From contig JAFGQN010000173.1 of assembly GCA_016935665.1 (NCBI GenBank), positions 100,630 to 164,629 on the forward strand: DNA of 64,000 bases, in the 5' to 3' direction. Positions 1 to 64,000 of the stretch are shown here, in pieces. The translations under genes were made by a program, and so were the position numbers. Each line of letters begins with the position of its first letter. Positions within the stretch are counted from its first letter, which is position 1. The notes beneath the pieces were generated by a model that was not told the origin of the DNA, made no database searches, and worked only from the letters and a program-made list of their open reading frames with translations. This DNA is from Deltaproteobacteria bacterium (GTDB lineage: Bacteria > Myxococcota_A > Polyangia > JAAYKL01).

Positions 1-394
1 TGACCAATCGCTCTGGCCCCACAGATTGCGACATGATTTCCACTTTTTTCATATCCAACTTTTTTTCGAAAAAGAGCCAACTGGTGACAATCACCTTCTG
101 TGCCCCCTTTTTGATCCATTGGGCGGCATTGGCCGGTGTGATACCACCGCCCAGATGCAATCCGTCCGGCCAGGCGGCAAGCGCGCTTTGTGCCGCTGCT
201 TCATTGCCCGCACCCAGCATAATCACATGTCCGCCCAAAAGATTGTCCTTGCGATACAGTCGGGCGTAGTACCCGGCATCCCTGTGGGACACATAGTTGG
301 TTTTCAATGCTGTTTCACAGCTGCTGAGTGACGATCCCACAATCTGTTTCACGCTGCCGCCATGAATATCAATACAGGGTCTGAAAAGTGTCAT
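1..394 (-). CDS. hisA: Phosphoribosylformimino-5-aminoimidazole carboxamide ribotide isomerase, eukaryotic (HIS6) type, C-terminally truncated by window edge
   Basis: Hand translation of the reverse strand from ATG at 394: MTLFRPCIDIHGGSVKQIVGSSLSSCETALKTNYVSHRDAGYYARLYRKDNLLGGHVIMLGAGNEAAAQSALAAWPDGLHLGGGITPANAAQWIKKGAQKVIVTSWLFFEKK..., open to the window edge. Matches the HIS6 pattern (CIDxHxGxVKQIVG, K/TNxVS...YYAxLY, GGGI, VIVTSWLF). Confidence 0.85.
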   Translation of the reverse strand, partial: MTLFRPCIDIHGGSVKQIVGSSLSSCETALKTNYVSHRDAGYYARLYRKDNLLGGHVIMLGAGNEAAAQSALAAWPDGLHLGGGITPANAAQWIKKGAQKVIVTSWLFFEKKLDMKKVEIMSQSVGPERLV

Positions 395-554
395 TTTGCT
401 GTCCTTTACTGGCACAATGGGGTGCTTGAATCATGTACACAAAATTGGCCGGAAATAAAAGACAGTGTCTTATATTTCAACTGCGGGATGCAGCGGAATG
501 TTTGCACTTTGGCGTCGATGGATGGTATTGAACGTTTCACAAGGGGAGGATGCC

Positions 555-2393
555 ATGGCCGTTGAATTGCTGGCCCCTGCAAAAAATTGTGATGTTGGCA
601 AAGTGGCGGTCAATTGTGGCGCCGACGCGGTTTATATTGGCGCGCAACGGTTCGGCGCCCGCAAAGAGGCGGGCAACAGTATTTTGGACATTGCAACACT
701 CATCGAGTATGCGCACCGATACATGGTGAAAGTGTACGTGGCTCTTAACACGGTGTTGCAAAGCGATGAAGAGGTGCACGATGCTGTCCGAATGTTGCGC
801 ACCCTCCATGATGCGGGCGTCGATGGCGCCATCATTCAGGATATGGGATTGCTGGAAGCGGGATTGCCCCCCATGCCCATCATCGCCAGCACCCAGACCC
901 ACAATGCAAATGCGTCATCGGTTCAATTTCTCGAAAAAGTGGGATTTCATCGCGCCATTCTGGCCAGAGAATTAACCCTGAACGAAATGGCTGCCATCCG
1001 CAAGGCCACCTCACATATCGAATTGGAAGCCTTTGTTCACGGCGCGCTCTGCGTGTCATACAGCGGCAGATGTTATCTGAGCCTCGCCAACGGTGGCAGA
1101 AGCGCCAATCGCGGGGAGTGTGCCCAACCGTGTCGCAAACGGTATCGTCTGGAAGACGCGCATCATCAAACGCTGGCAGAAGGTCATTTGCTATCGGTGA
1201 AGGATATGTGTAAAATCCATATGCTGGACGCCCTGCTGGACGCCGGAATCACATCGTTTAAAATTGAGGGCCGACTAAAAGACACGGCGTACGTGGCCAA
1301 CGTGGTCACCGCCTACCGCAGCGCCCTGGATACGGTTCTTGCGCGGCGTGGCGCGACCGCTTTTCCGGACAAACTAACCGCCAGAGTCGCCGCGAATCTG
1401 ACGAAGACCTTTCACCGGGGATACGTTGCCGGATTTGCAGAGGGCGCAAAAAAAATGGCCAACTTCGTTACCCCCAAAATGATGGGCGAGCAAGTGGGAC
1501 GAGTGGTGGCTGTATCTGGAAACATCGTCACATTAAACATCCCCCGGGGCATCGAAATCGCCAGTGGAGACGGTCTCTGTTTTGTGTCAGGCGACGCGTT
1601 GAAGGGCACGGGGGTACAACAGGCGGATGGCCATCATCTGAAGCTGCGGGATGCTACAGGGATACGTGTGGGGGCTTTACTCTATCGCAATCGGGATCAA
1701 CACTTCCTCACACAATTGGAAAAAAGCCGTACCGAACGCAGGGTACCTTCGATTATCAGCGCCGCTTTTTGCAATGACACACTGACACTGGTGGCAACGG
1801 ATACACAACAGAACACCGCACGCGTTTCCGTTACAGAAGGCCTGTCATCCGCCCGCGATAGTGAACAAACCCTTAAGACCTGGAAAAAGCAGCTGGCCAA
1901 AACCGGAGACTCCGAGTTCGTAATTAAACAGTTGCAAATGGGCGGCGCAGAGCTCCCGTTCATGCCGGTTTCCCAAATCAATCAGCTCCGCCGACAACTG
2001 CTCGACCAGCTGAGAGCGAAGCGACACAAGGGCATGATGCGCATCCGCGACCGTCACGCCATGCAGTACAGCCCATCGCCCTATCCCGGTGTGGTGGATT
2101 CGTACCACAACGTGACCAACAGTTTCGCGCGTCGGTTTTACCAGAAGTGCGGCGCAACGGACGTGGCCAACGGAATCGACGCCGATGGCAGTGGCCTCCG
2201 CATCAAAGTGATCTCGTCCAGATATTGTCTGAGACGGGAGCTGGGCTGGTGTTTAAAGGCCGACACCCAAAAAAAACATACCGGCGGTCTGTTTTTGGTC
2301 GACCTGGATACCCCGGGCGAGCAACGACTCAACCTGCGTTTTGATTGCGATGTCTGCGAAATGAGCCTATTCCAGGAATCCGAGCACGAATAA
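555..2393 (+). CDS. U32 family peptidase / RlhA-TrhP-like protein
   Basis: MAVELLAPAKNCDVGKVAVNCGADAVYIGAQRFGARKEAGN..., VHGALCVSYSGRCYLS...NRGECAQPCR U32 signature; AAGGGGAGG upstream of ATG 555. Confidence 0.85.
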   Translation: MAVELLAPAKNCDVGKVAVNCGADAVYIGAQRFGARKEAGNSILDIATLIEYAHRYMVKVYVALNTVLQSDEEVHDAVRMLRTLHDAGVDGAIIQDMGLLEAGLPPMPIIASTQTHNANASSVQFLEKVGFHRAILARELTLNEMAAIRKATSHIELEAFVHGALCVSYSGRCYLSLANGGRSANRGECAQPCRKRYRLEDAHHQTLAEGHLLSVKDMCKIHMLDALLDAGITSFKIEGRLKDTAYVANVVTAYRSALDTVLARRGATAFPDKLTARVAANLTKTFHRGYVAGFAEGAKKMANFVTPKMMGEQVGRVVAVSGNIVTLNIPRGIEIASGDGLCFVSGDALKGTGVQQADGHHLKLRDATGIRVGALLYRNRDQHFLTQLEKSRTERRVPSIISAAFCNDTLTLVATDTQQNTARVSVTEGLSSARDSEQTLKTWKKQLAKTGDSEFVIKQLQMGGAELPFMPVSQINQLRRQLLDQLRAKRHKGMMRIRDRHAMQYSPSPYPGVVDSYHNVTNSFARRFYQKCGATDVANGIDADGSGLRIKVISSRYCLRRELGWCLKADTQKKHTGGLFLVDLDTPGEQRLNLRFDCDVCEMSLFQESEHE

Positions 2394-2446
2394 GATCCCA
2401 GGATATCGATTAACACCCTGGGCGTCGCATCTCCATTTTGAGTATT

Positions 2447-4030
2447 TCACTGTAATAACGCGCGGCGGCGAACACAGCGCACGTATGCGTCCACCGTTAC
2501 CCAGGGATAGCTGACCACTCCACCATTAAAAAAAACATAAAAATGCATATTCGATGCCTCTGTGTCCGCGGGTTCCCTAACGCTTGTGGACGACCAGTAG
2601 TGATTGCATTCTCCGCTGAGCACCATCGGCCAGTAACAGCCGGCAGGTGCATCGTCTGGCCCTTCTCCATCAGTGCATGATGCGCAAGTGGCCAATTCAC
2701 ATCCAGAGCAGGATCCCGATTTCTCGCAGTCCTCAGGCAACATCCGACAAATGCTGTCTCCATCCTTTGCTTCGCCGTTCACGCATCCGCGAATCAGCGA
2801 CTGCAGCTCAACGACATTAGGCATATCCCAGTGGCCTCCCAGAGAATAGTCTCCTGATTTTTCTGCACAATACTCGCTGGCTTCTTCATAGGTCATAGTC
2901 TCCACTGACGCCGGATTCTCAAAGCACAAATCGGATTCGGCATCGTAGAAGTTTCCCTCGCTCTCGCAACCGCACTTAAAGGTGGAGGCGCAAACCGCCA
3001 TTTCTCCCAATGAATCGTTGCAGGCCTGATGGGACAAACAGGTCTTTGACACCGTCCAGCCCGTGTCGCTGACCCGGCCATCGCACATAGAGGATGTCCC
3101 GCTGCAATACTGCGACGACACGTACCTCTCTATCTGTCCGCCGCATTCCGTTGATGCGCAGCGGTACTGCTGTTCGCTTTGACATACGGTTTGGGAGCTC
3201 GCAAAACAGTTGTCCGCAATTTCATTGCACACCGTGGTATTGCAGCCATCGGTTTGGTCACACCGGTTACCATTGACAAATTCGTGCACGCTGCACGTCC
3301 CCATCCCATCGCACGAGTCCGCCCCGTTGCACCACTTCCCGTCATTGCAGGGTGCGTTGAATTCGCGGGCCGTCCAGCCCGCATTATTGGCGGCAGAGCT
3401 GCACGCCTCGCAATCATTGGCGGCGTTTATGTCTCCGTCGGCAAAACACTTGCCATCAATTTTGCAAAGAGAGGGCAGCACATCATTGGTACACCGCCCC
3501 TGAACGCACATATCGGCGGTACAATCGATGTGGTCATTGCAGTCTTTGGCCACTCCAACGCATTGTCCCAGGTTATTACACTCGTCCCAGTCGGTGCACG
3601 GATTGCCATCGTCGCAAAGGGCGCCTGGCAGAGGAGACCATCCCGTAGCGTTGGCGCCAATATCACACACCCAGCACGGATCATCCGACGATTGGCCAGC
3701 AGCGTGGCAGACTCCACCAATCAGACAGCCGCTGCATTCGCTTCCACATCCAGTGATGTTTACCCAATCGGTTTTCACCACGGCCACATCGCATTTCTGG
3801 CAACTATTCAACGAATTCAGCGCTCCGTCTGCAATACAAACCCCGCCAATATAACAACCGGCGCAGGAGGCTGGGGGTATGGAATCGGAATCGGAATTTG
3901 AATCCGTCTCAAAGTCCACTGTGGTGGTTTCCGTGTCTGTTTCACTATCTGTCCGCTCTGACATCGGATCCCAGCAACCCGCCAGCGCAGCCGCAACAAC
4001 ACCCAATAAACATAAAGAACGCATTTTCAT
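2447..4030 (-). CDS. Cys-rich lipoprotein with C-terminal DUF1566/Lcl-like domain
   Basis: Lipobox MKMRSLCLLGVVAAALAGC; D/S/T linker; many Cys; C-terminal GGHWDMPNVVELQSLI...YWSSTSV...VRCVR. Confidence 0.7.
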   Translation of the reverse strand: MKMRSLCLLGVVAAALAGCWDPMSERTDSETDTETTTVDFETDSNSDSDSIPPASCAGCYIGGVCIADGALNSLNSCQKCDVAVVKTDWVNITGCGSECSGCLIGGVCHAAGQSSDDPCWVCDIGANATGWSPLPGALCDDGNPCTDWDECNNLGQCVGVAKDCNDHIDCTADMCVQGRCTNDVLPSLCKIDGKCFADGDINAANDCEACSSAANNAGWTAREFNAPCNDGKWCNGADSCDGMGTCSVHEFVNGNRCDQTDGCNTTVCNEIADNCFASSQTVCQSEQQYRCASTECGGQIERYVSSQYCSGTSSMCDGRVSDTGWTVSKTCLSHQACNDSLGEMAVCASTFKCGCESEGNFYDAESDLCFENPASVETMTYEEASEYCAEKSGDYSLGGHWDMPNVVELQSLIRGCVNGEAKDGDSICRMLPEDCEKSGSCSGCELATCASCTDGEGPDDAPAGCYWPMVLSGECNHYWSSTSVREPADTEASNMHFYVFFNGGVVSYPWVTVDAYVRCVRRRALLQ

Positions 4031-4278
4031 TGAAAACTCCAATTCCAATACAAAAAATCCACATTTACCGTCACAGCCACACCATTGTACACAAGAGCGT
4101 CTCCCTTCGAAACCACCTTCGCCACAATAACGTAATCTCTCCATCGACTCGACTCACATCATCAAACACCTGAATTCTTCTGTTTTGGACCAGCAAACGC
4201 GATTGACAACCTCAACTATCTGGAGAATAAAAGGAAATTTGCCCACTTTTCCAGTTGGGCTCAGGATGGGATAATCAG

Positions 4279-5124
4279 ATGAAACTCCAACACAAGGCAA
4301 CCATTGACGACGCCAGCGCTGGCCCGCTGGTAGACTATCTGGCCAGGGAAACGTCGCTGTCCAAACTGAAGGTGAAAAAAGCCATTGGCGCCGGTGGCTG
4401 CTGGATTCGGCGCAAGCATGTTCAAAAAGGAAAACTGCTGCGCGTCCGCAAACTCAAATACGTTCTGGCCAAAGGGGATGTGCTCGAATTTTATTTCGAT
4501 GAAAACGCCCTGGCATATCAGGGCGCGCCACCAGTGCCACTGCACGAGCGCAAAGACTGGGCATTGTGGTACAAGCCGGTCAATCTGCTCTCGGGGGCCA
4601 GCCGTTATGGAGAAGTCTGCGCCATCGACTACCAGGTAAAACAAATCAGTGACCATCTGGCGGTTCATGTGATAAATCGACTGGATCGCGAAGCATCCGG
4701 GATTGTGGCACTGGCATACACGCGGGAGGGAGCCGCAAAACTGAGTGAACTGTGGCGGGGAAACGATGTGGAAAAAGTGTATCAGCTGGAAACCCTCGGG
4801 CATATTTCAACCACAACCGGAAAGATCACGTATCCCATACAAGGCAAAGACGCCTGTACCGAATTCGAAGTGATGGAGTACCGCACTGATTCAAAAGGCC
4901 GCTCCACCACGCGCGTTACCGCCCGCATTCGTACTGGACGATTCCATCAAATCCGTCAGCATTTTTTAAAAATGGGACATCCTGTACTGGGTGATCCCAA
5001 ATATGGCACGGACAATGCTCATCCAGGGGGCCTGCAGCTGGTCTCCACCGAGGTGCACCTGAAATGTCCATTCAGCAAAAAGCAAATTGATGTTGTATTG
5101 CCACAGGAGCTGCGTCTCTGGTAA
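4279..5124 (+). CDS. RluA-family pseudouridine synthase
   Basis: HVINRLDREASGIVALA (HRLDRxTSG-like), GRFHQIRQHFLKMGHPVLGDPKYG. Confidence 0.85.
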   Translation: MKLQHKATIDDASAGPLVDYLARETSLSKLKVKKAIGAGGCWIRRKHVQKGKLLRVRKLKYVLAKGDVLEFYFDENALAYQGAPPVPLHERKDWALWYKPVNLLSGASRYGEVCAIDYQVKQISDHLAVHVINRLDREASGIVALAYTREGAAKLSELWRGNDVEKVYQLETLGHISTTTGKITYPIQGKDACTEFEVMEYRTDSKGRSTTRVTARIRTGRFHQIRQHFLKMGHPVLGDPKYGTDNAHPGGLQLVSTEVHLKCPFSKKQIDVVLPQELRLW

Positions 5125-5401
5125 TTTCCCTGCGGTTAGCGTTTTCGTCGAATCCCGGTTTCTTTTCCCTTTCTATGGGCCAGGAAACGAATCCTGGCGA
5201 CCAAAACTCAAACGCTTTCAGAAAAAGCTTTCTAATACAAAAAAAAGGGAAAAATTACTTTACTTCGCTTAACAAAAAATTGTATGAATTTTTCATAATT
5301 TTCGGAAAATAGTATTGGCGTTTAAAATCGCTAGCAAAAATTTTTGTCAGAGATTCATCATTTTTTTATTTGAACTTGTAAAAAGAAAAAAGGAATAACA
5401 A

Positions 5402-5938
5402 ATGAAAAAGGTATTGCTCGGATTTGTTTTATTGAGTTCACTGATAATTGCGCAAACTAGCTTTGCTGGCAGTTATCCTCGTCTGGAATATCGAACAGCA
5501 ACTGTTGTTTATTGGGATGCATCCGGCAAATGGGACACCATCGTTGATCGGTTTACATCTTATGATAGGGCTGTCCCGCAGGCGACTCAGATGGTTTATT
5601 TTATTGATACGCTTCTAACAGATCTAGAATCGCCATGGTATATTATTGCGGCCAACGCACAGGTTCACTTCACTGGCACAACAGCTTGGCCCATAACAAC
5701 AGAATATCTCGCTGCACCTATTGGGGAAATCACAAATTCATCCGCCCAGTGGATACCGGGAAAGTATTTTTCAGCAGAGGCAAACAGTAATATAAATAAG
5801 CGTATTTATTCTACAGGATGGAACACTGGCGAGAATAACCTTTACCATGGCTTGCAGTATAAAATGATCAGAATTTTGTCCAATTATGGTGGAAATAGTC
5901 TCTTTGTATTCACACCATTTGAACATTGGTTAGAATAA
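5402..5938 (+). CDS. Hypothetical secreted protein
   Basis: Signal peptide MKKVLLGFVLLSSLIIAQTSFAG; AGGAATAAC upstream of ATG; AT-rich context. Confidence 0.6.
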   Translation: MKKVLLGFVLLSSLIIAQTSFAGSYPRLEYRTATVVYWDASGKWDTIVDRFTSYDRAVPQATQMVYFIDTLLTDLESPWYIIAANAQVHFTGTTAWPITTEYLAAPIGEITNSSAQWIPGKYFSAEANSNINKRIYSTGWNTGENNLYHGLQYKMIRILSNYGGNSLFVFTPFEHWLE

Positions 5939-6103
5939 TACCGGTTATATCGTTATTTCAGATTCAGTGACTGAGTATCTTCGTACGGTTGAGTTTACTT
6001 TTGTTTGTATCGATAACGTCAAGTGAAACTCGTGTTTTGTTTTTACACCATTGTCCTTTCCAAATGACATATCAAAACCCTCTAATTGATTAGGAAGCAA
6101 ATT

Positions 6104-6931
6104 ATGGGAAAACGTGTTTTTTTGTTTTTCGTTGTATTTTGTATTCTGGTTGCAGCTGCTTTATTGATAACTGTCTCGTTTTCGAAGGAAAACGGAGTAG
6201 CATCAAGAAACGAAATTATCAGTTCTGTAGAACATGGAAAGCAACAAAGTAAAACTGAATCTATTAGTCACAAAAAAGAAAAATCGAATCAATTTAAGCG
6301 ACTTGTTCACAATTTGTCCAAATCTTCATCAGATTCAACCGATTCAGCACAGGAGTTGGCCCAACGTTATGGAATTGATGACAGTGACATAATGGAATTT
6401 GCAGTCAAAGCTCTTCGCGACAGTGCAATTGCTCCTCATATCCCTTCAAAAAGGGAGAACGTTATAGAGGAAATCTTTGTGGAACAGACAGTCGATGAAA
6501 GTGAGACTCAGCGAGTTCATGAAGAACTGTTGACGAGGCTGAAAAAGGTGTCGAACAATACTTCCAGGCTAAAATTTGCCCAATGTCATGAAAGCATATG
6601 TAAAATTATCACCGAACATATCGATGCTGATACTTCACTTGAATTTTATAAAATGAAATCCACAAGTAGTGCACTGGATGGGGCTGGTGTTTTCTATTCA
6701 AGGAAACTCGATAGCGGACGAATTGAAACATTGTTTTATATGGAACAGCCAGATTCAAAAATTCGTTTTTACGACGCTGTATATGATCGGCTCTACGAAC
6801 GCGTTACAGGTAACAGTGTCGATGATATCGAGCCAACGCCTGAACAACTCGCCAGCGTTGCCGATCAATTACTGGATCGATTACTGGCTGTTGAAAGCGA
6901 AGCAGAAAATCATTCACAGCAACCACAGTGA
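6104..6931 (+). CDS. Hypothetical membrane-anchored/exported protein
   Basis: MGKRVFLFFVVFCILVAAALLITVSF N-terminal hydrophobic segment; CHESIC Cys pair; AGGAAG RBS. Confidence 0.55.
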   Translation: MGKRVFLFFVVFCILVAAALLITVSFSKENGVASRNEIISSVEHGKQQSKTESISHKKEKSNQFKRLVHNLSKSSSDSTDSAQELAQRYGIDDSDIMEFAVKALRDSAIAPHIPSKRENVIEEIFVEQTVDESETQRVHEELLTRLKKVSNNTSRLKFAQCHESICKIITEHIDADTSLEFYKMKSTSSALDGAGVFYSRKLDSGRIETLFYMEQPDSKIRFYDAVYDRLYERVTGNSVDDIEPTPEQLASVADQLLDRLLAVESEAENHSQQPQ

Positions 6932-7047
6932 AACGATGCAGCAAGTATGTAAGCGGTAGCACGGCGGCGTCATATGAAAACAAGCCAAGGTCAGTATAAT
7001 TGTGTCTTTCCGGCCAGCCTGCGTAACTGAAAAAAAATCAACTATTT

Positions 7048-7272
7048 TCAAAAATTTTTCTGATAGTTCCAGGGGAGCCATTCGCCTGGTGATTCAGCGG
7101 CTATTTAGAAATTTTCGGCAATAGCCACCATGTAGTCAAAGGGATTCACTTTGTTCAGTTCGCAGGTATGGATAATGGTCATGAAAATGTCAGCTGCAAG
7201 TGCCCCGTTTTCGGTTTTGAAAAACAGCGAATTTTTTCTATACAGAATGGCTTTCTTCAGTCTGAGTAAGTT
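7048..7272 (-). pseudogene. IS66-family transposase C-terminal remnant with an internal stop
   Basis: Minus strand: LKKAILYRKNSLFFKTENGALAADIFMTIIHTCELNKVNPFDYMVAIAENF*IAAESPGEWLPWNYQKNF*. RKNSLFxKTxxGA, LIHTCxLNxVNPFDY and W(M/L)PWNY are IS66 C-terminal signatures; an in-frame TAA interrupts. Confidence 0.8.
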
Positions 7273-7275
7273 GCC

Positions 7276-7326
7276 CACGTCGCCGATCAATTACTGGAAC
7301 GATTACTGATTGCTGAAAACCAATAA
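7276..7326 (+). pseudogene. 3'-end fragment of a paralogue of the 6104..6931 gene
   Basis: VADQLLERLLIAENQ* versus VADQLLDRLLAVESE in the upstream gene; DNA gccgatcaattactgga(t/a)cgattactg shared between ~6859 and ~7282. Confidence 0.65.
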
Positions 7327-7435
7327 GCAATATAAACAATATAACGAGGCAACAGGATACGTAGACATGAAGGTGAGTCGTGCGAAGAAATTCACCTGCT
7401 TACATTTGAAGTTTGCGATTTTTATCTGCATCAAA

Positions 7436-8446
7436 CTAATTCAACATCGGTGGTAACGGGATAATCTGGACTTTATTTTCCGTGAACACCGGCACCAGCA
7501 ATCGATTCCGTTTCGCGTCATAGCCAATATCCGCAGGAGATGAAATATCCTTTGCCACCGGGACAAATTTGCCCCCTGCGGTTCCTTCGAAAACAGATTT
7601 GGCGCCCCAGCTGGAAATCAGCAGTGTATTGCCGCCGGTCTGTACAATCCCATCCAGTCCGCCCCCTGGCAGCTGCGTGGGGGTTCCCATCGCGCCATCT
7701 TCAGTTATCTCAAACAGCTCGCCTTTGGCATTCACCATCCAAATGCGTTCAGTGGATGCCAGCAGGCCGTTGGGATTGCCCAGATCGGCCCGGGCCGGCA
7801 CCTTTGTGGCTCTGCCATCGACAATTTTCCAAATGGCATCTGTACCGGTGTTTTCAAAACCGTTTTCGCCGGCTTTCCATCCGGTATCAGAGACATACAC
7901 AGCGCCGTCGGCCGCTGTCGTCAAGTCGTTTAAAAAGGTGGCGCCCTCTATCTTGATGTCGCCTTTAGCGGCGCCGTTGGCCACATCGAACATGCGCACA
8001 ACATCTATATCCGTCACATAAAGCACATCGTCCGCGATGGTCATGCCCTTTGGCGCATTCAGGGTCACCCCGTTTTCACCCCCGGCAATCCACTTCAGTG
8101 TAGGCACGCTGCCATCCGGGCTGAGCCTGGTGATAAAGCCATTATTATCTTTTTCGAGGGGAGATCCGCTGATGTTGCTTACCAGGTACACATCCGATGC
8201 TGCCAGGTGGTACACCGATTCCGGTGTTTCAAACCCCACATTTTCCACTGTTATCGGCCCTTCTGCGGCTTCGGTTGTGTTGGGGGTATTGCCGGACTGG
8301 GCCGCGGCCCCATTACCCATTCCCGCATCCGGGACAGTGGCTTTGGGTTGTTTGCTGCAACCCAAAAGCAAAACGGTTAGCACCAGAATCCCAATTCCTT
8401 TGATTTTTATGGACTTTCGAACAGGGGCCCACACCGCGTTCATCAT
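7436..8446 (-). CDS. Lipoprotein with SMP-30/NHL-type beta-propeller
   Basis: VLTVLLLGCSKQ lipobox; propeller-like APKGMTIADDVLYVTDID, LNDLTTAADGAVYVSDTG, LGNPNGLL repeats. Confidence 0.65.
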   Translation of the reverse strand: MMNAVWAPVRKSIKIKGIGILVLTVLLLGCSKQPKATVPDAGMGNGAAAQSGNTPNTTEAAEGPITVENVGFETPESVYHLAASDVYLVSNISGSPLEKDNNGFITRLSPDGSVPTLKWIAGGENGVTLNAPKGMTIADDVLYVTDIDVVRMFDVANGAAKGDIKIEGATFLNDLTTAADGAVYVSDTGWKAGENGFENTGTDAIWKIVDGRATKVPARADLGNPNGLLASTERIWMVNAKGELFEITEDGAMGTPTQLPGGGLDGIVQTGGNTLLISSWGAKSVFEGTAGGKFVPVAKDISSPADIGYDAKRNRLLVPVFTENKVQIIPLPPMLN

Positions 8447-8610
8447 TTTTTATCTCCTTCCATGCAGTTATGTTTCGAGTGTGCCGGTAATATACGCATC
8501 ATCCCATTACCATGCAATGGGCGGTGGGTCGGTTGCACACAATCTGTTTTATCTCGGCCCTTTTTGCGGTACATCGACACTGAAATGGTGATACGCGCAA
8601 GGAGGCCACC

Positions 8611-9591
8611 ATGATTTGCCGCATTTGGACAATACTTTACTTACTGCTGATTCCCGGGATAACCGGGTGTTCCCACTCCGGCAACGACACCAATTCGGAC
8701 CAACTCAGCAACATCTCTGACGGGGATGCAGATGCAGATACGGACGGCGACTCCGATGCAGACGGCGACTCCGATACGGACGGCGACTCCGATGCGGACG
8801 GCGACTCCGATGCGGACGGCGACTCCGATGCGGACGGCGACTCCGATGCGGACGGCGACTCCGATACGGACGGCGACTCCGACACAGATGGCGACAGCGA
8901 TGCGGACAACGACAGCGATACGGGAAATGATACCAGTGAGATGACACATCGATTTGACCACTATAAAATCATGCCCATTGGCGATTCCATTACCGAAACC
9001 ACTTGCTTTCCCAATCTGCTCCAGCAAAAACTCAAAGACGACGGTTTCTTCAACTTTACGTTTATCGGTTCCACCCTCAACAATCAGGCCTGTGACGGCG
9101 CATCTCATGTGCAGACCGAAGGTCACGGGGGATGGCTCGTCACCAGTCTGCTGCCCAAAGGCGCCAATGACGGCGCTGCGCAAGGCTGGATAAAGGATTC
9201 CGGTGTGAACGTGGCCCTCATCCATTTTGCCACCAACGATGTCTGGAGCAGCAAATCCAAGGACGAGATCCTTTTGGCCCACACCCTGCTGGTCAATCTG
9301 CTAAGGGAAGAAACCCCAAATGTGGTCATTTTTGTGGCGCAAATCATTCCCGTCAATCCCAGTGACTGCAGCCAGTGTCTTGGCAACACGCTGAGTTTCA
9401 ATGCCGCAGTTCCCGCCTGGGCCGACCAGATGAACACCAGTGAATCACCCGTGATTGTGGTGGATCAATTTACCGGATTTGATACCGCATCGCTAACCAG
9501 AGATGGCGTTCATCCCAATGTGGAAGGTGGAAAAGTGATGGCGCAAAAGTGGTATGACGCCATGCAGGTATTAAACATTCCGCATAAATGA
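8611..9591 (+). CDS. SGNH/GDSL-hydrolase lipoprotein with DGDSDA/T repeat linker
   Basis: ITGC lipobox; GDSIT block, [19 protein letters not shown] catalytic blocks. Confidence 0.8.
8743..8922 (+). repeat. 18-bp tandem repeat (about 10 units) encoding DGDSDA/T
   Basis: gacggcgactccgatgcg units read directly from 8743 to 8922. Confidence 0.9.
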
Positions 9592-9608
9592 TTTTTAAAA
9601 TCGATTGG

Positions 9609-11654
9609 TTACATGGGTGTTGTCTGGTTCGATGCGCCCTCTTTGCGCGCCAGTTTTGACGCCGCTTTGGGAGCAACAGTTCCGGACAGATACAGCTGAT
9701 ACTCCCATCGCTGAATCAGTTTCTGTCCACGCCGCTTTAATTCGACGCCACGTATATCGCCGGTAAACCAGGTGGACCTGTTGGTCCGGGCATCGGTAAT
9801 CTGATTCTTTTGGGTGTCATATATCAGCCGCCCTTCGGCGACGGAATACGTCCCAATCCGAGTGGGATAAACGAGACTGCCAATATACTGGAACAGACGT
9901 CGATGGGGCAGAGGACGCACCTTTGGAGCAGGTATGGCCGGTTCCGTCAGCATCTGACGCAATAGTCCGCGTACGTGATGATGCGAGAGGACGTCCGGGA
10001 CATCAATGGGCGAATGAACAATCACCATCGACAGATGGGTCATCACATCATTTATAGCAATCCCGTGCCCGATGGTATTCCCGTCGTCGTACAGGGATTC
10101 GCCATGATCACTCATAAAAATCACAATGGTGTCGTCGGCCAGCCCGTGGGCCTCAAGGGACGCCATCAATCGACCGGCGGCCGTATCCACATGGTGCACC
10201 TGGTCGAAGTACGAGCGGACCACCGCCTCTCTATTTTCGGGACGAATCTCGCTGGTGCGTATGTACCGCTCGCAAAAAACCGGTGAATTGACCTGTTTGT
10301 AGGGAAAATGGGGATCCACAAAAAAGGTGAACATAAAAAACGGCTTTTGCACCTCCGAAGAACGGGCGCGCTCGTCCAGATAGCGGTCGATGCGGTCCAC
10401 CAGCAGCCTCGCCGGTGTCGAATTGAAACCCCTGGCGCGAGCTTCGTCAAAGGAGGGGTCGAACACCACATCGCCCTGCATGAATTTATCAAACTTCTCC
10501 TCTTTAAGATCGTATCCGCTAAATACCGCTATTTCATAGCCGTTGCGCCTGAAGTCGTCGAACAAAGTGGTGCCCACGGTGTGAAATCCGCCAAACGCCA
10601 GCTGCTTCACGCTGCTGATGGTATACCCCTGCGATGCAAATGCATGTTGCGGGGCAAGTGCGCCGTTCGCAATCATCCGTCGAAAAGAAGGGGTCACCGC
10701 CTGTCCATCTATCTTCTTTTTAAGTGAATCAAAGCGTACGCTCTCCATCAATACCACCAGAACATTGGGGTGTCGCTCAAAGCTGACTTCCGGATACAGG
10801 ACCCTGGCGATTCCACTGTCTTCCGCCAAGGCATCGAACATATTAAAATGCAGGTCGCCGCCCAGCAGATTTTCGTCGATACCGTCGTCTGGAATATCTA
10901 TCGCAAATGGCCTGCACCGCTTGTCGAACGGGCGCGTATCTGCCGGCAAATCAAAATATCCCCATCCATCGCCATCAAAATCCGTGGCCACGGAAACCAG
11001 CCGGGAGAAAGGATATCCCACAGAAGTGCGCGTAATTTGAGTCATGGCGCCAGGCCAGCGATGCAAAAAAACGGTCACCATCAAAACGGCTGCAATCGTG
11101 GAAACGGCGAGAATCGCGCCAAACCAGCGGGATTGATTGGACTGGCGAACTGTGCGCTTCATCAAACGACCCGCCAGCAGGCACGCCCCTGCGCACAACG
11201 CCACCAGCAGTGCACATCCCACGACCACCGCCACAATATCATTTCGGTACCATCGCCACAGGCTGAGTATCATTTGCCCCGACGACTCCACAGACGCCGC
11301 CGCTGCCTCCAGCGAAAACTGATGTCCCCATACTTCGGCAATCCGTACACGGATGAACGTGTCAACAGCCACCAACCCCAGCCATGCTGCGGATGCCACG
11401 ATAATCCGCTTCAGGGAATGGATGCCAAAAAGTCCAAGAATGTTGGTCCACAGCCACATCCACACGCTGACCATCGAGAGGGCAAAGGTAAATACCATCA
11501 GGCTAAATCCGACTTTGGACCACAGGTCCAAAAAAAGCGCTGGCCGAAGCCATGCACTTTCAAACAGCGGCTGTGCAAGTTGAAGGCTCCAGATAGAAAG
11601 ACCTGAGGTAACCAGTGAGAGTAAGAAAGTAACAGCGAGCAGTGTCTTTTTCAA
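9609..11654 (-). CDS. Membrane-anchored sulfatase / LTA-synthase-like protein
   Basis: N-terminal TM segments; HPNVLVVLMESVRFDSL, TIVIFMSDHGESLYDDG..GHG alkaline-phosphatase superfamily motifs. Confidence 0.75.
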   Translation of the reverse strand: MKKTLLAVTFLLSLVTSGLSIWSLQLAQPLFESAWLRPALFLDLWSKVGFSLMVFTFALSMVSVWMWLWTNILGLFGIHSLKRIIVASAAWLGLVAVDTFIRVRIAEVWGHQFSLEAAAASVESSGQMILSLWRWYRNDIVAVVVGCALLVALCAGACLLAGRLMKRTVRQSNQSRWFGAILAVSTIAAVLMVTVFLHRWPGAMTQITRTSVGYPFSRLVSVATDFDGDGWGYFDLPADTRPFDKRCRPFAIDIPDDGIDENLLGGDLHFNMFDALAEDSGIARVLYPEVSFERHPNVLVVLMESVRFDSLKKKIDGQAVTPSFRRMIANGALAPQHAFASQGYTISSVKQLAFGGFHTVGTTLFDDFRRNGYEIAVFSGYDLKEEKFDKFMQGDVVFDPSFDEARARGFNSTPARLLVDRIDRYLDERARSSEVQKPFFMFTFFVDPHFPYKQVNSPVFCERYIRTSEIRPENREAVVRSYFDQVHHVDTAAGRLMASLEAHGLADDTIVIFMSDHGESLYDDGNTIGHGIAINDVMTHLSMVIVHSPIDVPDVLSHHHVRGLLRQMLTEPAIPAPKVRPLPHRRLFQYIGSLVYPTRIGTYSVAEGRLIYDTQKNQITDARTNRSTWFTGDIRGVELKRRGQKLIQRWEYQLYLSGTVAPKAASKLARKEGASNQTTPM

Positions 11655-12096
11655 AACAATCGCTCCTTTTAAGCAGCGTACAAAATTGTGGTATTTCTCC
11701 GGAATGTCCGATTTCCTCTGCCCAATTCACAAAGGGACCCGGCCCCCAACTGAATTCCGAAGCGTCGATACCATCCCTTTTACATAGATGTGAAATTTTA
11801 GCAACATCACTTTGAAAGTCGTCAAATGCAATCCAAATTGTACGGACCATGGCGCCCCCCACACATTCGCGTTACTTCCAGGAATGAATGGCAACGCAAA
11901 TTCCATATCGACACCCTCTATGCCCACCCGAACGACAACCATGAGCGTCGACTGCCTTCCGGTTGCCTGCTTAATTTTCGGTGTATATTTTCGGCTTTGA
12001 TGGTAAAAGCAATCCCCATTTGCGACGGTATCGTGAAATTCAAGGCATCAAATGAATTAATATAATGACAATCAACATTTTTTAGATAGTGACCCT

Positions 12097-12846
12097 ATGA
12101 TTAACTTGAACAACAAGACGGCATACACAAAAAAGTTCAGCAACCATCTGAAAACCAAAAATCTCACCAAAGATGACGCCGCCAAAATGCATATTGGCGC
12201 CCTGCAGGGTTTCGATCGAATTGGTTACATTGGCGCTGAACTTATTAAAAGACACCTCATCAGGGAGGACGGCGGATTTCTGATAGATGTGGGCTGTGGC
12301 AGTGGTCGGATGGCATCCTATCTTTCGGATTGGAAAGAGTTGAAGTATCTGGGGACAGACGTGGTGAAAAAAATTCTCAGATACGCAAAGCAGCGTGCCA
12401 ACCGACCCGACTGGGAGTTCAAAGAGATTCACAGTTTTGAAATTCCCGCTGAAAATAATTCTGCCGATGCGGTCTGTTTTTTTTCGGTATTGACGCATTT
12501 ACTGCACGAACAGTCTTTCCTGTATCTTCAGGAAGCGCAGCGCGTGATTCGTCCCGGGGGTAAAATTGGTTTTTCATTTCTTGAATTTACCGATCGTATC
12601 CATCAACGGCAGTTTCGAGAGCTGGTGAGAACTGCAAAAAGCAGAGACGTCCTAAGCATCTTCTTTGACCGACCCGCCATCCAATTCTGGGCAAAGGAAC
12701 TGGGGCTTGAAATCGTCACCATACTCGATGGCAGTAAACCCATGTTTCACCTGGATTCAGAGGTTGCTTTAAAAGACGGCAGCACCATCAGTGGTGGACT
12801 TGCATTGGGTCAATCGTTTTGTGTCCTTGAAAAAAAGGCCCTTTAG
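12097..12846 (+). CDS. SAM-dependent class I methyltransferase
   Basis: FLIDVGCGSGRMASYL motif I; ADAVCFFSVLTHL; RVIRPGGKIGFS. Confidence 0.8.
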   Translation: MINLNNKTAYTKKFSNHLKTKNLTKDDAAKMHIGALQGFDRIGYIGAELIKRHLIREDGGFLIDVGCGSGRMASYLSDWKELKYLGTDVVKKILRYAKQRANRPDWEFKEIHSFEIPAENNSADAVCFFSVLTHLLHEQSFLYLQEAQRVIRPGGKIGFSFLEFTDRIHQRQFRELVRTAKSRDVLSIFFDRPAIQFWAKELGLEIVTILDGSKPMFHLDSEVALKDGSTISGGLALGQSFCVLEKKAL

Positions 12847-12904
12847 GTCCCCCTTTTCACCCCTTTCAAGTCGGCTATAGAGAAGGGTTGAAAAGGGTGG
12901 TCCT
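12846..12904. repeat. Imperfect inverted repeat (~22-nt arms)
   Basis: ggtcccccttttcacccctttc ... gagaagggttgaaaagggtggtcc are near reverse complements, just after the methyltransferase stop. Confidence 0.6.
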
Positions 12905-13129
12905 CCGCTTGCAAGCCCGCGTTCGCAGACAGGAAAACCGCCCTCCCGGCATAAAAAGTTCCCATAAATGCAGCAGCTGCGCGTGTAAGTGCAAATAGTG
13001 TCCTGGCAAGACAAAAGATAAATAAATTTTTCCAGACTGAAGCGCTGATTTAAGGAATCCAGACTGACGAAATGCTTATTTTTTGCACCGTTACAGAAAG
13101 TTCACCCCACTGGCAGCGCCACGTCAAAG

Positions 13130-13472
13130 CGCAAGTGCAACGAGTTTGGTCCAGCCCTCAGAAGGCGCTGTGAACGGGTGCTGCAAAATACACATGATGC
13201 ACAGGATATTGTGCATGAGCTCTTTTTTGGATATTTGAAACAAAAAACGGGGCGACCTGGATTTCCCATACCTGTACGCTGGGGCCACCAACTGTTGCAT
13301 TTCCCTGCTGAGAAAACAAAACCGTCACTGGGATTTACCTGAGCGCCGAGACATTATGGTGTGCGTTTCCACCGGCAACGACATCCCACTCGAAATCGAA
13401 TCCGGGAACAGGGCATTTCTGCACTGCCTGAAAGCACCGTTTGTATTTTGCGGAAACGTGAGGAATTTTGAC
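13130..13472 (+). pseudogene. Degraded ECF-type RNA polymerase sigma factor
   Basis: Frame 1: CNEFGPALRRRCERVLQNTHDAQDIVHELFFGYLKQKTG; shifted frame: DLDFPYLYAGATNCCISLLRKQNRHWDLPERRDIMV; later PESTVCILRKREEF*. Sigma region-2 patterns broken by frameshifts and an apparent internal deletion. Confidence 0.7.
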
Positions 13473-13619
13473 CACAACCCACAACAACAAATCGAAACGT
13501 AACCCGCCTAAAAAACCGGCGGCGATGGGCGCCGCTTCTTTGGCGTTTGCTGAGATGGTTACGCTTCACTCATGCGCGAAGAGTCGTAAAAGTCCGGTTA
13601 GAATCAGATGCACATTGCT

Positions 13620-13796
13620 TTACTTTATCTGAGGAGGCCGCACTTTGAGCACAGCATTTTCCACATCTAAATTCATCGCCAATGGCCAGGGAAATTGAGC
13701 CGCAATTACTTTTACCTCTCCGGCATCCAGCTCGTCTGTATGCCCTCCAGAATTTATCTTAACTCGATTTGAAATGAACGCTAGCCGAAGTTTCAT
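13620..13796 (-). CDS. Possible small ORF (58 aa)
   Basis: MKLRLAFISNRVKINSGGHTDELDAGEVKVIAAQFPWPLAMNLDVENAVLKVRPPQIK*; below the ORF-track length cut-off. Confidence 0.25.
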   Translation of the reverse strand: MKLRLAFISNRVKINSGGHTDELDAGEVKVIAAQFPWPLAMNLDVENAVLKVRPPQIK

Positions 13797-13997
13797 TTTT
13801 TTTAATCGTCAAATGATAATTTCAAGAACAAATCACTTCTTCTGTCTGTGCTCACCGTAAATAATTCGATTGAATGACATGCGCAGGCACGCTCAAATGA
13901 CGATTGCGTCGTCTGACAAAAGCTGAAATTCCTCTCCAGATACATTTTTTTTAAGGGAAAATTCGTTCCACTGAACTCGCGGTCGATGTGTTGCCCA

Positions 13998-16697
13998 TCA
14001 ATATTCGAACTTGAAGCCGATGCTGGGGAAAAGGGGCATGCCGTTGAAGAAGACGCGTTCGGAGTAATCGTAGTTGTACGAGTAGCCTTCGGGGTTTTTG
14101 CGGTTGTAGACGTTTTGAATGTCGAGATAAATCGATGTTTTGGTGTATTTGCCCATCCAGGTTTTGTCGATGCGGACATCCAGCTGATGGAATGGAGGCA
14201 TGCGATCACTGTTGTTGGCGCCGAACATGGGCCAGTAGCTATCGGTGTCCGCATTGTAGAAAGTGCCATTAACGGGTGTCTCCGGATTACCGGTCACCAG
14301 TCTGAACCGAACGCCCGCTTCCCAGCCGCGGCCCAGCACCATACTGGCCACAATAGTGAGAATATGCGTCTGGTCGTAATCAAACGGCCTGCGGGTATCT
14401 CCGGGATGATCGATGCGGGTGGATTGCATGAACGTGTAGGAAATCCAGCCGAAGAAGCGATCGGTGGGCTGATGTTTCAACAAAAACTCCAGACCATAGA
14501 CAGTGCCCTTGCCATCGTTGACATATTTGGGGGAGTCTTCCTCCTGAGCCAGCACCTGCGTGGATGACGTTTGTCCGGAAACCACCATATCCCACAGTTG
14601 TTTGTAAAAACCCTCGATGCTCAGGTTGAGCATGGGAGTGATCTGCTGTTCCACCCCGAGACTGTAGTGCATGGCCTTGATGGTTTTCAGATTGGGATTG
14701 CCAAAGTCTTTGTCGCTCATGGCCTGGTTGGGCGCCTGGTTAAACAGTCCCACGCCGCCTTTGACAACAGTGTTTCGAAACAGTTGATGACGCACCACCA
14801 GCCGGGGGTCCAGTGCAAATCGTTTAATCTGGTCGAACCATCCAAGACGCGCGCCTGGCAGAATGCGCAGGCCCTTGATGGGCATTATTTCCAGTTCCGT
14901 GTATACCGCCGGCCACCAGAACCACCCGTCTCCTTTGGAGGAGGTGGGCTCACTGTTATCGAGCGGATCGGTATTTTCGCCTTCCACCGGCGGGCCTATG
15001 GCGGCCAGCACTTCCCAGAAGGTCCAGTAGGCCTGAATGTCCACCCCGGTGCGGGAAATCAGTTTGTCAGTCAGTTTTATTTCCAGTTCGTCCCGGAAAA
15101 AGAGCGGAATCGCCGACTGTTCCCATTTGAACTGACCCCCGAAATCGCTTTGTGAAAACCAGTATCCCGAGCCCAGGGTGATTTCATGAGACACTTTTGG
15201 CGAAAACGTTCGGCGATAGCGCACCTGCGCCTGGTGGAACGACGTGCGGAAATTCATGCCCCCCGAAAACGTGGGATCGCCGGCGATTTGATTGCCAAAC
15301 AGAAAAACAACTTTGTCATCCGATCCGAAAATAAAAAACCGCAGATTTCGCTTTTTGCCCGGATGATAATCCGCCACCAGCTGGTAGTCGTAATAACGAG
15401 GCGCCACCGTGAATTGAAACCCGCCATCCTGTGGCATCACCGCGTTGATAATGGCGTCCACATAACTGCGCCTGCCGGAAACGGCGATGGACCAATTGTC
15501 GGAAAGAGGTGTTTCAATAAGCGCGGAAACATCCCACAAATCGGCGTCGATATACCCGTGGAATCGGTCGGTCTCCGGCGTTTTGGGATACACATCGACA
15601 ATTCCCCCAGTGGCGCTGCCGTAACGAACAGAATAGTTGCCAGGGTAAAAATCGATGCGCTCCAGCAAATCCGAATTGATAATCGAGGTGAGACCGCCGA
15701 AGTGATACAACAGGGGAATGGGCAGCGTATCAAAAAAGTATGCAGAATCCTCCGGTGCACTGCCGCGAACCAGCAAATCACCACTGAAGCCTGGGGCCCT
15801 GGCCATGCCCGGCAGATTCTGTACTGAACGCAGGGCATCGCCACCGGTGCCGGGAATGCGCGTGATCTCCCGACGGGTAATCTCCCGACGCGTTACTTCC
15901 CTTGGGGGCTTGCGACCCCGGACCACGGTTTCAAATTCCTGCAACTCCAGTTCCAGCCGATAAATGACTTCCCGTGTTTCTCCGCTTTCGAGGTCTTCTT
16001 CGATGCTGAGGGGCTTGTACCCCGCGGCCACAATATCAACCTGCCAGAGGCCCGGCGAAAGAGACGGCAGCGAAAAACCACCTTCTGCATCCAGCTGTAC
16101 CGTGAGCAGGGCCGCATTTGTGTCGTCTACCGCTGAACCTGTGTCGATTTCGCCACTCCCGTCAATCTCCATGGCCGCATCCAGACGCACGGCCGTGAGC
16201 GTCCCGGCGCCGATCCCCTTGCCATCCATGTCGGCGACTTTTCCCAACAGTGATGCAGGCTCGGGCGGCGGCGGGGTGGTGTCGGTGTCGGCTTCCGGCG
16301 AGGCGGGCGCTTCCTGAATAAAAAACGTGTAACGATACAGAACTTTGGACGGTATGGGGGTATCCCCTTTTAACGCCGGCTCGAAAATAAACTGGTACAT
16401 GGCATCTTCGGCGGCTTCATCAAAGCCCTTGCCAGCGGGCTCCGTAATATTCACCTGGGTCACCACGCCGGTTTCGTCGATACTCAGTTCCGCCAGCACT
16501 ACAGCTTCCACACCGGCAGCAAATGCGTCGGCAGGGTACTCCGCCTGCACATATCCCACCAGTTTGGGAGGTATCAACGGCACTTTGTTCGAAGGTGACG
16601 CGGCGTCAGTAGAGGAATTCTGAGCACTGGCTGGGGTCGCTTTTACGACAAGCGCACAGACCGAGATGGCTAAAATGAACAAAAGTCTCAATTTCAT
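13998..16697 (-). CDS. TonB-dependent receptor with N-terminal TonB C-terminal-like domain and carboxypeptidase-regulatory-like domain
   Basis: Signal peptide MKLRLLFILAISVCALVVKATPASA; TonB-CTD-like VGYVQAEYPADAFAAGVEAVVLAELSIDETGVVTQVNI...FEPA; plug GDLLVRGSAPEDSAYFFDTLPIPLLYHFGG; C-terminal GFKFEY. Confidence 0.8.
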   Translation of the reverse strand: MKLRLLFILAISVCALVVKATPASAQNSSTDAASPSNKVPLIPPKLVGYVQAEYPADAFAAGVEAVVLAELSIDETGVVTQVNITEPAGKGFDEAAEDAMYQFIFEPALKGDTPIPSKVLYRYTFFIQEAPASPEADTDTTPPPPEPASLLGKVADMDGKGIGAGTLTAVRLDAAMEIDGSGEIDTGSAVDDTNAALLTVQLDAEGGFSLPSLSPGLWQVDIVAAGYKPLSIEEDLESGETREVIYRLELELQEFETVVRGRKPPREVTRREITRREITRIPGTGGDALRSVQNLPGMARAPGFSGDLLVRGSAPEDSAYFFDTLPIPLLYHFGGLTSIINSDLLERIDFYPGNYSVRYGSATGGIVDVYPKTPETDRFHGYIDADLWDVSALIETPLSDNWSIAVSGRRSYVDAIINAVMPQDGGFQFTVAPRYYDYQLVADYHPGKKRNLRFFIFGSDDKVVFLFGNQIAGDPTFSGGMNFRTSFHQAQVRYRRTFSPKVSHEITLGSGYWFSQSDFGGQFKWEQSAIPLFFRDELEIKLTDKLISRTGVDIQAYWTFWEVLAAIGPPVEGENTDPLDNSEPTSSKGDGWFWWPAVYTELEIMPIKGLRILPGARLGWFDQIKRFALDPRLVVRHQLFRNTVVKGGVGLFNQAPNQAMSDKDFGNPNLKTIKAMHYSLGVEQQITPMLNLSIEGFYKQLWDMVVSGQTSSTQVLAQEEDSPKYVNDGKGTVYGLEFLLKHQPTDRFFGWISYTFMQSTRIDHPGDTRRPFDYDQTHILTIVASMVLGRGWEAGVRFRLVTGNPETPVNGTFYNADTDSYWPMFGANNSDRMPPFHQLDVRIDKTWMGKYTKTSIYLDIQNVYNRKNPEGYSYNYDYSERVFFNGMPLFPSIGFKFEY

Positions 16698-16884
16698 GGG
16701 GCATTCATAACATGATTCAAAAAGTTGATCGATAACAACGTTGTCCAAAACAACCCAGTGAATGTAAAATTTGTCTATTCGCGATAAATCGGTTTTTACT
16801 TTATCAAGGGCGGCATTTTTGGGAATTGCGCAAAAATGGATTTGTTTGGAAAGGTGCTTTGCGCCATTTGCACCAGGGCACCAA

Positions 16885-18519
16885 TTGAGTAGACTGGATA
16901 ATACCGTGGGTAGAACATTACAAATTGGGGATAAACTCGAAGGCAAGTACGAAATCCGCCGTAAAATCGGTGAAGGTGGGATGGGCGTGGTGTATGAGGG
17001 ACTTCACCGGGATTTGGAGAAGCGGGTGGCCATTAAAGTACTGTTGCCATTTGAGGGCGACGACGGCACCATGCGCAACCGGTTTAAGGTGGAGGCCAAA
17101 TCGTCTGCGAGTATCAAGCACCCCAATGTGGTGGAGGTTCACGATTTCGGATTCACTCCGGATGATCGACCGTTTTTTGTAATGGAGTATCTGGAGGGCG
17201 AATCTCTGGCGGACCTGCTGGACAGACAAAAAGTGCTCAAGCAGAGCCGCGTGGTGGCCATTCTGGATCAGGTGCTCAGTGGTCTTGCCCGCGCTCACAA
17301 AAAAAACATCATTCACCGGGATTTGAAACCCGAAAACATTTTTCTGTCCAGAACCGAAGATCGGCAGGAAGTGGTCAAAATACTGGATTTTGGCATCGCC
17401 AAAATTCTCAACGACCGCAACCCTCCCAAAAACACCGGTCCCCAGCCCCGAGCCAAAAAAAGGTCCAAGGCCACCACCCGGTTTAAAACCGAGATGGGCG
17501 TGGTCATGGGCACCCCTGGATACATGGCCCCCGAGTCGTTGACCGGACAGGGGTCCGCGGATCATCGGATGGATTTGTTTGCGGTGGGTGTTCTGCTTTT
17601 TGAAATGCTGACGGGTCGACCGCCGTTCCGGGGAACTTCCGCTCACGAAATAATGGTCAACACAGCATCCAATCCAGTGCCGCGTTTGCGAAGTATCAAT
17701 CCCGGCGTAACACGTGAAATGGAGCAGCTGTGTCTCATTGCCCTGGCCAAAGACCCTCAATATCGGTTCCAGAACGCAACGGAATTTATCGAGCATCTCA
17801 CCGCTGCGGCGGTTGGAAAAACGCCGCCCAATGCGCGCCCGTGCAGTACCGAAGTGGGCTTGCCATCTGTGATTCCAAAATCGGTCAGGGTTCTTGATGA
17901 CGACGAACCCGACGAACTGTCTCAGGAAAAATCACTGGATTTGGATTTGAGCAATGTTGAAAATCCGCAGCATTACGGTTCGTCCCGCTCGCAGGCCAAT
18001 AGGATGCCCCCTCGCATAGGTACGCCAGAACCGTCCTTCGCCTCGTCAACGCGGGATACGCATCGACATGCAATGCAACGGTCTCAACCCATTTTGCCCG
18101 ACAAGTACGTGGGTCCCGCCCGACGACGCCGTTCCGAATTTTCCTTTTCCCACGTGAAAACGCTGATTGGAATAGGCATCATTGGATGGGCGGTGTACAT
18201 GATTTTTACCAGTACCATGTTTACCGAGACGGTCACCGACAATTCCGGTCAGAAGATGTTTGCATCACCACACGCCGCCGCAAAGGAAATTCCCATCTCA
18301 GAGACAGCACTGCGGGAAGTGACCATCGATGTGAATGTGGAACCTCAGGATGCAGAACTCCGCTGGAACGGCAACCTGATACTCGATCGTCCCTTTCGCG
18401 TCCCTTACAGTTCCAAACCCGCCAAAGTCGAAATCACTAAATCCGGCCATAAGCGAAAAATCATGGTAGTCACACCCAACGATGACAAAATCATCACAGC
18501 AACCCTCGTGACCGACTAA
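16885..18519 (+). CDS. Serine/threonine protein kinase with TM and C-terminal PEGA-like domain (start uncertain: TTG 16885 or GTG 16906)
   Basis: IGEGGMGVVYEG, VAIKVL, IIHRDLKPENIF, KILDFGIAK, GTPGYMAPE; TM near C-terminus; VTIDVNVEPQDAELRWNG PEGA-like. Confidence 0.85.
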   Translation: MSRLDNTVGRTLQIGDKLEGKYEIRRKIGEGGMGVVYEGLHRDLEKRVAIKVLLPFEGDDGTMRNRFKVEAKSSASIKHPNVVEVHDFGFTPDDRPFFVMEYLEGESLADLLDRQKVLKQSRVVAILDQVLSGLARAHKKNIIHRDLKPENIFLSRTEDRQEVVKILDFGIAKILNDRNPPKNTGPQPRAKKRSKATTRFKTEMGVVMGTPGYMAPESLTGQGSADHRMDLFAVGVLLFEMLTGRPPFRGTSAHEIMVNTASNPVPRLRSINPGVTREMEQLCLIALAKDPQYRFQNATEFIEHLTAAAVGKTPPNARPCSTEVGLPSVIPKSVRVLDDDEPDELSQEKSLDLDLSNVENPQHYGSSRSQANRMPPRIGTPEPSFASSTRDTHRHAMQRSQPILPDKYVGPARRRRSEFSFSHVKTLIGIGIIGWAVYMIFTSTMFTETVTDNSGQKMFASPHAAAKEIPISETALREVTIDVNVEPQDAELRWNGNLILDRPFRVPYSSKPAKVEITKSGHKRKIMVVTPNDDKIITATLVTD

Positions 18520-18546
18520 CCATTCGGTAACGGAAAGGGAATATTC

Positions 18547-19041
18547 ATGACACAAAGCCCATACCGGCCGCCACAGAACCTGGAATCCACCGAGAACGAA
18601 GGGGCATATCAGGACATGGACGCCCTGACATTGACACCTTTGGTAAAAGCGGCATCCATGTTGCTTCTGGCAGTGGCGCTGCTGTCGCTGCTGGCCGGCA
18701 TTCAACTGCTGGCAATGGTTCGTCTGGCTCCCTGGCTCTCATTTATGCCATGGGTATTTGTGGGGTTGGCCCCCTTCGGGCTCCCCGTGGCGCGCCTGCT
18801 GTTTCGAATGAAAAAGAACGGCGCCATCGCCGGGGTTATTTTCTCCTCGCTGGTGTCACTGATATCGCTGGGATGGGCGATATTTTCTGTGAACGCCGGG
18901 TTGTTGTTACTGCTGCAGGGAGTTTTGCCGCTCATGAGCATCGCGGCGGTGGTTCTTTGTCTCCTCTCAATCGATCCCACTCGACGGGCCGAAGCCACCC
19001 GCGCCCATTTTGCCAAAGAAGACCTCGAATTGAACTTTTAG
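18547..19041 (+). CDS. Hypothetical membrane protein (about 4 TM)
   Basis: Hydrophobic segments LLLAVALLSLLAGIQLL, AGVIFSSLVSLISLGWAIFSV etc.; follows STPK. Confidence 0.6.
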   Translation: MTQSPYRPPQNLESTENEGAYQDMDALTLTPLVKAASMLLLAVALLSLLAGIQLLAMVRLAPWLSFMPWVFVGLAPFGLPVARLLFRMKKNGAIAGVIFSSLVSLISLGWAIFSVNAGLLLLLQGVLPLMSIAAVVLCLLSIDPTRRAEATRAHFAKEDLELNF

Positions 19042-20798
19042 ACCACTGGAATGCGCACCACAAACGCGGCGCCTCGATTTGGAGAACTATCAACATAAAT
19101 ACTGCCGCCGAGCTTTTTAACGATACCGAATGTATTGGACAGGCCGAGACCAGTCCCCCCCTGATGCTTGCGAGTGGTGAAAAAAGGTTCGAAGACTCTG
19201 TCAATGTTTGCTGGCGCAATGCCTTTTCCGGTGTCGCGCACCGTCAGTGTCACGGATGTGGCATTCTGCGCATTTGCCGGCAGACTGGATTGCAGCGAGG
19301 AGGTGTTTTCCGTTTCGATAAAAATATCTCCGCCATCCGGCATTGCGTCTTTGGCGTTCAGGCACAGGTTGAGAATCATATTTTCCAGGTCCGCTGCGCT
19401 GCCCATAATCCATGGATTTTCTGCAGCCAGATGCAGGGTCATGCTGACCTTTTCGCTGAATGACGCGGATGCCAGCGACACGCAGTTGCGAATGGCCTGA
19501 TGCAAATCCACCCGCTCCTTTGCCGCATCGTCGGTTCTGGTAAACCGCAACAGCTCGTCGCCCATTTTAACCACATTTTCAACTGTACGAGAAATACCAT
19601 CAAGCATTGGCGTTACTGTCTCGTTGTCTTTCAGCTTTCGACGCAGCAAACTGGTATAGCCGGTAATCCCCCCCATTAAATTGTTTACATTGTGCACTAT
19701 TTCCCCAGCCAGCTCGCCCAGCGCAAGCATTTTCATTTCCTGATTCTGTTTCACTTTTTTTTCCAGCTCCGCCTGTGCCGCCCGCGCATTCTGCGCCGCC
19801 CTGCGCGCGGTGATGTTGCGAATAGTTACCAGCTTGCCCGCCCGCACTTTGCCCTGAAAAAAATCGCATTGAGAAAGCAGACCCACCTGAAAGTCCGTCT
19901 TGCCCAAAAAGGTGAATTCAATTTCCTGGTTTTCGCAGTTTGCTGCAAAATCATAGGGGGACGGAATCAAATCCTGAACACGGGTCGATATGGTGCGATC
20001 CTTTGGAACATCAAGCAACGTACGTCCCGCCTTGTTGATTTCAACCAGATTGCCCGTGCTGTCGAGCAACAGCACGCCATCACTGGACCTGGAAAAAATA
20101 TCCATTGCCGCTTCCTGCACCCCCACACTGAGAAACCGATACCGCGTGGAGGCCACGAATACCACGATGGCCTGGATGAGTGAAATTGTGGACCCCAGAC
20201 TGGGAATACTCTCCACACCGATTATCTGCCCCATAAATACATTTGACGCCAGTACCAGCACCCACGTCAGCGTCACTCCCGACAAAAAAAACAACAGCTG
20301 CTTGCGTATCAGCCCGCTGCTGTTCAACGCACTGTGACCAATCAGAATAATGGACGCAAGGCCGGGAATGATGGCACAGACGACAATCGCCGCAAAGTAC
20401 AGATGTCCTCTTAGCGCCACCACTCCCCAGGGACGTTGCACTACACCGCTGACAACCCCATCGGTAAACAGGGCCGATACGATAAACAAACCCGTCATCA
20501 CTCCCATTGCGCGCAGGTATCCGTCCATCGGTCGGTGCAGCAGAAGATATGCGAAATACAGATACAACGGCGTCAACGACAGCCACGCCACACAGGATAT
20601 GCGCAAAATCCCGTATTGAACCGCCGGGTTCTGATGACTCCAGGCCAGAAAATCCGCCACTGCCCAGAGAGTGCACACTGAAACGAAAAGGAGATACACG
20701 CGCCGGGCATGAGTGCGATGATGCAGCGCAAAAACAAATGTCCACAAAAAGACATTCACCATGGCAGACGTAAGCGGCAAAAGTGCATAGTAATTCAT
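19038..20798 (-). CDS. Sensor histidine kinase (7TM N-terminus, PAS, HisKA, HATPase)
   Basis: ALGELAGEIVHNVNNLMGGITGYTSLL H-box; NLCLNAKDAMPDGG N-box; DTGKGIAPANIDRVFEPFFTTRKHQGGTGLGLS. Confidence 0.85.
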   Translation of the reverse strand: MNYYALLPLTSAMVNVFLWTFVFALHHRTHARRVYLLFVSVCTLWAVADFLAWSHQNPAVQYGILRISCVAWLSLTPLYLYFAYLLLHRPMDGYLRAMGVMTGLFIVSALFTDGVVSGVVQRPWGVVALRGHLYFAAIVVCAIIPGLASIILIGHSALNSSGLIRKQLLFFLSGVTLTWVLVLASNVFMGQIIGVESIPSLGSTISLIQAIVVFVASTRYRFLSVGVQEAAMDIFSRSSDGVLLLDSTGNLVEINKAGRTLLDVPKDRTISTRVQDLIPSPYDFAANCENQEIEFTFLGKTDFQVGLLSQCDFFQGKVRAGKLVTIRNITARRAAQNARAAQAELEKKVKQNQEMKMLALGELAGEIVHNVNNLMGGITGYTSLLRRKLKDNETVTPMLDGISRTVENVVKMGDELLRFTRTDDAAKERVDLHQAIRNCVSLASASFSEKVSMTLHLAAENPWIMGSAADLENMILNLCLNAKDAMPDGGDIFIETENTSSLQSSLPANAQNATSVTLTVRDTGKGIAPANIDRVFEPFFTTRKHQGGTGLGLSNTFGIVKKLGGSIYVDSSPNRGAAFVVRIPVV

Positions 20799-20978
20799 TC
20801 GCGTGTACTATCCATTTAACATCAGTGTTGCAAGTTGTGATAGAAAAAGCCATCTTTAAAAGTACAGCTGTATCCGGACAAAATCAACCCCCCCGGCAAC
20901 GCCTGATTCCAACTCGTTTTTATTGGACCATTGGAATTTCCATTGACAACCCGGCTGAATTTGCCAGGCTGCGCTGGT

Positions 20979-22376
20979 ATGAAAACTGATTTAGCAATCC
21001 AATCATTTGCAACTCATAAAATTGGCGTCCTTGGCGTTGGTGTGGAGGGTCTGGCCACCATCGACTATTTGCTATCCCACGGCATCACCGACATTGAAGC
21101 GCTGGATCGCAACACCATTGCCAATCTGCCCCCCGCTATAAAATGTACTTTTGGCGACCATTACATGGAAAATCTGGAGCGATTTGATGTCATTTTCCGC
21201 TCACCGGGAATTCGTCCCGATTTGCCGCCGCTGGCAACGGCCCAAAAGTCCGGGACGCACATTACGTCCGCAGTATCGTACTTCCTCGAAAACTGCCCAG
21301 CCAAAACCGTTGCCATCACGGGAACTGTGGGAAAAGGAACTGCCTCCAGCCTGACCGCCGCTGGACTTGAGGCCTGCGGATTTACTGTTCATCTGGGCGG
21401 AAACATCGGAAAGAGTCCTCTGACGTTTCTCGACGATGTTCACCCGGACGATATTGTGGTGCTGGAATTGTCCAGTTTTCAAACAATGGACATCTCCACA
21501 TCGCCTACCCTGGCGTGCATTCTGAAAACCACCTCCGAACATCTGGACTGGCATGTGGATACCGCAGAATATCGCCGGGCCAAGGCAGAATTACTGGCCC
21601 ACCCAACGGAGGACCCAAAGACCGTTTTCAACGCTGACTCCGAAGGCGCCCGCGAAATCGCACTTCAGGCCAAGGGGCCACATTTTTCGTTTTCACTGAA
21701 AACCGTTGTGGAATCCGGTCTGTATCTTCACAATAACCAATTCCTCATCAGAGAAAAAGGGGCCGACATCGTGCTGCCCATCGAACCCGACCGGGTGGCA
21801 CTGGCGGGTCGATTCAATCTCGAAAACATCGCTGCTGCCATATTGAATTGTTATCTTCTGGGAGGAGACCTGCAATGTATTTGCGACACCGTATCCCGGT
21901 TTCGGGGATTGCCCCATCGGCTGGAGCTGGTCGCTGAAGGGGACAATGTCCGATATTACAACGATTCATACGCCACTCGGCCCGATGCGGCTGAGGCGGC
22001 CATTTCATCGTTCTCCCAACCATTGGCGCTTGTGATGGGCGGTTCTGAAAAGAATGCGGATTTCAGCGCTTTGCTGTCGCTACTGCTGCAACAGAAAAAT
22101 ATTGCGTCGCTATCATTGATTGGCGCCACAGCCGAGCGCATGAGAAAAGAACTCTGCAGCCTTGGCACTCCCGCCTTTCCCGTTTATCTGAAAGAGTCGC
22201 TGGAAGCCGCCATGATAGCCGGCAGGCAATCGCTTCCCAACGGTGGTGTGTTGCTGATGGCCCCGGCCTGCGCGTCATTCGGCCTGTTTAAAAATTACAA
22301 GGACAGAGGCGAACAATTCAACACTCTGGCGCACCGTCTTGCCGCGTCATCGGCAGCATCATCTGCAACCATTTAA
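20979..22376 (+). CDS. murD: UDP-N-acetylmuramoyl-L-alanine--D-glutamate ligase-like Mur ligase
   Basis: VIFRSPGIRPD, VAITGTVGKGTASSL (P-loop), LELSSFQTM, YYNDSYATRPDAAEAAI, MAPACASFGLFKNYKDRGEQF. Confidence 0.8.
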   Translation: MKTDLAIQSFATHKIGVLGVGVEGLATIDYLLSHGITDIEALDRNTIANLPPAIKCTFGDHYMENLERFDVIFRSPGIRPDLPPLATAQKSGTHITSAVSYFLENCPAKTVAITGTVGKGTASSLTAAGLEACGFTVHLGGNIGKSPLTFLDDVHPDDIVVLELSSFQTMDISTSPTLACILKTTSEHLDWHVDTAEYRRAKAELLAHPTEDPKTVFNADSEGAREIALQAKGPHFSFSLKTVVESGLYLHNNQFLIREKGADIVLPIEPDRVALAGRFNLENIAAAILNCYLLGGDLQCICDTVSRFRGLPHRLELVAEGDNVRYYNDSYATRPDAAEAAISSFSQPLALVMGGSEKNADFSALLSLLLQQKNIASLSLIGATAERMRKELCSLGTPAFPVYLKESLEAAMIAGRQSLPNGGVLLMAPACASFGLFKNYKDRGEQFNTLAHRLAASSAASSATI

Positions 22377-22484
22377 AAAAACTTCTGCCTTTTTTTTGCT
22401 TCTTTTTCGATGTTGTCCTACATTGTGGTCACAGGTAAACAATGGTATCCACAAGGGATACCCGATAGCCAAACAGGAGCTGCG

Positions 22485-22661
22485 ATGTTCAAAGAAGAAG
22501 CCTTCAGAAGCTGGAAAGAGTTCGAGATGTCAGAGCGCCGTCGAGTCGCGACTTTTCAACTGAGTGTGGATAATCTGGCCCAGGATCTGTACCTGGAGCA
22601 GGGAACCGCCGCCGAGGATAAGGATGAATTTGAAACCGCAGAGCTGAACTTCGATTTTTGA
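22485..22661 (+). CDS. Small hypothetical protein (58 aa)
   Basis: MFKEEAFRSWKEFEMSERRRVATFQLSVDNLAQDLYLEQG...; CAGGAGC RBS; followed by a strong terminator. Confidence 0.5.
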   Translation: MFKEEAFRSWKEFEMSERRRVATFQLSVDNLAQDLYLEQGTAAEDKDEFETAELNFDF

Positions 22662-22700
22662 AAAAATGAGAACACCCTCCCGGAGTTCTTTTTTTGCCGC

Positions 22701-22740
22701 GCCCGGACTGATACGCCTCATCAGCCCGGGCTTTTTTTTT
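22701..22740 (+). terminator. Rho-independent terminator
   Basis: gcccggactgat-acgcctc-atcagcccgggc followed by ttttttttt. Confidence 0.85.
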
Positions 22741-22893
22741 CAACAGCATAGAAATTTTCCATATTTTCTGAGGACAGGATCAGATTGTGTCGCATAAACA
22801 ATTGTGAACCTATTCCAAAGCTGCTACTCTTCTTTGCCAAAGGCAAGGATACGATTGCTCTTGCCTGTATATAAAACGACAAGTGATATATTA

Positions 22894-25383
22894 ATGAGTA
22901 TAGAAAAAAAAACATGCCCAAAATGTAACAAGCAACTGCCGGTGACGGCATCAAACTGCAAATATTGCGGCGCCTCGCTCCGCGCAGCCAATACACCGTC
23001 CTTTTTTGACAGTATGGACGGTTCGCGGTCGCAGAGCAAGCCGCCCAGACCGGGAAGTATTTCCGCCTCAAAGGTACCGGCGCCTCCAGTGCCCAGGGCC
23101 GGGGGAATCAGTGCGCCACCGCCACCACCGGCGCGTGCCGCGGCAGCCAACGATGAAGCAGACGACTGGATTCCCGATGCCGGCGAAGGATCTGCGCTGA
23201 TCCAGCTGGATCAGATGCCGATTCACAACACGTCCGGCCGTAGCGACAACCAGGATACGAATCCGGCTATTGTTCGGCCATATCCCCCACCCGCTGATGA
23301 TCCAACGGTGGTTTCGGCGGTCTCAGCAAAAAAATCCCGCGAAATGAGTTCAGAAATAGCTGCGTCATCGATTTTTGGCAATTCCACGCAATCACCTTTA
23401 TTTTCCGAGGAGTCTGCTCCTTTTGATCTCGCTGGACTCGAACATGTTGAAACTCATTTGGCAGCTCACAGAGCACCAGCCGCAGCCTTCGATGACAATG
23501 AGTCCCTGTTTCCCGAAGATTCCAGTGCAGAGTTATCGGCGTTAATGAAATTGGATGGAGAGGAGTCCATTTCAGATATAAATCTGGAAAATTCAGATGT
23601 GGATCTGTTGTCCAGACTTTCCGCCGCGACAACCGGGGGACCGGCGATTCCCAGGCCGTCTTTTCCCTCTCCTTCCTCGTCGACTGTGCCACCTATGGGA
23701 CACTCATCGCTCCCCGGAACGCCATCCTCCGTTCCTGGCAGCGGTTCCATCCCGCCCATCGCACCATCCCGTTCATCTATTCCTACACCGATGTCCAGTG
23801 CATTGGGCGCCACGCCATCCGGTTTACCATCGCCGCGAAACAGTATGCAACCCGGTCCGATATCACAGAATCCCTTATCCTCCGGTGGGATGAATCAAAT
23901 CGGAGCCGCGCCTGTAACCATCCCTCCCGTCGGGCCAGGATCTCTTCCCGACGCCCCAATGGACACATCAAAACTCGGTGGGGTTGATGAGCTTCTCTAC
24001 AGTGAACCCCCAGCGGCGTACGATTCAGCCGATGGCGGCGAAGGGGGCTTGTCCAATAAAAAAGTCATCATCGCCAGTGCTGCAGCATTTATTATCACAC
24101 TTATAATCGCAATTTCGATTATGCTGTCGACTGACGATGAAAAGATTGTTGAAGTGGTTGATGCGTCCGAAGCAGAGACCAATAAACCAGCGCAATCCGC
24201 TGACAAGGCGAAAGGACTTGAGAAAACGAACGATGTCCCAAAGATGCCTTCCAGCGACAAAACCGATACGGTCAAAGAAGCTATCAAGGTGGAAGCCATT
24301 GCCAAAAACTGTCTCCCACTGACGCGATATTCAAAAAAATTTCCCTGGAAACGCTATTTCGAGAAACTGACGGAACAGCAGAACACTACAAAAATCTGTG
24401 AATTGCTGGGAACCCCGCCACAATTGATTTCCAACGCATTGTCCCACATGACCATGGTGGGCCCCACCGGGTATGATTGGATTGTGGATGGCGGCAGAAT
24501 TGAGGTATATCCCAAAGGTACGGTTGGAGCGCGCGATCCGTCCATTGAATTTTTGTATACCGGCGACAGGCTATTTAAAATCAAAATGAAGCTTAGGGAT
24601 TTGAAAATCGGCCGCAATGCAGATGCGGATGCACTGCAGGAAATGTTTAAGAAGGCGGACGAAACCACAGATCACCTGGGACGAAAAATCATCCATTTTG
24701 ATGAGCAGGATATGCGCGTTTCACTGATTGAGGAAGATTGGTACGGACAAACCCTTAGAACCATAGAATTCTCCAGTGTAAAACTGAACGCGGAACTGGA
24801 AGGTCACATCCAAAAACTGGAAAAACTTGAAAAAGCGTACAAGGCTGCCGATGTTGCCTACTTTGCCTGGAAATTCGAGGATGCGCTGAAGCGATATGAG
24901 GAAGTCAATACCATGTCGCCCAATCTGGGGGCGGCCAAAGTAAAACGCGCGCTGATTCATTTGCGAATGGATGATTTCGGCGACGCCCGATCTCTGGCAG
25001 AGTCTGTTCTTGAAACCAGCACCGAAGATGATGTCAAAGGGGAAGCCCGCAGTATTCTGGCAGTGAATGCACTGCGCAACGGCAACAGGGAAGAGGCCCT
25101 CAAACTGTTGTACGATGCCAAAAAGCTCGCGCCGGCCAACGGACAGATTTCAAGTTATATTGAGCAGCTGGAAAGCGGGAAATACGCCATGAACACTATC
25201 GCTCAAACCGCTGCGCGACTGGCGTGTATCGAATCCGGAAAAAGTACGGCGTCTGAAATTGGCGTACTGGCCCGCGGGTTCTTCCCCGATAAACAAACCT
25301 GGCAAAAGAATTTGAAAGGCGTTCAAAAAGAAGATGAATTCAAGGACGCGAAAAATAATCTGATGGCCTGGGAATGCAAATAA
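22894..25383 (+). CDS. Zinc-ribbon, Pro/Ser-rich linker, TM and TPR-containing protein
   Basis: N-terminal CPKCNKQLPVTASNCKYCGASL; long P/S-rich linker; TM KVIIASAAAFIITLIIAISIML; TPR-like helices near C-terminus. Confidence 0.65.
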   Translation: MSIEKKTCPKCNKQLPVTASNCKYCGASLRAANTPSFFDSMDGSRSQSKPPRPGSISASKVPAPPVPRAGGISAPPPPPARAAAANDEADDWIPDAGEGSALIQLDQMPIHNTSGRSDNQDTNPAIVRPYPPPADDPTVVSAVSAKKSREMSSEIAASSIFGNSTQSPLFSEESAPFDLAGLEHVETHLAAHRAPAAAFDDNESLFPEDSSAELSALMKLDGEESISDINLENSDVDLLSRLSAATTGGPAIPRPSFPSPSSSTVPPMGHSSLPGTPSSVPGSGSIPPIAPSRSSIPTPMSSALGATPSGLPSPRNSMQPGPISQNPLSSGGMNQIGAAPVTIPPVGPGSLPDAPMDTSKLGGVDELLYSEPPAAYDSADGGEGGLSNKKVIIASAAAFIITLIIAISIMLSTDDEKIVEVVDASEAETNKPAQSADKAKGLEKTNDVPKMPSSDKTDTVKEAIKVEAIAKNCLPLTRYSKKFPWKRYFEKLTEQQNTTKICELLGTPPQLISNALSHMTMVGPTGYDWIVDGGRIEVYPKGTVGARDPSIEFLYTGDRLFKIKMKLRDLKIGRNADADALQEMFKKADETTDHLGRKIIHFDEQDMRVSLIEEDWYGQTLRTIEFSSVKLNAELEGHIQKLEKLEKAYKAADVAYFAWKFEDALKRYEEVNTMSPNLGAAKVKRALIHLRMDDFGDARSLAESVLETSTEDDVKGEARSILAVNALRNGNREEALKLLYDAKKLAPANGQISSYIEQLESGKYAMNTIAQTAARLACIESGKSTASEIGVLARGFFPDKQTWQKNLKGVQKEDEFKDAKNNLMAWECK

Positions 25384-25503
25384 TCAACCCGGTCGTCCTC
25401 TTGGGCACAACGACTATCTGCATAAAAATTTCAACTTCTCTAAGGTTCCTTTCACGTTTGTCGTTATTCCTTACTGGTTTGTAACCAAAGGATGGCGCAT
25501 TGC

Positions 25504-26748
25504 ATGGAATCCTTCATAGCCAGACAGCCCATTTTCGATACTCATAAAAACGTCGTTGCCTATGAGTTGCTTTTTCGCGACGGAACTGTAAACGCCAACG
25601 CGGTGAAACAGCTGCCCGATGGCACCCAGGCTTCCTATCACGTGATGACCAACGCACTTACCCTGTTTGGCATGGAAAAAATGACCAGTGGTAAACGCGC
25701 ATTCATCAACACCACCGGAGATGTTCTCATTGGTCAGCTTCCAACGGCGTTCAGTCCCCAGTCCATCGTCATCGAAATTCTGGAAGACGTTCCCGCGGAA
25801 CCCGAAATTCTCGACGCATGCCGGCAGCTGAAGCAGCAGGGGTATACCATCGCCATGGATGATGTTATTCACGGTGAATCCAGAAACGACATGGTGGTGC
25901 TTTCGGATATTATTAAAATTGACTTCATGGACACAACTCCTGCCGAGCAGGCGGAGTTGGCCCGTCAATTTGATAAAATGGGCAAAACCCTTCTGGCCGA
26001 GAAAGTGGAAACTCATGACGTGTTCGAATATGCCAGAAAACTTGGATTTACGTTGTTTCAGGGATATTTTTTTGCCAGGCCAGAGGTGCTGGTTCGCAAG
26101 GAAATTCGCGCCAACAAACTGAATTCGCTACGTTTGATAACCCGGCTGCAAACAACAGAACCCGATATTGGGGCATTAGAGGATATTGTCAAAAATGATG
26201 TGGCCATGTCGTATCGGCTCCTGCGATATATCAATTCCGCCTTTTTTTCATTTCGACGGGAGATTGAGTCCATTCGTCAGGCCATCGTGCTGTTGGGCAA
26301 CCGGGAGTTTCGAAAGTGGGCCACGCTCATTGCCATGAGCGGATTGACCGACGACAAACCCGAAGAACTGCTGGTGACCGGCCTGATTCGCGCCAGATTT
26401 CTGGAGCAACTGGCTGGGGAGATTGGATTTTTGCAGGAAAAAGACAATTTGTTTTTGATGGGCGTATTCTCCATACTGGACGGGGCCACCGATCAGCCAT
26501 TCGAAATCATATTTGATGAAATCCCCGTCCACCCGGCCATCCGTGAGGCACTCCTCACCCATTCCGGTCCTTTCGCACCAGTGATGACCGCGCTTTGGGC
26601 ATTTGAAAAAGGTGACTGGAGCAGTTTCAGCCAATTTATCAATAATTACGTAGAGCTTTCGAGCAATCTCACCGAAATGTATTTCAACGCCGTTCTCTGG
26701 GCGAATCAAAGCATGGCGGCGATTCCCAAAAAAATGCCACACCGATAA
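25504..26748 (+). CDS. EAL-HDOD (YuxH-like) signalling protein
   Basis: MESFIARQPIFDTHKNVVAYELLFRDG; GYTIAMDDV; FQGYFFARPEVL; HDOD MSYRLLRYINSAFFSFRREIESIRQAIVLLGNREFRKW. Confidence 0.85.
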   Translation: MESFIARQPIFDTHKNVVAYELLFRDGTVNANAVKQLPDGTQASYHVMTNALTLFGMEKMTSGKRAFINTTGDVLIGQLPTAFSPQSIVIEILEDVPAEPEILDACRQLKQQGYTIAMDDVIHGESRNDMVVLSDIIKIDFMDTTPAEQAELARQFDKMGKTLLAEKVETHDVFEYARKLGFTLFQGYFFARPEVLVRKEIRANKLNSLRLITRLQTTEPDIGALEDIVKNDVAMSYRLLRYINSAFFSFRREIESIRQAIVLLGNREFRKWATLIAMSGLTDDKPEELLVTGLIRARFLEQLAGEIGFLQEKDNLFLMGVFSILDGATDQPFEIIFDEIPVHPAIREALLTHSGPFAPVMTALWAFEKGDWSSFSQFINNYVELSSNLTEMYFNAVLWANQSMAAIPKKMPHR

Positions 26749-26775
26749 GAAACAACCGTTTTTCTTTTTTGAATT

Positions 26776-29025
26776 TTAATCCGTTGCCGGCGGGGGAATG
26801 CTGACGAGCGCCAGTTTCCGAGCGCGTTTTTTTGCAAACAAATCTGCATCCGCTCGTTTCATAAGCATCTCCAGCGTTTCACCTTGCGACTCGGAACACA
26901 CTGCCGTTCCCAAAGAAACGGACAGCTTAAATCGTTTGCCGAGTTTCTCATTGAATTCGCGTTCAAACCTGGCAAATCGCTTGCGGATTTTCTTCTCCAG
27001 CCCTTCGACCTTTTCGCTCACCAGCACCACTACAAATTCGTCTCCGCCGATGCGAGCAATTATATCTCTGTCGCGAAACGTTTCAGTCAATACCTGTGCT
27101 GCAGCACTGATGATCAAATCGCCATCTTCGTGTCCAAAAGTGTCGTTGATGCCTTTGAGCCCATCCACATCCGCATAAAACATCATCACCTGTAATCCGA
27201 CGTTCCGGGCAGAATTCAGCATCTTGTTGCCCAAATCAACGAACCCCCGACGGTTGTACACGCCCGTGAGTTCATCCAGCATCGATTGCGCCTTGAAACG
27301 CCTGAGCAGCATTGAACTTTTGACAACACTGCTTATATGCTCGCGCAATTCCTCATACATAAACAGAGGCGCTGAATCCGTGTATTCAAGTACCACATAT
27401 CCCAAATACTCATCGCGATGATACAGCGGCATAAAAATGTGATTTTGCAACTTTTCCGTCTGCAGCAAGCCCTCCAGGAAAATGCTGCGGGTTGGAATCT
27501 GTGTACAGCCGCGGGGATACACCACCACATCCGTGTGATGATTGTAGGCCAACATCAACTCACATTTTTCGGTATACTTCCATTGTGTTCGATTGATACT
27601 GTCCTGATTAAACACTGCCAGTACCAGACTGTTCACATTTAGCTGAGGCAGTCCCCTGGCAATACTTTCCAGTAATTCCCGCTGCTCAAATGAAGAGATA
27701 ATCCGCTGGGACACAACGTTTATATTGCGCTGAAACTGTCTTTCCTGAATCAGTGTCTGCCGCTCGCTGCGCGCACGATGTTCGTGCAGCAACTCGTTAC
27801 CCTGCTGCAACAGATTCTCCGCATGCGCCTGTTGCGTCATCTTGTCGAAAAGGGACGGTATGTAGGCGGTCAATTCCCGCAACGTTAGCGTTAAAAGTGC
27901 GACGCCGTCACAGCAGAATCCCACATTAAACAAAAACATATCCACTTCGTTTAAAAAAATGTAGCGGATATTGTGTTTTTGCACATCCCAGACCAGGGCC
28001 TGAATTAAATCCAATATTGACTGACGGAACACTTTTTCCCCTGCATAGTTGGAGGATGTTGTGTTTACCAACGGTAGAATATGCACCATCAGTTGGTCTG
28101 CTATCTCTTCTTTAGACAAACCTGCAATATGACTGTGGACCGCTCTGGCATTGGCGACTTCGTCGGAAAAACAGCCGCAACTGCGGCGAAACACCGGTTC
28201 GGTGGCCAAAACGGTTTCCATTGGGACTTTTTCTCCTGCTATCTGACTCAACACATGGTTCACTGCTTCGATGCCCATCTGGTACATCGGTTGACGAACG
28301 GTGGTCAACGCCGGATCGATGTTCGCAGCTTCCTCCACATCGTCGAATCCCGCCAGCGCCACCTTTCCGGGAACGTGTCTTCCCTGCGCAATCAGCTCCT
28401 CCAGTACTCCAAGAGCGGTGTTATCATTCACGCAAATCACGGCATCAAAATGCACGCCGCGCTCAATCAATTCCCGAATGGCCGTGGCGCCGTCCCGGCC
28501 GATGAAGCTGCCGTTGAGAATCAAATCCGGCTTGAATTTCACGCCGTTAGCCGCCATTGCACGTTTATAGGCTTCAAAACGCTGTTCCGCCTCTTCATGA
28601 CCTTTGGGTCCACGGATAAACACAATATCCCGATAATCATGAACTTCGACAAAATGTGCCACCATGCGCTCCACCCCTGGTGCATTTTCCACCAGGATAC
28701 TGGGAAACCCTTCAATTTTTTCGGAAACGCAAACCAGCGGAATCCCCCTGAACGACTCACACAGCTTTTGTGTAAACTCACGCCCGTGGTGTTCCGCGAT
28801 AGACCCCGTGAACACGATTGCCCCATCGATGTCGCTGTTGGGCGCAAACTGTTCAATGATGTCATAGTGAGCATCGAAATGGTCCACGCCGTCCTGACTG
28901 GTACCGGCAAAAGACAGCAAATCCACATTGCATTCAGCCGCCTGATGACAAATGCCTCGCCAAATGCCGGATTGATATTGTTCGTGTACAGCGTCAATGA
29001 GGACGCCAATTCTGGGTCTTTTCAT
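26776..29025 (-). CDS. LacI-type periplasmic-binding-like sensor fused to GGDEF diguanylate cyclase
   Basis: MKRPRIGVLIDAVHEQYQSGIWRGI..., GKVALAGFDDVEEAANIDPALTTVRQP; C-terminal DELTGVYNRRGF, FYADVDGLKGINDTFGHEDGD, RIGGDEFVVVL. No HTH or TM seen N-terminally. Confidence 0.85.
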   Translation of the reverse strand: MKRPRIGVLIDAVHEQYQSGIWRGICHQAAECNVDLLSFAGTSQDGVDHFDAHYDIIEQFAPNSDIDGAIVFTGSIAEHHGREFTQKLCESFRGIPLVCVSEKIEGFPSILVENAPGVERMVAHFVEVHDYRDIVFIRGPKGHEEAEQRFEAYKRAMAANGVKFKPDLILNGSFIGRDGATAIRELIERGVHFDAVICVNDNTALGVLEELIAQGRHVPGKVALAGFDDVEEAANIDPALTTVRQPMYQMGIEAVNHVLSQIAGEKVPMETVLATEPVFRRSCGCFSDEVANARAVHSHIAGLSKEEIADQLMVHILPLVNTTSSNYAGEKVFRQSILDLIQALVWDVQKHNIRYIFLNEVDMFLFNVGFCCDGVALLTLTLRELTAYIPSLFDKMTQQAHAENLLQQGNELLHEHRARSERQTLIQERQFQRNINVVSQRIISSFEQRELLESIARGLPQLNVNSLVLAVFNQDSINRTQWKYTEKCELMLAYNHHTDVVVYPRGCTQIPTRSIFLEGLLQTEKLQNHIFMPLYHRDEYLGYVVLEYTDSAPLFMYEELREHISSVVKSSMLLRRFKAQSMLDELTGVYNRRGFVDLGNKMLNSARNVGLQVMMFYADVDGLKGINDTFGHEDGDLIISAAAQVLTETFRDRDIIARIGGDEFVVVLVSEKVEGLEKKIRKRFARFEREFNEKLGKRFKLSVSLGTAVCSESQGETLEMLMKRADADLFAKKRARKLALVSIPPPATD

Positions 29026-29521
29026 CTCGACAGTCAAGTGTTCAACCCCTGTTGGCTGTTTTGAATCAAGTAGTTGACTCTGTTTTTTTTACAACAACAG
29101 TTTACTCTGTTTTTTGAACGTGTCGCAACGGATTTGGGTGAAATATTTCGAATATGTTGTCATTGCTGCACATATGCTACCCAATAAAATTGGTTTATCT
29201 TTTAATCAATTCCATTATCCTTCCCCAATAAATTCTGATCCGGATATATAATCCGTCCTCACCGACATGACTTCCTTTTGCAGTATTATCCACTACAGAT
29301 AGCCTTCTAAACTTGAACTAAATATTGTAAACAACCGTAATGATTAACTAATTTTATTTTTCATTTTTTTTTGAATCTAATTTTGTGTTCTCTGAATCAA
29401 ATGCTTTCTTCACTGGACGGGGAATCAAAAGAATATTATCATCGTAGATACTTAAAAAATTTCCCTCTTAAGGACGCAAAAAAGTCACAGGTGGGGTTTT
29501 CCAGGGAAAATGGAGGCGCTC

Positions 29522-30568
29522 ATGAAGCCCAATAAGGCCGTTGGTATCGTTGGATACGGCGGATATATACCGCGATACAGGATTGACGCCGCGGAGGTTA
29601 ATCGGGTATGGAAAGACAGTGCCATGCCACTGGGACGATCGTTCAAGGCCGTTCCTGGCCCCGACGAGGATACAGCTACTATCGCCATTCAGGCGGCCCG
29701 CAATGCCATGCGGATGGCGCAAATCTCTCCGGAAAAATTGCGCGCCGTATGGTTTGGCACCGAATCCAAACCGTATGCAGTAAAACCCACATCCACCATC
29801 GTGGCGGACGCCATTGGTGCACTGCCCCACGCCAACGCTGCCGACTGGGAATTCGCCTGTAAACCGGGGACCGAAGCGATGCAGGCCGCCATTGCCATGG
29901 TGGGCAGTGGCATGGCACCTTACGCCATGTGCGGTGGAGCAGATACTGCGCAGGCACGTCCGGGCGATATTCTGGAATACAATACAGGCGCTGGTGGTGC
30001 ATCATTTATTCTGGGCGAAGCCGAAGAAAGCCTTGCAATTCTCGAGGCCTCTACATCCTATGTGACCAACACTCCGGACTTTTTTCGTCGCGAAGGGCAG
30101 CCGTACCCTTCCCACGGACAGCGCTTTACCGGAAAACCAGCGTATTTTCATCATATTCGCGCCGCGGTGGGCGAACTTCTGAATGAGACCGGCGCCACCC
30201 CTGAAAGCTTTAAATATGCTGTTTTCCATCAGCCCAATTACCAGTTTCCACTTAAGGTGGCCGCCAGTCTGGGATTTCCAAAAGAAAAAGTGGAACCGTT
30301 TATTTTAACAAGTCAGATTGGCAACACGTATTCCGGAGCGGCTCTGCTGGGACTGGCCACTGCGCTTGATGCAGCTGCCCCAGGAGACAAAATTCTACTG
30401 GCGTCTTACGGCTCCGGTGCCGGCTCGGACGCATTCAGTTTTACAGTGACGGAGCGCATTGAGGAAATTCGCAGCAGGGGCGTTTCCATCAAATCCTACC
30501 TGAACAGAACAAGGCTTATCGACTATGCGGTGTATGCACGCTATCGCGGCAAACTCAGGATGAACTGA
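29522..30568 (+). CDS. Archaeal-type hydroxymethylglutaryl-CoA synthase
   Basis: [27 protein letters not shown] (Cys); [39 protein letters not shown] (His); [23 protein letters not shown]. Confidence 0.88.
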
Positions 30569-30584
30569 GCCAGGGAGCAAACAG

Positions 30585-31724
30585 GTGACAATGAAAATCG
30601 AAATAGCCGGCGTGGGAACAACCAAATCGGCAGAAAAATGGGAACTGGGTCTGCTCGATATCGCCATTAAAGCCGCGGGGAAAGCGCTCAAGGATGCGGG
30701 TTCCGTAACACCGGATGCGGTCATTGTCGCCAACGCCCTTGGGGGCGCTCTGGGAGACCAGCAGAATCTTGCGCTGCATGTGGCCGGTGGGCTTGGATAT
30801 AGTCATGCCGAAACTTACAGTGTCTGTTGCGATGAAGCATCCGGCGGCGCTGCTGTGCGACTGGCGTCAGCACTGATTCGCTCTGGCATGCACGATACGG
30901 TTTTGGTAGTGGGCGCGGAAAAAACCAGCGATGCATTGCCAGATATGCTGGAAACGGTGCGGTCTGCAGGTTTGGATGCCGCCAGGGAAGCGTCTTTTGG
31001 ATTCAGCCCCACCATCGCCGGAGCCCTGGGCATGCAACACTATTTGAGCACGTACCACCTGGACAAAGAGGCGTTCTATCACATCGCTCGCATTGCCCAT
31101 CAGCATGGAAGTACCAATCGCAACGCTATTTTCCCGTGGGCTCTGGACCGGAAACAGTACCTGAAATCGCCCATTGTGGCGACGCCACTGTCCGTATGCG
31201 ATAATGCCCCTCCCTGTGATGGCGCAGCCGCCGCCATTTTAAAAAAGGGTTCCGTTCAAACCAGCAACGTTTGTATTCTGGGTAGTGCCAACACATCCGA
31301 CAGGAAGGGAATTGTGTTTCCTATTACCTCGCTTCAGCTGCCCGCAGCGACACAGAGTGCCACCATGGCGTTAAAGGAAGCAGGGAGTCAGCTGTCAGAT
31401 ATGTCACTAATGGAATTGCACGACGCCAATACGTTCCTTGCGGCGCTATCTATCGAGGCTGTGGGTTTGGCTCAGCCCGGAAAAGCGCTGGAGCGGGCAC
31501 AAACCGATGATTTCCTGCTCACCGGCACCATGCCTTTGTGGACGTTTGGCGGCCATAAATCCAGAGGGCTCGCCCCTGGCGCCAGTGGAATGTATCAACT
31601 GGTGGAAGCCGTGCTCGAATTGCGCGGCGACGCGGGAGAAAATCAGATAACCAATGCCAATAAAGCGCTGGTGCAGTGTCTGGGCAGTTTCGGCGCCCAG
31701 GCGGTGACCCATGTATTAGGATGA
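30585..31724 (+). CDS. Archaeal-type thiolase-fold protein with non-canonical active-site motifs
   Basis: MKIEIAGVGTTKS...; LMELHDAN (HDCF-like), FGGHKSRGLAPGASG (GGLKxxGHPxGATG-like), SVCCDEASGGAAV (VEAACASGG-like). Confidence 0.8.
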   Translation: MTMKIEIAGVGTTKSAEKWELGLLDIAIKAAGKALKDAGSVTPDAVIVANALGGALGDQQNLALHVAGGLGYSHAETYSVCCDEASGGAAVRLASALIRSGMHDTVLVVGAEKTSDALPDMLETVRSAGLDAAREASFGFSPTIAGALGMQHYLSTYHLDKEAFYHIARIAHQHGSTNRNAIFPWALDRKQYLKSPIVATPLSVCDNAPPCDGAAAAILKKGSVQTSNVCILGSANTSDRKGIVFPITSLQLPAATQSATMALKEAGSQLSDMSLMELHDANTFLAALSIEAVGLAQPGKALERAQTDDFLLTGTMPLWTFGGHKSRGLAPGASGMYQLVEAVLELRGDAGENQITNANKALVQCLGSFGAQAVTHVLG

Positions 31725-31728
31725 CACA

Positions 31729-32130
31729 ATGCAAATAGCAAAATCCTGGCGAAGACAGCCCTCCAACCTGCGTCTCGAAGGCACCCGATGCACCGGGTGT
31801 GGACAACTGGAATTTCCGACGGTCATTCGCTGCGCCCAATGCGGTGAAATTGAATTCGAAACGTATCAGTTTGCGGGCAAAGGGAAAGTCATTGTGGCCT
31901 CCACTGTTTACGAAGCCACTCGGGACTTCGGTGAACACGTGCCCTATTGTGCGGCAATTATTGAACTGGAAGAAGGCATTCATCTGGCGACAATGATCAC
32001 TGATGTGGATCCCGCCGATGTTACTGTGGGAATGGAGGTCGAGATGGTGACCCGCCGCATTGCCGCCCAGGGAGACAACGGGCCTATTTTGTACGCTTAC
32101 AAATTTGCGCCGCAACTGCAGATTTTATGA
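31729..32130 (+). CDS. DUF35 Zn-ribbon/OB-fold protein
   Basis: RCTGCGQLEFPTVIRCAQCGE four-Cys rubredoxin-like motif; OB-fold C-terminus; directly after thiolase. Confidence 0.85.
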   Translation: MQIAKSWRRQPSNLRLEGTRCTGCGQLEFPTVIRCAQCGEIEFETYQFAGKGKVIVASTVYEATRDFGEHVPYCAAIIELEEGIHLATMITDVDPADVTVGMEVEMVTRRIAAQGDNGPILYAYKFAPQLQIL

Positions 32131-33167
32131 GCGGGATTTATAACAGAAAACGCAGCCACATTGTAATCTGTACAGAGAAAGATGTGGCGTTTCGCCAATC
32201 CACTCTCCTGGAAGAAGTGGAACTGCTGCATTGTGCCCTCCCTGAACTGGATTTGACAGATGTGTCGCTGGCGACGCATATCGCCGGTCATACAATTACC
32301 CATCCGTTTATTATTGGCGCCATGACCGGAGGCACAGGCGATGGCAACGCGTTTAACCTGGCACTGGCCAGAACCGCAGCACAGTTTGAGACCGCGTTTT
32401 GCCTGGGCAGTATCCGTCCGGCCCTGGTGGACCCCACCTGCATCCCGGAGTTCGATGTGAAAAAAGAGGTGCCCAATGTGCTGGTGTTCGCCAACATTGG
32501 CGCCAACCAGCTCTCCACTTTTGGCGCCCCACAGATTCTCGACCTGGCCCGGCGTTTGGCGGATGGTCTGATGGTGCATCTGAATGCTGGAATGGAGCTG
32601 ATACAGCCGAGCGGCGACACCTGTTTTTCCGGTCAGGTGGACGCCATAGCCAGGCTGGTGGAAGTGGCCGGGGATTTTCCCATTGTTGTAAAAGAAACCG
32701 GCATGGGATTGTCACTGAAGGACGGCGTGAGCCTCAAACAGGTGGGAATAAAAACTGTTGAAACGGCGGGGGCGGGGGGCACCAGCTGGATTGGGGTGGA
32801 AACTGAACGAGCGTCTGGGACAGACAAAGCAGTGGGCGAACTGCTGCGCGATTTCGGCATTCCCACTGCCGCCAGCATTTCGTGGATGCACCAGCTGGGA
32901 TTGGAAACCATCGGATCCGGGGGAGTGTACACCGCCATGGATGCAGCTAGAGCAATTCGTCTGGGGTCCTGTGCCGTGGCCATGGCGCGCCCCTGGTTAC
33001 TGGCATATCAGGCAGATGGCATTGCAGGTCTTTGGGCGCTCATGGAAGAACTCATCCTGGGATTGAAATATCTGATGGTCTGTGTGGGTGTGAAAGATAT
33101 TTCTTCTCTACAGAAGGCGGATTGCATTATTGGGCAACGTCTGCAACAATATCTTAATTTCAAATAG
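32127..33167 (+). CDS. fni: Type 2 isopentenyl-diphosphate delta-isomerase-like protein
   Basis: RKRSHIVICTEKDVAFRQSTLLEEVELLHCALPEL; PFIIGAMTGGT; FANIGANQ; VVKETGMGLS; GGTSWIGVE; ATG overlaps upstream stop. Confidence 0.85.
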   Translation: MSGIYNRKRSHIVICTEKDVAFRQSTLLEEVELLHCALPELDLTDVSLATHIAGHTITHPFIIGAMTGGTGDGNAFNLALARTAAQFETAFCLGSIRPALVDPTCIPEFDVKKEVPNVLVFANIGANQLSTFGAPQILDLARRLADGLMVHLNAGMELIQPSGDTCFSGQVDAIARLVEVAGDFPIVVKETGMGLSLKDGVSLKQVGIKTVETAGAGGTSWIGVETERASGTDKAVGELLRDFGIPTAASISWMHQLGLETIGSGGVYTAMDAARAIRLGSCAVAMARPWLLAYQADGIAGLWALMEELILGLKYLMVCVGVKDISSLQKADCIIGQRLQQYLNFK

Positions 33168-33175
33168 GCATTTTT

Positions 33176-34171
33176 ATGGAAAAAACAGTTGAAGCGCGCG
33201 CCCACGCCAATGTGGCGCTGGTGAAATATTTTGGCAAGCGGGATTTGGCCCTCAACCTGCCGGCGGCCCCCAGTGTATCCATCACTCTTTCGCCGTTGAA
33301 CACCGTTACCCGAATGTCGTTTACCGACAACGACTCCGATGAGATCTGGCTGGGGGACACCCTGGCGGACAGTAAATTTTCAACGCGTATCTCCAATTAT
33401 CTGTACATTTTCAGAGAGTTGTCCGGAGAGCACCGAGGCGTCCGCATTTCAACCCAAAACAATTTTCCCACCGCTGCAGGCCTGGCTTCTTCTGCTTCGG
33501 GATTTGCAGCGCTGGCGAAAGGTGCGGCCCGGCTGTTTGGACTCAATCTGTCAGAAGCCGAGATGTCCGCGCTGGCACGGCGGGGTTCCGGATCCGCTGC
33601 CCGGTCCATATGCGACGGCTTTGTGGTCTGGCACAGAGGTGAAAAAGCGGATGGCTCCGATTCCTTTGCACAGTCCATTGCCCCCGCCAATCACTGGGAT
33701 GTGCGCGTTCTCGTCGGAGTGACAACCACCGGTCCCAAAGACATTGGTTCCACCTTTGCCATGGAGCGCACGCGGCTGTTATCCCCTTACTACCAGCCCT
33801 GGATTCAGACCACCCATGTGAATGCGGCCGAGGCGGTTGACGCCATTGAGCAAAAGGACATCGAAAAGCTGGGGGAAATCACCGAGTACAGCGCACTGGC
33901 CATGCATGGCGCGATGATGGCAACCGAACCGCCTATCGTTTTTTTAAAGGGCACCACCCTCGACGTGTTTCATCTGACACGCCAGCTGCGAAAGGAAGGT
34001 ATTGGCGCCTATTTTACCTGTGACGCCGGTCCCCAGCCCAAGGTGTTGTGCGAAGCGAAAGATGTAATGACAGTGGAACAGCGGTTGCGCGAATTTCCCG
34101 GTATTCTCGACGTCATCCACTGTTCGGTGGCAACCGGGGCGACTGCGCATTTTATTGACCATGAATCATGA
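33176..34171 (+). CDS. mvaD: Diphosphomevalonate decarboxylase
   Basis: ARAHANVALVKYFGKRD; NNFPTAAGLASSASGFAALA; RRGSGSAARSICDGFVVW; TCDAGPQPKVL. Confidence 0.88.
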   Translation: MEKTVEARAHANVALVKYFGKRDLALNLPAAPSVSITLSPLNTVTRMSFTDNDSDEIWLGDTLADSKFSTRISNYLYIFRELSGEHRGVRISTQNNFPTAAGLASSASGFAALAKGAARLFGLNLSEAEMSALARRGSGSAARSICDGFVVWHRGEKADGSDSFAQSIAPANHWDVRVLVGVTTTGPKDIGSTFAMERTRLLSPYYQPWIQTTHVNAAEAVDAIEQKDIEKLGEITEYSALAMHGAMMATEPPIVFLKGTTLDVFHLTRQLRKEGIGAYFTCDAGPQPKVLCEAKDVMTVEQRLREFPGILDVIHCSVATGATAHFIDHES

Positions 34172-34198
34172 CACGAACGACCTCCAGGGGAGCTTTCA

Positions 34199-35104
34199 AT
34201 GCGCAATAGCCTGCCATCTCGCATAAAGTCACCAATTCTGCTCTTTTCACTGATTTGGTTAATTGCCGGGAATGCGGGATGCCAATCGCGGGAAAAAACC
34301 GGACGCCTGGAAGTATACCGCCTTGCACGCTCACAAATGCGTCGACCAATGGATTATGCGGTGCTCAAGGCGCCAAAGGAGATGGTTCAGGATAAAACGA
34401 AGGTACCTGTGTTTGTCCTGCTGCATGGTATGGGAGACGATCATACGTCGCTGGATAAATACGGTATCGCGGACTATTTGCATACCGCCATGGTCAATGG
34501 CGACATTCCACCGGCTCACTTTGTTGTGCCCAATGGGGAAAAGGGATTTTACCTCAATTGGTACGATGACAGCCACCCGTACGAAAAATTGATCATGCTG
34601 GATGTGATCCCATCGGCCCTAAAGGTTCTTGGTCTGCGCCAGGATTATCCGCTGCATATCATCGGCGTCTCCATGGGAGGAGCGGGCGCATTGCGCATTG
34701 GATTGAACTATCCCCATCGATTCGTGAGCATCAGTGTGTTTTCCGCGCTGATTTTCACCGAAGAAGAAGCGCAGAAAATGATGAAACGTCCACTGGTGCG
34801 CCTGTTGATGAATACCGAACGCATTTGGGGTGACGGCAGTGACCCGGAATTTGCAAAGACGCTGGATGTGTACGGATTGAGCGCCGCCCTGGAACCCGAT
34901 CTCAGACCGCGTATATTCATCACCTCCGGCACCCGGGAGAACGACGCGTTTACGGAATCCGCAATGAAATTTACCGCCCATTTATCGAAGATGGCGGTCC
35001 CCTACCGGTACCAGAGCTTTGAGGGAAAACACGGCTGGAAATACTGGCAAAAAGTACTGCCCGATGCACTGCACTTCGCGCTTTGGGACACGGTCCGTCC
35101 GTAA
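34199..35104 (+). CDS. Exported alpha/beta-hydrolase esterase (FrmB-like)
   Basis: Signal/lipobox LIAGNAGC; PVFVLLHGMGDD; IIGVSMGGAGALRIGL nucleophile elbow. Confidence 0.75.
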   Translation: MRNSLPSRIKSPILLFSLIWLIAGNAGCQSREKTGRLEVYRLARSQMRRPMDYAVLKAPKEMVQDKTKVPVFVLLHGMGDDHTSLDKYGIADYLHTAMVNGDIPPAHFVVPNGEKGFYLNWYDDSHPYEKLIMLDVIPSALKVLGLRQDYPLHIIGVSMGGAGALRIGLNYPHRFVSISVFSALIFTEEEAQKMMKRPLVRLLMNTERIWGDGSDPEFAKTLDVYGLSAALEPDLRPRIFITSGTRENDAFTESAMKFTAHLSKMAVPYRYQSFEGKHGWKYWQKVLPDALHFALWDTVRP

Positions 35105-35142
35105 ATCCCCTCGGATCAGCGAAAAACCTGTGGTATCTGAGG

Positions 35143-36324
35143 TCACAATGTCAGGTTGAATTGACCCGCAAGGGACAGGCCAGCGCCATTTTGCAGGGGA
35201 AACAGACCAAACCTCACGTTGGTCACATCGATAGCGCTCGTTTTTTCCCGTATTTCGATATCTTTTTCTGACAAACCCAACTCTTCGCGCAGATGTTGAT
35301 TGTAGTCACGGGCCAGCCTGTGGGCGTCACCTGCTTTCACGGGATGAGGGCGTATAAACATTGGTGGAACAAATACGACCAGTCCGCCCAAAACAAGGCC
35401 CACACCAATATTCATCATTACCTTGTTATTCTCATAGGCCATGCATTCGTCATCAATGGGGGAACGAAGCTCACATTTGTCAGTCTCCGTGTTAAATCCA
35501 ATTCCTGCCAATATGCCTCCGGTCAGCATTAGACTCGGCCCAAGAACCAGGAGTGAAATTTTAATCGCCTTTCTTTTGCGATACCTGGCTGCCAAATCGT
35601 TCCGCTCGATAGCGGTGTAAAAATCGGCGCCTTCCAATGGAATCTCGTCCTTTCCCTGATGTGGAACAGACCAACGCACGGGCATACTTACGTTATTGTG
35701 GCCATCGATATAAACTCCTGCCCATTCCTTAAAGAAAATCCGTCTTTTTTCATATTGGTCCAGGGCGTCCAATTTGTCCTGTGTCAAATCGATTGATTTC
35801 GCAGGGGGGGGAGTATAGTCAGTGGTATCCGCGACAGGGGGAGTAGATGGCGGTTGTTCGTGAGTGACCGGTGGGCTCGACCGCAATGCCATGGCGACTC
35901 CGTCAATCGCCGAAAAAGAGACAATAACAATTGATTCTTTGTTGTAAAAAGTAACTATGACATTGTCTGGACCGGTGTCCGAAGGGAAAACCCGAACGAC
36001 CGCCACCAGCTCAACGGGAAAAACGCCACATTTTTCGACAATAGCCGCATCATCCAGAGCAGCAATATCCCCCAGCGCCTCATCGGTCATCACCAAACCG
36101 GAAACGTCGCTTACCTGAAGTACTGATTTAAGTGCCTGTGCCGCATGTTTGGCGCCAGCCTGATCAGGACCGGCTGCCGCTATCAATACGCCGCTAACGG
36201 GGTCTGGAAAGTACGACGCGACACCGGACGGTGTGAACGTCTGGTTCCAGGATGCAACTCCGTTTAAACTGAAACACGTGATTAATACGAAAACCAGACC
36301 AGCGAGTTTGAAATAGCTTTTCAT
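35143..36324 (-). CDS. Hypothetical exported protein with internal TM segments
   Basis: Signal peptide MKSYFKLAGLVFVLITCFSLNGVAS; TM KISLLVLGPSLMLTGGILAGIGF and IGVGLVLGGLVVFVPPMFI. Confidence 0.55.
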   Translation of the reverse strand: MKSYFKLAGLVFVLITCFSLNGVASWNQTFTPSGVASYFPDPVSGVLIAAAGPDQAGAKHAAQALKSVLQVSDVSGLVMTDEALGDIAALDDAAIVEKCGVFPVELVAVVRVFPSDTGPDNVIVTFYNKESIVIVSFSAIDGVAMALRSSPPVTHEQPPSTPPVADTTDYTPPPAKSIDLTQDKLDALDQYEKRRIFFKEWAGVYIDGHNNVSMPVRWSVPHQGKDEIPLEGADFYTAIERNDLAARYRKRKAIKISLLVLGPSLMLTGGILAGIGFNTETDKCELRSPIDDECMAYENNKVMMNIGVGLVLGGLVVFVPPMFIRPHPVKAGDAHRLARDYNQHLREELGLSEKDIEIREKTSAIDVTNVRFGLFPLQNGAGLSLAGQFNLTL

Positions 36325-36545
36325 TTGAATCTTTCATTCGGATAATTGATAGTAAATGCCATTCTTTTATGTCATTGCACCCAATCAAAATCAACTTTAT
36401 ACCCAAAATGAGGCAGGCCAAAGGCTATGTGGTGTTTGTAACCAGGGACGCAATTGGGCCGTAGTACTTGTTCCCGATTCGTGAAACAGCGGTTCACCAG
36501 ACCCGAAAAGGGCGTTCACGATGACCGAGATGCGCACCCTCTCCA

Positions 36546-36602
36546 CCTGTTTGAGTAAATACTGCCCTTCCGCCTCGATTCACTACGCGCGTTGGGACAC
36601 GG
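36546..36602 (+). pseudogene. Probable 3'-end remnant of a paralogue of the 34199..35104 esterase
   Basis: KYCPSASIHYARWDTVRP versus KVLPDALHFALWDTVRP at the esterase C-terminus; 18-nt identity ttgggacacggtccgtcc. Confidence 0.45.
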
Positions 36603-36872
36603 TCCGTCCCAAAAAAATGCCATTCGCCTCCGCCAAACGATGCGTTTACTGCCCACAATGTGCCGGAAACAAAAAGAAAACGCCCGCGCATCACTGGAAA
36701 GTTGACAAAATACGGTGTAATTGGAGAAAGTGGTTGCCCCTGTTGAGATGCGGTAATCCATGATGCCGGTGCAACGTGGTTGATGCGAACGATCGGGTGA
36801 TTGTCCCCTCATCAGGATATATGCAGCTGAGCCGTGTTAATGCGTTGAACGGACCATTCAATAACGGGGAGA

Positions 36873-37700
36873 ATGATGAAGAACTTGCGATTAACGTCCC
36901 TTTTTGCCGACGGCAACGTCAGAGCGCGTTCCACTGTGGACGTGGGTGGCGTCATTGTCGGAAATCGGCCAATCATGATCGCTGGTCCGTGCGGTGTGGA
37001 AAGCGAAAAGCAAACGCTGACCGCTGCGGTCGCCGTCAAGGAAGCCGGCGCCGACATGTTGCGGGGTGGCGCATTTAAACCGCGCACATCCCCGTATGCC
37101 TTCCAGGGACTGGGGGTGAGAGGCTTAAAAATTCTTGAAAAGGCCAAACAGGAAACCGGATTACCTGTGGTCACCGAAGTAATCGACCCCAGGGATGTGA
37201 GTTGGGTGGCGGAGTTTGCAGATCTCCTGCAGGTAGGCGCGCGCAATATGCAAAACTTTTCCCTGCTGCGCGAACTGGGTCGCGTAAAACGCCCCGTGCT
37301 TTTGAAGCGGGGCATGTACTCCACCATCGAAGAATGGCTCAACTGCGCGGAGTATATCCTGAGTGAAGGAAATAAAGATGTTATTTTATGCGAGCGGGGC
37401 ATCAGAACATTTGAAACATATACCCGGAACACGCTGGATATCAGTGCGGTGGCCGCTGCAAAGGAACTGACCCATTTGCCTATCATTGTCGATCCGACTC
37501 ATGGCACGGGGCGGCCCAGTCTGATTCAACCCATGTCTCTGGCGGCTCTGGCGGCCGGGGCGGATGGTCTGATTGTGGAAGTGCATCCAAATCCGGAAAA
37601 AGCGTTGTCAGATGGCGATCAGGCGTTGACCCCTGCTCAGTTTTCCCAATATATGCAACTGTTGAATCGTTTTACCGGCGCTGTGTCCGGCTGGAAGTGA
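36873..37700 (+). CDS. aroF: 3-deoxy-7-phosphoheptulonate synthase, type Ibeta
   Basis: [80 protein letters not shown]. Confidence 0.9.
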
Positions 37701-37713
37701 GTTATCGTTAAGT

Positions 37714-38745
37714 ATGAACACATTGGAAATTCAAGGCAAAGCTGGTAGCAGCACTATCTATCTGGATAGCCGCATGGAGGCGGTGAAGGCATTAATTAAT
37801 GGGAGACGTACAGTCATCATCACCGATGAGAACGTCTTTCGGTTACACAGTGCCCGTTTTCCCATTGCAGCGGAAACAATTGTGGTTCCCGCTGGAGAAA
37901 GCAGCAAAACTCTGAAGAGCGCCGGGGACGTATTTCGCAGTCTGGTGGATGCAGAAGTGGATAGGGAATCCCTGGTGTTGGGCATCGGTGGCGGAGTAGT
38001 CACTGATTTGGCCGGATTTGTGGCATCCACGTTTTTGAGGGGAGTGGCGTTTGGGTTTGTCTCCACCACCGTGCTGGGACAGGTTGACGCGGCTATAGGT
38101 GGAAAAAATGGCGTGAATCTGGACGGTTTTAAGAATCTGATCGGTATAATTCGTCAGCCGGAGTTTGTGCTCAACGAAACGGCAATGCTGGACACCCTTC
38201 CCAAAGGTGAAATCATAAATGGAACATCGGAAATCATCAAATCGGGACTTATCGCAGATGCAGCGCTCTTCGATTTAATGGAGCAGGCGGCAAAAACGGA
38301 TTCTCCGTATGATACCCTGGATATGGGGAAGGCGGCTTCCATGGCGGCTGCGGTCAAAGTGGGCGTTGTGAATCGCGATGTTTTCGAGAAGGGGGAACGT
38401 CGGCATCTCAATCTGGGACATACACTGGGCCATGCGGTGGAAAAGGTGGCCAAGCTTCCCCACGGTTATGCAGTGGCTGTGGGAATGATTGCCGCTGCGC
38501 GAATTTCCAGGGACCGAAATATGATAAGCAGCAATGATGTGGAGCGAATCATCAACGTGGTGACCGCATTTGGATTGCCTGTAGCCATTGACATGGATTT
38601 GAAAAAAAGTATGGACGCCATTCGCAAAGATAAAAAAAGGCAGAGCGACAAAGTAAATTTTGTATTGCTCAAGTCGCTGGGAGAGGCAACGGTGGTTCCC
38701 ATTGCGTTCGATGAGTTGGAGGAGGTTCTGCGTGATTTGCGTTAG
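37714..38745 (+). CDS. aroB: 3-dehydroquinate synthase
   Basis: VVPAGESSKTL; LGIGGGVVTDLAGFVASTFLRGVAF; TTVLGQVDAAIGGKNGVNL; NLGHTLGHAVE; RDKK-type KDKKRQSDKVNFVLL. Confidence 0.92.
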   Translation: MNTLEIQGKAGSSTIYLDSRMEAVKALINGRRTVIITDENVFRLHSARFPIAAETIVVPAGESSKTLKSAGDVFRSLVDAEVDRESLVLGIGGGVVTDLAGFVASTFLRGVAFGFVSTTVLGQVDAAIGGKNGVNLDGFKNLIGIIRQPEFVLNETAMLDTLPKGEIINGTSEIIKSGLIADAALFDLMEQAAKTDSPYDTLDMGKAASMAAAVKVGVVNRDVFEKGERRHLNLGHTLGHAVEKVAKLPHGYAVAVGMIAAARISRDRNMISSNDVERIINVVTAFGLPVAIDMDLKKSMDAIRKDKKRQSDKVNFVLLKSLGEATVVPIAFDELEEVLRDLR

Positions 38746-39370
38746 CCTGATTAAAAAAAGTGTCAGCGAAGTGCTGACCGCATTGAAGACACTGAAATTG
38801 GCGGAGGTGCGTCTCGAAACCCTGCCGGCACTCACCCAGGACGACGTTACTGCCATATTTTCGTGCAATGCACAAATTGTGGCCACCTGCCGCCCCAGTG
38901 GACAATCCGACGCAGAACGTGCGCAGGTGTTGCGCTGGGCCATCGAAGCAGGTGCCACATACGTGGATTTGGAGATCGAATCAGATTCATCATTCAAATC
39001 TCCATTAACACAGTTGGCCAAAGAAAAGGGCTGCCAGGTCATCATTTCCTATCACAATTTTGAAGGAACGCCCGATACTGAGGAGTTGTGCCGTATTGTG
39101 GAAACCTGCTTTTTCCACGGTGCTGACATTGCCAAAGTGGCGTGTCTTGTGCACACCCAGGCAGAAGCAGCGCGCATAATCGGTCTTGGTGATAGCGAAC
39201 GCCCGGTCATTCCCATCGGCATGGGTGATGCGGGACGCATCGCACGGGTCGCTGCTCCATTTGTGGGATCACCGTTCACCTACGCCTCCCTCAACGGCGA
39301 AGAAACCGCTCCGGGGCAAATCGACGCCAAACTTCTTGAAAAGATGTACACCTGGCTCAAGGTGATGTAG
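38732..39370 (+). CDS. aroD: Type I 3-dehydroquinate dehydratase
   Basis: LAEVRLETL; VATCRP; YVDLEIE; VIISYHNFEGTP; ADIAKVAC (Schiff-base Lys); FTYASLNGEETAPGQI; GTG start overlapping aroB. Confidence 0.88.
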   Translation: MICVSLIKKSVSEVLTALKTLKLAEVRLETLPALTQDDVTAIFSCNAQIVATCRPSGQSDAERAQVLRWAIEAGATYVDLEIESDSSFKSPLTQLAKEKGCQVIISYHNFEGTPDTEELCRIVETCFFHGADIAKVACLVHTQAEAARIIGLGDSERPVIPIGMGDAGRIARVAAPFVGSPFTYASLNGEETAPGQIDAKLLEKMYTWLKVM

Positions 39371-39404
39371 AGTTTTCCCCCTGTTACGCAAGGATTTTCA
39401 ACGG

Positions 39405-40652
39405 ATGAAATCAGTATCCAAAGGAACAATCAGTGGCGAGCTGAAAGCTCCGCCGTCAAAGAGCATGGCCCAGCGTGCCGTGGCTGCGGCATCCCTTATT
39501 AACGGTACCAGTCATATCCTGATGGGCACCCCATGCGACGATATCGAAAGTTCGCTGAGAGCCGCCACAGCTTTGGGCGCACATATTGTGAGGCAAATGG
39601 ATCGCGTGCTGGTGACAGGAAAAGCATATCCGCTGCAACCCGCCATGGATTGCGGTGAAGCCGGACTTTGCCTGCGCATGTTCAGCGCCATCGCCGCTCT
39701 GTTTGAACAGGAAATCGAATTGCGCGCACGCGGGTCGCTGTCCCGCAGACCTGTGGATATGCTGATGGATCCCCTGGCGCAACTGAAGGTGCACTGTCAG
39801 ACCACCAATGGGGTACCGCCGGTTCTGGTGCAGGGGCCGCTGCACAGTGGCGCCGTGACAGTGGATGCAACCGAAAGCTCCCAGTTTTTAACTGGACTGC
39901 TCATTGCACTGGCCAACGTCGAGGGACAATCCGTCATTTTGGCGCCAGGTTTGAAAAGCAAACCCTATGTACAGATGACCGTGGATTTGCTGCGGCAGCT
40001 GGGCGCTCATATTGACACACGCAACGCCCTGGAGGAAATCCACATTCGCGGGAAAAAAGACTATGCGCCGTTTACTTACGATGTCCCCGGCGACTGGTCC
40101 GGCGCATCTTTTTTACTGGCGGCCGCAGCTATCGCCGGTCCGTTGACCATTACCGGAGTGGATCTCCATTCGAGCCAGGCCGATAAAAAAATGGTGGATG
40201 CGGTGATTGCCGCGGGCGCGGACGTCACCCCACTTGACAATGCCATCAAAGTGGCCCCGGCGCCCCTGTCGGCGTTTGAATTTGACGCCACCCATTGCCC
40301 GGACCTCTTTCCACCGCTGGCCGCACTGGCCGCCAATTGTAACGGTGTGACCCGCATTGCCGGCGTTCACCGGCTGGCCAACAAGGAAAGCAATCGTGAA
40401 AAGGTCATCATTTCTGAATTTGGAAAAATAGGCATTTCCATATCGGTAGTCAACGATGTGATGCACATTACCGGCGGCGCCGCAAAAGGGGCCACCGTGG
40501 ATTCCCACAACGATCACCGCATTGCCATGGCCATGGCGGTGGCCGCGCTGACCGCCGAGGGATGGGTGCATATCGAACGGGATGAAAGCATTTGCAAATC
40601 GTATCCGGATTTCTTTTTAGACATGGAAAAGGTGGGGGCGAAGATTCAATGA
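39405..40652 (+). CDS. aroA: 3-phosphoshikimate 1-carboxyvinyltransferase (EPSP synthase)
   Basis: PPSKSMAQRAVAAASL; CGEAGLCLRMF; SSQFLTGLLIAL; DWSGASFLLAAAAIAG; DLFPPLAALAA; LANKESNR; DSHNDHRIAMAMAVAAL. Confidence 0.92.
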   Translation: MKSVSKGTISGELKAPPSKSMAQRAVAAASLINGTSHILMGTPCDDIESSLRAATALGAHIVRQMDRVLVTGKAYPLQPAMDCGEAGLCLRMFSAIAALFEQEIELRARGSLSRRPVDMLMDPLAQLKVHCQTTNGVPPVLVQGPLHSGAVTVDATESSQFLTGLLIALANVEGQSVILAPGLKSKPYVQMTVDLLRQLGAHIDTRNALEEIHIRGKKDYAPFTYDVPGDWSGASFLLAAAAIAGPLTITGVDLHSSQADKKMVDAVIAAGADVTPLDNAIKVAPAPLSAFEFDATHCPDLFPPLAALAANCNGVTRIAGVHRLANKESNREKVIISEFGKIGISISVVNDVMHITGGAAKGATVDSHNDHRIAMAMAVAALTAEGWVHIERDESICKSYPDFFLDMEKVGAKIQ

Positions 40653-40786
40653 GCCGGCAATATCGAGTTTTAAATCAGACAGCGGCGGCATGCTCCGGCC
40701 CATTGATGAGACAGCATTCAGCAGCAAAACCAACCAGGGCGACACAGGACAGGAGCCGATTTTGGAAAAGGAGCGATAAACAATGA
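40649..40786 (+). CDS. Possible 45-aa ORF bridging aroA and pheA
   Basis: ATG overlaps aroA TGA (ATGA) and its TGA overlaps pheA ATG (CAATGA): MSRQYRVLNQTAAACSGPLMRQHSAAKPTRATQDRSRFWKRSDKQ. Confidence 0.3.
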   Translation: MSRQYRVLNQTAAACSGPLMRQHSAAKPTRATQDRSRFWKRSDKQ

Positions 40787-41847
40787 AACTGCAGCGAATT
40801 CGAGAAGCCATCGATAAGACCGATAGGGAACTGGTATCGTTGCTCGCCAAACGGATGGAACTGGGGTTGCGCACCCGTCCATACAAAAAAAACACGGTGG
40901 ATACATCCCGTGAAAAGGCAGTGCTGGAGCGGGCCAATCAGGCACGACTGGGATTGCTGGAAGAACAGTTTGTCACCGATACGTTTATGGCCATTATGGC
41001 CGAGAGCAAACGCATTCAGAATATGGATTTGTCGCTGGTGGCGTTCCAGGGCGACCATGGCGCATACAGCGAAATTGCCAGCCGCAATCTGGTGCCCCAC
41101 AAAGCCGCCTACATTCCGTGTACCCGATTCTCGGATGTGTTTTCGGGCGTGATGGATGGCGGATTCGATATTGGCATTGTGCCCGTCGAAAATTCACTGG
41201 AAGGTGCAGTGACCCAGGTGAACAATCTGCTCACCCAGACGGAATTGAAGGTGGTGGGCGAAACGGTTGTTCCCATTCATCACTGCCTGCTGGTGCGCCC
41301 GGGGACCGATCATCGTGAGATAAAAGCCGTGTATTCCCACCCACAGGCGCTGGGACAATGCAGCGGATTTCTGGAACGCAACGGACTTGAACCAAGACCC
41401 TACTACGATACGGCAGGCGCCGCCAAAATGCTCATCGAAGAAGATATTACCGCGGCGGCCATCGCCAGCCCGCTGTGTGCGGAGATATATGGACTCGAAA
41501 TCCTCAAGGAACACATTGAAGATGACGCATCCAATCAAACGCGCTTTTTAATGTTGTCCAAAACGCCATACGATAAAGAGGATGGCGATAAATGTTCGCT
41601 GGTGTTTGCAACCACCCACGAGGCCGGCAAGCTGTTTGAGGTGTTGCAGGTGTTCGCCGAGGCAAAAGTCAACCTGACGCGCATCGCCTCCATGCCCCAC
41701 CGGCAGGACAAGGGGAACTACAATTTTTTCCTGGATTTCGAAGGAAATGAAAACGACCCAAAAATTCGCAGCGTCATTGAAGCGGTGCGCAGCCACTCTA
41801 AAAATCTGAACTTTCTGGGATGCTACCCATCCATTTCCGGCAAATAG
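40783..41847 (+). CDS. pheA: Bifunctional chorismate mutase / prephenate dehydratase (P-protein) with ACT domain
   Basis: LQRIREAIDKTDRELVSLLAKRMEL; FQGDHGAYSEIA; IGIVPVENSLEGAV; NQTRFLML; ACT LFEVLQVFAEAKVNLTRIASMPHR. Confidence 0.92.
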   Translation: MKLQRIREAIDKTDRELVSLLAKRMELGLRTRPYKKNTVDTSREKAVLERANQARLGLLEEQFVTDTFMAIMAESKRIQNMDLSLVAFQGDHGAYSEIASRNLVPHKAAYIPCTRFSDVFSGVMDGGFDIGIVPVENSLEGAVTQVNNLLTQTELKVVGETVVPIHHCLLVRPGTDHREIKAVYSHPQALGQCSGFLERNGLEPRPYYDTAGAAKMLIEEDITAAAIASPLCAEIYGLEILKEHIEDDASNQTRFLMLSKTPYDKEDGDKCSLVFATTHEAGKLFEVLQVFAEAKVNLTRIASMPHRQDKGNYNFFLDFEGNENDPKIRSVIEAVRSHSKNLNFLGCYPSISGK

Positions 41848-41909
41848 TACAACAATCATTTTTCAGCGAGCTCTTTTTTTTGGAGCGACGCCAGTCACAA
41901 GGGGGAACT

Positions 41910-42293
41910 ATGATCACGATTTACGGCATTGATGAACACCTGAACCCGGTAAAAGCCAGAATGTCCGATGTTCTGCATCAATGCATGGTGTCTGTGTTGG
42001 GTATGCCGGAAGACAAAAAGGCCCAGCGCTTTGTGCCCATGCCCAAAGAAAATTTTTACTATCCCGGCGGACGGACCGACGCGTATACCGTGCTGGACAT
42101 TAACATGATGGCGGGGCGCACCAAAGAAACGCAAAAAGCGCTCATTAAATCCATTTTCGACGCCTTCGAATCGGAACTGGGCATTTTGCCTACGGACGTG
42201 GAAATCACCATCACCGAACAACCCCCTCACTGCTGGGGATTTCGCGGCATCACCGGCGACGAAGCCAAACTCAATTACAAAGTAAACGTGTGA
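41910..42293 (+). CDS. Tautomerase/4-OT-superfamily-like protein lacking N-terminal proline
   Basis: MITIYGIDEHLNPVKARMSDVLHQCMV...GMPEDKKAQRFVPM...INMMAGRTKETQKALI...ITEQPPHCWGFRG. Confidence 0.7.
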   Translation: MITIYGIDEHLNPVKARMSDVLHQCMVSVLGMPEDKKAQRFVPMPKENFYYPGGRTDAYTVLDINMMAGRTKETQKALIKSIFDAFESELGILPTDVEITITEQPPHCWGFRGITGDEAKLNYKVNV

Positions 42294-42510
42294 CGTCATC
42301 GCCGGGCCATCCTCGCCAACGTTTCAAGGGTACCTCCTCTTCAGCAATTAATGGCACTTTTTTTAGTACCAAATACAGCGCATGCTGTTATTATTTGGTT
42401 GCGAACAAAATTTTCCGCATTGGATTCGGGTTGTCAGCTCGAATTCTGCGCGAATAAAGCCGAAAAAAAATCAACCTTTAACGTTGAGGAAGCACAAGGT
42501 GAGGTATTTA

Positions 42511-44643
42511 ATGGTCGATAGAAAGATGTCCCAATCAATTCTGTGTTTATTTTGTGTTGCAGTAACGCTGCTTGGATGCCGGGATGAAAGCTCGCCCGGA
42601 AATTCCACCAAATCAGTGACGGCGTGTGTGCCAAACGAAATGTCTTCATGTCCTTGTGCGGGAGAGACTGAAATGGGCGTACAAACCTGCGCGACTGACG
42701 GGTCTTCTTATGGTGATTGCGTTTGTCCAAACGAGGAACACGATACGTCGTCTCAAACATCCACAGAGGACAGCTACATAAATCGAGATACGATGGCAGA
42801 CACAAGCACATTGATTAGCGATGGAACAGATTTTAAAGACAGTACCAGTGTTGCCAAAGATACGGGGACTGAGACATATGAAACCGATCAAACAAAAGAT
42901 ACTGAGACCGAAAGTGTCTCGGAAGACGTTAATGATTCAGAAACCAGCTATGATACACAAACAGATATAAACACTGATGAAGACAGCGAATCGGAAACCG
43001 GAACAGGTGACATTCTGAATTATCAATACTCTCTGGAGGTCCCCATCGGCACCATCATGGAAAGTCAGCCGCTGTTCACCTGGACCGATACAGTGTACAC
43101 GGACCCCACTTATCGCATACAACTGTCCATTGAAGGGGATTTTGAAAACGCACTGGTTTTCGACAAAGCAGGATTAACGCAAAGTGAATACCAGCACACC
43201 AAAACATTGAAACCTGGCGTGCATTACACCTGGCGGGTATTGCTGTCCGGGGATAATCTGAGCGCTGAGGAAAACTGGGGCGGCGCTGCGTCATTCATGA
43301 TTCGATTTGGAGATATCAGCCTCACTTCTCCCCAGGGCACAGTAGAAGATGATCAGCCGTCTTTTGATTGGAGCGATATCACGAGCATTTCCAATCCCCG
43401 CTATACTTTCCAAATCAGCGACAGCTGGACATTCGACACAATATTGGAAGAAGCAAATGGACTGTATACCTCCGAATACACGCTGCAAAATTTAAAATTG
43501 ATGCACGGGCAGAACTACTGGTGGCGAGTGACAAGTACTGATACAAATGGCGCCACAGATATATGGTCAGGGCCCGCACTCATTAAGGCAAAAATTGGTC
43601 GAGTGGAATTGTTGTCTCCCTGGAACGGGGCGCTGGTAAGCGATACCACACCAACATTCAAATGGGCCGCCAATAAAGATGCAGTGTCCTATCGCCTCGT
43701 GGTTGCCAAAGATTGTGAAGGACGGGAAATTGTGTTGGACGAATCTGACATCATCAACAATAGTTTCACTCCAACTACTGCGTTTGCCGATGTGAATGAA
43801 GTCAACTATTACTGGCAAATCACTCCACAATTCGCAGATGGTCCAGGGGATGTCTCTCGCTTCGCCATGTTTACCCTGGATACAACGACAGCCGGTATTG
43901 CTGTGCGGGACTGGCTGCCTCAGGACAACCCCTATCAATTAAGCGAACCACTACAAATCGACAACGATGAATGGTTGCGAATAGCGCCGGGAGTCGTAGT
44001 CAACAGCAGTCAGATTCAAAGTTGGGGAAAAATCAGCGTCAATGGGACAAAAGACGATCCGGTTGTTTTGAACAGTACTACCTTGAGTATAAAAGGAGCA
44101 CTTTCAGCCAAAGCAATTACCAGTATTCGCTATGCAGAAGTGAATGGTGGTAAGATGTTCGACCGACTTAGTGGATACACCTATGCGTCTTTGCACGTTG
44201 CCGATAGTGTTGTTAAAAATTCGCCTACCTATTTATGGTATCCGGCCGCCAGCTGTTCATTTTATCGAAACATCTTCCAACGTTCTGACATCACAGTCCT
44301 CTCCGGCGGCAATGTGACAACCACCGCCGCTACCGAGATACGATTCGAAAACAATCTTTTCACCCAACCGACAAACACGTCACTGTTTCTATATGTGGTG
44401 TACTCACCAGCAACCGCCGTTCTACGATATAACACGTTTGCCACAGAATCCAAAACGGCCTTGAAAGCCGATGAAATTGAGCATCACAGCTTCCTTGTGG
44501 CAACTGACAATTACTGGGGAACCACTGATCCGAATATCATTGATCAAATGATTTTTGACCGGGAAGACGATTTGGAGATGGAAGGCACCGTTGAATATAC
44601 ACCCATTCTTGCAGTGCCTCACGAGTTAACACCCGTTCCCTAA
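42511..44643 (+). CDS. Lipoprotein with Fn3-like repeats and C-terminal beta-rich region
   Basis: MVDRKMSQSILCLFCVAVTLLGC lipobox; D/T-rich linker; repeated PSFDWSDI.../PTFKWAAN...YxWRVT modules. Confidence 0.65.
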   Translation: MVDRKMSQSILCLFCVAVTLLGCRDESSPGNSTKSVTACVPNEMSSCPCAGETEMGVQTCATDGSSYGDCVCPNEEHDTSSQTSTEDSYINRDTMADTSTLISDGTDFKDSTSVAKDTGTETYETDQTKDTETESVSEDVNDSETSYDTQTDINTDEDSESETGTGDILNYQYSLEVPIGTIMESQPLFTWTDTVYTDPTYRIQLSIEGDFENALVFDKAGLTQSEYQHTKTLKPGVHYTWRVLLSGDNLSAEENWGGAASFMIRFGDISLTSPQGTVEDDQPSFDWSDITSISNPRYTFQISDSWTFDTILEEANGLYTSEYTLQNLKLMHGQNYWWRVTSTDTNGATDIWSGPALIKAKIGRVELLSPWNGALVSDTTPTFKWAANKDAVSYRLVVAKDCEGREIVLDESDIINNSFTPTTAFADVNEVNYYWQITPQFADGPGDVSRFAMFTLDTTTAGIAVRDWLPQDNPYQLSEPLQIDNDEWLRIAPGVVVNSSQIQSWGKISVNGTKDDPVVLNSTTLSIKGALSAKAITSIRYAEVNGGKMFDRLSGYTYASLHVADSVVKNSPTYLWYPAASCSFYRNIFQRSDITVLSGGNVTTTAATEIRFENNLFTQPTNTSLFLYVVYSPATAVLRYNTFATESKTALKADEIEHHSFLVATDNYWGTTDPNIIDQMIFDREDDLEMEGTVEYTPILAVPHELTPVP

Positions 44644-44752
44644 TCTGCCCGACAGCTCCAAAAGCTGCGAATTGTTTTGCATTCCATGGCCAATTGAATA
44701 TCTTCAGTGTCCAGATGCGCCGATAACAGGCGCCAGTTTTGGAAGGAATTCG

Positions 44753-45823
44753 ATGTATAGAGACCGGCTCACCAATATTCATGTGAAAGATGTCCAGGTG
44801 ATGATGTCCCCTGCGGAGCTCAAAAAAGAGTTTCCCTTAAGCGACGCCACTCTGGAATTTGTGATGAAAACCCGCAGCGAAATCGCCGACATCATTCATG
44901 GGCGAGACCATCGGCTGCTGGTGATTTGCGGCCCATGCTCCATTCATGACCCGAAGCAGGCACTGGCCTATGGCGAAAAACTCAAAACACTGAGCGACAA
45001 ACTGGGGGACCAGCTGTACATCGTCATGCGCACCTATTTCGAAAAACCGCGCACCAGTGTGGGCTGGAAGGGACTCATCAACGACCCGGACATGAATGGC
45101 ACGTTCAATATTCTTAAGGGACTGCGCATTGCTCGCTCGCTTCTCATCCAGCTGCTGGAGTTGGGATTGCCCCTGGCCACGGAAGCGCTCGACCCCATTA
45201 GCCCCCAGTACCTTGGGGAACTGTTCAGCTGGTCTGCCATTGGGGCGCGCACCACAGAGAGCCAGACCCACCGCGAGATGGCCAGTGGTCTCTCCATGCC
45301 TGTGGGATTTAAAAACGGGACCGATGGCAGTCTGGATGTGGCCACCAATGCCGTGAAAGCCGCCGCGAGCGAACACAGTTTTCTGGGAATCAACCAGGAG
45401 GGACAGGTGTCCATTGTTTCCACGGCCGGCAATCCCGATGTGCATGTAATTTTGCGGGGCGGGCAGCATTCCAATTTTGACTCGCTCTCGGTGGCCGAAT
45501 GTGAGTTGGAACTTCGAAAAGCCGGGCTGAAACCCACGGTAATGGTGGACTGCAGTCATGCCAATTCCCGCAAGGATTTTCGACGTCAGCCGCTGGTGGC
45601 CGAGGATGTGGTGCACCAGATTCGCGAGGGCAATACATCCATCATGGGCATCATGCTGGAAAGCAACCTTGAAGAGGGCAGTCAGTCGCTGTCATTGCCG
45701 ACGTCGGAACTGAAATACGGTGTTTCCGTCACAGATGCCTGCATTGGTTTCGATACCACTGAAACGTTGCTGACTAAAATGCATGGAGAGCTGTCGCCCA
45801 TTCTACAGAACCGGCGAATATAG
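44753..45823 (+). CDS. aroG: 3-deoxy-7-phosphoheptulonate synthase, type Ialpha (AroG/F/H-like)
   Basis: VICGPCSIHDPKQALAYGEKL; RTYFEKPRTSVGWKGLINDP; ATEALDPISPQYLGELFSWSAIGARTTESQTHREMASGLSMPVGFKNGTDG; DCSHANSRKDF. Confidence 0.93.
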   Translation: MYRDRLTNIHVKDVQVMMSPAELKKEFPLSDATLEFVMKTRSEIADIIHGRDHRLLVICGPCSIHDPKQALAYGEKLKTLSDKLGDQLYIVMRTYFEKPRTSVGWKGLINDPDMNGTFNILKGLRIARSLLIQLLELGLPLATEALDPISPQYLGELFSWSAIGARTTESQTHREMASGLSMPVGFKNGTDGSLDVATNAVKAAASEHSFLGINQEGQVSIVSTAGNPDVHVILRGGQHSNFDSLSVAECELELRKAGLKPTVMVDCSHANSRKDFRRQPLVAEDVVHQIREGNTSIMGIMLESNLEEGSQSLSLPTSELKYGVSVTDACIGFDTTETLLTKMHGELSPILQNRRI

Positions 45824-45836
45824 ACAGGGCCGTATT

Positions 45837-46784
45837 ATGAAGCCTCTGATAAACTACGGCGTACAGGTACTTCGCAAAGACGCTGCCACCGACGAGCCCA
45901 TCACGGTCATTGTTATTGGCATGGAACGGTCCGGGACCTCCATGGTGGCCAAAATGCTCGAAAATATGGGTGTTTACATGGGCACGCAGCGGGATTTGGC
46001 CGTGTATGAAGATGTGGAAATCGCTAATCTGTTGGAGCAGAAAAAAGTCGATCGTCAAAAACTGCAATCGCTCATCAATAAACGCAACGAGACATACGGC
46101 ACATGGGGTTTTAAACGGCCCTCCGCGATAAACTATATTCGAAAATTCGAAAAATACTTTCGAAACATCCATTATGTGGTGCCCTTTCGAGACTTGATGG
46201 CCATTGCCAATCGTCACGTGATATCCGTGGATTCCAATCTGATGCACAAAATGAAATTTGTGAACCGCCGGTACACGCAAATCATTAAATTCATTGATAA
46301 ATCAAAGCATCCCTGCATGGTGTTTTCCTATGAAAAGGCCCTTGTCAAAGACATCGAATTCATCACTTCTCTGGCCAATTTTTTAAACCTGCCGCTCTCA
46401 GACGATTTAACACAGCGTGCCAAAGCCGCCATTCAGGTGGACAGCCGGTTGTACTTGAAAAGCACCAGAACCAATCGCGTGGCAGGCAATGTGATGGATG
46501 TGGGCAGAGATGGCATTGTCAGTGGCTGGGCAAAACAGACCAACAGCATGCAGCCGGTCTCGCTCGAAATATGGGTAAACCAAAAAAAAGTCTGCGAGGT
46601 GGAGGCATCCGACCCCAGGCCGGATTTGACCGGGCAAAACATGGGAGATGGCCGCTTTGGCTTTCGCGTGGACATTCAGTCTCACCTGGAGCCGGGAAAA
46701 ATCAACACGGTGGCTATTTTACACACCAAAGACAAGATGGGGTTTCAAAACTCAATTCAATCCCTCGATTTGACCAGGGACTAA
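45837..46784 (+). CDS. Sulfotransferase-family protein with C-terminal GxVSGW-like domain
   Basis: VIGMERSGTSMVAKMLENMGVYMG PAPS-type P-loop; C-terminal VMDVGRDGIVSGWAKQTNSMQPVSLEIWVNQKKV. Confidence 0.65.
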   Translation: MKPLINYGVQVLRKDAATDEPITVIVIGMERSGTSMVAKMLENMGVYMGTQRDLAVYEDVEIANLLEQKKVDRQKLQSLINKRNETYGTWGFKRPSAINYIRKFEKYFRNIHYVVPFRDLMAIANRHVISVDSNLMHKMKFVNRRYTQIIKFIDKSKHPCMVFSYEKALVKDIEFITSLANFLNLPLSDDLTQRAKAAIQVDSRLYLKSTRTNRVAGNVMDVGRDGIVSGWAKQTNSMQPVSLEIWVNQKKVCEVEASDPRPDLTGQNMGDGRFGFRVDIQSHLEPGKINTVAILHTKDKMGFQNSIQSLDLTRD

Positions 46785-48104
46785 CGGGTCAATCTTTGCT
46801 GCCTCCGGCGCCTCGCACGGCGAAATGGCCGGGACGGTCTTTGATTCCATTCTCGCTCCGACGCTGTTTTGCAACAGTTTCCGTTTATGCCGGGGTCTTC
46901 GAAGCGGGGGTTTCCACTGATTTTTGTCGCGTTCCATATCTCGGACGCAGGAGGTGTTGACCGGTATGGCCCGCTCGACAATTTCGTAAATATTGCGGGT
47001 CACATCTTTGCCCTTCTGTTTTTGCAGGGGTTTGTATTCCAGAATGAATACCGCTGTCACATCCCTGCAGAAATCGAGAAACACTTTGTATCCGCTGGTA
47101 CCAAAATGACTGGCCAGCCAGGGTTTGTCATCGGGTCCCTGACGCCACATCCCCAAACCGTACGACGCTTTGCGCGGCGAGGGTCTGGGCACGCATTTCA
47201 TGGGCATGCCCGCTGTCTGATTTTTCAGCATCTCCAAAACAGTCTCCGCTTTTAGAATACGACGTCCCTCCGGGGTCACACCCATGTGGCGCATGGTTTC
47301 CAAAAAGCGGGAATAGTCCGCCGCCGAGGCCTGCGCCCCACCCGCCAGAGACGGTTTTTGTTTACTAAAGAACGTCTGACTGAGTCCCAGTGGACCAGCA
47401 ATTTGCTCCTGAAACACACCGGGCCATGGTTTGTGCACTACTTTGGAGGCGATGGTACCTGCAAAATTGAATCCGATATTGTCGTAACAAAACGCCGGGG
47501 ACTGACCGTTTTGAAACCGCAGATTGTCCACAACCGATCGCAATGGCGGAAAAGACTCCTCGTCGCCATTCTCCTGGCAGGGGTCAAAGGCGCGCAAGCC
47601 ACCGGTGTGACTGAGCAACTGACGCAGCGTGAGCTTTCGCACCCGGGGACGCAGATTGTCGATATATTTTCCTGCCCGGGTATCCAAAGCCAGTTGATTC
47701 TGCTCCACGAGCCGCATAATGGCCGCCGCCCCCAGCCATTTGGAGCAGGACGCCGCATTGACCGGCGCCGACGTGTCCCCAAACGAATAAACTATCTGCC
47801 CCCCCTTGCGAATCATCACGCCGGTGCGGGAAAACAGCTTGCGATGGGCGGCCAGAAACTGGTCCAATTCCGAAAAATCGTACGCAGAGGTGGATGCCAG
47901 TTCCATTTCCGCACGCTTTTCCGTTGCAGATGGCGTTCCCGGCGCATTGGATTTCCGCCCGGTATTTCGTGTCCTGCCGGGGCGATGTTGATGGTTTTCC
48001 TCACCACAGCCCGCCATACACAGCAGCACAATCACTGCTGCCATGCCCGTTTGCCAAAAGAATTTGCTGTGAATTATCCGCTGTACCGTGCTGCTGTTCG
48101 CCAT
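46752..48104 (-). CDS. Serine hydrolase / class C beta-lactamase-like lipoprotein
   Basis: IVLLCMAGC lipobox; AASCSKWLGAAAIMRL (SxxK); YDNIGFNFAG (YxN); LRQLLSHTGGL. Confidence 0.8.
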   Translation of the reverse strand: MANSSTVQRIIHSKFFWQTGMAAVIVLLCMAGCGEENHQHRPGRTRNTGRKSNAPGTPSATEKRAEMELASTSAYDFSELDQFLAAHRKLFSRTGVMIRKGGQIVYSFGDTSAPVNAASCSKWLGAAAIMRLVEQNQLALDTRAGKYIDNLRPRVRKLTLRQLLSHTGGLRAFDPCQENGDEESFPPLRSVVDNLRFQNGQSPAFCYDNIGFNFAGTIASKVVHKPWPGVFQEQIAGPLGLSQTFFSKQKPSLAGGAQASAADYSRFLETMRHMGVTPEGRRILKAETVLEMLKNQTAGMPMKCVPRPSPRKASYGLGMWRQGPDDKPWLASHFGTSGYKVFLDFCRDVTAVFILEYKPLQKQKGKDVTRNIYEIVERAIPVNTSCVRDMERDKNQWKPPLRRPRHKRKLLQNSVGARMESKTVPAISPCEAPEAAKIDPLVPGQIEGLN

Positions 48105-48333
48105 ATCATCAAATCGGTTGTGCCCCAGTCGAAAACCGATGGGTTTGTCAATTGAGTATATGTCACATAAGCGCAACATTTCATCCGGTTTTTCACCGGA
48201 ACATTGACAATATATTCCAATGCCTTAATCCCAAAAAGATTTCTTTTTTCCGCCAGAGCCATCCGTGCACACAAAATGAATGCCGGGGCCGAGGTGGACC
48301 TGACCCCAAAAGGGGCTATCCTGCAGCACAGTG

Positions 48334-49783
48334 ATATGCTGTCACCGGAGGGAAAATTGAACACACATCCAATTGTTACCCACAACAGCGTACGGATATT
48401 TCGCGTGACGCCGGAAAATACCTGCCTGGAGTCCCTGTCGCCACGGGAAATTGATGCGCTTTTCGCCAAAAGTCTGGAGGACGCCCGCCAGTTGCTGGTG
48501 CGTTGTGTGCTGGCAGTCCTCAACAGTGGTGAGGAATCCGACGACGTCAGGCAGATGTTGGCCAAACACCAGCAGTTTGCCATTGATGTGGAACGAACCG
48601 CGGGGGGTATCGAACTGGTGCTCCATCACGCGCCCATCAATGCGTTTGTAATCTATGAGCAAAAAAGCGCCGACGGATATGTCAAAGTGCCAAAATTAAT
48701 TGAAGGATTGCGCCAGCACGTGTTTGCCGTCATCCGCGACCTGCTGTTTATCAACAGCGAAATCGAGCGCACCGCCAAATTTGACCTCGAATCTCCCGAT
48801 GGGATTACCGACGCGGTCTTTTTGATGCTGCGCAACGCGGGGGTGTTTCAAAAACCGGGCGTCACAAGGTGGTGGTGTGTTTTGGTGGACATGCCATTTG
48901 CGACGAAGAGTACGCCTACACTCTCAAGGTGGGTTATGAATGTGGCATTCGCTTCATGGATGTGGTGACCGGTTGTGGTCCAGGCGCAATGAAAGGCCCC
49001 ATGGAAGGCGCCGCCATCGCTCACGCCAAACAGCGCATTAAAGACGGTCGTTATATTGGCATCACCGAGCCGGGCATCATTGCCTCCGAAGCCCCCAACG
49101 CCATTGTGGACCCGCTGGTAATCATGCCCGACATCGAAAAACGGCTCGAAGCGTTTGTCCGCCTTTGCCACGGCATCATTATCTTTCCCGGAGGCGCCGG
49201 CACCGCCGAAGAACTCATGTACCTGCTGGGAATTCTCTGTCATCCCGACAATGCGCACATTCCATTTCCCCTCATTTTGACCGGCCCTGCCGCCAGTCAG
49301 ACGTTTTTTTTGCAGCTGGATGCATTTGTGCGGTCCACCCTGGGCGATGCGGCCGCCGCCAAATATCAGATTATTCTCGACGATCCGGAAAAGGTCGCCA
49401 CTGAACTCAACAAGGGACTTTTGGCCGTAAAAGCTTCGAGAGAAACGCTGGCCAACGCCTATTACTTCAACCGCAGTCTTTTCATTCCCCCGGTGTTTCA
49501 GCAGGGATTCACTCCTTCCCATGAGGCCGGCGCCGGGCTTGAAGTGCGGCAAAGCGCCGACATTCCCGCCTTTGCCGCAACGCTGCGCCGATTTTTCTCA
49601 TGTGTCGTATGGGGCAATGTCAAACCCGATGGTGTTGCCGCTGTTGAAAAATTCGGACCGTTCCCGGTGACTGGGGATGTCGAAGTCCTCAACGCAGTGG
49701 ACGAGCTGGTAAAAGCCTTCGGCCACCAGGGCCGCATGCGCCTGGTGGGCGATTACATACCGGTCTATCGATTGGCGCAATAG
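48334..49783 (+). pseudogene. ppnN: PpnN/YgdH-type LOG-family nucleotide 5'-monophosphate nucleosidase, split by a frameshift at ~48851-48868
   Basis: ORF 48204..48968 carries the N-terminal domain (MLSPEGKLNTHP...FVIYEQKSADGYVKVPKLIEGLRQHVFAVIRDLLF...DAVFLMLRNAGVFQKPGV), ORF 48869..49783 the rest (VVVCFGGHAICDEEYAY...TGCGPGAMKGPMEGAA...IIIFPGGAGTAEELMYLLGIL). Confidence 0.85.
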
Positions 49784-49803
49784 TATCGACTCGCAGATTT
49801 CGC

Positions 49804-51114
49804 CTACAAACAGGGATGAACGGTTACATTGACGACGGACGTATCGGAAACGATGCGGCCGCTGTCGCCAAAAATCAACGTGGCGCTGTTTTCAAAGGCA
49901 TCGGTACTGCCACATTCGCCGGCGGTGTACACGACCGAATAGGTGATACGGTCTGGTTCACACAGTTTATCCCTCAGGACACCCACTTCAGGAAGGGAAT
50001 CTTCAACAAGGACACAGTGACTCCGCTCAACCACGTGGACAGGACTGGTTATACGAGTGGACGCGCCTTCAACAATCGACGTCACATCGGTTGTCACCGT
50101 GGCGATGTTCACAATATTCTGCAACTCAAATTCAAACAATTCCCGCTCATCTTCCGGATGAAACGTCTGGTAAAAACCGCATTCAATCTCCTCATCCATG
50201 TCAAGTATCACCGCATCCATGGCGTCTTTTTTAAAATCAACAGGATCATCGCCCAGTTTGCAAAGCAGCGATACCTCGCGCATATCCAGCAGTTCATCCT
50301 GAATGGATGTAATCAGCGCGGCATACGACCACGGATTTTTCACATTCACCGTCCCCGATACCACCAAAACGTCCGTCGCCGGTTTGGGGATGGCATCAAC
50401 GGTGTATTCGATTGAGTAGGCTTCGCCCTCCGACAACGTTAAATGGGAGGTGGCAGCGGATTTGACGACATCCCAATCGCTGGTGCGTTCGATTGTGGCG
50501 GTAAAGGTGGTACTGATTTCCAGTTTTAAATTAAGGCAAAATGAGAACTGACGGATTTCCAGTCGCTGACCCCGGGGATTAAACGGCGGCAACAAATACG
50601 CGTCTCCCTGTACGTCCGGATCATATTTGTAAAGCAGCGCCTCTGATCCACCGTTAATGATCACCGCCGCCACGTCCACCGGGATAACAACGCCTGTGGA
50701 TGTATACAGGAACGGAATACCCCAGCTGAGGGACACACCGCTATCTGAAGACGCAGTCACCGAGAATGCATAATCTCTATTGTCGTCAAACTCCACTTCA
50801 TGCCGATATTCCCCACCCTCTTCGTAAAAATAGTAAATGTGCGTTCCCTGCCCGTTGGAATCCACTGTAAATCCAATATCATAGCCCAGGGATTCGCACG
50901 TGGCTTCATCGCCATCTTCGATAAACGATACCGAAACGGTCGATGTGGCCGAACCGGGAATATGGGCCAGCATTTTCTCTGGCGACTTGTCCCGGCTGGA
51001 CTTGTGACTTTCGGGCATGCAACCGAGTCCGATTGCGCCCAAAAACAGCACAAAAAACAGTCGTCCAACAGCCTTGTCCCGGTTGGTCGACAACGCGCAT
51101 GTCCGTGTTTTCAT
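49804..51114 (-). CDS. Hypothetical lipoprotein
   Basis: LFFVLFLGAIGLGCMPE lipobox after MKTRTCALSTNRDKAVGR. Confidence 0.6.
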   Translation of the reverse strand: MKTRTCALSTNRDKAVGRLFFVLFLGAIGLGCMPESHKSSRDKSPEKMLAHIPGSATSTVSVSFIEDGDEATCESLGYDIGFTVDSNGQGTHIYYFYEEGGEYRHEVEFDDNRDYAFSVTASSDSGVSLSWGIPFLYTSTGVVIPVDVAAVIINGGSEALLYKYDPDVQGDAYLLPPFNPRGQRLEIRQFSFCLNLKLEISTTFTATIERTSDWDVVKSAATSHLTLSEGEAYSIEYTVDAIPKPATDVLVVSGTVNVKNPWSYAALITSIQDELLDMREVSLLCKLGDDPVDFKKDAMDAVILDMDEEIECGFYQTFHPEDERELFEFELQNIVNIATVTTDVTSIVEGASTRITSPVHVVERSHCVLVEDSLPEVGVLRDKLCEPDRITYSVVYTAGECGSTDAFENSATLIFGDSGRIVSDTSVVNVTVHPCL

Positions 51115-51739
51115 AAATACCCCCCTTTTTGGTTCTCGCACATACACCGGCGCCCATCTGCAACACTTGCAGCAGCCGGCATCGGGTATGATTTGATTCC
51201 GACTTTTTTTAGCTTCAGTTGAAACGAAACCCGCCTTCTTCAACTGGTGTCGGATAATTGATTATTTCTAACAGCGCCTCCTTCCGGAGACAGACGCCAC
51301 CAGCTCGTGACGTCTAAAAATCAATATATTTATACTTTTACACAATATCAACTGTATCAAATGAAACCCATCCGGTGTCATATTTACCTTCAGTTGCTTA
51401 CAAATGCGCACAACCGGCGAAAATCAAAATGAAATCTCTTGCTCGACATGTTCCGAAGACTTCAAATGCTTTTTGTACACGGCCAACTGTGGGGATTATC
51501 GGGTGCAGGCGACGATTGGCCGACAAAATCAAAATCGATACCTGCCCTGGCCCTGGACCCTTTTCGTTCTTCAATTCGATTTTACATTTCACACAGAAAC
51601 CAGCCAGGGACGGGTCATCTCAATCGGTGATACGAATGGGAGATGTGTCCTTTTTTTCACTGTGCATGCTGTGGTGTATCCCCGGTTTTAAAGAAAACCA
51701 GTGGCGCCATGCATTTCGGCTGATGAAATAAAAAAGGGA

Positions 51740-52090
51740 TTACTTACACTGGGTGGGCCCGTCTGGAATGACCTGACATTCCATGCCGTCGGGGCAGCCG
51801 TCGTTGGGGGCGCCCTTCTCACACGGGATGCCACAGGTGTACAGTTTGTTTCCGGCAAATCCATAAAATTCAATGCAGCTTTGGCCATCTACGCAAACCT
51901 GTCCGCCACAGTCAGTGGCGCCGTTTTCGCCTATATCCGATTTTTCGGAATTTCCCGTATTATCGCCATCATTTTCTGTTGACGCAGTGCCGGACGGGTC
52001 ACTGGCATTCTGGTTGGGAGCACTGCCGCTGCACGCGCACAGGAACACCACAATCGCCCACGCTGTGTTTTTTATCGTTGCCAAAATCAT
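51740..52090 (-). CDS. Small Cys-rich lipoprotein
   Basis: AWAIVVFLCACSGS lipobox; CGGQVCVDGQSCIEFYGFAGNKLYTCGIPCEKGAPNDGCPDGMECQ. Confidence 0.6.
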   Translation of the reverse strand: MILATIKNTAWAIVVFLCACSGSAPNQNASDPSGTASTENDGDNTGNSEKSDIGENGATDCGGQVCVDGQSCIEFYGFAGNKLYTCGIPCEKGAPNDGCPDGMECQVIPDGPTQCK

Positions 52091-52104
52091 TGGTCCCCTC
52101 CCTT

Positions 52105-54246
52105 TCATTTGCCCTTGCCAGTGAGGCTGGTGGGTTTTTGTTTACTCGATTTTTCGACCCGTTTGTTGCGCCCTGCGCCTTTGCCAACGGTTGTAGAACC
52201 GCTTTTTTGCACCTTGCCCGCCTCGGTTTTGGCTTTGGCCACCCAGTACGTGCGCCGTGTACTCGAAAACGACCACAGCGCATCGTTGAGCTCTTTTTCC
52301 ATGACCACCGCGTTGGTGCTGTTTTGCGACAGATTTGAAAGGGCGCCCAGCAGTGCCTGCTCGTGCAATGCATTCAAATCAAGAGACGCCGTTTTAGTGG
52401 CATCGGCCACCAGACGCTCGCCGTAATATTTGTTGGCGCATGGATTTCGCTTCTTATCCACCGAATCAATCAACACCACTTCGTCGTCCACTGTATTCAG
52501 CCGCACTTTTTTGGCCATGGCCGCCTGTGGCAACCTGGACCAGAGGGGAATGAGCACATTCTTCATGAGATGAGATTCCTTTTTTACAACTTCGTCGAGA
52601 ACCTGGCCCAACTCCGCATTGGCCTTTGCCGCCTTGCGGTCCGCCTGCATGGCAGTACATACCGCCTGCTCGGCCAGGGCCAATCGCAACAGCGCATCCC
52701 CCACATCCTCCGACACCTGTTCCACCTCTTTTTGGGCGGCTGTGGATGTGGCGGCCTTCCCTTTGGACTCAAAGCTGGACGACGTTCCCTGGAACGTGGC
52801 ATTCATCAGAGAAATGTCGGACATTATCTGACGAGGCGAGTACTCGATTTTCCCCGCCGTCAGTGCTGCTTTTGTCTCTTCCGGTGTAAACGTATATCCC
52901 CCGGCGGCGGGATTAAACGTGTAGGCCGCGCCCTTTACCGCTCCGTTTTGCGCGCTCATCTGATTGTATTTGGTGCTGCAGGCGCCTTTTGTGGTTAATA
53001 TCGCGTCGGTATCTGTAATTCGTGTTGATTTCAATTTCTTTTTGCCCAGTTGAAATGCCGTTTTCGAAGTAAAATTCTTTCCGTAAACAGTGTACTCGCA
53101 ACTCTTTTGGGCCGCGTCATTTTTCAGCTGAACCGCCCCAATCTGCGGCGCCGCTGCCACGGTCGTGGCCTTTTTTGCGGCAAACTGTCGGTTCATGTAC
53201 GTTCCTATCACCTTGTCCGAAATATTCAGATCTTCGGGAAGCCTGAGACTTATCTGTTTGGCCGAATTTTTCGCCGTGGTATCCACCTCCAGTTTTTTGG
53301 CGCCAATGGACCACTGCTGCACCACATCGAGGTTTTTCCCCTTTATTGTTATTGTTCCTGGCGATGGCGCCAGTTTGGGCGCAACGTTCAGCGCCGGTAC
53401 CGCATACACCGTGAGCGGGCTTTGGGATTCTGCCGATTTTTTGCGTGCAGTGACGCGAATCACATCGGTTTTGGCGACTTTGGGGATACTGATGGTGGCT
53501 TTGGTGGCCGTCACATCTTTGGCTTTCAGTTGCTTTTTCCCAAGGGAAAATTTAATTCCTTTGGTTTCAAAGTAATTGCCTGTCACCGTCACATCGTCCC
53601 CTGGAAATACGGCAGCAGGTTGGACTGCACCCACGACCGGCGGATAGAATATTTCCAGCGGCTTTTTTAATGTGGCCGAACCACCGGGGCCGGATACCGT
53701 CAGTTCTCCGGTGGTTAGCCCGGCGGGAACGGTGAAGGAAATCGATTTTTTCTGCTTGTCAGCAATTATTATAACGGTTGTGCCCACACTCAGCTTTTCG
53801 ACCGAATCCAGATTATCCCCCACCACTTTTATCGATTCCCCGGGTGTACCAAATAAAGGAGTGGTACGCAGCACCTTTGGCGCCTTGGCAAAGGTGAATG
53901 TTGAAAATGTGGCCAGCTTCTTCCTGCCGCGCTTGATTATGAGTTTGGCGCCTTTTTTTGCCTTTGCAGGAACTTTGGCACTAATCACATTGGCTTTTAT
54001 CTCAATGGATTCCAGTGTCACTGCATCGAGAGACACAATATCCCCTTCGACAAAACCGCTGCCATTAATGGAAATAGTGGCATCCGCGCCAAAGATGGCT
54101 GGCGAAACCGCCGTTACCTGAACCTCTTGCATGGCCGGTGTATCACCTGCAATACCCGGCCGGGATGCCGCACAAAGCAAAGCGAACAGACCAATTGTCA
54201 CAGCTAATTTTTTTTTCAAAATTGCGTCTTTCCGTCTACACTTCAT
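52105..54246 (-). CDS. Secreted IPT/TIG-repeat protein
   Basis: Signal peptide; repeated VTAVSPAIFGADATISINGSGF, PLFGTPGESIKVVGDNL, PAAVFPGDDVTVTGNYF, APSPGTITIKGKNL modules. Confidence 0.75.
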   Translation of the reverse strand: MKCRRKDAILKKKLAVTIGLFALLCAASRPGIAGDTPAMQEVQVTAVSPAIFGADATISINGSGFVEGDIVSLDAVTLESIEIKANVISAKVPAKAKKGAKLIIKRGRKKLATFSTFTFAKAPKVLRTTPLFGTPGESIKVVGDNLDSVEKLSVGTTVIIIADKQKKSISFTVPAGLTTGELTVSGPGGSATLKKPLEIFYPPVVGAVQPAAVFPGDDVTVTGNYFETKGIKFSLGKKQLKAKDVTATKATISIPKVAKTDVIRVTARKKSAESQSPLTVYAVPALNVAPKLAPSPGTITIKGKNLDVVQQWSIGAKKLEVDTTAKNSAKQISLRLPEDLNISDKVIGTYMNRQFAAKKATTVAAAPQIGAVQLKNDAAQKSCEYTVYGKNFTSKTAFQLGKKKLKSTRITDTDAILTTKGACSTKYNQMSAQNGAVKGAAYTFNPAAGGYTFTPEETKAALTAGKIEYSPRQIMSDISLMNATFQGTSSSFESKGKAATSTAAQKEVEQVSEDVGDALLRLALAEQAVCTAMQADRKAAKANAELGQVLDEVVKKESHLMKNVLIPLWSRLPQAAMAKKVRLNTVDDEVVLIDSVDKKRNPCANKYYGERLVADATKTASLDLNALHEQALLGALSNLSQNSTNAVVMEKELNDALWSFSSTRRTYWVAKAKTEAGKVQKSGSTTVGKGAGRNKRVEKSSKQKPTSLTGKGK

Positions 54247-54322
54247 AATATATTTCTTCCTTCTCAAAAAATTTTGTTTTGACCATCAACAGGATGTCAA
54301 ACTGAAACAAAGAGGGCAATAA

Positions 54323-57300
54323 ATGCAACAAACAAAACTGCAACAGATTTTAGTCACATCAAGCATGCTGCTTACCGTTTTTTTGACATGCTGTTATTCT
54401 TCGGTGGATTCACAGGAGGGGCAAGAACAAAGCGAAGATTTTCAATTAAAAGAGCACATCGTCGGCAAAAAAAACGAGGCTTCCGATGGTAAACATCCAT
54501 GGAAAACCATCGGCGCCCCCAATGTGACATCGCTAAAAGATCCCACCCTTCCAGTGGCCGTTGCCATCGAAGGCAAGCAACGCGTACAACCTGATGTTGA
54601 AGCGGCCGTGCTTGAAATGGCCACACAGTCGACCCATCCCGTTCGGGTTACCATTGATTCAGGACTCGGCACATTGCGCCGCTTCTCAGGTCGCCTGAAA
54701 AACCCCCACGGCCAAAGCACCGCCGGCGCGGTACAGTTTCTTAAGGAAAATCTGCCCGGGTACGGTCTGAAAACCGATGTTCCATTGACCCTCGATGTGT
54801 CGCGGGAAGTGGTGGATGAAGACGGCGCCCGGCACGTAGTGGTCACTCCCACTGTTGGGGATTTGCCGGTGTGGATGGCCGCTGCCGCCATCCACCTGGA
54901 TGCCGGGGGCAATGTGCGCAGCATCAACGCCGAAAACCTATCGGATGTGACACCAAAGGGCGCCGTGCGATTTGACGCGGACGCCGCCATTGACGCCGCC
55001 GCCCGTGCCCTTTTGCCATTGAGCAATGACGGCAACGTGGAGAACACCGTGGCGCCACAACTGGGCATCATGCCGGCCCTCAAAGGCAAGGGCACCTCTG
55101 CATACACATGGCGCCTCGTACAGATGGCAAGAGAAGCCGATGGAACACCGCAGTATTACGAAACGTACGTGAATGCACAAAGCGGCGAGTTGGCCGCCAG
55201 ATACGCCACTACTGTAAGCGCTGCACTAACGTCTGCCACCGGGTCGGTGGTCAACACACTGGGCGCCACCGAATCGCTTCGGGTGTCCTATAGCCAGGAT
55301 TACGGCATGTACGTGCTGCTCGATCAAAGCCGGGGACTGGCGGCCACACAGATAATGACCTACAACGCCAACAATGCGTACGACCTGACCATGGACAACT
55401 CCACCCTTGTTGCATCGGCCAACGCCAACCAGTGGGATCAGATTGGCGGCTCCACCCATGCCAACGTGCAAAAAACCATGGATTACTATCTAAATACCCA
55501 CGGCCGCAATTCCTGGGACGGGCAGGGCGCTCCAGCCCGGGTTGTGGTTCATTTTGGTCAGCAGTACAACAACGCTTACTGGAGTCCTTACGAACAACGC
55601 ACCGTGTTTGGCGATGCGGACGGTATCCAGTTCAAATCCTTTGGGGGCGCCCTCGATGTGGTGGCCCACGAATGGAGTCACGCAGTGGTGTCCGCCACGG
55701 CCAACCTCATTTACGAGAATCAATCCGGTGCGCTCAACGAAAGTTTTGCCGACGTAATGTCGGTGATGGTGGACCGGGACGACTGGATTCAGGGCGAAGA
55801 CATCATGCTGCCGGCAGGCTCCGCCATTCGCTCTTTAGCCGACCCTTCCCTGTATGGTCACCCCGGTCATATGGACGACTATCGCGATATCAGCTGGAAT
55901 TACGGCGGAGTTCATATCAACTGCGGTATTCCCAGCCATGCGGCGTATCTGGTGGCAGTCGATCCCCGGGCCAGTCGCGAAGTCACCGAAAAGGTATGGT
56001 ATCGCACCCTCAATCAGGGGCATGTGGGCCGGTACGCCAACTTTAAGGACATGGCTGAAGGATCACTGGTGGCCTGTAACGAACTGGTGCAAAAAGCGAG
56101 CCTCACGCAACAGAACTGCGATGCCGTGGTGTCCGCATGGGTGGGAGTGGGCGTTCTGACCGAAGTGCCCGCATCCGGCTGTCCGCTCAATTCCACCGAA
56201 AAAAACGGTCTGTGCTACTGCAATTCGGGATACGCCCCGTCCATGACCAGCGATGAATGTATTTTGGAAGACTCATTGACGTGTCCGGCCAACAGTGTGG
56301 CTACCAATGGTCAGTGCTTTTGCCTGGACGGATTTCGCGTCCCCCCATCCGATGACACCTCGGCGCCCATGACCTGTGAGCCCGAAGAGACCGCCTGTCC
56401 CAAAAATTCATCGTGGGATGCCGCAAAACAGGAATGCGTTTGCGATGAAGGCTTCGAGGGAAATCCGGATGGGCTCGATGGCGGATGTACCGTGATTCTG
56501 TCGGATTGTCCCCAAAACAGCCATCCGGTATGGAACGGGGAACCGTCCGCGGACACCGACATGTATCAGTGTGATTGCAACAGCGGATTTGAGTACGACG
56601 CGGTCAGCCAGAGCTGCGCCGTGATTCCGGGAGGGTGTGGCAACGAGTCATTTTATGGGCGCTGCGTGGGTGATTCTCTCATTTATTGCGGTCCGGATGG
56701 AATAGAGACTGTCGCCTGTGGAGATTCCAGCCTGGTATGCGGTCTGTTTGATTCCCGCATTGGTTACGATTGTCTCAATCCCAGCGGGGTTGCCGCAGCG
56801 GGGGTTTGTGCAGCGGATGGCTACCAGGAGTGCGATGCGAATAACCCATTCTGTGTGGCCGAAACCAACGCCACACAGGGCTTCTGTTCCCTGGAGTGCA
56901 AGGTGAATGACGACTGCGGCGCCACGTTTGCCTGCTGTGGTTCGGTAAGTGACGGCACCCGGGCGTGCCTGACCTCAGCCTATTGCGATGACGTGGTAAA
57001 CATCAAAGCCACCTGCAACGATGTGATGGGGGGCAGTGCGTACTATGGCGCCTGTGACGGCAATGTGCTGGTCTACTGCGATGGCTCCACCCTCACAACC
57101 CAGTCGGTCAACTGTCCCAAGCTGGGCCAGGTATGTCGATTTGTGGATGAAGAAGTGGGCTACAACTGCGTAAACGACGGTTCGGCCGCCGCCATCGCCG
57201 CACCGGCGGACTGGTGTCCCTACGAAGGCGACGGTGTATGCGATGCCCCCGGCGTCTGCCCGGCCGGTTCGGATTTGCTCGATTGCCATCCCTGCGGCAC

Positions 57301-57583
57301 TGTCACCGCAAACGGACAGTGCACCGACGCAGTCCTGAATATATGTGACGCCACCATGGGTCTGGTGACTACCGACTGCGCTACATTGCCCGAAACACCG
57401 GTATGCACCGTGGATACCGCCGGAACCGCCGCCTGCACCGCCGAACCCGATACAGACACGGATTCCGACACCGCCACCCAGCCCACCGAAAGCAAAAAAT
57501 CCGATTCCTGTTCCTGTCAGACAGTGGGCTCGCGCAACGGCGCCCTCTTCTCACTCCTCAATTTCCTGTTGTCGCTGTTTTAA
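54323..57583 (+). CDS. M4 (thermolysin-like) metallopeptidase with FTP propeptide and Cys-rich EGF-like C-terminus
   Basis: VVAHEWSHAVVSATANLIYENQSGALNESFADVMSVMV (HExxH + ExxxD); repeated CPxNSxxxxxxCxCxxGF modules. Confidence 0.9.
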   Translation: MQQTKLQQILVTSSMLLTVFLTCCYSSVDSQEGQEQSEDFQLKEHIVGKKNEASDGKHPWKTIGAPNVTSLKDPTLPVAVAIEGKQRVQPDVEAAVLEMATQSTHPVRVTIDSGLGTLRRFSGRLKNPHGQSTAGAVQFLKENLPGYGLKTDVPLTLDVSREVVDEDGARHVVVTPTVGDLPVWMAAAAIHLDAGGNVRSINAENLSDVTPKGAVRFDADAAIDAAARALLPLSNDGNVENTVAPQLGIMPALKGKGTSAYTWRLVQMAREADGTPQYYETYVNAQSGELAARYATTVSAALTSATGSVVNTLGATESLRVSYSQDYGMYVLLDQSRGLAATQIMTYNANNAYDLTMDNSTLVASANANQWDQIGGSTHANVQKTMDYYLNTHGRNSWDGQGAPARVVVHFGQQYNNAYWSPYEQRTVFGDADGIQFKSFGGALDVVAHEWSHAVVSATANLIYENQSGALNESFADVMSVMVDRDDWIQGEDIMLPAGSAIRSLADPSLYGHPGHMDDYRDISWNYGGVHINCGIPSHAAYLVAVDPRASREVTEKVWYRTLNQGHVGRYANFKDMAEGSLVACNELVQKASLTQQNCDAVVSAWVGVGVLTEVPASGCPLNSTEKNGLCYCNSGYAPSMTSDECILEDSLTCPANSVATNGQCFCLDGFRVPPSDDTSAPMTCEPEETACPKNSSWDAAKQECVCDEGFEGNPDGLDGGCTVILSDCPQNSHPVWNGEPSADTDMYQCDCNSGFEYDAVSQSCAVIPGGCGNESFYGRCVGDSLIYCGPDGIETVACGDSSLVCGLFDSRIGYDCLNPSGVAAAGVCAADGYQECDANNPFCVAETNATQGFCSLECKVNDDCGATFACCGSVSDGTRACLTSAYCDDVVNIKATCNDVMGGSAYYGACDGNVLVYCDGSTLTTQSVNCPKLGQVCRFVDEEVGYNCVNDGSAAAIAAPADWCPYEGDGVCDAPGVCPAGSDLLDCHPCGTVTANGQCTDAVLNICDATMGLVTTDCATLPETPVCTVDTAGTAACTAEPDTDTDSDTATQPTESKKSDSCSCQTVGSRNGALFSLLNFLLSLF

Positions 57584-57660
57584 CCCCCCAGGGATACTGT
57601 TTCGACTGAACGACGAGAACGCGGAACCAGTCAAAAAAATACTTGATTTTTTTTGAGTTC

Positions 57661-57985
57661 ACTCTGCTTTTCCGACATCGTTGACCGCTTCATTCATCGT
57701 CTTCATTATCTGAAAACGGCCCAGGATATTGAGTGCGTTCTTTGCGTTGCGTGCAATCACCTTCAGATACGGTTTCCACATATCAGATGCGACATACTCA
57801 AGCCTTTTCGGCGTTTTCCTTGCCAAATCAGCGAAAAAATTTCAGCAGCTTTTTTAATTTTCCGTTGTTATCCCCACCCACATCAGTCGCCTCGCTCCTT
57901 CGTTGATTTGATATACCACCGACAAATAGTGATAACCCTTTTTCCATTGGATTTCGTCCACGCCAGTAGCTGTCACCTCATTCGA
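57661..57985 (-). pseudogene. ISL3-family transposase internal fragment (frameshifted)
   Basis: Minus-strand reading: VTATGVDEIQWKKGYHYLSVVYQINEGARRLMWVG | GDNNGKLKKLLKFFR | FADLARKTPKRLEYVASDMWKPYLKVIARNAKNALNILGRFQIMKTMNEAVNDVGKAE*. Matches ISL3 DDE core (xGIDE...KG...Y.TVV, CSDMWKPYLKVI, LDRFHIM). Confidence 0.85.
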
Positions 57986-57989
57986 AAAT

Positions 57990-58649
57990 TCACATGTCTT
58001 CCATCATCTTTGGACACTTTTGCTCAACAATCTTGCAGGCCTCTGGTGTTTCGGGTTCAGACTCATTGTCGAATGAATCCACTAACTGTTCAAGGGATTC
58101 AGATGTCAACTCGCTGCACTGCGGCAAATCATTAAACATGCTCGTCATCGCGGTCATTTGCGTGTTGAACATGGCCACCACACAGTCCGCAACTTCGCCG
58201 GTGGTTGCATCACAATCCTCCAGTCCTTCCGACGCGCCATCGCAAAAATCCTCCTCGGTAATTTCTTCAGTTTCAACGCCTTCCATGTACTGTGCCATCA
58301 TATCATCCATCTCCCCGTTTTCGCACGACGCCTTTGTTTCATTGCAGGTCGCTGCAATATCCGTATCGCTTCCACCCATCTGAATAGTCATGGACGTCAT
58401 CATGATTCCAACAGCGAGACATTTCACGTCTTCGATTTGCTTCTGCGCAGATTCGAGTTGCCCCGAGACCACGTCGTAAATGGCCGCGCACACCTTTTGG
58501 GCTTCCTCATCTGTTAGTTCGGATGCCGGTGTGTCTTCAGCAACAGGCAGTTTAACATCGTTGCTGCTGTCATTGTCCGAACCGGTATCGCACCCCAAAA
58601 GCAAGCCAATTGCAAGTGATGCCATTATAAAAATGCGGATGTATTTCAT
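57990..58649 (-). CDS. Hypothetical lipoprotein
   Basis: MKYIRIFIMASLAIGLLLGCDTGSD lipobox; Cys-rich helical sequence. Confidence 0.65.
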   Translation of the reverse strand: MKYIRIFIMASLAIGLLLGCDTGSDNDSSNDVKLPVAEDTPASELTDEEAQKVCAAIYDVVSGQLESAQKQIEDVKCLAVGIMMTSMTIQMGGSDTDIAATCNETKASCENGEMDDMMAQYMEGVETEEITEEDFCDGASEGLEDCDATTGEVADCVVAMFNTQMTAMTSMFNDLPQCSELTSESLEQLVDSFDNESEPETPEACKIVEQKCPKMMEDM

Positions 58650-58917
58650 TGGAAACTCCCTTCCATGGTTATTCCGGATGCTCCCTGGTGCCGCATCCGG
58701 GAAAGTGGCTGTGCTTTGTGTTACGTTTAAAGTGCAAAATTATTAACTGGTTAAAACTGTATCAACTCAAATTGTGTACGGAAAGAGCGCAAAAGATGCG
58801 CAGATGTGTCAGGAAAGAAAAACGGTGTGAATAGAAAGTATTCCAAAAATATGGAAGATGATGGGCACGGGTTCCTTCTGATTTCAGGAAAAATGAGACG
58901 CTCACGCCATGGCGTTG

Positions 58918-60471
58918 CTATTCTATAACAATTATTCCACACAAATCTTTAATGCGAACGGAATCACCCTGTTCCTCATTTCGTTCCACGCCAAGAATAG
59001 CCACAGAGTTTTCGGAGTATTCGGTTGGGAGCAATGCAACATTTCCGTCGTAGTTGACTTCCAATGGGGCGGTGCCGATGGCATTAAGCGTTATGGGGTC
59101 AAACACACCAATAAAATATTGACCCGCAGGTGGAACATCAAACGGAATTGGTTTTGACGCATCAAACGTTGCGTTCTCGTTTAATGTGGCGCCCATCAAC
59201 AGACCTATGCCGTTGTATGCCACGCCATTGGTATTTGCATCGGTTCGGACGTTCAACGATTCATCCAGGCGTTTCGCAGTCAGGAGCTCCCCGCTCATAT
59301 TGTACCGCGCCACCACGAGGGAGTAGGCATCGTATTCAGTTGCTTCAGCGCCAGCTTCTTCATCGAAGTATGTATTGGTGAACGCCATACGTGGAATCAC
59401 AATGGTATTGGCTTGCGTGCCTTTAAACACCGCCCCGGCATATACCCCCTGAACCATATAAAATGAGTTGTCAGGTCCATCGAATACTATTGGCGGGTTA
59501 GCCTCCATGTCATCGATACCGCTATACTGTGAGTCGCATTCGTTGGATGTTTCCCAGATTTTGTTTCCCGACAAGTCAAATTTTGCAAGGGCTGCCGGGG
59601 TACAGTTTACATTGTAGTTCTGACCGGCCAGAATCATTACGTCCTGACCGTTTTCTGAAACGGATAAGATCCTGGAAGGTACAATGTCCGTTTCGAGCAC
59701 CCGTGCAGACATAAGCGAACCGTCGTCCAGAAAGTGAGCCATAAAAGTGACCGCATGATCCGCCGTGTTTTCGAGCATCGTTTCGTTCGATTCTCCAGCG
59801 CCCAGCACCAACAATTCATTCAACATTCCCACAACAACAATTCCGTCAACAGGATGCAGCATCATGGCCACTCGCTGTGCAGAACTGATATCGCTGAAGT
59901 CAAAACGGTCCTCCAACGGTACGAACCACATCAGGTTATTAAGTTTGACGCCTTCGATTGGTCCGACGGCCACAATAGAAAAAATGTTTTCCAGCGTATG
60001 GCTGTCTTCACCGGCAACGGAAAGTGGTGAGGTGCCATAGACTATCCCTGATGTCATATCTGTTACCAGGGGACTCATGTATTCAATATCACGACCGGAA
60101 AAACCGAATGTTTCATCTTCAGAGTGAAACGGTTGTATGAGAACAGCAGTTTCATTTTTGGTCGTGAAGCCCAGACCATCTGAATTGACATAGGAATCCT
60201 CCAACCTTTGATTCGTATAACGCACATTAAAATCGCCGCAGAAATTTAAACTCACCACGGTGTTGTGTTCTCCTGGTTGCCCCTCGTCGGACAGGGTATC
60301 GGTTGAATTTTCCGAGTCGGTTGCCGTTTCACCTCCAGTCGATTGGTTATCTGTTGAGTAATCCAGATTGGCCGCAATTTCACTTAAATCGCAACCGGCT
60401 GCCAACAAAATCATCCCACATAAAAGACACTTTTCCATGCAGTTCATAACTGTTTTGATCTGTTTTTTCAT
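58918..60471 (-). CDS. Hypothetical lipoprotein, probably beta-propeller-like
   Basis: CLLCGMILLAAGCDLSE lipobox; repeated beta-rich blocks. Confidence 0.55.
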   Translation of the reverse strand: MKKQIKTVMNCMEKCLLCGMILLAAGCDLSEIAANLDYSTDNQSTGGETATDSENSTDTLSDEGQPGEHNTVVSLNFCGDFNVRYTNQRLEDSYVNSDGLGFTTKNETAVLIQPFHSEDETFGFSGRDIEYMSPLVTDMTSGIVYGTSPLSVAGEDSHTLENIFSIVAVGPIEGVKLNNLMWFVPLEDRFDFSDISSAQRVAMMLHPVDGIVVVGMLNELLVLGAGESNETMLENTADHAVTFMAHFLDDGSLMSARVLETDIVPSRILSVSENGQDVMILAGQNYNVNCTPAALAKFDLSGNKIWETSNECDSQYSGIDDMEANPPIVFDGPDNSFYMVQGVYAGAVFKGTQANTIVIPRMAFTNTYFDEEAGAEATEYDAYSLVVARYNMSGELLTAKRLDESLNVRTDANTNGVAYNGIGLLMGATLNENATFDASKPIPFDVPPAGQYFIGVFDPITLNAIGTAPLEVNYDGNVALLPTEYSENSVAILGVERNEEQGDSVRIKDLCGIIVIE

Positions 60472-60626
60472 CGCACACTCCATTTCTGTTTTATATCCTG
60501 CTATGGAGTGCGTTTATAAAAAAAGTTTTGACAAAAAATTGTTCTTTAAAAAATCGCGCACCAACGAATATGTTCATGCACTCATTCACAGGTGTCAACA
60601 TGCTTACGTGGATATGATAAATGGGA

Positions 60627-62006
60627 CTATCTGGCGGATGGTTTTGCGGGAATGCCTGTTAAGATTTCCAGGTGAAACACTTTGTCTCTAATGGATTCGG
60701 CGTGCACGGCATTGGGCCATCGGTTTAGAAATTTACGGGAGACAGCCAGTTCTCTTTCCAGGTCGCCCAGCTGCCGCAATGCCTCTATTTGGCCAAACAT
60801 GGCTTCCTGACCAAGAGGAGTGGCGCCTCCAGACAAGTACGCCGAAAAATGGTCCAGCGCTTCCTGTGCGTCTTTCAACCGGAGTCGAATATTTCCCGCA
60901 GCAATCCGTGCACCCGCTGCCGCCGTTGAATCCGGCGAAAGTGCAATTACAGCTTCGTATTTTTCCAACGCGCCTTTCCAGTCGCCATTGCGTTTTCTGG
61001 CACGCGCGTCAGACAGTAGTTTTTTTAATTCCCCTGGTCTGATTTTGCCGCCTGAATCTACTCGATTTGAAGCACTGGCATTTCCTGGTGCATTCTGTAT
61101 CGAATCCGCTTTTAAAGACAGCAATTGAACGTGAGGCAAATTTTTTATCGAAACGCCAATATTCGCAGCGACGTCTGCCAATTCTATCATTTCGGTCGGG
61201 CTCATCTCCCGACGGACACCCGTCTCCATAGATAATCTGTGTTGCGCAGTTACCAGCGTTTTTCCACGCGCATCAACCACCTCCACTTTACCCCGCAGCA
61301 CCGATACACTGATTTCCGGCGACGTGGACACGGAAAACACAGTCCCCTTTACAACAACAACGCCTTCCTCCGTAACCACCTCGACCCGCGGATGAGGTCC
61401 TTTGGGGTTTACAGAAACCAGTATGCGTCCTGCAGTCAGTGACAGCCTCAATAAACGATCGCTTGACTGCTGCACGACCATTTTTGTATCGGACTCCAGC
61501 AACGCATCTACACCTTTGGTCAACGTAACATGGGAAGCCGCGCTAAACGCGCCTTCCTGTGGGATGCCATTGGTTTGCTTTGTTGAAACCACCTGTTGGG
61601 TTTCGTGGGTTGAAGTGATTCCCGTTACGATTCGTTTCGCCGTTACGTCTTTGGATGCGCTAAAAGATGCGTCATTGGATTGAATTCGAGCCATCCTGGA
61701 AAAAACAACACCCAGTCCCACACCCAAAAGCAATACCGCAGCCAGTACCATCATTTGCAGTCGGCGTCGCCCCGCATCCGCCTGTTCAAAACTCGAACGC
61801 GCTGACCCAAAACGCCCCTTCCTCTGCTCGTGGGTCGACATGTGGTTATTGCGGACAGTGGCGATGGCTTCAACAATACGCCGCTTTCGATGCAACTCGT
61901 TCACTGACGCCTCTGTATCCCATCGCATTAAGCGACGAATACCATCATCCAGCTGTTGTGCGTTGTCATCCAAATGAGGTTTGCCCCCGCGTATCTTGTC
62001 GGTCAT
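60627..62006 (-). CDS. FecR-domain, TPR-containing membrane protein (likely sigma-factor partner)
   Basis: TM MMVLAAVLLLGVGLGVVF; FecR-like RLLRLSLTAGRILVSVNPKGPHPRVEVVTEEGVVVVKGTVFSVSTSPEISVSVLRGKVEV; C-terminal TPR-like. Confidence 0.75.
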   Translation of the reverse strand: MTDKIRGGKPHLDDNAQQLDDGIRRLMRWDTEASVNELHRKRRIVEAIATVRNNHMSTHEQRKGRFGSARSSFEQADAGRRRLQMMVLAAVLLLGVGLGVVFSRMARIQSNDASFSASKDVTAKRIVTGITSTHETQQVVSTKQTNGIPQEGAFSAASHVTLTKGVDALLESDTKMVVQQSSDRLLRLSLTAGRILVSVNPKGPHPRVEVVTEEGVVVVKGTVFSVSTSPEISVSVLRGKVEVVDARGKTLVTAQHRLSMETGVRREMSPTEMIELADVAANIGVSIKNLPHVQLLSLKADSIQNAPGNASASNRVDSGGKIRPGELKKLLSDARARKRNGDWKGALEKYEAVIALSPDSTAAAGARIAAGNIRLRLKDAQEALDHFSAYLSGGATPLGQEAMFGQIEALRQLGDLERELAVSRKFLNRWPNAVHAESIRDKVFHLEILTGIPAKPSAR

Positions 62007-62605
62007 TTGTTTACCGCTATCCAATCCACCAATGTTGGATTTCCCAGCACCAGTTTTCGCAATTTCTTTTTGCCATTGCGCAAACGTCCGCGAACGGTAA
62101 ACACGCCTGTCTGTGTCATGTCGGCAATTTCATCCGCCGCGTACCCATACAGATAGTGCAGCACCAATGCGGTACGTTCCTTCAGTCCAATTTTCTCAAG
62201 CAACAGGGCGAGCGCCTGCTGCATTTTCCGATGGTCCATTTCATCTTCAACCGATTTTGGTTCAGCCAACGGTATAAACGTCTGTTCAAACAGCTGCTGC
62301 CGTCGCACTTTTTTTTTGATGATTCGCGCGGCGGTATGCAATGTGACACGATCGACCCAATAGAAAAAACTGCTGTTGCCCTGAAATGTCGCCACTGAAT
62401 TTAAAATTTCAATCAGTGTATTCTGGATGACGTCTTCCCTCTCCGGAAGGTCGCGGCACAGATACATGGCTGTTTTTTCAACCCTGGGTTGTGCCATTTC
62501 CAACAGCAAAATGGACGCATGTTCATCGCCTGCAGACACTCTTTTAGCGAGAGTTATTTCGTCCCACTGTGTGTCCGTCATCGAAAATTTGCTGAAATGA
62601 TTCAT
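62003..62605 (-). CDS. ECF-type RNA polymerase sigma-70 factor
   Basis: CRDLPEREDVIQNTLIEILNSVATFQGNSSFFYWVDRVTLHTAARIIKKK; LKERTALVLHYLYGYAADEIADMTQTGVFTVRGRLRNGKKKL. Confidence 0.85.
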   Translation of the reverse strand: MNHFSKFSMTDTQWDEITLAKRVSAGDEHASILLLEMAQPRVEKTAMYLCRDLPEREDVIQNTLIEILNSVATFQGNSSFFYWVDRVTLHTAARIIKKKVRRQQLFEQTFIPLAEPKSVEDEMDHRKMQQALALLLEKIGLKERTALVLHYLYGYAADEIADMTQTGVFTVRGRLRNGKKKLRKLVLGNPTLVDWIAVNK

Positions 62606-62653
62606 TGACTCTTTGTGTACTTACAGAGCAACTTTTGACAAAAAAAAATGAAT

Positions 62654-63841
62654 TTACAGGAATTCAACACCAATACCCGCGAGAATCAGCGGCTCAACTG
62701 CCCAAAAGCGTACCAGAGTCGCATTATTTTCGGATGTTTTCGCTTCAAAATTGGGGCGCACCAAAGGAACCCTCACTCCGCCCCGTATTGTCAGATAACC
62801 GTGGGGAAACAGCGGCAGAGATATGCCAACCATTGCCAGCAGACTCAATTGATAAGTGCGCCCCTCATGGGTGATACCTGTCTTCGCAACCCGCGTCTCG
62901 TAGGGTAAAGCGGATCCATCCACCCCCAATGAAACATCTGCAGTACCTGTTTTCACCGTCCACAACCAACGGGCGCCCAGCTCCGCCGACAAAGAATCAA
63001 TATTTGTTTCAACGTCAATTTGGTTCACCAGGGTATGGACGCGATAGGTTTTCAGGAGTCCAAAGAACGTAAAAAGCTCCAGCGATGTGTGCACTTTTAT
63101 GCTCATACCGGCCCACACCCCAGGCAGGAACGCATTTTTCCGTATAAGGACGCCTGCAGCGTTGACCTCCACATTCATATGATGCTCGCGGACACGGATG
63201 GGCAATCCTGTTTGAGTCTCGCTGGAGGTATCCGTGATTCCTGACGTATCAACGGGATAATTCACAGGTTGAGGCGGATTGTCGTTCCGCCGGGGTGTAT
63301 CGGTCACTTTTTTTGGGAGGGGCAGGGACTCCTTTGGATTGTCCAGAATATCGTCCTCGGCGGCACGCTTCGCCTTTTGCCACCTTGGAACAATCCCCAT
63401 CATCCAGTATTCCACTACCGCAAAGACGACTTCCTCGTTCATTCCAGCTGGACCAGCGGCCAGGTGGCGATCTTCTCTAAGCCAGTCTTCTGCCTTTGCA
63501 AACAGGTGAATGCCCCCATCGCTACAGGTGAACCAAATGGCGCCATGGGCCTCTTTTGACGTCAGCCAATTTTTAAGCCACTGTTCACCCGCTGCATCCA
63601 CATTTTTATCCGGTTCCGGCTCAGACATGAACACCACGGGCAATGACGCTGTTTCCAACTGTATATTTTTTTGCAACGCCTCTGTGTTCACACAACCCGT
63701 GGGCGGATACAGCAGTAGAACTCTCATCACAGGGGCATCGTCTCCCACGACCGCTATCGCACGCTCCGGTCGCATCAACCCAGCGAGCAGCAGGATTAGT
63801 GTGACGTCAACGCCAATTCTGCCGATATTCCAAAAAATCAT
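62654..63841 (-). CDS. Hypothetical secreted/outer-membrane-associated protein
   Basis: N-terminal hydrophobic segment IGRIGVDVTLILLLAGLM; beta-rich C-terminal half. Confidence 0.5.
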   Translation of the reverse strand: MIFWNIGRIGVDVTLILLLAGLMRPERAIAVVGDDAPVMRVLLLYPPTGCVNTEALQKNIQLETASLPVVFMSEPEPDKNVDAAGEQWLKNWLTSKEAHGAIWFTCSDGGIHLFAKAEDWLREDRHLAAGPAGMNEEVVFAVVEYWMMGIVPRWQKAKRAAEDDILDNPKESLPLPKKVTDTPRRNDNPPQPVNYPVDTSGITDTSSETQTGLPIRVREHHMNVEVNAAGVLIRKNAFLPGVWAGMSIKVHTSLELFTFFGLLKTYRVHTLVNQIDVETNIDSLSAELGARWLWTVKTGTADVSLGVDGSALPYETRVAKTGITHEGRTYQLSLLAMVGISLPLFPHGYLTIRGGVRVPLVRPNFEAKTSENNATLVRFWAVEPLILAGIGVEFL

Positions 63842-63955
63842 TCAGTTGTCTCTCAGGCAAAAATCAATATATCGCACAACATTTTCCCAAATAGCAAGTT
63901 TGGGCTGCACACAGCTAGGGCAATCGCAAAGTCGTCGCTGCAGCAAAATAATGTA

Positions 63956-63979
63956 GGGCCCGGGGTTTATCCCCGGCCG
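63956..63979. repeat. GC-rich hairpin
   Basis: gggcccggggtttatccccggccg folds to a GC stem with a 5-nt loop. Confidence 0.5.
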
Positions 63980-64000
63980 AAAACTGGTTGCGGCGGCAGA

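Follow-up and report, generated by a model that had tools for sequence, protein, structure and literature searches.

The operon and its gene products

The window, by which the whole stretch of 64,000 nucleotides analysed here is meant, comes from the genome of a Deltaproteobacteria bacterium of the Myxococcota (8.16 Mb, 249 contigs). It carries a tightly packed series of genes, all on the + strand. The first (29510..30568) encodes an archaeal-type HMG-CoA synthase (HMGCS), which scores 502.6 bits against NF003274 and 483.7 bits against TIGR00748, both above the cut-off, and has chain I of 6esq as its top PDB match (E = 5.9e-118). It is followed by the gene of a thiolase-like subunit of 379 amino acids (30585..31724), which matches PF22691 (105.7 bits) and PF00108 (29.8 bits) above both cut-offs. 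The third gene (31729..32130) encodes a DUF35/OB-fold zinc-ribbon protein (PF01796 and PF12172) whose top PDB match is chain E of 6esq (E = 8e-26), and which we take to be the counterpart of the bridge subunit of the archaeal complex. The genes for all three subunits of a 6ESQ-type complex are thus adjacent. Further downstream lie a type 2 isopentenyl-diphosphate isomerase (IDI2; 32127..33167; TIGR02151, 298.3 bits against a cut-off of 281.3) and a diphosphomevalonate decarboxylase (MVD; 33176..34171; TIGR01240, 269 bits, above the cut-off). The gaps between these genes amount to 16, 4, -4 and 8 bases, the negative value marking the overlap of the IDI2 start with the DUF35 stop. The reading frame of the thiolase-like protein is intact; it starts with GTG, and an in-frame ATG is found at 30591.

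Upstream, on the - strand, a LacI-type sugar-binding domain is fused to a GGDEF diguanylate cyclase domain (26776-29037), and this gene is adjoined by one for an EAL-HDOD protein (25492-26748).

Active site of the thiolase-like protein

The protein belongs to the archaeal/SCP2-type thiolases, as its full-length PDB matches in phmmer were 7yvy, 4yzo and 6esq, and hhalign aligned it with Cys-bearing relatives at a probability of 100 across 378 columns. Its scores against the narrower models stay below their cut-offs: 237.6 bits for NF004720 (cut-off 420) and 157 bits for the NCBIfam equivalog AcCoTHIOL_METTL (NF053570, cut-off 600).

It had been proposed in an earlier note, made by eye, that Glu replaces the nucleophilic Cys. 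This was borne out by phmmer against 7yvy and 6esq, by MAFFT and by profile-profile hhalign, all of which place Glu84 (codon GAA, 30834..30836, + strand) on the column of the nucleophilic Cys, so that ACASG becomes DEASG. The start of helix N-alpha-3, the place of the nucleophile, is therefore occupied by Glu84. The hhalign alignment runs without a gap from residue 43 to residue 225, which means that shifting either Cys of the neighbouring CC pair to the column of the nucleophile would break the ASGG match. The same three methods place Leu329 (codon CTC, 31569..31571, + strand) on the column of the GHP His. His279-Asp280 of the HDxF loop are kept, with Asn or Ser standing for the Phe. An AlphaFold2 model, for which the alignment held one relative, has a mean pLDDT of only 36.9; it shows a strand at 76-81 and a helix at 87-99, with confidence below 50 at 83-85.

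Survey of the family

The survey covered the 14 genomes of the GTDB family to which the window belongs; the order contains the same 14. The thiolase-like gene is present in 11 of them, spread over seven genera, with a full-length open frame in every case, and HMGCS and DUF35 genes directly adjoin it in all 11. The 11 sequences form one clade with a support of 100/100 against seven outgroup sequences. Because the same replacement of the Cys recurs in 11 separate genomes, a sequencing, assembly or frameshift error can be ruled out. A peptide-pattern scan of genome contigs retrieved one further member only, L014, a close relative of the window genome that the taxonomy places in the Myxococcota. 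At L016:8369-11981 and L049:8231-11854 no IDI2 gene lies between DUF35 and MVD, and the HMGCS-thiolase-DUF35 trio is intact.

Within the clade, residue 84 is Glu in 10 members and Asp in one, and residue 83 is Asp in 10 and Gly in one. The retention of the HDxx motif that had been noted for the window holds throughout, with His279-Asp280 found in 11/11. Residue 329 behaves differently. It reads L in the window, H in L014, L in L046, N in L015, L044 and L045, H in L016, I in L047, H in L048 and L049, and N in L050. Seven of the 11 thus have Leu, Ile or Asn where the GHP His would stand, and the residue differs (H/L/N/I) even among relatives with 75% identity. The survey of homologues in the same operon context suggested in the earlier note therefore gave a divided answer: an acid at position 84 is common to the clade, whereas the Leu at the His position, correct for the window, is not a clade trait, since four members have His. 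The deeper members L016, L048 and L049 retain His329, and the simplest order suggested by the sequences is that the Cys was lost first and the His eroded repeatedly afterwards. Residue 365 is Cys in nine members and Ser in two. This position had been read as a CxG-like motif that remains from the archaeal thiolases; near relatives have Asn here (QNIGGT), so the Cys or Ser is a gain of the clade rather than a remnant.

The neighbouring HMGCS was said to keep its catalytic Cys and His, and this proved correct for the whole clade, as Glu85, Cys117, His240 and Asn272 are intact in 11/11. The archaeal-type HMGCS and the thiolase-like gene occur in the same 11 genomes and are missing from the same three, a concordance of 14/14. 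In a phylum sample of 379 genomes, HMGCS scores above the archaeal-type cut-off were confined to family members. G290, one of the three family genomes without the archaeal-type operon, has an HMGCS of the bacterial/eukaryotic type, 510 residues long (L134:886-2418), and a swap of HMGCS types appears to have taken place inside this one family.

Relatives outside the family

None of about 20 relatives, drawn from the phylum, plasmids and the PDB, has an acid at the nucleophile site, and a literature search found no description of one there. The site is mostly Cys in these relatives, with Ser in 4yzo and in a Natrinema protein, and Gly in a Rhizobium protein that has YDCY. A scan of viral contigs yielded no relative with a clade query and one distant relative with an outgroup query, and the plasmid collection yielded only outgroup thiolases and a PhlABC-like cluster from Priestia.

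Three of these plasmid or outgroup loci deserve separate mention. The thiolase-like protein of a Natrinema plasmid (L126:2453-3631) has Ser at the nucleophile (NTSASG), keeps GHP and resembles ST0096 (4yzo); perhaps it represents a second, separate group of archaeal proteins that lack the Cys. The Rhizobium 'thiolase' (L131:1474-2631), which adjoins OB-fold and MaoC genes, combines Gly at the nucleophile with YDCY and with GQP for GHP. The aldolase Sal is reported to show this pattern, and the Rhizobium protein is possibly an aldolase misannotated as a thiolase. The Priestia megaterium plasmid CP109765.1 has an HMGCS-like/thiolase/zinc-ribbon trio beside NRPS genes (L132:3992-6770). Its HMGCS-like subunit resembles PhlA, with the catalytic Cys changed to Gly and the Glu to Ser, so that the trio appears to encode an acylase of the PhlABC type within a cluster for a natural product.

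Selection on the gene and on single sites

Values of dN/dS were obtained from unsaturated genus pairs (L015, L044, L045). They are 0.10-0.18 for the thiolase-like gene, 0.06 for HMGCS and 0.18-0.27 for DUF35, IDI2 and MVD. The values for the thiolase-like gene lie well under 1 and at or below those of the IDI2 and MVD of the operon, which indicates that the protein is maintained by purifying selection. It evolves faster than HMGCS, and this fits relaxation, though a new function as well.

On the clade tree, a single change (E to D) falls on site 84 and four or more fall on site 329. Across the protein, no more than one change is seen at 41% of the sites, and four or more at 30%. The acid at position 84 is thus not exceptionally constrained, and for this reason no catalytic role is claimed for it. 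Positions 81 and 82, which hold the CC pair in the window, vary freely: C/S/A/E/N and C/S/D/T/A are found there, with five parsimony steps each. A nucleophile shifted to this pair, one of the interpretations first offered for the protein, is thereby ruled out.

Metabolic context

DXR was found in none of the 14 family genomes, in a search whose control detected it in nine of 14 reference genomes, and HMGR was found in 13 of the 14. This suggests that IPP, and hence isoprenoids, most likely come from the mevalonate pathway alone in this family. Canonical thiolases (TIGR01930, above the cut-off) are present in 14/14. The window genome has two, both with the nucleophilic Cys, NEAF and GHP. One (C72:46246-47406) carries the motifs NRVCGSG, NEAF, GHPIG and CIGGG. 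The other (C37:75727-76875) carries NMACPSG, NEAF, GHPTG and a C-terminal ICGAGG, and adjoins a gene resembling acetoacetyl-CoA/3-oxoacyl reductases.

Interpretation

In the thiolase mechanism, the acetyl-enzyme required for the Claisen step cannot be made without the nucleophilic Cys. Judged from the sequences, the thiolase-like protein is probably a catalytically retired thiolase that survives as one subunit of a thiolase/HMGCS/DUF35 complex of the archaeal type. All three subunits match chains of the solved complex 6esq. The acid at position 84 is found throughout a fully supported clade, and the GHP His is lost in most members while the HMGCS residues are kept in all. Purifying selection is combined with strict co-occurrence with HMGCS and DUF35, canonical thiolases are present and DXR is absent in every family genome, and PhlABC offers a mirror-image precedent. 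Of the three interpretations in the earlier note, the structural subunit is accordingly the best supported, the shifted CC pair falls away, and decarboxylase-like or other chemistry is weakened.

If the retired-thiolase reading is right, the Glu84 protein would be unable to form the acetyl-enzyme through which two molecules of acetyl-CoA are condensed. The intact HMGCS would consume acetoacetyl-CoA supplied by the canonical thiolases encoded elsewhere. The fold of the thiolase would be retained as an assembly platform for HMGCS and DUF35, and also as part of a shared CoA-binding site, as in the archaeal complex. The carboxylate on the floor of the pocket may block CoA-dependent cleavage of acetoacetyl-CoA by the subunit, and the loss of the Cys may have been beneficial in that the complex no longer thiolyses the acetoacetyl-CoA made by a soluble thiolase. 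Complex formation, the absence of thiolase activity, the source of acetoacetyl-CoA and the role of the acid are what we infer here from the genes and their distribution. Some observations count against a plain scaffold, which need not conserve the acid at 84, Asp83 (10/11) and the invariant His279, nor a newly gained Cys/Ser365.

The same residues are the starting point of a different explanation, possible though unlikely, in which the pocket has been repurposed and Glu84, together with Asp83, His279 and Cys365, catalyses another acyl-CoA reaction. Malonyl-CoA decarboxylation, aldol or retro-aldol cleavage and hydrolysis are the candidates, by analogy with Cys-independent aldolases of the thiolase fold. 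The type of residue at position 84 is conserved clade-wide, His279-Asp280 do not vary, and Cys/Ser365 is new to the clade. There is also a precedent in the DUF35-bound aldolase Sal, where the nucleophile position is taken by Gly and catalysis relies on Tyr302 and Cys304 of YDCY (PMC12329534). Since Sal is a DUF35-bound thiolase fold that lost its Cys and gained another reaction, repurposing stays a real rival. However, the YDxF/YDCY motif of Sal and Ltp2 is absent, the window having HDAN and the clade HD[ASV][NS], and an aldolase of the Sal/Ltp2 type was rejected on these grounds. A GHP position that varies between H, L, N and I at 75% identity is hard to fit to a single reaction that depends on an enolate-stabilising His. 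Repurposing is weakened both by the variability of this His and by the lack of a YD motif, and the partner genes all belong to the mevalonate pathway.

A role in allostery or CoA handling is decidedly doubtful. On this reading the subunit would still bind the acyl group or the arm of CoA and would act as a gate through which acetoacetyl-CoA or acetyl-CoA reaches HMGCS; Glu84 would imitate a Cys in its acylated form and so lock one state in place. The conserved acidic residue would suit such a role, as would the fact that the subunit is never found apart from HMGCS, and the archaeal complex has a shared thiolase/HMGCS CoA site according to PMC12329534 and PMC6392133.

It is quite improbable that the acid gives the thiolase pocket a new catalytic role within the HMGCS complex, for example in base-driven decarboxylation of malonyl-CoA or in CoA transfer through a glutamyl-CoA thioester. 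If this were true, acetoacetyl-CoA or acetyl-CoA would be made in place by chemistry unknown for thiolases. Malonyl decarboxylases of the KSQ type have Gln for the Cys and keep their active-site His residues. The present clade has Glu or Asp at the site, and decarboxylase-like chemistry is weakened because the enolate-stabilising GHP His has been replaced in 7/11, for which the tree requires four changes or more.

It is very improbable that the protein still works as a thiolase whose nucleophile is Cys365, Cys82 or some other Cys. Cys365 does sit at the CxG position, where classical thiolases have their second catalytic Cys, but two members have Ser instead, neither Cys81 nor Cys82 is conserved, and no thiolase is known to have its nucleophile at any of these positions. 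A useless, decaying gene is hardly credible and was ruled out, since the lost catalytic residues and the faster change relative to HMGCS stand against full-length frames in all 11 genomes, a dN/dS well below 1 and strict co-occurrence with HMGCS.

Comparison with known systems

The explanation given for the archaeal thiolase/HMGCS complex is channelling, in which HMGCS pulls the unfavourable thiolase step via a shared CoA site. The complex of Methanothermococcus thermolithotrophicus (PDB 6ESQ, 6ET9) has the same three subunits, encoded by adjacent genes and serving the mevalonate pathway. The present system differs from it in its bacterial host and in its thiolase residues: Cys85 has become Glu or Asp, the His of GHx is variable, HDCF has become HD[ASV][NS], and the Asn at the position of residue 365 is Cys or Ser. 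The sharing of the CoA site by thiolase and HMGCS in the archaeal complex is as described in PMC12329534 and PMC6392133.

ST0096 of Sulfolobus tokodaii (PDB 4YZO), a thiolase-like protein and the second best PDB match, also lacks the nucleophilic Cys; its site, with Ser, is not acidic, and it keeps GHP. Sal and Ltp2 (the latter PDB 6OK1) share the thiolase fold, the DUF35 partner and the lack of a nucleophilic Cys at the site (Gly in Sal). However, they have YDCY or YDHF, act on steroid substrates and have no HMGCS partner, whereas in the present protein HD is kept and YD is absent.

The Friedel-Crafts acylase PhlABC (PDB 5M3K) has the same three-part architecture, in which one condensing subunit is without its catalytic residues. 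In its HMGCS-like subunit PhlA, Gly stands in for the Cys of HMGCS and Cys for the Glu; this subunit is structural, and the thiolase subunit PhlC is the only one that catalyses (PMC6392133). The present system would be its mirror image: there PhlA is dead and PhlC keeps Cys88 and His347, while here HMGCS is intact and the Cys of the thiolase is lost. A natural lineage is thus at hand in which the thiolase site has no nucleophile, the genes of the complex are still together and the mevalonate route is apparently the sole source of isoprenoids. In this lineage, what the thiolase subunit contributes to the architecture can be told apart from its catalysis, so that the need for channelling becomes directly testable. 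Taken together with PhlABC, it suggests that either condensing subunit of the three-part architecture can lose its active site.
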